Shown here piece by piece: positions 1 through 25,060 of a stretch of 25,060 bases of DNA (within the stretch, counting starts at the first letter, position 1; every line of letters begins with the position of its first letter). The position numbers and the translations under genes are program-made. The DNA comes from a virus: positions 1-25,060 of the IMG/VR virus record IMGVR_UViG_3300017751_000205. One strand, given 5' to 3'. Under the pieces are notes generated by a model. The model searched no databases. It saw only the letters and a list, made by a program, of their open reading frames with translations, and had not been told where the DNA came from.

Positions 1-156
1 ATAGATTGCGATTATCCCAAAGAATGCAGACCACATAACAAATAGTGCCATCAATAGATACCCCTGCATTACTGGGTCAGGAATAAACCTTAGTGGGTTA
101 TATCTCAAGTCCATGACGATACGATACATTTTTACAACTTCTTTACTAATACTCAT
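1..156 (-). CDS. Small membrane protein, 3' end outside the window (partial)
   Basis: An open frame starts with ATG at 156 and runs off the left edge after 52 codons without a stop. It overlaps the last 11 bases of the upstream gene, in keeping with the tight packing here. The N-terminal 30 residues are polar (MSISKEVVKMYRIVMDLRYN at the start). They are followed by a hydrophobic stretch (LLMALFVMWSAFFGIIAIY) that reads as one transmembrane segment. The purine-rich GAGGAAAATGAAGATG context just upstream can serve as a ribosome binding site. No family is recognised. It probably belongs with the neighbouring small membrane protein in the tail of the gp41 operon. Confidence 0.55.
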   Translation of the reverse strand, partial: MSISKEVVKMYRIVMDLRYNPLRFIPDPVMQGYLLMALFVMWSAFFGIIAIY

Positions 157-412
157 CTTCATTTTCCTCAACATCATATGTAGTTATCTTTATACTATCA
201 ATTATCTTTTCGATTTCTTGATTAGTGATCTCTGCGTTATGTTCGTCTCGCAGATACTTCATCACTACTCTAGCGGTAGTCTTACTCCCAACTTCGATTC
301 CTTCGTCACGACCTTCGTCAAAACCATCTGCGAAAGACACCACTCTACTCACCCAGTAAGTTACAAACATTAATGCGGTGGTTACTACAGGCCATCCCCA
401 GTGTAATTCCAT
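146..412 (-). CDS. Small membrane-anchored hypothetical protein (88 aa)
   Basis: The gene starts at ATG 412, ten bases after the gp41 stop, with GGAAGG four bases upstream as ribosome binding site. Residues 5-27 (WGWPVVTTALMFVTYWVSRVVSF) form a probable single transmembrane segment. The rest is a soluble charged tail, rich in Glu and Asp at the C-terminus (DVEENEDEY). The topology suggests a small inner-membrane protein with a cytoplasmic tail, but no family is recognised. It follows gp41 in the same operon. Its stop overlaps the start of the next small membrane gene by 11 bases, so the two are probably translated together. Confidence 0.7.
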   Translation of the reverse strand: MELHWGWPVVTTALMFVTYWVSRVVSFADGFDEGRDEGIEVGSKTTARVVMKYLRDEHNAEITNQEIEKIIDSIKITTYDVEENEDEY

Positions 413-422
413 TTGTCCTTCC

Positions 423-1826
423 CTATAGTTTGAAGTTATTAAACTTTTCTGAATTTATTCTCTGACCAGATGTCGTATTGTCAAACACTGGTTTATCATC
501 CCATCCCTTATCAGGGTCAGCACTAGGAATCATCTCCTCGTCATCATCATCAACCAATCGCATCTTACTGCGGTCAACCTTAACAGTGAATCGTTGATTA
601 CTGGTCGGGTCATTGTAACGATTCTTCAACTGTTTAACCATGATCTTACCAAGGTTATTTAGTTCATCATTACTGATCAATGCAAACATAAGGTCAGCGG
701 TAGCGGGTAGACCGAACGACTCGGACGTGTCTTCAAGACCAACATCATCATTACCATAACCACCACGAGTAGTCTGGGTCGCAGACATGATAGGTACATT
801 GAACTCAACTGCCAGACCACGTAACTCTTCCGCAATACTCTTGATATAAGAATAAGAATTAATCGCACCACCCATACCTTTCATACGAGACGAGGCACAG
901 ATATTCAGATAATCAATAAAGATAATCTCAGGTACAAAGTTCTTCTTGAGTTTCAGTTCATTCAACAATGCACGAAAATGTGCGGTGTTTGCTTGTCCAG
1001 TCGGATACTCTTTGATGATCAGTTTACCTTGGGTCTTCGCAGCGATCTGCGATACCTTGTCAGTGAACATATCCTTAGATAGATTCTCCAACTGATCAAT
1101 CGGTACATTCAGTAGGTTCGCATCAATACGTTCTGCGATACGTTCCTCTGCCATCTCCATAGTGATGTATAACGCATTACGTCCTTGACTTAATGCACTG
1201 GCAGCGACATGGCACATAAACAAAGACTTACCGACACCAGTACCAGCAAGCGCAATATTGAGCGTCTTGTTGGGAAGACCGCCTTTAGTAATCTGATTGA
1301 AGTAGTCCAAATCAAAGGGTATTCTCTCCTCTTGTTCATGATAGAAGTCATAACGACCATCAACGTTCTCTAGATAATCGTGACCAATGTTAGTGTCGAA
1401 CGAAACACCCAATGCCTTAGATAGGACATCAGGGATTGCGTTCTTCTGCATGGTTGCGTGTTTACCATCAATGATAGAGATAGACTCCATCACCGCATTG
1501 AATACCGCACGGTCTTGACACCACTTCTCGGTACGTTCAATTAACCATTCAAGGTTTTCTGGTTCGGGGGTGAACAGGTCTGGAAGAAGTTCGACACCCA
1601 TACGGTAATCGTCATCTCCCATAGTGTTGTGTTCATCCATCTCAATCTTGAATGCCTCAAGAGATGGAAGTTTGTTGTACTTTGCAACGAACTTGGTTAC
1701 TTCTTTGAATAGACCCTTGTAAGCACCTTGGAAGTAATCTGGTGACAGGAATGCACCGACCTTCCGCATATACTCATCATTGGTCAGTAGGTTCCTCAGT
1801 ATCGTCTGTTCCAGATTGATATTCAT
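423..1826 (-). CDS. 41: Replicative DNA helicase, DnaB family (T4 gp41)
   Basis: This is the hexameric 5'-3' replicative helicase that travels on the lagging strand with the primase at the phage fork. The 467 residues are close to T4 gp41 (about 475). The N-terminal 150 residues resemble the DnaB/gp41 N domain. The RecA-like motor follows: Walker A ALAGTGVGKS near residue 194, Walker B EIIFIDYLN near 304, and a DnaB motif 4-like segment MSATQTTRGG near 350 followed by DTSESFGLPATADLMFAL. ATG 1826 lies inside the 3' end of the upstream 147-residue gene (50-base overlap). GGAG about ten bases upstream is a usable ribosome binding site. A sigma70-like promoter at 1949-1977 inside the upstream gene would give this gene its own transcript. 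Placing it just downstream of uvsX matches T4 gene order (uvsX-40-41). Confidence 0.95.
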   Translation of the reverse strand: MNINLEQTILRNLLTNDEYMRKVGAFLSPDYFQGAYKGLFKEVTKFVAKYNKLPSLEAFKIEMDEHNTMGDDDYRMGVELLPDLFTPEPENLEWLIERTEKWCQDRAVFNAVMESISIIDGKHATMQKNAIPDVLSKALGVSFDTNIGHDYLENVDGRYDFYHEQEERIPFDLDYFNQITKGGLPNKTLNIALAGTGVGKSLFMCHVAASALSQGRNALYITMEMAEERIAERIDANLLNVPIDQLENLSKDMFTDKVSQIAAKTQGKLIIKEYPTGQANTAHFRALLNELKLKKNFVPEIIFIDYLNICASSRMKGMGGAINSYSYIKSIAEELRGLAVEFNVPIMSATQTTRGGYGNDDVGLEDTSESFGLPATADLMFALISNDELNNLGKIMVKQLKNRYNDPTSNQRFTVKVDRSKMRLVDDDDEEMIPSADPDKGWDDKPVFDNTTSGQRINSEKFNNFKL

Positions 1827-2220
1827 CTTCTTCTAACTCCTCATCAATTTCATCATATATTTCATCTGTGGTGAGAATCTCGCCACTCTTCTGGTCTTGT
1901 GCGACCATCGTTCCCTCAGAGATTGACATTTCAATTACTGTGTGTAGTATTCTACCAACAAAGTCTTGAAATGTCAAGTCTTCTTTTGATAAATCATCAT
2001 CAGGAGTAGAAACAATTTCAAAGTTGAAAGAGATTTGACCATCCTCGTCATCATCTCCCTCAGTACCAACAAACTCAATCGCACCAAATCTAATTACAGT
2101 TTCGGGGAACTCTTCAAGTATTCGAATATCCCATCCATGTCCTTCTTCGGATGGGATAATCTGGAAATGAACATCTTCACTTAATTGTGATTCAATCTCA
2201 TTCTGCATTGGCAATTTCAT
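1777..2220 (-). CDS. Acidic hypothetical protein between uvsX and gene 41 (147 aa)
   Basis: This gene sits where T4 carries gene 40, overlapping the end of uvsX by 23 bases and the start of gene 41 by 50. I see no convincing resemblance to gp40, so any equivalence is positional only. The protein begins MKLPMQNEIESQL at ATG 2220; a second in-frame ATG follows at 2208, and neither has a strong Shine-Dalgarno. The first 110 residues look like a small alpha/beta domain. The last 30 are strikingly acidic (DEIYDEIDEELEEDEYQ), and this tail is what overlaps the gp41 reading frame. It may be a fork or recombination accessory protein by context, but nothing in the sequence proves that. Confidence 0.75.
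   Translation of the reverse strand: MKLPMQNEIESQLSEDVHFQIIPSEEGHGWDIRILEEFPETVIRFGAIEFVGTEGDDDEDGQISFNFEIVSTPDDDLSKEDLTFQDFVGRILHTVIEMSISEGTMVAQDQKSGEILTTDEIYDEIDEELEEDEYQSGTDDTEEPTDQ
1949..1977 (-). promoter_or_regulatory. Sigma70-type promoter for gene 41 (inside upstream gene)
   Basis: TTGACA (1977-1972) and TAGAAT (1954-1949) are separated by 17 bases. The predicted start is near 1942, about 116 bases before the gp41 ATG. It lies wholly inside the coding sequence of the 147-residue protein, so chance cannot be excluded, but hexamers and spacing match the other promoters of the window. Confidence 0.55.
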
Positions 2221-3250
2221 CCATGTCTACTTTCTGCGCCAACCCGATAGAATACTGGGACTTGATGAAGTCTTTGAAGTCGGTTTCTGCGAAGACTGGT
2301 TCCCAGAACTCTTTCTGAAGAGTGTCCTTCTCTCGAACTTTTGGCATAACAAGTTCACCAGTATTACGATCGACACGACAGTACCAACCATTAGAAGGCT
2401 TAGCGACATAACCACCAGCGAGAGCAACGTCCAACAGACCGCTATAAGGGGCGATACCACCTTCCCAAGTAACTGAGATAGGGATTTTAGATTTCTCTTT
2501 AACATATCTTGACTTATCCACGTTGATGATAAAACGATAACCCTTGATTTCAGTTCCGACTTTATCCTGTTGTCTTCCAAGAATCCAGATGTTATCTGCA
2601 CTGTAATAGATACCAGTACCACCACCTACGATGTCCTTCGGAAAGAGACCAATCTCTTTATAAGTATGGTTGACGGCAAGCATAGGGATGTTTTTCATAG
2701 TCAGATACGGAGTACACATTCTGAACAACCCTTTAAGCGCTTTTGCTCGGGACATATCTGCCACCGACTTTTCATTGATTGCATCTTCAAGTTCTTTCTT
2801 GGATGCAAGATTACCAATAGAATCAATGACGATGATAACGTCATCATTCCTGTCGATATTCTCAAGTTGACCGATTAAGTCAAATTTGAGTTCCTCGACA
2901 TTGGCGATGGGTGTGTGTAACACCCGAGCGGTATCTACCCCGAACTGCTCAAAGTAAGATTGGGGACTACCAAACTCACTATCATAAAAAAGCAGTACTG
3001 CATCCTTCTTTGCCCTCAGGTACGCACCCGCCATAAGCAGTGCGAACGAAGTCTTAAAGTGCTTAGAAGGCCCTGCAAGGACTGTAAGTCCAGGCGTGAC
3101 ACCACCGTCAATACTTCCTGCCAACGCAACGTTCACCATTGGAACATCGGTCGGCACCATATCTTTCTCTGTGAAGAATTTACTCTCCGACAACACTTCC
3201 GTTGTCTTGATCTTGCTGTTCTTCTTCAGTTTGTCCATTATACTTGACAT
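2198..3250 (-). CDS. uvsX: Recombinase UvsX (RecA-like)
   Basis: This is the phage RecA/Rad51 homologue that coats single-stranded DNA and drives strand invasion for recombination-dependent replication, with UvsY as its loader (also encoded here, at 23301-23750). The chosen ATG at 3250 gives 350 residues (T4: 391) and has AGGA eight bases upstream. An in-frame GTG at 3265 is less likely. Walker A is GPSKHFKTS at residues 60-68, a form typical of UvsX. Walker B is DVIIVIDSIGNL around D143. The segment PMLAVNHTY and the glycine-rich GGGTGIYYSADNIWILGR match the RecA-core L2 region. The start lies inside the 3' end of the sugar dehydrogenase gene (71-base overlap). A sigma70-like promoter at 3304-3332, also inside that gene, would drive it. 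Confidence 0.95.
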   Translation of the reverse strand: MSSIMDKLKKNSKIKTTEVLSESKFFTEKDMVPTDVPMVNVALAGSIDGGVTPGLTVLAGPSKHFKTSFALLMAGAYLRAKKDAVLLFYDSEFGSPQSYFEQFGVDTARVLHTPIANVEELKFDLIGQLENIDRNDDVIIVIDSIGNLASKKELEDAINEKSVADMSRAKALKGLFRMCTPYLTMKNIPMLAVNHTYKEIGLFPKDIVGGGTGIYYSADNIWILGRQQDKVGTEIKGYRFIINVDKSRYVKEKSKIPISVTWEGGIAPYSGLLDVALAGGYVAKPSNGWYCRVDRNTGELVMPKVREKDTLQKEFWEPVFAETDFKDFIKSQYSIGLAQKVDMDEIANAE

Positions 3251-4160
3251 TGTTTGATTCCTCACGTTCGTCTAGTTCATATTGTTTTCTGTAATCATTG
3301 TTTATACTAACACACTTTTCAATTAATGTCAAGTCTGGGTCAAACATTGTAAATGCTTTCAAGTCTTTAGGGAAACACGCACCACCAAATCCACGTTTAC
3401 CATCATAGCCAGGCACTCGTGTATGGGAATGACCTATACGACTATCCTTAGCAATTGCATTCACAATCGTTGGCCAGTTACAACCAGATTTATCAATAGT
3501 GTCATATAGTTGATTGAAGAATGTTACCTTGGTTGCGAGAAACGCATTTACACTATACTTAACGAATGCAGCTTCAGATGCACCCATAAACACGTACTCG
3601 TTCGCACTACACGTACTATAGAGATCGTAAATCGAAGCCATACCACGACAAGCATCAGGATGACCACCAATAATATGGTAAGGTGCATCCACAAACTTTT
3701 CATTTGCATTTGATTCCGTCAGGAACTCTGGATTATGAGTAATTCGTTTCAAATCATCGTCAAATATAGAATTCCATATGCGGTTAGCCACATCTGGTGG
3801 AATTGTTGATTTAATATTAACACCACCATCGGTATGTTCTAATAGTTTCAGAACAACATCTTCTACAATAGATGCATCAACATTACCATCATCACCCATC
3901 GGTGTTGGGGCGCAGACAAATGTTAAGTTCGGTTTCCAATCTATTAGGTCATCAATAGTCGTACCATATTTGGGGTCAACAAGAAACATTTCAATTTCAC
4001 GATGAGTAAATGCATACTCTACTGCACTACCCACAAATCCGTGACCAACGATACCCAGTCTCAACATATTATAATTATCGGTCGGTTGAGCTCCATCAAT
4101 ATTCCTTACCGCACCATCTGAACCAGCTGAACTCAATGCCCTTTGTTTTTGTGTACTCAT
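3180..4160 (-). CDS. UDP-glucose/GDP-mannose dehydrogenase family protein
   Basis: This family oxidises a UDP- or GDP-sugar to the uronic acid with two NAD+. The N-terminal Rossmann motif is GIVGHGFVG (residues 36-44). HNPEFLTE, the lysine-containing AFVKYSVNAFLATKVTFFNQ and the catalytic-cysteine motif GFGGACFPKD follow in family order. ATG 4160 is chosen because GGAG lies seven bases upstream and the A is shared with the epimerase stop (TAATG). This gives a 31-residue N-terminal extension of low complexity before the Rossmann strand. A start at Met32 (MLRLGIVG) would be more family-like but lacks a Shine-Dalgarno. The C-terminus ends in a charged Glu/Gln-rich tail that overlaps uvsX by 71 bases and looks non-catalytic. 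At about 326 residues it is shorter than cellular enzymes (about 390-450), so the C-terminal UDP-binding domain is reduced. The exact substrate is unknown. Confidence 0.88.
   Translation of the reverse strand: MSTQKQRALSSAGSDGAVRNIDGAQPTDNYNMLRLGIVGHGFVGSAVEYAFTHREIEMFLVDPKYGTTIDDLIDWKPNLTFVCAPTPMGDDGNVDASIVEDVVLKLLEHTDGGVNIKSTIPPDVANRIWNSIFDDDLKRITHNPEFLTESNANEKFVDAPYHIIGGHPDACRGMASIYDLYSTCSANEYVFMGASEAAFVKYSVNAFLATKVTFFNQLYDTIDKSGCNWPTIVNAIAKDSRIGHSHTRVPGYDGKRGFGGACFPKDLKAFTMFDPDLTLIEKCVSINNDYRKQYELDEREESNNVKYNGQTEEEQQDQDNGSVVGE
3304..3332 (-). promoter_or_regulatory. Sigma70-type promoter for uvsX (inside sugar dehydrogenase gene)
   Basis: TTGACA (3332-3327), 17 bases, TAGTAT (3309-3304). 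Transcription would start near 3297, giving uvsX (ATG 3250) a leader of about 47 bases. It would separate uvsX expression from the sugar-nucleotide genes. Confidence 0.6.
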
Positions 4161-5098
4161 TATTTTACTCCGTAATAATCTTTGAACCATCTCACAAAGG
4201 CAGACACCCCTTGTTCGATATTTACTTTAGGTTTATAACCTAATTGTCTTAACTTATATGTGTCACTCCAAGTCTCTAGAGTATCCGCTGGATGTCTAGG
4301 TGCAAGAAGTATTTCTGGTTCCACATCAAGTTCTTTACTTATACAATCGATAAAGTGCATCAACTCTACCTGTTTACCTCTACCGATATTGAATATCTCG
4401 TTTGACTCAATATCAGAGAACAGTGCGATTTTGATACCTTCTACAATATCACCGATATAGGTGAAGTCTCTTTTCATATCACCATAGTTGAACGCCTCGA
4501 TCGGAGCGCCACGTTTTAGTTTATCGGTAAATTGATATAGTGCCATGTCAGGTCTTCCCCATGGCCCATAGACAGTAAAGAATCTCAGTCCTACATTATT
4601 CAGACCAGAGATTTTGAACTGACATTCGTTACAGTACTTGGTGTATGCATATGGGTTCAACTGGTGACCAGTAACCTCATCTTCTGTCCAACCAGTCTTA
4701 GGGATAGGTGTACCACCATAGACCGAACTGGTAGATGCATAGACAACCTTTGCGACCTTATACATCTTACATACTTGAATAAGGTTCTGTGTACCGATGA
4801 TATTGTCTTGATGATATAGTTGTTCATTACCAACCGAATCACGTACACCAGCACGTGCAGCTAGGTGAACGACAATATCGGGTTCTTCTTTGTTGAACAC
4901 CGCATCCAAATCATCAAAGTCTTTTAGGTCACAAGGAATAACCCTATGACCAAAGTACTCAACTCTGTCATGTTTCACTGCTGGGTCGTAATAGTTGTTG
5001 TAGTTGTCGATACCAACAACTTCAAAACCATCATCCAACAAATTATCTGCAAGATGCGAACCGATGAAACCAGCCGCACCAGTAATTAATATTTTCAT
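4160..5098 (-). CDS. NAD-dependent nucleotide-sugar epimerase (UDP-glucuronate 4-epimerase-like)
   Basis: This is an extended short-chain dehydrogenase of the GalE/CapI group. The Rossmann motif TGAAGFIGSHLADNL is at the very N-terminus. The segment VGIDNYNNYYDPAVK after strand 2 is characteristic of UDP-glucuronate 4-epimerases. STSSVYGG supplies the catalytic Ser/Thr region and YAYTKYCNE the Tyr-x-x-x-Lys pair. YGPWGRPDMALYQFTDKL is also typical of that group. ATG 5098 has GGAG five bases upstream. The GTG two codons earlier (5104) lies within reach of that GGAG, so it is not used. Length (312) is normal. With the downstream dehydrogenase (TAATG junction) it would make and epimerise a UDP-uronic acid, giving UDP-galacturonate. 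This suggests surface-glycan or DNA/virion modification, a role that is inferred. Confidence 0.9.
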   Translation of the reverse strand: MKILITGAAGFIGSHLADNLLDDGFEVVGIDNYNNYYDPAVKHDRVEYFGHRVIPCDLKDFDDLDAVFNKEEPDIVVHLAARAGVRDSVGNEQLYHQDNIIGTQNLIQVCKMYKVAKVVYASTSSVYGGTPIPKTGWTEDEVTGHQLNPYAYTKYCNECQFKISGLNNVGLRFFTVYGPWGRPDMALYQFTDKLKRGAPIEAFNYGDMKRDFTYIGDIVEGIKIALFSDIESNEIFNIGRGKQVELMHFIDCISKELDVEPEILLAPRHPADTLETWSDTYKLRQLGYKPKVNIEQGVSAFVRWFKDYYGVK

Positions 5099-5137
5099 AC
5101 TCACTCCGTAATTAGTCCTGTAGTATATAGACTATTA

Positions 5138-6094
5138 TTAACCATTGCGGTAGATATACTCCAACGCACGATCTGCTTCCTTATCTAAGGGACGATTCTT
5201 GTACCAGTTACCAGTCTCAATATCCAACTCCGAACACATCTGTGCAATCTGAATGGCAGAAATAGGATAACCTTTCTTGTACGCATTACCAGCAGTTGCA
5301 ATCATTATGGAATACATTTTACTGTACCACCCAGTCTCACTGATAGTCTGGTATTCCACTGCCATTCGTTTAGGAAAGAATGGACAATCACGATAAGATG
5401 TCCAAGACACATCGGTCATCTCTAGAGCATCTTTGCGATGTTGAATCACTGCTTGTTGTAATTCTGGGGGCAGTCTCTCCATGAAAGTCTTACCCGAAGA
5501 TTCTACATATGCGTGTTTATTCATCAACATATCAGGGTCAAGATGCACACCCTCGTTGGTGAATATGAAACTGTACGCATCTGGATACTGTGCTGGAACA
5601 TAGTACATACGTGACAAGTCTTTGGTCTGTTTATCACCAAGACCATCAAACTGTTTGTTCATGGCGAACCAGAAGTGTGGTAAGTCTTTGGTGTGTACCT
5701 GTCGGGTCAGAGGGAATACCAGTCGAAACTTGGGTTTCTCTTCTCTGGACGATGCAGTATTGTAACACACATAGTGAAAACTACCGAACGCTTCGTGTAA
5801 CTGTTCCTTTAGGCAGTCAACAGGACTACGAGAGGAATCACTACGTACATCGTAATCATCAACATCAAGACAAGCCCAACCACCCCATAGATCAACATTT
5901 TTATTACTTCTCGTAGTGTTGGGAAAATAACGAGCAGGACTAATAAGCACAGAAGAATCTCTACCACCCTTTTTACCCTCCTTTTCGGATAACTCATATA
6001 ATAACTTCTCAAACTCATTCCACGAATCAAGCACCATTCCCCGATGGGTCTGGTTGTCGAACGTGTTCTTGAATATAGTAAGTGAATATTTCAT
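5138..6094 (-). CDS. Putative archaeo-eukaryotic-type primase (AEP/PrimPol-like)
   Basis: The 318-residue protein looks like the primase domain of plasmid and phage AEP proteins. Residues 71-80 read GGWACLDVDD, a hydrophobic strand ending in D-x-D as in AEP motif I (D77, D79). Residues 111-129 (YNTASSREEKPKFRLVFPL) match the motif II region with its Ser and Lys/Arg residues. Residues 159-168 (DLSRMYYVPA) match the conserved D-x-SR-x-hY-hP block. The C-terminal 100 residues are helical, consistent with a primase C-terminal helical domain. It lies directly downstream of gp43 under its own consensus promoter and would prime lagging-strand synthesis or act in replication start. No Shine-Dalgarno precedes ATG 6094. 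The promoter places +1 at or next to the A of the start codon, so the mRNA may be leaderless. The function is inferred from motifs only. Confidence 0.65.
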   Translation of the reverse strand: MKYSLTIFKNTFDNQTHRGMVLDSWNEFEKLLYELSEKEGKKGGRDSSVLISPARYFPNTTRSNKNVDLWGGWACLDVDDYDVRSDSSRSPVDCLKEQLHEAFGSFHYVCYNTASSREEKPKFRLVFPLTRQVHTKDLPHFWFAMNKQFDGLGDKQTKDLSRMYYVPAQYPDAYSFIFTNEGVHLDPDMLMNKHAYVESSGKTFMERLPPELQQAVIQHRKDALEMTDVSWTSYRDCPFFPKRMAVEYQTISETGWYSKMYSIMIATAGNAYKKGYPISAIQIAQMCSELDIETGNWYKNRPLDKEADRALEYIYRNG

Positions 6095-6100
6095 TGTGTT

Positions 6101-6129
6101 ATAATACCACAGTTATCAGTTAAAGTCAA
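6101..6129 (-). promoter_or_regulatory. Sigma70-type promoter of the primase-like gene (predicts leaderless mRNA)
   Basis: TTGACT (6129-6124), 17 bases, TATTAT (6106-6101) with a TGG just upstream of the -10 (extended -10). The usual start, seven bases past the -10, falls at about 6094, the A of the start codon. The sequence TGTGGTATTATA-n-C-n-CAATG is shared almost exactly with the gp46 promoter. Confidence 0.8.
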
Positions 6130-8591
6130 GAGAAAAATTCATCCAGTGACGAAGATGGTTCGGCAGTCCACCCCACCGCATCCAGTATGGGTTCTAGTGG
6201 GTCAAGGAATGTCTTAGAGAACATCTTATCATAGTCGATGTACTTCTCCAGTTGCAACTCACGAGGCAAGTTCTGTGGATACGAGATCACATTCTCCTTG
6301 ATAGGATTAGGTGTCTTGAGATAAACAAACTTGATCTTCTCACCATTCTTGATCGACTCGTGTCGCATACCCTTGGTATGTTTGTTGTACAGTAACGCAC
6401 CCCGAACATGGATAGGACACGCCTTCTTATAGATGGTCTTGCGGTCACTCCACTTCTTGATGTCACTCACCCCACGAGGGAATGATACATCCTCTGCGGG
6501 CAGACTATTGAAATCATTACGGAACTTGCGAATATATCCTTGGGTTTCATTCTCGGTGCCGTTGATGATAACACCGAACACTTCTTTGAACTTCTCACGC
6601 ACAACCTGTGGTGTACTAGACTTGACCGCCTCGATACCCATCATCTTGAGTTTGGGTTCTGCGTACTGGACACCCTCGTTGTTATGTACGTTTAGAATGT
6701 ATCGTTTCTTCGCAACCCAGATACCACGATCTGCAATCACCTCACGACCCATCTCCATACGATTCACATATGCATTGGTATAGTCTGCAAGGTCTTGGTA
6801 TGCCTTGGTCAATACAGGTTCAAAGTGTTCAGAACAAATCTTGTCTAGGAACTTGACAGGGTCTTTGGGTTTGAACTGATCAACCAACTTACCCATACGC
6901 ATATAGACCGAGTCAGTATCAATCGCAATCACATAGTCCTCATCAGTATTGAGAAGTTTGTTCATCTCTTGGTTAACCGCACGTTCTGCCCACTTGATAG
7001 ACAACTGACCAGCGAGAGTGATAGACTCCGCAACACGTTGGTCAAAGTAACGGAACCACCGATTACCCAATGCACCATAGAGACTGTTCATAAGAATCTT
7101 GATCGACATCTGTTGATTGTCTAGGGTCGCAATCTTGTTTGACAGTGCCTTGGTCGGAGTCTGTTCAAACTCTTGTTTTGCATCCAACATTGCACGTTTT
7201 ATCTCTCTACGTTCCGCATAGTACTTGCGAATAACCTCTGGAATGATACCCTCTTTCTCTTTGGTGAATCGAACACCAGATGGTGCGACCGAGTAATTAC
7301 CAGAGGTGTTGGTAACCTTAGCGAGCATACGTTCCACATCAGTATCAACCAGACCATCTACCACAGTTTCGGGTGACATATTGTACTGAACAATAATCAT
7401 AGGATACAGAGAGTTCAAGTCAAAGGATGTCACCCAGTCATGGGAACCGACTTGAGGTTCTTTTACGTAACCACCCGCAAAGTCGCCTTTGGGTTTCTCG
7501 GTCTTGGATGGTACTGCAATCTTCTGGAGGTTTAGAATACGATAGATGATGGTATCCCAGATAGTAGTCGTACCGAATACTTCTTCATAGTTCACACCAC
7601 CACGATACGCCATAGTCATCGCAAGAGTAATCAGTCCGAGTTTCTCTTCCAGTAGGTCAACCAGTTCAACATCACGAATGTTGTAGTCAATGAACTTCTG
7701 GTGGTCTTCCTTGTACAGTGTGTGAAGAGAACCATGTTCTTCATAAGACAGTTTGCGTTCACCCAGAACTACGTGGGCGATATGGTCTAGTCGATAGGAT
7801 TCTTGTTGACCAAGAGTATTGTAAGTAAACTTCTGAAACAGATCATAGTAATCCAACTGTGCAATACCCATGATGTCATAGGTCTCTACGTCTTTATGTC
7901 CCATCTTACCACGTACAGTACGTGCGGATACAACACCCCATGGCGAGTATCTCTTGGTAGACTCTTCACCAATAACCTTTCTTGTTCTGTTAACAAGATA
8001 AGGAATATCGAATCCCTTACTGTTCCAACCAGTGACAATGTCAGGTGACCCATGATTCTGCCAGTAGTCTATGAACTGATCTAGTAGTTGGAGTTCAGTA
8101 TCACACTTCGTGTAGATTGCGTTCTCAGGTGGGTCATAGTCACCCAGACCCCACACACGAAAGAAGTCTTCTTTACTGGATTTGGTACATATTGAGATAA
8201 CTGGATAGTCTGCTTTGTCTGGTTCGGGGAATCCTTCATCGGAGGCGACCTCAATATCGATGGTGGTGATTACAGGCAGTTCACGATCAAACTTGATGTC
8301 TCTCGGAAACTTCTCTGCAATAAATTGTGAGATGAAATTGTTTTGTCCATAGACCTTGAAGTTGTCTACGTGTTGATATCTTTTACTGAACTCTGTCGCT
8401 TCACGCATAGTCTCAAACTGTAAAGGTTCGACTGATCGACCTTCCAGTGTCTTCCACTCACTATTCTTGTTACGTGCATTCACGTACATAGTGGGTTTGA
8501 AGGGGATGCGTTTCTTTACTCGTTGTCCGCCCGAGTATCCTCGATATAAGAGGGTTGAACCGTATCGGTCAATTGATGTATAAAAATCCAT
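6126..8591 (-). CDS. 43: Family B DNA polymerase (T4 gp43)
   Basis: This is the replicative polymerase with proofreading exonuclease. Exonuclease motifs are Exo [12 protein letters not shown] (D112, E114), Exo [14 protein letters not shown] and Exo [13 protein letters not shown]. Polymerase motif [12 protein letters not shown] lies near residue 392, motif [14 protein letters not shown] near 497, and motif [10 protein letters not shown] near 557. All catalytic acidic residues are present. The protein has 821 residues against 898 in T4. Its C-terminus ends ELDEFFS-like (SSSLDEFFS), a likely clamp-binding peptide that would contact gp45, as in T4. ATG 8591 has GGAG five bases upstream. A perfect TTGACA-17-TATAAT promoter at 8618-8646 overlaps the stop of the preceding gene and leaves a leader of about 20 bases. 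In T4, gp43 is autoregulated through its own leader; I see no obvious copy of that hairpin here. Confidence 0.97.
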
Positions 8592-8617
8592 AGGGTCTCC
8601 GTAGTCATATGTTACAC

Positions 8618-8646
8618 ATTATACAGGATGGAGAACTAAATGTCAA
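8618..8646 (-). promoter_or_regulatory. Perfect consensus sigma70 promoter of gene 43
   Basis: TTGACA (8646-8641), exactly 17 bases, TATAAT (8623-8618). The start near 8611 gives a 20-base leader with GGAG before the gp43 ATG. The -35 overlaps the stop codon of the preceding gene. Confidence 0.9.
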
Positions 8647-9389
8647 GGGATAACTTTGAAATCGTTTCCACTATTTCTCAACCAAGGTTTTTTGGTCATG
8701 CCATCATGTTGCAGAGTACAACCTTGAGACTTAGATATCACTTGGGTAGACGCTCTCGTGAAGTCGCAGTTAGTGCCATGAAAGTTGTAAGTCTCATACA
8801 GTTCCTTCGAAGTCCTACCAACAGACACACACTGAGTGTTGGGATGGTGGGTCATCCACGTGTAAGGTTTGTCGGTTTTATTATTGGACAAGTAAGTCTT
8901 TACCAGTCTCTCGGTACAACCATATGTGCCGCCATTCAGAGGGAATCCTCGGTTCAATAACAAGTCATTCATATAGATCGCACACTTACGAGAGAATGTA
9001 TAACATGATGTAAACAACCCCATATTCGCCCAATCCAGTCCATGTTCCATAGTAAAATCAAACTGACGTTTGAACTCATCAACATCTTCCAGATACGAAT
9101 CATGTTCCATAACAAAGAATCTAGACCTACTCTCCGCACGTTTCTTGATGAGTTGCCAGTGAGTTATCTGGGCAGAACGTTCTGACTTAGTACTCTCTTT
9201 ACCCTTCTGCATTTTCTGGAGTAATGTTTGAAAGTTGTAGAGTGGTTCTAGTTCTGATATAGTATCGGGAGTATAACACTGAATGACTTCAATGTCAAGA
9301 AGGGATTGTTTTGACCATGATTCCAATGCAATCTCTGTATACTTCACAGAAGTCGGATTGTTCAGGTCTGCTATCATGTATGCTTTCAT
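8643..9389 (-). CDS. Glycosyltransferase-like protein (GT-A / GT25-like), 248 aa
   Basis: The protein has the outline of family 25-type glycosyltransferases. An N-terminal MKAYMIADLNNP strand opens it. The helix SAQITHWQLIKKRAESRSR leads into the strand FFVMEHDSYLED (92-102), where GT25 proteins carry the metal-binding LEDD-type motif (here MEHD). A later segment MGLFTSCYTFSRKCAIYM and GGTYGCTERLV correspond to the acceptor or closing region. The substitution of the acidic motif leaves catalytic activity open. A second, more canonical glycosyltransferase-like gene lies at 22591-23298. ATG 9389 has only a weak Shine-Dalgarno. A GNRA-capped hairpin sits about 15 bases upstream (9404-9425). The gene carries an internal sigma70-like promoter (9270-9298), and its stop overlaps the gp43 promoter. 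Target could be DNA bases, virion or host surface. Confidence 0.6.
   Translation of the reverse strand: MKAYMIADLNNPTSVKYTEIALESWSKQSLLDIEVIQCYTPDTISELEPLYNFQTLLQKMQKGKESTKSERSAQITHWQLIKKRAESRSRFFVMEHDSYLEDVDEFKRQFDFTMEHGLDWANMGLFTSCYTFSRKCAIYMNDLLLNRGFPLNGGTYGCTERLVKTYLSNNKTDKPYTWMTHHPNTQCVSVGRTSKELYETYNFHGTNCDFTRASTQVISKSQGCTLQHDGMTKKPWLRNSGNDFKVIP
9270..9298 (-). promoter_or_regulatory. Possible sigma70 promoter inside the glycosyltransferase-like gene
   Basis: TTGACA (9298-9293), 17 bases, TATACT (9275-9270). It lies near the 5' end of the coding sequence, and its only intact downstream gene is gp43, which already has a consensus promoter. It may be a second promoter or a chance match. 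Confidence 0.4.
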
Positions 9390-9403
9390 ATAATCTCAAG
9401 TGA

Positions 9404-9425
9404 TGGGGGAAGTTTCCCTCCCCCA
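9404..9425 (-). promoter_or_regulatory. GC-rich hairpin with GNRA tetraloop
   Basis: In the RNA, UGGGGGAGG (9425-9417) pairs with CUUCCCCCA (9412-9404) around a GAAA loop (one G-U pair). It lies between the 27-residue gene and the following glycosyltransferase-like gene. No U-run follows, so it is not a standard terminator. Processing or 3'-end protection of the sHSP message is possible. Confidence 0.6.
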
Positions 9426-9435
9426 CCTCAGTTAA

Positions 9436-9519
9436 CTAGAGTAAGGGGTGTAAAGCAATCATCATCAGTCCTACGCTGATAATCGCTAACCCAAACTCCA
9501 TTTTGGTGTCGGTTTTCAT
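9436..9519 (-). CDS. Very small membrane peptide (27 aa)
   Basis: A short frame starts at ATG 9519 and ends at TAG 9436, giving a peptide with a polar N-terminus (MKTDTKMEF) and one hydrophobic helix (GLAIISVGLMMIALHPLL). A good ribosome binding site (GAGG, about seven bases upstream) precedes it, which argues that it is translated. It fills the gap between the sHSP stop (9539) and the next glycosyltransferase-like gene, probably on the sHSP transcript. The single-pass small membrane peptide layout resembles holin-like or membrane-stress peptides, but no family can be assigned. Confidence 0.55.
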   Translation of the reverse strand: MKTDTKMEFGLAIISVGLMMIALHPLL

Positions 9520-9538
9520 GTATGTTTCCTCGAAAAAT

Positions 9539-9955
9539 TTATGAAATTTTAATTTTACGAGGCTGCTTCTCTTGTGGGATTTCTAACTTCAACGTAACTG
9601 CAAGGATACCGTCTTTGAGTGAAGCACCAGATACTAGGACATACTCCGAAAGTCTGAACTGTCTCCTAAAGGCCTTGGTGGATATACCACGATGTATTAC
9701 TTCTCGGTCTCTAGACTCATGGGAACCACTAATGGTCAATGAGCGTTCTTTCTGTTCTACATTTAGTTCATCTTCTTTGAATCCCGCAACTGCGACCTCA
9801 ATTAAGAACTCATCCTCCGTTAACTTCACTATGTTGTGAGGCGGATAATGGTCATTGGCGTGTTTAGTTGCGTATTCCAGTTCATTGAACAAATGGTCGA
9901 AACCAATAAATGCGGAACGTGGGAATAGATTTTTACCTACTTTTAGATTTGTCAT
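9539..9955 (-). CDS. hsp20: Small heat-shock protein (Hsp20/alpha-crystallin)
   Basis: This is an ATP-independent holdase that binds unfolding proteins as an oligomer. At 138 residues it has the usual length. The alpha-crystallin domain spans about 38-125, with the strands NIVKLTEDEFLIEVAVAGF and ELNVEQKERSLTISG. The family signature ASLKDGILAVTL is at 111-122. The C-terminal IKI (135-137) is the I-x-I anchor that docks neighbouring dimers. sHSPs are frequent in environmental T4-like phages, where they are thought to help folding or virion assembly. The gene has its own promoter (10058-10086) and a leader of about 96 bases with three hairpins. The last hairpin buries the AGGAG Shine-Dalgarno in a ROSE-like fold, so heat-controlled translation is likely. 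Confidence 0.93.
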   Translation of the reverse strand: MTNLKVGKNLFPRSAFIGFDHLFNELEYATKHANDHYPPHNIVKLTEDEFLIEVAVAGFKEDELNVEQKERSLTISGSHESRDREVIHRGISTKAFRRQFRLSEYVLVSGASLKDGILAVTLKLEIPQEKQPRKIKIS

Positions 9956-9963
9956 GTCGCTTT

Positions 9964-9988
9964 ATCTCCTATATTAATTTAGCAAGAT
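9964..9988 (-). promoter_or_regulatory. ROSE-like RNA thermometer hairpin covering the sHSP Shine-Dalgarno
   Basis: In the RNA, AUCUUGCU (9988-9981) faces AGGAGAU (9970-9964) across a 10-base A/U loop. Pairs are AUCU with AGAU, then a U-G wobble, an unpaired G, and CU with AG. The UUGCU strand with one bulged G opposite AGGA is the hallmark of ROSE thermometers that control bacterial sHSP genes. The hidden AGGAG is the only ribosome binding site of the gene (nine bases before ATG 9955). Weak pairs and a floppy loop would let it melt with modest heat. Seen in sequence; regulation is inferred. Confidence 0.65.
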
Positions 9989-9991
9989 GAA

Positions 9992-10051
9992 TAGGAACCC
10001 GACCATTCGGCATTCCTACGGTTGTCACTACTCTCGATTGATTTCGTGACA
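9992..10051 (-). promoter_or_regulatory. Two upstream hairpins in the sHSP leader
   Basis: Hairpin 1 is UGUCAC (10051-10046) with GUGACA (10028-10023). Hairpin 2 is UAGGAA (10018-10013) with UUCCUA (9997-9992), plus inner CCGA (10010-10007) with UCGG (10002-9999) around an AUGG loop. Stable helper stems placed before a weak Shine-Dalgarno stem are the usual layout of ROSE leaders. Confidence 0.65.
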
Positions 10052-10057
10052 CTACTA

Positions 10058-10086
10058 TATATAACACTTTTAACTTATAAAGTCAA
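10058..10086 (-). promoter_or_regulatory. Sigma70-type promoter of the sHSP gene
   Basis: TTGACT (10086-10081), 17 bases, TATATA (10063-10058). Predicted start near 10051, giving a leader of about 96 bases that holds three hairpins including the thermometer-like element. This is the longest leader in the window. Confidence 0.75.
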
Positions 10087-10092
10087 GTTTTT

Positions 10093-10668
10093 TTATATAA
10101 ATGTAGCTGGGTCACAGTCTTCATCACTCTCAAAACCAAATGAGAATGTGACTCGTGATACTGTTGGTCGGAGTTGATGCCATGTTCCTCTCGGAATATA
10201 TACACAATCTCCTGGCTGCATAATGACAGTTTGGTCTGCATTCGATGGTTCTTTGGTATAACCGATAGTAATTTTACACTCACCGATCATCTGGAGTAGG
10301 AACACATCCATACTGTCTTTATGTCTTGGATAAGAACCAGAATCTTGTCCGAATCCACAGAACGCAATATTTGTTATTTGGGGTGAACCCTTCTCATATT
10401 CAAATTTCTTTGGTGCTTGGTCTACAAAGAAATCACGCATCTCCCTAACAACATCTTTTGCAATTCGTGGTGCAGATGGTCTGTCATGAAACCTGTTCAT
10501 ACCCAGTCTATTCTTTTCACGATTCCAATCGTATAAATCCTTTGGGTGAGTATCAATCAACCTCATAGCGGTGTTCCAGTCCCACTCAATCTTTTGTTTG
10601 GGGCCCCACCAATGTTTCTTCGCACGAATCTCGTCTACACGTTTTTCAAATCCAATTGGTTTCTTCAC
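10093..10668 (-). CDS. Cupin/JmjC-type Fe(II) 2-oxoglutarate oxygenase-like protein
   Basis: The 191-residue protein carries a double-stranded beta-helix of the JmjC/Cupin_4 kind. H-x-D is at H116-D118 (YPRHKDSMDVFLLQMIGECK), and the distal histidine H164 falls in MQPGDCVYIPRGTWHQL, a typical cupin motif 2. Such enzymes hydroxylate amino acids in ribosomal or other proteins, or sometimes nucleic acids, using Fe(II), 2-oxoglutarate and oxygen. The three metal ligands are present, so activity is plausible; the target is unknown. The N-terminal 90 residues (MKKPIGFEKRVDEIRAKKHWW) have no recognised domain. The start is GTG 10668, joined to the previous stop in a 4-base GTGA overlap that favours translational coupling. 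The 3' end abuts the sHSP promoter. Confidence 0.75.
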   Translation of the reverse strand: MKKPIGFEKRVDEIRAKKHWWGPKQKIEWDWNTAMRLIDTHPKDLYDWNREKNRLGMNRFHDRPSAPRIAKDVVREMRDFFVDQAPKKFEYEKGSPQITNIAFCGFGQDSGSYPRHKDSMDVFLLQMIGECKITIGYTKEPSNADQTVIMQPGDCVYIPRGTWHQLRPTVSRVTFSFGFESDEDCDPATFI

Positions 10669-10856
10669 TTAACTATACCTAATTTCTTTCCTATCGTGTT
10701 ATCCAACTTCTTCATAGGAATGACATCTTGAGACAACTCAAGTGCTTTTTGTTTGGGACTGCGGTTGAAAGTGTTGCGAAACCAGATGTCTACTCGGTCT
10801 GCAATGTTGACCAACTTACGAAACAACTTACCTTTGAAACGATATACTGCTCTCAT
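10665..10856 (-). CDS. Small basic hypothetical protein (63 aa)
   Basis: A 63-residue, strongly basic protein (MRAVYRFKGKLFRKLVNIADRV and C-terminal DNTIGKKLGIVK) with no recognised family. It starts at ATG 10856, where the A is shared with the stop of gp4 (TAATG). It ends in a GTGA overlap with the oxygenase gene, so it is locked into one operon between them. Net positive charge and amphipathic helices would suit nucleic-acid or membrane-surface binding. That is only a composition-based guess. Confidence 0.7.
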   Translation of the reverse strand: MRAVYRFKGKLFRKLVNIADRVDIWFRNTFNRSPKQKALELSQDVIPMKKLDNTIGKKLGIVK

Positions 10857-11233
10857 TAGAACAACTCCCTCTCAGTGAATACTTCAAAATCCATGTAGTT
10901 ATCTTCCGCAAACTTCTTCGCCTCTTCCCACTTAACTTTATTTATCTTCCACTTCTTTTGATAATGAGGTTTTATCTCAATTATCTTTCTTTGTAACTCA
11001 CCATTGTAATCAGTGAACTCGACCCAGAAGTCTGGATAGTAGGTACGATTCCTCCCCTCGAACACATAGGGAATCTTGAACTCCTCACTTGACCATTGTA
11101 ATATCTCAGGTTTCTTATCACAATATACCATAAACAGTCGTTCCCAACTGCTTCGGTATATTATCTGATTTACATTACCGTGATACTTCGATGGGTTCTT
11201 AGGAACAAACTTACCCTTGAAGTTATTAAACAT
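10856..11233 (-). CDS. 4: Head completion protein (T4 gp4/gp50), TnsA/PD-(D/E)XK-like
   Basis: This closely resembles T4 gp4, which acts at the last step of head filling before tails attach. The N-terminal KGKFVPKNPSKYHG matches the T4 start pattern (VPKN-x-x-KY-x-G). YRSSWERLFMVYCDKKPEILQWSSEE follows, then a nuclease-like core YYPDFWVEF with EIKP, the PD and E-x-K elements of a restriction-endonuclease-like fold. The protein ends in WEEAKKFAEDN and FTERELF. Length is 125 residues against about 150 in T4. Both start and stop are in TAATG junctions. It is a structural-phase gene embedded in an operon of replication genes. The TATAAATA late-promoter match inside gp62 (12401-12408) could supply late transcription. 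Confidence 0.85.
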   Translation of the reverse strand: MFNNFKGKFVPKNPSKYHGNVNQIIYRSSWERLFMVYCDKKPEILQWSSEEFKIPYVFEGRNRTYYPDFWVEFTDYNGELQRKIIEIKPHYQKKWKINKVKWEEAKKFAEDNYMDFEVFTERELF

Positions 11234-11367
11234 TAGTAATCCGAACGTTCTTTTCTACGAAAACGATAGTCAATCCATACCTTACCCCAGTACAAACCAC
11301 CCAACCAAACGCTGAATAACAACCCATCGGTATAACTCAGACTATTCCAAATACTTGCAAAGTCCAT
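11233..11367 (-). CDS. Very small hypothetical membrane-associated protein (44 aa)
   Basis: A short gene between the acidic 148-residue protein and gp4. It runs from ATG 11367, preceded by GGGAG six bases upstream, to TAA at 11233, where the TAATG junction starts gp4. The product has an aromatic-rich hydrophobic middle (GLLFSVWLGGLYWGKVW) long enough for one membrane pass and a basic C-terminus (DYRFRRKERSDY), predicting the C-terminus inside. The strong ribosome binding site and exact junctions at both ends make it a credible gene. No family is recognised. Confidence 0.65.
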   Translation of the reverse strand: MDFASIWNSLSYTDGLLFSVWLGGLYWGKVWIDYRFRRKERSDY

Positions 11368-11368
11368 T

Positions 11369-11815
11369 TTAATCTCCCACAGATTCTATATCAACTGGGC
11401 CAATAACATAGGTGCGGTAGTCAACATCTTCGTAACCTCTTTCTCTGAAAAAGTCATCAGGAAAGTTGTCGTGTTCGTAAAGGTCATCAAGGAACTGTTC
11501 TTCCTCTTCGGCACCAAACCCTTCGAACTCATAGTCAATACCACAACCATCATACGACTCTTGGAACTCGACATCCTCGAAAGATTCAAACTCAAAGATT
11601 TCGTCATCATCTAGATATCCAGCACTCATCAGGTCTTCGACTTCATCCTCATTCTTTGGTCGAATGATATATGAACCATTCCGCATCGTTTCTGCTTGTG
11701 TTACAGAAAGATAATCATTATCCTCGAAACTACCCTTTGTCCATGTACACTCTTCAATAAAAGACTTCTTATTTGAAGCGAACACTAGATACTCACCACC
11801 TATCACTATACTCAT
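11369..11815 (-). CDS. Highly acidic hypothetical protein (148 aa)
   Basis: The protein begins with a plausible beta domain (MSIVIGGEYLVFASNKKSF) and then becomes extremely acidic between residues 55 and 130, with runs such as YLDDDEIFEFESFEDVEF and GAEEEEQFLDDLYEHD. I count 43 Asp/Glu against 9 Lys/Arg overall. Many phage proteins of this composition mimic DNA and block host DNA-binding enzymes, but composition alone does not show that. It lies ten bases after the RegA stop and shares its transcript. The start ATG 11815 has GGAG about six bases upstream. No known family is recognised. Confidence 0.7.
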   Translation of the reverse strand: MSIVIGGEYLVFASNKKSFIEECTWTKGSFEDNDYLSVTQAETMRNGSYIIRPKNEDEVEDLMSAGYLDDDEIFEFESFEDVEFQESYDGCGIDYEFEGFGAEEEEQFLDDLYEHDNFPDDFFRERGYEDVDYRTYVIGPVDIESVGD

Positions 11816-11824
11816 AATTTACTC

Positions 11825-12196
11825 CTACTTGTTTCCAATATTATATTTGGGACATAACTCCCACTGGTCTTTCTCTTTGAATCCGATAATCTTAATTTGT
11901 CGTAGTGGAGCACACTCTACTGCGACTTCCTTATTTTGAATCTCTACTAGACCCCAGTCAGCAAGAAGTGTCGCAATTGTATTACGTCTTTCTATATCTG
12001 ATTGTTCTAGGTTTGCTTTCTTACCGTCAAGTATAAACAACTCCTTAAAATGAACGACATAGTATCGTCCCTGTTTATGGAGGATATGACAGGACTGAAA
12101 CAGTTTATTTTCTTTGCGTGAGGCAACTCCAATTCTTGTTAGAGTTTCACGCACTTTGAGGAAGTCATCGGGTTCTGCCAGAGTTATCTCTAACAT
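11825..12196 (-). CDS. regA: Translational repressor RegA
   Basis: RegA binds the start regions of many phage early mRNAs and stops translation when replication genes have been made in sufficient amounts. The 123-residue product aligns by eye with T4 RegA (122) along its length: MLEITLAEPDDFLKVRETLT, QSCHILHKQGRYYVVHFKE, RRNTIATLLADWGLVEI and the C-terminal ELCPKYNIGNK. ATG 12196 is chosen because it matches the T4 N-terminus. An in-frame GTG at 12235 would add 13 residues and overlap gp62. The Shine-Dalgarno at 12196 is weak or distant (GGAG at ten bases), as might suit an autoregulated message. Order 44-62-regA is kept as in T4, but with extra genes inserted between 44 and 62. Confidence 0.95.
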   Translation of the reverse strand: MLEITLAEPDDFLKVRETLTRIGVASRKENKLFQSCHILHKQGRYYVVHFKELFILDGKKANLEQSDIERRNTIATLLADWGLVEIQNKEVAVECAPLRQIKIIGFKEKDQWELCPKYNIGNK

Positions 12197-12221
12197 ACTC
12201 AAGGGACTCCATGAGACTAAG

Positions 12222-12599
12222 TTACTTTCTTCCACCTTTATTCACCTTTTCTTTTATTTGTTTAATTTGGGAAGGTGATAGGAGAGATAGTATTTGACGT
12301 GCCTTTTCATTACTATATCCATAATATTCTTTCACCGACTCAATGTCATTTTGTACTTCAGGTTTTACCCATTTAGAAAAACGTTTACGTTTCCTAATAA
12401 TATTTATAAGAAACGAGAATTGTAGACGTGAGTCTAAGTGGTGGAATTTGTTCATCTCATTAGCAATAACTACAGTGTCAGAAAAATATGATAATGATCG
12501 GTTTACCATAAAAGGTGCATATGCCTTCTCGTCATCACGAGTCACCATAATATCTTTCTTGGAATAGTTAATCGCATTTACATAATCAAAAGGGTTCAT
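12222..12599 (-). CDS. 62: Clamp loader small subunit (T4 gp62)
   Basis: The 125-residue protein is a short version of T4 gp62 (187), the subunit that completes the gp44/62 clamp loader opening gp45. Diagnostic stretches are FMVNRSLSYFSDTVVIANEMN and, after a gap, LQFSFLINIIRKRKRFSKW, which parallel T4's FMVENALSQFPE, AVYAMN and RGKRYGKWAK. ATG 12599 shares its A with the stop of dCMP deaminase (TGATG). An upstream in-frame TTG (12623) is less likely. A clean TTGACT-17-TATAAT promoter lies upstream inside the deaminase gene (12663-12691). A T4-type late promoter motif lies within this gene (12401-12408). Separation from gp44 by six genes is unusual compared with T4. Confidence 0.85.
   Translation of the reverse strand: MNPFDYVNAINYSKKDIMVTRDDEKAYAPFMVNRSLSYFSDTVVIANEMNKFHHLDSRLQFSFLINIIRKRKRFSKWVKPEVQNDIESVKEYYGYSNEKARQILSLLSPSQIKQIKEKVNKGGRK
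12401..12408 (-). promoter_or_regulatory. T4-type late promoter motif TATAAATA inside gene 62
   Basis: Exact TATAAATA on the minus strand within gp62. Downstream are regA, the acidic protein, a 44-residue gene and gp4, a late head protein that otherwise lies in an early operon. The site could therefore give late expression of gp4. Confidence 0.45.
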
Positions 12600-13072
12600 C
12601 AGGGAAATAGTCTCCGTTTCCAAGGTAAGTCAATAGGGTCTTCGTCTTCGGTAGTTTCCAACATTATACCGCACTTCTCAAGGAAAGTCAACCCCTCTTT
12701 ACATTTGTAGTCGTGTCCATAGACGACTCTTTCGATTCCTGCTTGGTGGATGAGTTTTGCACAGTCGATGCATGGGGCGCACGTTGTATAGAGAACTGCA
12801 CCCTCCGCAGATTCGTTCGACTTTGCAACCTTTGTAATCGCATTCGATTCCGCATGAAGTACTTCCTTCTTACTTATAAGAAGAGGTGTGTCATCAGGAC
12901 GATCAATCTCTTCTTCACAGTTGTTGTCCCATCCACTCGGCATACCATTGTAACCAATAGAGATAATTCTATTATCTTTTACAATAACACAACCAACCTT
13001 CATCCTACGTGCAGACGATAGATTTGCATAAGTTGATGCGACCTCTAGATGGGCCTTATCCCACTTATCCAT
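12599..13072 (-). CDS. cd: dCMP deaminase
   Basis: A zinc-dependent deaminase making dUMP from dCMP, which feeds thymidylate synthesis for phage DNA. The zinc and proton-shuttle motif HAESN is at 73-77 (H73, E75). The second zinc motif TTCAPCIDCA (C101, C104) is at 96-105. The N-terminal MDKWDKAHLEVASTYANLSS and SIGYNGMPSG are typical of the T4/eukaryote-type enzyme. ATG 13072 gives 157 residues (T4: 193). An in-frame TTG at 13108 exists but would only add non-homologous residues. It overlaps the MazG-like gene by eight bases and joins gp62 by TGATG. An internal promoter for gp62 lies in its 3' third. Confidence 0.93.
   Translation of the reverse strand: MDKWDKAHLEVASTYANLSSARRMKVGCVIVKDNRIISIGYNGMPSGWDNNCEEEIDRPDDTPLLISKKEVLHAESNAITKVAKSNESAEGAVLYTTCAPCIDCAKLIHQAGIERVVYGHDYKCKEGLTFLEKCGIMLETTEDEDPIDLPWKRRLFP
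12663..12691 (-). promoter_or_regulatory. Sigma70-type promoter for gene 62 (inside dCMP deaminase gene)
   Basis: TTGACT (12691-12686), 17 bases, consensus TATAAT (12668-12663). Start near 12656, about 57 bases before the gp62 ATG. It would express gp62 and RegA apart from the gp44 operon. Confidence 0.65.
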
Positions 13073-13442
13073 TATAGTCGGACAATACTTTTGCGAGGTT
13101 TGGTTCAAAGAACGTATCAGGTTTCATAATCTTACCATCTGCATTCTTGATCACTTTACCATCAACGAACTTAGACATATTGGATGCCTTAACTTCATTC
13201 CAGACAGCATCGAATGGGATATCCAGTGTTGATGCCATACCCATGATGACCCACACCATATCCGCAAGACCATCTGCGACTTCTACAAGGTCTCGGTTAG
13301 TGAACGCCTCTAGAGTCTCGGTAAACTCTTCGGTTATTAGATTCATGTACAGGTTTGCCTGTCCACTCTCCAATCCCATGAAATCAGGAAAGTCTTGTTC
13401 TCCTGCCAACATAAAGTTTTCTACGTCTTCTTGATAATCCAT
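13065..13442 (-). CDS. MazG-like nucleotide pyrophosphohydrolase
   Basis: An all-alpha NTP pyrophosphatase (MazG/PRA-PH type) of 125 residues. The metal-binding pattern E-E-x-x-E is at 38-42 (TEEFTETLEAF), followed by EVADGLADMVWVIMG with D57 and D61. The C-terminal KASNMSKF plus DGKIMKPDTFFEPNL is the substrate lid seen in phage members of the family. Likely substrates are (d)NTPs to be cut to the monophosphate. In the company of dCMP deaminase this suggests nucleotide-pool control; lowering of (p)ppGpp has also been proposed for phage MazG proteins. ATG 13442 follows the small gene at 13449 with a six-base gap. Confidence 0.85.
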   Translation of the reverse strand: MDYQEDVENFMLAGEQDFPDFMGLESGQANLYMNLITEEFTETLEAFTNRDLVEVADGLADMVWVIMGMASTLDIPFDAVWNEVKASNMSKFVDGKVIKNADGKIMKPDTFFEPNLAKVLSDYNG

Positions 13443-13448
13443 ACTATA

Positions 13449-13583
13449 TTAATCCTTAGTTGTTTGAAGTTCTCTACATTCTTTGAATCGTCTCATAGAC
13501 GTTCTTACACCATAATTATTATCGGTATTGTCAATTGTTGCAGCAAGGAAAGATAACAGAAAGATTCTGCCAAATTTTACCAT
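13449..13583 (-). CDS. Very small hypothetical protein with possible signal/anchor (44 aa)
   Basis: The gene runs from ATG 13583 to TAA 13449, one base after the stop of the preceding gene, with AGGA about eight bases upstream as ribosome binding site. The N-terminus MVKFGRIFLLSFLAATIDN has the look of a short signal peptide or membrane anchor (basic, hydrophobic, then AAT). A charged tail with RTSMRRFKECRELQTTKD follows. No family is recognised. It fills an otherwise unexplained 140-base gap in the clamp-loader operon. Confidence 0.5.
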   Translation of the reverse strand: MVKFGRIFLLSFLAATIDNTDNNYGVRTSMRRFKECRELQTTKD

Positions 13584-13584
13584 A

Positions 13585-13764
13585 CTATAATCCTATTAAG
13601 TTCCAACCGTGGTTGGCAATTGCATTTAATATAATGAAGAAACAGGTTGCAACATGAACGAACCACCAAAAGGTTCTGATTATTGCAATCGCATCAGCTT
13701 GTTTGTCAGTCTCTCCGACTTTCTCACCTAACGACTTTGCCCAGATTCTCCACCATTTTTTCAT
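13585..13764 (-). CDS. Small single-pass membrane protein (59 aa)
   Basis: ATG 13764 lies in a 4-base ATGA overlap with the previous stop; a longer frame from further upstream is not needed. The N-terminal half is basic and soluble (MKKWWRIWAKSLGEKVGETD). The C-terminal half contains an aromatic-rich transmembrane stretch (TFWWFVHVATCFFIILNAIA) and ends just outside it. This suggests a tail-anchored small membrane protein. No family is recognised. Confidence 0.65.
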   Translation of the reverse strand: MKKWWRIWAKSLGEKVGETDKQADAIAIIRTFWWFVHVATCFFIILNAIANHGWNLIGL

Positions 13765-14006
13765 ACGATTTGACGTTCCTCTACCAGAGTTTCGAACACT
13801 GACCATAACTTCTCAAACCGCATATCACCCAGTTCTCTAATACCCATCAACTTTGCGGATAATAGGTCTGCATCCTTATTACTCAAACCAACGAACCTAG
13901 TGTCATCATGAATCTGTTCCAATAACAAGTCTATGTCATGGGTTATCAACCAAGAGTTCATGATGTTTTGTTCAAGGTCGAACCTGTCTAATTTATCTTT
14001 ACTCAT
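13761..14006 (-). CDS. Small hypothetical protein (81 aa)
   Basis: A soluble, mostly helical and acidic protein (MSKDKLDRFDLEQNIMNSW; ELGDMRFEKLWSVFETLVEE) with no recognised motif. It is joined by ATGA overlaps to the gene before (14003) and after (13764), so it is co-translated with both. The position, directly after a clamp-loader gene and a possible nuclease, suggests an early accessory role. Nothing specific can be read from the sequence. Confidence 0.7.
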   Translation of the reverse strand: MSKDKLDRFDLEQNIMNSWLITHDIDLLLEQIHDDTRFVGLSNKDADLLSAKLMGIRELGDMRFEKLWSVFETLVEERQIV

Positions 14007-14530
14007 ACTGTCAAATCCTCAAGTAAGGACTCAAACTTGGTTATCTGTTTCTTGTAGAAATTAACCATCTCTAATTCCAAACGGACAAACCATTCTTCTT
14101 GTGTCCCTTTGTATCTAGGGAGTCTACTATAATCCTTTACACCACAGAGTTGTAACTGTCCCTTTCCAAGATTCTGTATCTTCAGCACAGACCAATCAAT
14201 CTCCCATATGGGAACAATGGTTTGATTCAGAACAACAACCTCATCATCATTTACCTCATAGTCAACAAAGTGATAAACGATCTCGGTGTCTTTATTTTTA
14301 CGTAGTCTCGCAACCGAAATGAGATTCGGCATAGAGAACTTACGATTGACATCTCTTGTTTTAATATCAATAAGTGTGTCACCCAGAGATACATCTTCGA
14401 TAGTCCGAACAGAGTCAGGTAGTTTACCACCCTGTTCAACATAGTAGTCTGCGAGATTCGCTTCAATTATATCTGCGATTTGTCGTTGTCCCGCCTTGGG
14501 GGACACACTGATATTAGATGAATTCCACAT
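14003..14530 (-). CDS. Possible PD-(D/E)XK nuclease-like protein (175 aa)
   Basis: The N-terminus has a helix with GQRQIADIIEANLADYY, which could supply the early Glu of a restriction-endonuclease-like fold. It is followed by the strand pair DVSLGDTLIDIKTRD, whose D-x-D/D-I-K pattern matches the usual catalytic core. The later part (SMPNLISVARL, VYHFVDYEVNDDEVVVLNQ) reads as further core strands, as in several type II restriction enzyme families. The C-terminus is helical (EEWFVRLELEMVNFYKKQI). The start overlaps the end of gene 44 by 17 bases and the stop is an ATGA overlap. In T4 this slot holds gp62, which here lies elsewhere. The fold call is tentative and cleavage activity is unproven. 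Confidence 0.5.
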   Translation of the reverse strand: MWNSSNISVSPKAGQRQIADIIEANLADYYVEQGGKLPDSVRTIEDVSLGDTLIDIKTRDVNRKFSMPNLISVARLRKNKDTEIVYHFVDYEVNDDEVVVLNQTIVPIWEIDWSVLKIQNLGKGQLQLCGVKDYSRLPRYKGTQEEWFVRLELEMVNFYKKQITKFESLLEDLTV

Positions 14531-15452
14531 TTGCCATACACTCCGTCAAACAGGCGACCAGATTCAATTCGTGATCTGCAACAAATGCATTCTTGTACTG
14601 GTAGTCCGCAAGGATTAGAACCAGTTGAGGAATGGATTGGGGTTGTACCTTTCCTTCCATAGAGTCATAGATACCACGGAAGATTGCAGCAGGTTCGGTG
14701 TCCATATTGTTGACAACCCAACTACGCATCTTCTTGAAGTCTTTTGCCTTTAACGATTTGAAGAGACCGCCATAGTTATCATCATTACCACCCATGAGAA
14801 CTGTAGTATCCAGTTTACCAGAGATAGAGTGACGTTGTGCCTCGTTGAGTACACGTCTCCAGTCTGGTGCGTGTTTACCAATCAGTCCCGCAATCACATC
14901 GTTGTTATACTTGACACCCTCACCATCTAGGATGATCTGTAGACGAGTCATAAACTCACCACATAGTTGTGCCATAGATTTCTTGGATGTGTTGAACTCG
15001 TACACACCGCATCGGGAGTGTAGAGGTTCGATGACCTTGGTCTTGAAGTTACAGGTCAGGATGAATCGACAGTTCTGACTGAACTCTTCGATGAAACCAC
15101 GAAGTGCGGGTTGGGTGGATTGTGCATTAAGGTAGTCTGCCTCATCAAGGATTACGACTTTGTAACCGCCTGAGAGAGAAACAGATGAGGCAAACTGTTT
15201 GATTTTACCACGTAGGGTATCGATGTTCCCTTCTTCCGAACCATTGATGATGATATAATCAAGACCAAGTTCGTCACAGATCGCACGTGCGATTGTGGTT
15301 TTACCAGTACCAGCAGTACCAGTGAACATCATATTGGGGACTTCGCCTGAGTCTACAATCTTTTGGAATGTATCTTTCAGGTCTTGGGGTAGAACAGTAG
15401 TACCGATTAGTCGGGGACGATACTTCTCAACCCATAGAAATTCTTTAGACAT
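14514..15452 (-). CDS. 44: Clamp loader large subunit, AAA+ ATPase (T4 gp44)
   Basis: The ATP-driven loader that opens gp45 rings and closes them at primer ends, working as a 4:1 complex with gp62. Walker A is GTAGTGKT (45-52), Walker B VVILDEAD (99-106) and the clamp-loader SRC arginine-finger motif is at 146-148. The N-terminal FLWVEKYRPR is also typical of the family. At 312 residues it matches T4 (319). ATG 15452 has GGAG five bases upstream. The gene is driven by TTGACT-17-TACAAT at 15494-15522 and lies just downstream of a terminator-like hairpin (15531-15567). It heads an operon of about 14 genes down to 10093. Confidence 0.97.
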   Translation of the reverse strand: MSKEFLWVEKYRPRLIGTTVLPQDLKDTFQKIVDSGEVPNMMFTGTAGTGKTTIARAICDELGLDYIIINGSEEGNIDTLRGKIKQFASSVSLSGGYKVVILDEADYLNAQSTQPALRGFIEEFSQNCRFILTCNFKTKVIEPLHSRCGVYEFNTSKKSMAQLCGEFMTRLQIILDGEGVKYNNDVIAGLIGKHAPDWRRVLNEAQRHSISGKLDTTVLMGGNDDNYGGLFKSLKAKDFKKMRSWVVNNMDTEPAAIFRGIYDSMEGKVQPQSIPQLVLILADYQYKNAFVADHELNLVACLTECMANVEFI

Positions 15453-15493
15453 TGTGTCTCCATAATAAAATAAAAGTGTTTCGTAGTATATAC

Positions 15494-15522
15494 ATTGTAC
15501 AACATATGAAACAAAAAGTCAA
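15494..15522 (-). promoter_or_regulatory. Sigma70-type promoter of gene 44
   Basis: TTGACT (15522-15517), 17 bases, TACAAT (15499-15494). Start near 15487, with a leader of about 35 bases containing GGAG. It begins right after the terminator-like hairpin. Confidence 0.8.
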
Positions 15523-15530
15523 GAAAAGTT

Positions 15531-15567
15531 TGGGGATGGGGAGGAAAGGAGGACTCTCCCACCCCCA
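15531..15567 (-). terminator. Terminator-like hairpin after the gene 45 operon
   Basis: In the RNA, UGGGGGUGGG (567-558 of the 15 kb block) pairs with CCCAUCCCCA (540-531) to give ten pairs with one G-U. It is followed by AAACUUUUCUUGACUUUUU. The U-rich tract begins three bases late and overlaps the -35 of the next promoter. It would separate gp45 transcripts from the gp44 operon. Confidence 0.5.
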
Positions 15568-15586
15568 CGATACTGAATAGTACCGT

Positions 15587-15802
15587 TTAGTCTTCAACGC
15601 CTTGTGCAGACTGATACTCTTCACAGAGTTGAATGATCTGAACCGCTTGATCACGTAGTTGACCAATGGTTGACAGTTCTTCTCCTTTGAAACCACCACG
15701 TTGTACTACCGTGTCGATTACCGCAACCGATGAACGAGCAACTCGGTTACCCAATTCATAGATTGCAGTGTGGTCTTGTTCTTGCGCTTTTTCTTTAGCC
15801 AT
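15587..15802 (-). CDS. Small hypothetical protein between genes 45 and 44 (71 aa)
   Basis: The gene starts at ATG 15802, four bases after the clamp stop, with GGAG nine bases upstream. A longer in-frame start at 15835 would overlap gene 45 and is not favoured. The protein is helical and polar (MAKEKAQEQDHTAIYELGNR; IGQLRDQAVQIIQLCEEYQ) with a central glycine turn (VQRGGFKGEELS). It is clearly co-transcribed with the clamp and precedes a possible terminator. No family is recognised. Position suggests a clamp-associated accessory role, without further support. Confidence 0.65.
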   Translation of the reverse strand: MAKEKAQEQDHTAIYELGNRVARSSVAVIDTVVQRGGFKGEELSTIGQLRDQAVQIIQLCEEYQSAQGVED

Positions 15803-15806
15803 CTTA

Positions 15807-16484
15807 TTATGCTCCGTAAGTAGATGATTTTTCAAGTGCGATGAAATATTCGATCGCAGATTGTTTACTAGTGAACTGAGAAATTAGTTTAGAACTAATA
15901 CCCACTTCAAAGTCTTCGTTGACAACTTTTAAGTTGCTAACATTCATGATGAAGTTGAAATCAACTCCTTCGGGGTATGTACCCTCTACGTCAATAGAGA
16001 ACGCATTACTCGTTGAGTCTTTACTATCAATAACAGAAAGACGAACCGCACCAGTAGTCGGTGAGATAGAAATCTCATCGTGTCCAAGTGCAGCAGCGGC
16101 ACGTTTTACTTTACCTAGAGTATCAGTATCTAGAGAAAATTTAACTTCCGCTTCTGGCATATTGATGTCTTTGCCAGGCGATGTCAACATCTCTGGGTCA
16201 GAGAAGAAGTACTTCACAGATGAACGTCCAGTAGAATCACCTACAGTCACATAGTCCTTCTCGAACTTGAGTCGTGGTGAGTCAACCAATGACAGTACAT
16301 TCAAAAACTCTGATAAGTCATAGATGCCAAATGAGGCGGGAAACTCTTCGGTGAGTTCTGCCTTAGATAACACATTCCTTGCAACAGAGATGGTCTTTAC
16401 AGTGTTACCCTCAGTGATAACAATGTTTGGGTTTATTGTTGAATAGTTCTTCAGAACGTTCAACGTAGTATCGGATAATTCCAT
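15807..16484 (-). CDS. 45: Sliding clamp / DNA polymerase processivity factor (T4 gp45)
   Basis: The trimeric ring that tethers gp43 to DNA and, in T4, also activates late transcription through gp55 and gp33. The 225 residues match T4 gp45 (228). It starts MELSDTTLNVLKNYSTINPN, carries a run typical of gp45 at ASFGIYDLSEFLNVLSLVD and ends FIALEKSSTYGA. It overlaps nothing upstream; ATG 16484 has AGGA about seven bases upstream. Its own promoter (16521-16549) gives a leader of about 30 bases and carries a perfect 14-base palindrome over the -10 box. Having both gp45 and gp55 fits T4-type coupling of late transcription to replication. Confidence 0.95.
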   Translation of the reverse strand: MELSDTTLNVLKNYSTINPNIVITEGNTVKTISVARNVLSKAELTEEFPASFGIYDLSEFLNVLSLVDSPRLKFEKDYVTVGDSTGRSSVKYFFSDPEMLTSPGKDINMPEAEVKFSLDTDTLGKVKRAAAALGHDEISISPTTGAVRLSVIDSKDSTSNAFSIDVEGTYPEGVDFNFIMNVSNLKVVNEDFEVGISSKLISQFTSKQSAIEYFIALEKSSTYGA

Positions 16485-16520
16485 AATGTATTCCTTTCAG
16501 TTGTATAAGTTATAAAGTGT

Positions 16521-16549
16521 ATGATATCATACGTTTCAGTTAAAGTCAA
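16521..16549 (-). promoter_or_regulatory. Sigma70-type promoter of gene 45 with palindrome at the -10
   Basis: TTGACT (16549-16544), 17 bases, TATCAT (16526-16521). The -10 lies in a perfect 14-base palindrome GTATGATATCATAC (16519-16532), which could be an operator. Start near 16514. Confidence 0.7.
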
Positions 16550-18261
16550 GACTTTATTTTACTAAAGTTCTTTTCTTTTACAAACTCGATTTTGCGGTGG
16601 AACTGTGCATCCTCAAGTTCACTCTTGTGAGAGATAACAAAAACGTTGGTATCCTCACCTAGCGTAGAGATAATCTTCATGAGGTTTTCAATACCCTCTT
16701 CATCCAGAGACGAGTCAAATGTCTCATCAAGGACTAGTAGATTGGTCGCCACACTATTCTTCATCTTCGCAATCTGTCTCCACGTAAATAGTAGGGACAA
16801 GTCAATACGTTGTTTCTCACCCTCAGAGAATGAGTCATACGAAAATGCATCACGATGTCTAGAACGAATAGTCTCTTGGAAAGACTCGTCCAGATCAAAG
16901 TGTACGAAGAAGTCTAGAATCTGTAGGTACTTGTTGGTCAATTGATTTATGACAGGCAAGTACTGTTTAATAATCTTGGTCTTGATACCAGTGTCTTTGA
17001 GTAACTCTGCATACACTTGGTTATATGAGTGTTGTTCTGCAAGTTTGTACTTGGTCTCTTGACAATCTTCCTTAGACTCACGTAATGTTTCTAGTGCAGA
17101 GTTTGCTTCTGATAGGTCACCACTCTCATTGTCAATACGAGAAATCTCATCATTCAGTTTGTCGATGTTCGTATTGATTCGCATAATCTCTTGAGTGTTG
17201 GCATCAATCTTAGACTGCCAACTGCGAATGTGGTCTTGTTGACGATTGAGTCCTTCAATTACCTCTCCCAACTTATCGGTCTGAATCTTGTGTATGTCCA
17301 GTGCGTTTGCGATAGTACCCGCCTTGGTCTTACATTTGTTTAGGTGGTATTCTTTAAGTTTAGCATCAATCTTCTGTTCACAGGTAGGACACTTGTCATT
17401 CTCTTCAAAGAACTTTGCCTGTTTGACAACATCCTTTTGTTGACTACGAAACCCAGCGGCAAACTCATTCAGGTCTTGCAGTTTCTTCTGATTAGAAACA
17501 ATCTCAGTTGTGACCACCTCAGATTCTGCAACATCTACACTGACCTTTGCGTTCGCCTCATTGAGTTCACGTATGTCATCCTGTAGACCTTTGATTGTTG
17601 CGAGTTTCTCTTTCTTCTGTGTCGCAGTAATCTCACTCAAGTCACGAATGTATTTCTTCTGTGCATTGATTTTAGTATTGACCAGATTGATATCATGTTC
17701 ATTTGTCCGCAACTGGTCTTTAAGTAAACTCATCTTCTCCTTGAGAATACCATTCATCTTAGAGAACATATTGATATCAAGTAAGTCTTCAATAACTTCT
17801 CGTCTAGACCCACCTGCTAATTGCATGAATGGTACAAAGGATGATGACCCAAGTACGACAATCTGGTGAAATGATTTGTGATTCAGTTTGATGATGTTCT
17901 TCTCAAGCATAGATTGATATTCTTTTGCATGAGAGTCTTGGTTAATCATATTACCATTGACCCATATCTCAAACTTGTTAGGTTTGATACCTCGGACAAT
18001 CTTGTAATTCTGTTTACCAATAGAGAACTCAACCTCTACCAATGAACCTTTACCATTGATAGTGTTGACCAGCTGGTTCTTAGAGATTTTCCGATGAGGT
18101 TTCCCAAACAGACCAAAGGACAGAGCATCCAACATAGTGGACTTGCCTGCACCATTGTGTCCTACCACTAGGGTAGTCGGGGTTTTCTCGAAGTCAATCT
18201 CGGTGAAGTTATTCCCTGTACTCAGGAAATTCTTAAAACGAAGTTTCTTAAAATTAATCAT
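16546..18261 (-). CDS. 46: Recombination endonuclease ATPase subunit, Rad50/SbcC-like (T4 gp46)
   Basis: The ATPase partner of gp47 in the complex that resects DNA ends for recombination and for host DNA degradation. The 571 residues compare with 560 in T4. Walker A is GHNGAGKS (34-41). Two long coiled-coil arms flank a zinc hook CPTCEQ near residue 292. The ABC signature SEGEKQR lies near 475 and Walker B LLVLDETFD near 512. ATG 18261 fits the family N-terminus (MINFKKLRFKNFLS); codons upstream are not family-like. No Shine-Dalgarno precedes it. A TTGACT-17-TATTAT promoter (18268-18296) places +1 on the start codon, so a leaderless message is predicted. Confidence 0.96.
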   Translation of the reverse strand: MINFKKLRFKNFLSTGNNFTEIDFEKTPTTLVVGHNGAGKSTMLDALSFGLFGKPHRKISKNQLVNTINGKGSLVEVEFSIGKQNYKIVRGIKPNKFEIWVNGNMINQDSHAKEYQSMLEKNIIKLNHKSFHQIVVLGSSSFVPFMQLAGGSRREVIEDLLDINMFSKMNGILKEKMSLLKDQLRTNEHDINLVNTKINAQKKYIRDLSEITATQKKEKLATIKGLQDDIRELNEANAKVSVDVAESEVVTTEIVSNQKKLQDLNEFAAGFRSQQKDVVKQAKFFEENDKCPTCEQKIDAKLKEYHLNKCKTKAGTIANALDIHKIQTDKLGEVIEGLNRQQDHIRSWQSKIDANTQEIMRINTNIDKLNDEISRIDNESGDLSEANSALETLRESKEDCQETKYKLAEQHSYNQVYAELLKDTGIKTKIIKQYLPVINQLTNKYLQILDFFVHFDLDESFQETIRSRHRDAFSYDSFSEGEKQRIDLSLLFTWRQIAKMKNSVATNLLVLDETFDSSLDEEGIENLMKIISTLGEDTNVFVISHKSELEDAQFHRKIEFVKEKNFSKIKS

Positions 18262-18267
18262 TGGGGT

Positions 18268-18296
18268 ATAATACCACACTCATCATATAAAGTCAA
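18268..18296 (-). promoter_or_regulatory. Sigma70-type promoter of gene 46 (predicts leaderless mRNA)
   Basis: TTGACT (18296-18291), 17 bases, TATTAT (18273-18268) with TGG before the -10. The start seven bases on is 18261, the A of the gp46 ATG. The -10 is the middle of an 11-base dyad GGTAT-T-ATACC (18265-18275). Confidence 0.8.
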
Positions 18297-18298
18297 AT

Positions 18299-18529
18299 TT
18301 ATTTTTCGGTCATTCCACACCAGTTACATTCTTGGTTTTTACCGACACTCATCTTAGTCGCCTCTGCGGTACAATAGTGTTCCCACATTGCAGACTCTTC
18401 GGTGACAGTAGCACAATCGTCTACCGCACTTGGAGGGTCTTTCTTACCAAAGATTGCATCCCAATTATCTTCGTACTTCTCCCTATTAGGAATCGGTCTT
18501 GGTGAATCACCTTTACCACCATCACTCAT
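18299..18529 (-). CDS. Small phage protein with GGKGDSPRP motif and cysteine-rich C-terminus (76 aa)
   Basis: The N-terminal half (GGKGDSPRPIPNREKYEDNW then DAIFGKK) matches a pattern seen in many short phage proteins of unknown role. The C-terminal half adds cysteines and a histidine (DDCATV, EHYC, ECNWCG), which could form a zinc site; such an extension is not typical of the short versions. ATG 18529 shares its A with the gp47 stop (TAATG). It separates gp47 from gp46, which are partners, and ends 37 bases before gp46. The function is unknown. Confidence 0.7.
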   Translation of the reverse strand: MSDGGKGDSPRPIPNREKYEDNWDAIFGKKDPPSAVDDCATVTEESAMWEHYCTAEATKMSVGKNQECNWCGMTEK

Positions 18530-19590
18530 TATACTACCTCCATGTTCTGTGCTTCTTTCATCAAATGAGATACCTCTTGTTTGATTCGGTCTTTATCTAG
18601 GTCAGTAACAACATTGTCAATATAATCGTATACTAACGTTTCGGTATCGTCAACATTTATGTTTTCATCATCCACATTAGAACCAATGAACTCTGCGAAA
18701 TCTTCTGCAATCTTCAGTTCATGAATCTTCTGTGCCTGTACCCGATCAATGAATCGTTCAAATTCATATGGGTCACCCTTGTTGGTAACAATAACCTTGA
18801 CGAACTTATTGTCCAGATACTTGAGGTCTTTGAACTTGTTCATGTTCTCGTGGTCGTAATAAATCTTCTCGTAGAAACGAATAGGATTCTGAAACGTAGT
18901 CAGTTCTCTTGTTTCTGTATCAAGGATATGGAAATGTTTGGGGTCATCACAGTCGTTCCAGAAGAACTCCATCTGAGCACCCAAGTAGTGAATGTTATCC
19001 ATACTAGACTTCGCATGGAAGTGACCAGTCAACACCATATCAAATCGGTCAAAGTGTTTCTTACTCATACCATCCATACACACTTGACCACGTGCCATCT
19101 CGAACCCTTGCAGTTCTAAGTGAGCACCGACAATCTCCGCACTAGTGTTCTTCAGAAACTCTAGTGTGTCTTTCTCGTTCTCTGGATTAATCCAAGGAAC
19201 CAATGCAACCTCTGTACCATCATAATCCATCACTGTTGGTTCCATAATAAGGTTCACTTCATTCATATAGTGACCTTGGAGTTCCTTCAGTGCATTCAAC
19301 TCATTGGTGTTCTTGTAGTACACGTCATGGTTGCCAGGAATGATATCCATAGTGATACCATGTTTACGCATAGGTTCAAGGAATATCTTACGATTGTGTT
19401 GCAGTGCCTTGAAGTTGATTGTCTTACGATTGTCGTAATAATCACCCAAGTGTAGTATTTGTTTGATATCATTTTCTAACAGGTATGGAAAGAAAACGTC
19501 TCGGTAGAAACGTTCTTGATAATCCATAAAAATGTCAGATGAGTTTCGACACCCTGCATGGGTATCATTCAGTATCGCTATTTTCGCCAT
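18529..19590 (-). CDS. 47: Recombination endonuclease nuclease subunit, Mre11/SbcD-like (T4 gp47)
   Basis: A calcineurin-type metallophosphoesterase that forms the gp46/gp47 exo-endonuclease. All phosphoesterase motifs are visible: LNDTHAG (D9, H11), HLGDYYDNR (D50), PGNHD (N87, H88), GAHLE (H157) and GHFH (189-192). At 353 residues it is near T4 gp47 (339). The C-terminal capping region ends with a gp46-contacting helix (IKQEVSHLMKEAQNMEVV). ATG 19590 is inside the 3' end of the preceding small gene (26-base overlap). The stop is in a TAATG junction with the 76-residue gene. A promoter at 19713-19741 can drive this segment. Confidence 0.96.
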   Translation of the reverse strand: MAKIAILNDTHAGCRNSSDIFMDYQERFYRDVFFPYLLENDIKQILHLGDYYDNRKTINFKALQHNRKIFLEPMRKHGITMDIIPGNHDVYYKNTNELNALKELQGHYMNEVNLIMEPTVMDYDGTEVALVPWINPENEKDTLEFLKNTSAEIVGAHLELQGFEMARGQVCMDGMSKKHFDRFDMVLTGHFHAKSSMDNIHYLGAQMEFFWNDCDDPKHFHILDTETRELTTFQNPIRFYEKIYYDHENMNKFKDLKYLDNKFVKVIVTNKGDPYEFERFIDRVQAQKIHELKIAEDFAEFIGSNVDDENINVDDTETLVYDYIDNVVTDLDKDRIKQEVSHLMKEAQNMEVV

Positions 19591-19717
19591 TATAAGTTTT
19601 CACCATCTTCATCGCTTCGGTCATAGGTAAACGACCAGCACTTGCATTCTGCAACTTGATCGCTTTCCTACGAAGTTTCTTTAGTTCGGTCTTTCTTTTA
19701 TTTACTTTGTCCATCAT
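19565..19717 (-). CDS. Small basic protein upstream of gene 47 (50 aa)
   Basis: A short, strongly basic product (DKVNKRKTELKKLRRKAIKL) overlapping the start of gene 47 by 26 bases. ATG 19717 or the adjacent ATG 19714 is preceded by GGGAG at a good distance, so translation is plausible. Both start codons sit inside the -10 box (TATGAT) of a sigma70-like promoter whose transcript would begin about ten bases downstream. This gene can therefore be made only from longer transcripts coming from the gp55 side. Nucleic-acid binding is a charge-based guess. Confidence 0.6.
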   Translation of the reverse strand: MMDKVNKRKTELKKLRRKAIKLQNASAGRLPMTEAMKMVKTYNGENSDTE

Positions 19718-19741
19718 ACCACTCCCAGCAGTTAATGTCAA
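19713..19741 (-). promoter_or_regulatory. Sigma70-type promoter upstream of gene 47
   Basis: TTGACA (19741-19736), 17 bases, TATGAT (19718-19713) preceded by TGG. The -10 contains the start codons of the 50-residue gene, so its RNA would begin near 19706 and serve gp47 rather than that gene. Confidence 0.6.
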
Positions 19742-19742
19742 G

Positions 19743-19750
19743 TATTTATA
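19743..19750 (-). promoter_or_regulatory. T4-type late promoter motif TATAAATA after gene 55
   Basis: Exact TATAAATA on the minus strand in the gp55/50-residue gene interval, directly next to the -35 of the sigma70-type promoter. It could give late expression of the small basic gene and the 47/46 block. Confidence 0.45.
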
Positions 19751-19763
19751 AAAGTTTCCTTTT

Positions 19764-20378
19764 CTACTCCACAATAAAGTCAGTCAAGTCCGAATCTACT
19801 TTAACAGTACGTCTCTTACGTTCTTTCTTCACAATCGCTTTCCACTCGTTGTCCTTTCCTTTCACTTCATCAATACGCATACGAAGTTGGTCAACAAATG
19901 CCTGTGCAACCGCAGCTGAGTGGTTGTCACCTAATTCATTATCTAAGAATGCCTCAACACCAGACTGTTCCATATAACGCATCTTGATGTCTTGTTGTTT
20001 CTTTTCTTTCTCAATTCTACGTAGGAATGCAAACCAAGAAATCTGTGTGAAGTATGCAAACGCATTCGGTTTACCTGTACGTGTCGCAGCTTCTAGATTG
20101 TAGTTCTCAATCGCCTTCAGACAATTCTCTACTGCATCCATCACCATCTCTTCACGATAAGTGTAACGAACAAAGTTAGACTTGTGGGATAGTCCCTCAC
20201 AAATCTTTAGGAAACACATTGCGATATAGTCTGGTACTTTGGGTAGTTGAGACACCTCAGATTCTCGTGCGTGGTTCAACTCAGTTACATAGTCTACCAC
20301 CGCCTGTGAGAACTGTGCATTGTTCACATAGTGAGGTTTGTCTTTAGGTTTAATCTTGGTTTTTGTTTTTTCTTCCAT
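19764..20378 (-). CDS. 55: Late transcription sigma factor (T4 gp55)
   Basis: gp55 binds host RNA polymerase and recognises the -10-like TATAAATA element of late promoters; with the clamp it couples late transcription to replication. The diagnostic region is KPNAFAYFTQISWFAFLRRI followed by EKEKKQ, the sigma region 2-like helices conserved in T4 gp55. Length is 204 residues against 185 in T4, with an extended N-terminus (MEEKTKTKIKPKDKPHYVNN). ATG 20378 has a modest Shine-Dalgarno (GGA at eight bases). The promoter is consensus TTGACA-17-TATAAT (20414-20442), with an inverted repeat over the -10. Exact TATAAATA sites at 12401, 19743 and 24335 support its target. Confidence 0.93.
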   Translation of the reverse strand: MEEKTKTKIKPKDKPHYVNNAQFSQAVVDYVTELNHARESEVSQLPKVPDYIAMCFLKICEGLSHKSNFVRYTYREEMVMDAVENCLKAIENYNLEAATRTGKPNAFAYFTQISWFAFLRRIEKEKKQQDIKMRYMEQSGVEAFLDNELGDNHSAAVAQAFVDQLRMRIDEVKGKDNEWKAIVKKERKRRTVKVDSDLTDFIVE

Positions 20379-20413
20379 TATAATATTCCAGTTTTATACT
20401 TTCGATGTCTACT

Positions 20414-20442
20414 ATTATAGTAGATTTTCATGTAATTGTCAA
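20414..20442 (-). promoter_or_regulatory. Perfect consensus sigma70 promoter of gene 55
   Basis: TTGACA (20442-20437), 17 bases, TATAAT (20419-20414). Start near 20407, with a leader of about 29 bases. An inverted repeat TCTACTA-TTA-TAGTAGA (20408-20424) covers the -10 and could bind a regulator. Confidence 0.88.
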
Positions 20443-20465
20443 GGGTAATATTTTTTTATTATCAC

Positions 20466-20494
20466 TTGACATTTATTGAATGTCGTGATAAAAT
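20466..20494 (+). promoter_or_regulatory. Plus-strand sigma70-type promoter opposing all genes
   Basis: TTGACA (20466-20471), 17 bases, TAAAAT (20489-20494). GACATT-TATTG-AATGTC (20468-20484) forms a dyad across the -35 and spacer. RNA would start near 20501 and run antisense into the 3' end of the 162-residue gene. No plus-strand gene is visible downstream. Confidence 0.55.
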
Positions 20495-20527
20495 AAGCTT
20501 TACGTTCCCAGAGGGGTGAATACTACG

Positions 20528-21016
20528 TTAATGCAACTTTGATTTGTCAAAAATACTGATCACATTATTACTCGCACTATCATGTAAACCCATTCTCTGA
20601 AGGTAGTCATCTATCTTATCTCCAGATGTTTCAGAATTTTCCTGAAACTTTTGTTCTGCGGTCATTCTTGTTTCTCTTCCATACTTCTCTTCATACTCAC
20701 GTTCACGTTGTTCGTGCATCTCATCCATATCTTCACACGCTTCGTTATATTGTAGTACCAAAGTTCTTGTAGGATAACCCATACCAACTATGTGAGTGGT
20801 GTTGATAATAATTATATCATCATTGTTTTCTTGATAAACCATCCAAGGGCGGAATGCATAGTACTTAACACCATCTTGATTTTCCATCATGATGAGTCTC
20901 ATTGCCTTACGTGCAAGAATCTCAATTTCATCGGCATCTTCCCATTGCAGAACTTCACAAAGTATCTCTTCACCATTGGCGAGCTTAAATTGTTTTATTT
21001 CTCCAGTTTGATTCAT
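20528..21016 (-). CDS. Hypothetical protein with possible Sm/SH3-like N-terminus (162 aa)
   Basis: The first 85 residues read as a small beta barrel: IKQFKLANGEEILCEVLQW, DEIEILARKAMRLIMMENQ, YYAFRPWMVYQ, IIIINTTHIVGMGYPTRTL. The opening LANGEEILCEV resembles the Sm1-type strand turn of LSm/Hfq-like folds, so RNA or protein binding is conceivable. The C-terminal half is helical and charged (MDEMHEQREREYEEKYGRE), probably extended. ATG 21016 has GGA at a good spacing. The gene ends near a plus-strand promoter that points back into its 3' end (20466-20494). No family is assigned with confidence. Confidence 0.7.
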   Translation of the reverse strand: MNQTGEIKQFKLANGEEILCEVLQWEDADEIEILARKAMRLIMMENQDGVKYYAFRPWMVYQENNDDIIIINTTHIVGMGYPTRTLVLQYNEACEDMDEMHEQREREYEEKYGRETRMTAEQKFQENSETSGDKIDDYLQRMGLHDSASNNVISIFDKSKLH

Positions 21017-21109
21017 AGTAAGTCCAATTTAACAGTTAGTTTATAATAGTATTTAGACTAGATTTAAGGTTGACTTTCCTGAGTCTGGTAATCCAAAAAA
21101 CTAATATCT

Positions 21110-22594
21110 TTATTTCAAATTTATCTGATGTATCTTATAGGGAAATTGTTCTTTAGTATATATCTTGATTCTTTCTGCACTGTGGCGTAGTGTAAAGTTC
21201 TTGTGTGACTTGATGTGCATATCGTCCGCAATATCGTATAACTTCGCTACAGACCCATCGTCAGACTGTCTCAATCCACGCCCTATCGACTGTAGTACCT
21301 TAACCTGACTCTTACTAGGGGATGCAAATACTATATTATGCAGATTCCTAATATTAATACCAGTACTGAAAGTACCCAAACTAGCAACAATAATTGCATT
21401 CTTTTGTTTCTCCACGATACCACGTATCTGTTCACGGTCAGCTGCATCCACTTCTCCAGACACATAGAATATCTTCCGACCTTCCTCTGCTTTATCTCTC
21501 ATCATATCAAAGAGAATCTTACCATGTTTCTCTACGAACTGGAAGAGAACCAGAGTGTTACCTTTCTGGTCTAACGCAAGGTTGGTAATCAACTTGTTGC
21601 GTTTCTCATGGGTAACTATATAGTCCATCTCTTCTTGGTATGTCTTACCCTGCATCATATGACACACGTCATTATGATAACGCAGTAACAGGACAGATAT
21701 GTCTAGTTGTGCAAGTGTTCCCTGTACCTGTAGGTCACGTGTTGCGGTCACTCGTTTAGTCGGCCCGAACAGACCTTCTAGTACAAGTTTGTTTGTCTCT
21801 GTACCATCTAGTGTACCAGTCGTACCAAACCTGTACGCAGCGTTGGAACACTTGTTCATAATACCAGACAGAGACTTCGCCTTGAATAGATGTACCTCGT
21901 CACCGAACACACAACCAAACTGTTCGAACCATTCCTTCGGGAACTTGTAGATGGACTGCCATGTAGAGATTATGATCTGTTTGTCGGTCACCTTCTCTTT
22001 ACCCGAATATATCTTGTGACATAGATCGGGGTCAAACCCATAGTCCTCGAAATCCTTATGCATCTGTTCTACCAGACTTGTTGTAGGAACAACAATGAGA
22101 ATCTTCTCATTAAAGTTTTCCATATACCAACGCATCAGATTGTAGATAATAAATGACTTACCCGAACCTGTGGGTGACAATAGGATTGCACGTTTCTCTT
22201 TGATGCCGTGGGTCACCGCATCATACTGGTAATCACGTAAAGGAAAGGGTAGGTCTAGTTCACTCTGGAATTTAACTAGGTTTTGATGTTGGACATGGTT
22301 CTTATTTTCGGGATGACCATACTCATCATTGTCGATCAACTCAATAGGGTACATTCTGTCTGCACAGAACTTCTTCAGATGTGCGTAAAGTCCCACATTG
22401 AGTTCACGAGTAATCTGATTAAATAACTTTATCTTACCATCCCACTTACGTGATTTGAATGCGGGCATGAATTTATGACCAGGCACATAGAACGAGAAGT
22501 ACTCACGTAACTCTGGTATCTGATGCGCCTCTGCATCAATTGTCATCATCGCATGGTCTTTCAGACCGACACGTATAGTGTTAGGTAGACTCAT
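21110..22594 (-). CDS. uvsW: RNA-DNA / DNA helicase UvsW (SF2)
   Basis: UvsW unwinds R-loops and branched DNA, shutting off origin-primed replication late in infection and rescuing stalled forks. At 494 residues it matches T4 UvsW (502). The N-terminal 115 residues form the small substrate-binding domain (RKWDGKIKLFNQ). SF2 motifs follow: Q-like LRDYQYDAV, motif I SPTGSGKS (140-147), motif II GDEVH (231-235), motif III GTTGT, motif V GTFSTGINI and motif VI QSIGRGLRQ (436-444). ATG 22594 overlaps the previous stop by four bases (ATGA). It probably shares the late transcript that begins upstream of the tail gene, as its T4 counterpart is also expressed late. Confidence 0.95.
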   Translation of the reverse strand: MSLPNTIRVGLKDHAMMTIDAEAHQIPELREYFSFYVPGHKFMPAFKSRKWDGKIKLFNQITRELNVGLYAHLKKFCADRMYPIELIDNDEYGHPENKNHVQHQNLVKFQSELDLPFPLRDYQYDAVTHGIKEKRAILLSPTGSGKSFIIYNLMRWYMENFNEKILIVVPTTSLVEQMHKDFEDYGFDPDLCHKIYSGKEKVTDKQIIISTWQSIYKFPKEWFEQFGCVFGDEVHLFKAKSLSGIMNKCSNAAYRFGTTGTLDGTETNKLVLEGLFGPTKRVTATRDLQVQGTLAQLDISVLLLRYHNDVCHMMQGKTYQEEMDYIVTHEKRNKLITNLALDQKGNTLVLFQFVEKHGKILFDMMRDKAEEGRKIFYVSGEVDAADREQIRGIVEKQKNAIIVASLGTFSTGINIRNLHNIVFASPSKSQVKVLQSIGRGLRQSDDGSVAKLYDIADDMHIKSHKNFTLRHSAERIKIYTKEQFPYKIHQINLK

Positions 22595-23298
22595 ACTGGA
22601 TATTGACCATGTCGGACAACATACACAGACTGGGGTACTTGCAAATATAGATTTCCTTTACCGATATGGTCTTCTCTGACCCGATCAGCAAATCCTGTCC
22701 CATCCTTTCTGAAATAATCCAATAATCTCTTGGCAGCTGCAGGGCCAACAATATATCCAGCAGTTCCGATCATTCCTGTAAGGGGGTGTTTTATGACACC
22801 TTTCTTTTCTTTCAAACAATCCCAGTCAAATTGTTCTTTCCACACTTTATATTTCTCTGGAGCCCATTTTGCCATTTTATGTGATCGACCAGACTCGAAC
22901 AATGATTTTGCAGACAATTGATTTCTTTTATGTGAACTAATCTGAATGATGCCATCATAAATGGGTTCTGGTAGTTTCCCTATCATGGTAGAGTCTGCCT
23001 CTAAGATGCAAACTGGGGTATCATTTTCATATGCCCACTTGTAGATAAGATAATGAGTTAACCCATTCGATATTCTTCTTATAGGACATTTACGTTCTTT
23101 GAAATCAGTCAATTCTCTACCCCCCGAAGCGGAGTATTTTAAGAATGTTCCATTTTCCTTAGCGACTTCATCTAGTCTCTTATGTGAAATAGAATAAAAT
23201 TTTTCTACTTCATATCCTTGTTTTTTGGCCGACCGAAGACACTCCTCAGTAAGTTTATTGTATTCCTTAGTGTCTGTGGTTACACAAAATATTTTCAC
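22591..23298 (-). CDS. Glycosyltransferase, family 25-like (235 aa)
   Basis: This GT-A protein resembles family 25 (LPS beta-glycosyl- and procollagen-glycosyltransferase type). The N-terminus MKIFCVTTDTKEYNKL is the first Rossmann-like strand. SNGLTHYLIYKWAYENDTPV precedes the strand CILEADSTMIG (97-107), the metal-binding position, with ILEAD in place of the usual LEDD. MIGTAGYIVGPAAAKRLLDY is the classic late GT25 block. The start is GTG 23298, two bases after the UvsY stop region, with a weak GGGA. The stop is in an ATGA overlap with uvsW. Insertion of a sugar transferase between the recombination genes uvsY and uvsW is unusual. Acceptor unknown. Confidence 0.7.
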   Translation of the reverse strand: MKIFCVTTDTKEYNKLTEECLRSAKKQGYEVEKFYSISHKRLDEVAKENGTFLKYSASGGRELTDFKERKCPIRRISNGLTHYLIYKWAYENDTPVCILEADSTMIGKLPEPIYDGIIQISSHKRNQLSAKSLFESGRSHKMAKWAPEKYKVWKEQFDWDCLKEKKGVIKHPLTGMIGTAGYIVGPAAAKRLLDYFRKDGTGFADRVREDHIGKGNLYLQVPQSVYVVRHGQYPV

Positions 23299-23300
23299 TA

Positions 23301-23750
23301 TTATTGTCCCGCTTCAAACGAACGCCATCTAATCATATTTCCGATAGTCTGATGTCTCCAATTGAGATTGTTGACTATCTCTGTAAGTGTATCTATAATT
23401 GTTTTAAGATACTGAATCTTCATCTCAGAGTCCTGAATCTCCTTGTCGGAGTCATAATAGTACTCCTTGAAGTTCTTGGTGGTTGCACTGAGACCCTCAT
23501 AGGGGTCATACGCCCACCCACGAGATTCGATGTCTTCTTGAGACATCTTACCTTCGTAGTAGAGGTACTTCTCTTTGAGTAGAATCTTCTGTTTGAACTC
23601 CGCCTGTTTGAGACGGAGTTTTGTCAATGAAAGGTACTCAAGGTACTTTGCGTGAAGGGCGGGTGTCACCCTTGAGGTTTCGTCCAATTGATGTTTCGCA
23701 ATTTCGGAGTCTTCTTTCCACTCCGCAAGAATGCTTTCCAAATCAATCAT
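23301..23750 (-). CDS. uvsY: Recombination mediator UvsY
   Basis: UvsY displaces gp32 from single-stranded DNA and loads UvsX. The 149-residue helical protein is close to T4 UvsY (137). The N-terminal MIDLESILAEWKEDSEI, the middle LKLKQ/LKEKYLYYEGK region and the C-terminal ending MIRWRSFEAGQ parallel T4 (ending FEAGK). It is rich in Lys/Glu helices, consistent with the coiled hexamer. ATG 23750 has GGAG eight bases upstream. Upstream is a tail-type structural gene and downstream a glycosyltransferase and uvsW. In T4, uvsY and uvsW are likewise neighbours next to baseplate genes, which supports the call. Confidence 0.88.
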   Translation of the reverse strand: MIDLESILAEWKEDSEIAKHQLDETSRVTPALHAKYLEYLSLTKLRLKQAEFKQKILLKEKYLYYEGKMSQEDIESRGWAYDPYEGLSATTKNFKEYYYDSDKEIQDSEMKIQYLKTIIDTLTEIVNNLNWRHQTIGNMIRWRSFEAGQ

Positions 23751-23783
23751 AATATAATCTCCATAATGTAAAGGTATATAGGG

Positions 23784-24311
23784 TTAAGTTATCTCGAACT
23801 GTGAGAACCTAAATGAGGCATCAAACGTCACGTAGGTTACATCTCCCTGTGTTGAGGTGAACTCAATGTTCCCAAGTGATATAGGCATACAATCCTTATA
23901 CTTGATCTTTTGAGTTGTGTTGTTGTGACTAGACAATACGTGTAGTGTAATGTCAGAGTATGTCGGTATCTTGGTCATTCTCTCTGATTGTGATACTTGA
24001 CCATCATTCACTATACGAGTCAACCAATCATACATCTCTTTATAGGATGAAAGGTTTTCGTCTAGGATGATAGAGAATGATACTTCGGTGAAGGTTATCT
24101 TGTCACCCGCCAAAGGTACTGACGTGATTCTTCGAATAGGTAACTCTACAGGATTGACAGATGCGCCTGGATGTGATACAGACTGGACAAAGTATTCCAA
24201 GTTGGGATACCTTGCCCTGTCGATGACTACCTTAAACCCTGTGGGTTGTAAGTAGTTTAGATTGGTTGTGATTTCCGCATCAGAAATCTGAACTTTACTG
24301 TCTACTGGCAT
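23784..24311 (-). CDS. Tail-tube-fold protein (T4 gp19/gp54-like)
   Basis: The protein resembles the tail tube/baseplate-tube-initiator fold. PTGFKVVIDRARYPNLEYFV opens the barrel and a conserved PLAGDKITFTEVSFSIILDE follows. SSYKEMYDWLTRIVNDGQ is the long helix hairpin, and TYSDITLHVLSSHNN with KYKDCMPISLGNIEF closes it. The C-terminal half (MQDWV-like helix, CIPIS/CMPIS, F-x-V/ASF) is closest to T4 gp54 by eye, but the length (175) is nearer gp19 (163). It could be a tube monomer or an initiator. ATG 24311 has GAGG five bases upstream, and an exact TATAAATA late promoter lies 24 bases upstream (24335-24342), as expected for a structural gene. Confidence 0.7.
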   Translation of the reverse strand: MPVDSKVQISDAEITTNLNYLQPTGFKVVIDRARYPNLEYFVQSVSHPGASVNPVELPIRRITSVPLAGDKITFTEVSFSIILDENLSSYKEMYDWLTRIVNDGQVSQSERMTKIPTYSDITLHVLSSHNNTTQKIKYKDCMPISLGNIEFTSTQGDVTYVTFDASFRFSQFEIT

Positions 24312-24334
24312 AATGACCTCTTATAATATACTTC

Positions 24335-24342
24335 TATTTATA
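24335..24342 (-). promoter_or_regulatory. T4-type late promoter TATAAATA of the tail-tube-fold gene
   Basis: Exact TATAAATA 24 bases before ATG 24311, just after the stop of the 45-residue gene. The position, spacing and structural nature of the downstream gene all fit a gp55-dependent late promoter. Confidence 0.8.
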
Positions 24343-24348
24343 AGAGAT

Positions 24349-24486
24349 TTAATGTACAGTTTCCTGTTCACGTATTTTTTCTGCGAGTTGTTTGACGACA
24401 CCCGCCCAGTAGTTTTTCGCCCACTCGGTTTGTGAACGTGCCAATGCATCATTCGCATTGGCGATTAATCTATGATAATCATACAT
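24349..24486 (-). CDS. Very small hypothetical protein (45 aa)
   Basis: A short gene from ATG 24486 to TAA 24349, overlapping the preceding gene by eight bases (ATGTATGA). It has a purine-rich ribosome binding site (GGGGAG) about eight bases upstream. The product is a soluble helical peptide (LIANANDALARSQTEWAKNY; VVKQLAEKIREQETVH) with no membrane segment. It ends just before the TATAAATA late promoter of the tail gene, so it belongs to the upstream early operon. No family is recognised. Confidence 0.6.
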   Translation of the reverse strand: MYDYHRLIANANDALARSQTEWAKNYWAGVVKQLAEKIREQETVH

Positions 24487-24673
24487 CTACTATTCTCCCC
24501 TTTCCGACCCAGATGATTTCTTCGAACTTCTCTTCGTAGGTCTTACCATCTACAGTGAACCCAACTTCGTGTAACTGTTTCAATACGAACTTAACTGCTT
24601 CCTTTGCGGTCTCAAAAGAATACCACTTTAGACACTCACGACCTTGATTTGCAAGTCTTACTTCATACATCAT
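24479..24673 (-). CDS. Small hypothetical protein (64 aa)
   Basis: Starts at ATG 24673 (or 24670) with GGAG about six bases upstream, two bases after the stop of the previous small gene. The product looks like a compact alpha/beta domain (MMYEVRLANQGRECLKWYSF; ETAKEAVKFVLKQLHEVGF; EEKFEEIIWVGKGRIVDV) with beta-alpha-beta order. No family is recognised. It is part of a run of tiny genes at this edge. Confidence 0.7.
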   Translation of the reverse strand: MMYEVRLANQGRECLKWYSFETAKEAVKFVLKQLHEVGFTVDGKTYEEKFEEIIWVGKGRIVDV

Positions 24674-24674
24674 G

Positions 24675-24830
24675 TTACTCTCCTTTATTTAGTTTGTTGC
24701 CATAGTAATCATGTGTACCAGCTTCATGATTCTTACGTCTTTCTTTCATCTCTTTCATTGCAGCTAAAGAACCTAGCACTCCAAAGAAACACAACCAACA
24801 AGCAATAAAAACAACTATAAACTCTACCAT
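24675..24830 (-). CDS. Very small membrane protein (51 aa)
   Basis: A gene from ATG 24830 to TAA 24675 with the strongest ribosome binding site of the window, AGGAGG eight bases upstream. Its A is shared with the stop of the gene before (TAATG). The N-terminal 24 residues are hydrophobic (VEFIVVFIACWLCFFGVLGS), a single membrane span. The tail is basic and soluble (MKEMKERRKNHEAGTHDYYG), predicting the C-terminus in the cytoplasm. No family is recognised. Confidence 0.65.
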   Translation of the reverse strand: MVEFIVVFIACWLCFFGVLGSLAAMKEMKERRKNHEAGTHDYYGNKLNKGE

Positions 24831-25060
24831 TACGCAACCTCCTTATGTGATACGTGGTATTCTGAACGATCGCCTTTCGGCATCATAACGAACGACTCCT
24901 TACTACCCTCTCGGAGTGGCAACTCCCTCTCAGCAACAAAGTTGCCATAGAAGTTACGAGTGATGAAGTACGGAGACTCCCACTCTTCCCAAGGAGTCTC
25001 GTCATGGTCTAAGACAGACCAGTCAAGAAGATACTCCTCGAACGATTCGTTCTTATCCTC
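24830..25060 (-). CDS. Hypothetical protein, N-terminus outside the window (partial)
   Basis: An open frame of 76 codons plus stop (TAA 24830-24832) enters from the right edge. The visible C-terminal part is soluble and acidic at first (FEEYLLDWSVLDHDETPWEE). It then contains WESPYFITRNFYGNFVAERE and ends YHVSHKEVA. The codon pattern and the TAATG junction with the next gene support it. No family is recognised from this fragment. Confidence 0.65.
   Translation of the reverse strand, partial: EDKNESFEEYLLDWSVLDHDETPWEEWESPYFITRNFYGNFVAERELPLREGSKESFVMMPKGDRSEYHVSHKEVA

Follow-up and report, generated by a model that had tools for sequence, protein, structure and literature searches.

A probable ROSE-type RNA thermometer in the leader of a phage small heat shock protein gene

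How is a small heat shock protein (sHSP) gene controlled when it is carried by a phage, and could the leader of its mRNA sense temperature? The question is raised by a locus in a 25,060-base stretch of DNA (positions 1 to 25,060 of IMG/VR record IMGVR_UViG_3300017751_000205), referred to throughout, at its whole length, as the window. The window is a fragment of a T4-like phage genome, kept as a virus record, and the phage is a marine virus of bacteria. Its sHSP has relatives in 507 phage records by protein similarity search, with identity below 60% in every one. A preliminary description, made from the sequence, proposed that the sHSP leader has three hairpins, the last of which pairs the sole Shine-Dalgarno (SD) sequence and leaves a bulged G in UUGCU, as in the ROSE thermometers of bacterial sHSP genes. 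We describe below the leader, its conservation, and the rival readings of it, and conclude that it is probably a ROSE-type cis-acting RNA thermometer.

The locus and the fold of its leader

The features of the locus are collected in Table 1. The predicted promoter ends at 10058, and transcription of the sHSP mRNA would start at about 10051-10053, at the foot of hairpin I. The promoter TATATA is overlapped by TATATATA, which resembles the T4 late box TATAAATA, and TATAWATA occurs upstream of 33 of 34 leaders of the window clade and 91 of 168 phage sHSP leaders, as against 9 of 117 control genes. Directly upstream of the sHSP gene lies a gene for a JmjC/cupin-like oxygenase (window 10093-10668, minus strand; Pfam JmjC_2, E 5.2e-12), and in HTVC008M the next gene downstream of hsp20 encodes a 2OG-Fe(II) oxygenase.

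Table 1. Features of the sHSP locus, in window coordinates
Feature	Position	Strand	Basis
sHSP gene (HSP20 / alpha-crystallin), 138 aa	9539..9955	-	Pfam HSP20, E 3.4e-17
Start codon AUG	9953..9955	-	sequence
Shine-Dalgarno AGGAG	9966..9970	-	sequence
Predicted leader (5' UTR), ~96-98 nt	9956..10053	-	sequence, promoter position, fold z -2.1; 5' end inferred from promoter
SD-sequestering hairpin, putative thermosensor: AUCUU[G]CUA x UAGGAGAU, bulged G at 9983	9964..9988	-	leader MFE, RNAalifold consensus, covariation
Hairpin II: GUAGGAAU[G]CCG..CGG.GUUCCUAU, single bulged G at 10011	9991..10019	-	MFE; both-side changes in 7/11 pairs
Hairpin I, extra 5' hairpin	10023..10051	-	MFE of leader
Alternative conformer: 9990-9981 pairs with 9961-9952 (AGCGACAUGA), AUG buried	9952..9990	-	MFE once coding sequence is included
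Predicted promoter: TTGACT, 17 nt, TATATA; also TATATATA	10058..10086	-	sequence; TATAWATA counts in relatives

RNAfold of the leader alone returns exactly the three hairpins first described, as both the minimum free energy (MFE) structure and the centroid, at -24.9 kcal/mol, a fold matched in stability by 8 of 200 shuffles. The sequence and this MFE likewise bear out the pairing proposed for the last hairpin, in which AUCUUGCUA pairs with UAGGAGAU: the anti-SD is AUCUUGCU, and its UUGCU, with the G left bulged, conforms to U(U/C)GCU, the published mark of ROSE elements (PMC3669281). A fourU thermometer was considered and rejected, since four consecutive U are absent opposite the SD. Other traits of the ROSE-like class are also found here, namely the leader of a small heat shock gene, two to four hairpins of which the 3'-proximal one holds the SD, and compensatory changes that preserve the SD pairing.

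The upstream hairpins differ in their constancy. Hairpin I is absent or different in many relatives, and in many the interval from promoter to hairpin II is too short to contain it. In 75 of 109 phage leaders, as against 17 of 2180 shuffled sequences, the upstream hairpin has on its 5' side one bulged G with a C after it, and several other phage leaders, those of cyanophages above all, have a G.G mismatch at the bulge site. In seven loci (L029, L030, L031, L034, L393, L396, L413) the upstream hairpin is replaced by other sequence (GGGAUGUCAC..GUGAGUCCC) or an extra hairpin is inserted, and the SD hairpin is retained.

Conservation and recognition in phages and bacteria

Relatives were gathered by protein similarity, blind to the leader, with the sHSPs of the window, Melnitz, HTVC115P and Atu_ph07 as queries, together with 17 annotated phages; this yielded 256 leaders, 169 of them distinct. 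A loose pattern (YGCY, then an SD at most 16 bases from the start) is present in 167 of the 169. Read by eye, the two leaders that it misses, those of Callisto (L324) and Atu_ph07 (L325), do bear the element, while two that pass by chance (L469, L478) seem truly to be without it, so that the count remains about 167. The strict form, CTYGCW..AGGAG, separates 29 of 29 sHSP leaders from other SD-bearing open reading frames of the same contigs (0 of 119). UUGCU or UCGCU is nearly invariant in the relatives' leaders, and no bulge-free anti-SD (CUCCW) was seen in the 29 sHSP leaders. The phages that bear the element infect hosts including Synechococcus, Prochlorococcus, Pelagibacter, Methylophilales, Pseudomonas, Agrobacterium, Sinorhizobium and Salicola, and identity of their sHSPs to the window protein goes down to 27% in a multiple alignment. 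In a sequence-only scan of IMG/VR, all but one (L119) of the matches listed that are followed by an SD and an open reading frame precede HSP20 genes; among the stretches listed from a like scan of bacterial genomes none passed the filter, and a protein-led locus search with the sHSP of the jumbo phage Callisto found no relatives. The ROSE-type element is apparently standard equipment of phage sHSP genes. Three 'phage' records from Campylobacter and Salmonella (MG065691, MG065686, OR851202) contain enterobacterial ibpA-like sequence, probably from host contamination of the deposits.

The compensatory changes for which the preliminary description had suggested looking are present in these leaders. 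With 111 representatives anchored by a fixed rule, the outer pair -4/+4 (UA, AU, CG) is Watson-Crick in 72, against 44.8 in shuffles, and the inner pair +3/-2 (UA, AU) in 100, against 67.4 (p<=0.0005 for each). The core CUYGCU/AGGAG is nearly invariant, hence uninformative, and covariation there rests on the flanking pairs; constancy of the bulged G is not to be read from this table, because the anchoring rule itself requires YGC. On 31 distinct leaders of the window clade, RNAalifold picks the same SD hairpin unprompted. In the alignment of these 31 (A2), changes on both sides of a pair are counted in 54 cells of the named structure, as compared with 14.2 in shuffles, in which relatedness persists; sliding the partner by one column, a control that removes its effect, lowers pairing from 92% to about 52%. 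Covarying pairs are present in both hairpin II and the SD hairpin, and the pairing is conserved in relatives by covariation and by the RNAalifold consensus alike.

Rfam gives a more qualified answer. At gathering thresholds no match to the window was reported. In a search by E-value, the full length of ROSE_3 (RF02523) can be aligned to 9950-10019, at a score of 30.3 bits (E 1.1e-4 for 251 nt, 2.6e-6 for the whole record), under its curated gathering cut-off of 43 bits. The 45 related virus records behave similarly, with a ROSE_3 match at E<=1 in 24 and a score over the cut-off in one only (L054, 44.5 bits). In ten bacterial genomes the true members are those of Pseudomonas (57.7 and 70.5 bits), which identifies ROSE_3 as the short Pseudomonas type (PMC3669281). 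Judged by the features testable here, the Rfam cut-off apart, the window element is ROSE-type, and by score it is not a member of ROSE_3; since nearly all the phage elements score under that cut-off, routine annotation misses them. A weak match of the window to Rfam S774 (19.4 bits, E 3.3) was taken as chance. A manA RNA motif (RF01745), at 58 bits and over its own cut-off, lies at L322:1-82 (P-SSM2 142953-143034), upstream of the gene that precedes hsp20.

A covariance model built from the window clade alone (R1) recognizes the leader independently. Of 90 other phage loci searched with it, 17 of which had originally been found by motif, 55 show the leader at E<0.01 and 69 at E<=1. Among its hits in bacterial genomes are five leaders of sHSP-like genes (L505, L506, L509, L510, L511) and leaders of rpoH-like genes of the sigma-70 family (L507, L508, L561, L562), three others (L512-L514) looking like chance; matches at two kinds of heat-shock gene support a heat-related role. 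The rpoH-like genes have a two-hairpin ROSE-like leader near position 1500 of the locus, as in aaucuugcuuaauaaggagauaaaaauaAUG of L561, and their bearers are alphaproteobacteria with genomes of about 0.9-1.4 Mb. A second R1 match on one viral contig (L124:2899-2969, minus strand, E 0.001) precedes an acidic 82-aa open reading frame that has no Pfam match, and is perhaps a use of the element outside sHSP genes, or chance.

Bacterial sHSP leaders bear the element too: sampling led by the sHSPs of alpha- and gammaproteobacteria gave 42 readable leaders, 38 of them strict and 4 weak cases. In a tree that joins 59 sHSPs of phages and 43 of bacteria, rough in its details, with bootstrap unsettled and two long branches (Callisto, SCTP-2) meeting, the phage label changes 4 times, as against 33 expected by shuffling, from which it follows that phages have long retained gene and leader and have not picked them up afresh. 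A published tree places cyanophage sHSPs nearer to bacterial class A than to their hosts' own, and the sHSP gene is absent from 13 surveyed Prochlorococcus genomes (PMC3827213); phages seem, then, to carry gene and leader into hosts that have neither. A related case may already be on record, in a phosphate-stress study of cyanophage S-PM2d that lists ATTCAAACTCGCTTAAATA, at -31 of hsp20 (S-PM2d130, Table 2), as a putative Pho box, but found no PhoB binding by it and no response to phosphate (PMC10976474). These letters correspond to those of the ROSE anti-SD arm in related cyanophages (S-ShM2: attcaaactcgctttataaggag; compare L321 near 500-531), a match that would explain why they are conserved.

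Temperature sensing and its rivals

Folded alone, the window leader has a mean SD-open probability of 0.02 at 10 C, 0.26 at 37 C and 0.58 at 50 C, and by the same method the ROSE-type leader of Salmonella ibpA goes from 0.00 to 0.35; the SD hairpin by itself has -7.4 kcal/mol at 10 C, -3.6 at 30 C and about 0 at 49-50 C. These computed values suggest that the leader would respond to temperature. Ensemble calculations that include coding sequence give a shallow temperature trend (one run took in bases upstream of the likely transcription starts), and the trend is common to phage and bacterial sHSP leaders, so that such folding neither proves nor refutes thermosensing; with bacterial sHSP leaders equally shallow and only 6 usable control genes, it was set aside as a non-discriminating gauge.

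In the mechanism that we favour, transcription would begin just upstream of hairpin I, at the predicted promoter, and the stable upstream hairpin or hairpins would hold the leader in register, while the short 3' hairpin, with its U.G pair and bulged G, would conceal the SD at low temperature. Rising temperature would presumably loosen this hairpin in the cell, ribosomes would load and chaperone would be made, to the putative benefit of the phage. Against the thermometer reading we count that seawater temperature changes slowly, so that the benefit to a marine phage is not obvious, and the early proposal that the chaperone is made only when the infected cell is heat-stressed is too strong, going beyond the evidence.

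The rival that survives best, though we think it unlikely, takes the leader to be chiefly the site at which the sHSP represses its own mRNA, free sHSP keeping the leader shut until misfolded protein titrates it away. IbpA acts in this way in E. coli, Cedecea and Vibrio, where it binds the ROSE leader of its own mRNA and holds translation down until aggregates titrate it, an action to which R93 is essential and which R93K abolishes in E. coli (PMC10474464). Among 189 distinct phage sHSPs, 151 have R and 36 have K at the corresponding position, and 188 have an aromatic residue at position 34; a thermosensor alone, moreover, would not need the upstream bulged-G hairpin to be so well conserved. 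R93 and Y34 are, however, general in proteobacterial IbpAs, so that their presence is weak evidence, and the residue aligned with R93 is K in the window sHSP (GISTKAF versus GIAERNF, the column checked against Salmonella IbpA); the clade with K, of 36 proteins, retains the same leader. Self-repression of the IbpA type is therefore unlikely in the window phage, though it may act in most others. A combined reading, speculative and rather improbable, makes the leader a private phage proteostasis sensor in several lineages, loosened by heat and also, where R93 is present, held by the sHSP until protein misfolded through heat or infection titrates it, so that chaperone supply would track the folding load of virions, not the weather.

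A quite unlikely alternative is that the leader damps translation constitutively, with no sensing of temperature, through the SD hairpin or through a competing fold. Once 15 nt of coding sequence are included, the MFE switches to a pairing of UCAUCUUGCU with AGCGACAUGA that leaves most of the SD open and closes the AUG; by nearest-neighbour energies this fold is favoured over the SD hairpin by 2.7 kcal/mol at 37 C and 3.3 at 10 C, and it hardly opens by 50 C. The preliminary description had held that an MFE with AGGAG open at low temperature would tell against a thermometer. The leader alone gives no such MFE; the leader with its start codon does. This qualifies the thermometer reading, but even in that fold the AUG is hidden, compensatory changes are absent, and the RNAalifold consensus of relatives does not choose it. 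On these grounds it was rejected as a conserved structure, its 3' arm being variable and, in part of the window clade, missing or broken, whereas the SD hairpin covaries; in this particular phage it may nonetheless form. There is time for the SD hairpin to form while the AUG is still untranscribed, and we infer that the non-canonical contacts reported for ROSE hairpins may be undervalued by nearest-neighbour energies. Also against mere damping are the invariant bulged G and the lack of a bulge-free anti-SD among the sHSP leaders counted, which point to a hairpin kept weak, and the occurrence of this element before sHSP and rpoH-like genes of bacteria. That the leader is a functionless passenger, which arrived with the gene from a bacterium, is very improbable: bacterial relatives do bear the same leader type, but phage sHSPs form mostly phage-only deep branches, and nearly all phage leaders still bear the element, with compensatory changes and with promoters of their own.

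Relation to known thermometers and significance

The ROSE-like identity first proposed is well supported: the architecture fits, U(U/C)GCU and its bulged G stand before an sHSP gene, ROSE_3 aligns over its full length, pairs covary, and the element recurs on two kinds of bacterial gene. The closest known systems are the short two-hairpin ibpA thermometers of Pseudomonas (PMC3669281; ROSE_3, RF02523), which share with the phage leaders an upstream AUGCCG..CGGGU with bulged G, a short 3' hairpin that sets U(U/C)GCU against the SD of an sHSP gene, an AUG unpaired in the leader-only fold and, in most phage relatives, a leader of about 60 nt. The phage cases differ in the gene being a phage's, in a variable A+U-rich loop, a phage-type promoter and, in the window, an extra 5' hairpin, and nearly all of them score under the Rfam cut-off. 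The classical ROSE elements of Bradyrhizobium hspA and enterobacterial ibpA have an SD hairpin with the same motif, and the Salmonella ibpA leader also has a bulged-G hairpin, GCACGCCUGAUGGGUGUC, but they are longer, with three to four hairpins and host heat-shock promoters. IbpA self-repression through the ibpA 5' UTR involves the same gene family and kind of leader as in the window, but depends on protein binding that needs R93, where the window protein has K (PMC10474464).

Phage mRNAs are already known to have temperature-responsive leaders, in lambda cIII and in SPbeta blyA, the latter a fourU element (PMC4166951, PMC10586365), and a 2023 tally counts one phage RNA thermometer earlier than that of blyA (PMC10586365). 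These have other structures and serve other genes (the lysogeny decision, lysis), and that of lambda cIII closes with heat. The early remark that no phage case was established therefore holds for ROSE elements, of which there is no report in phages in the literature searched (subscription papers being outside its scope), and not for RNA thermometers at large. As far as that literature shows, the kind of element was already known and its bearer is new.

If these leaders act as ROSE elements, thermometers would be standard in phages that carry an sHSP gene, including pelagiphages and also cyanophages, in which hsp20 is a core gene (PMC3037559). The supply of a phage chaperone would then be under translational control and could vary with temperature, which bears on warming and marine infection, and the control that a phage exerts over an acquired chaperone becomes testable. 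Two natural comparisons are at hand, one between R and K at position 93 in sHSPs that share this leader, the other in the cyanophages of Prochlorococcus, whose 13 surveyed host genomes are without an sHSP gene (PMC3827213).
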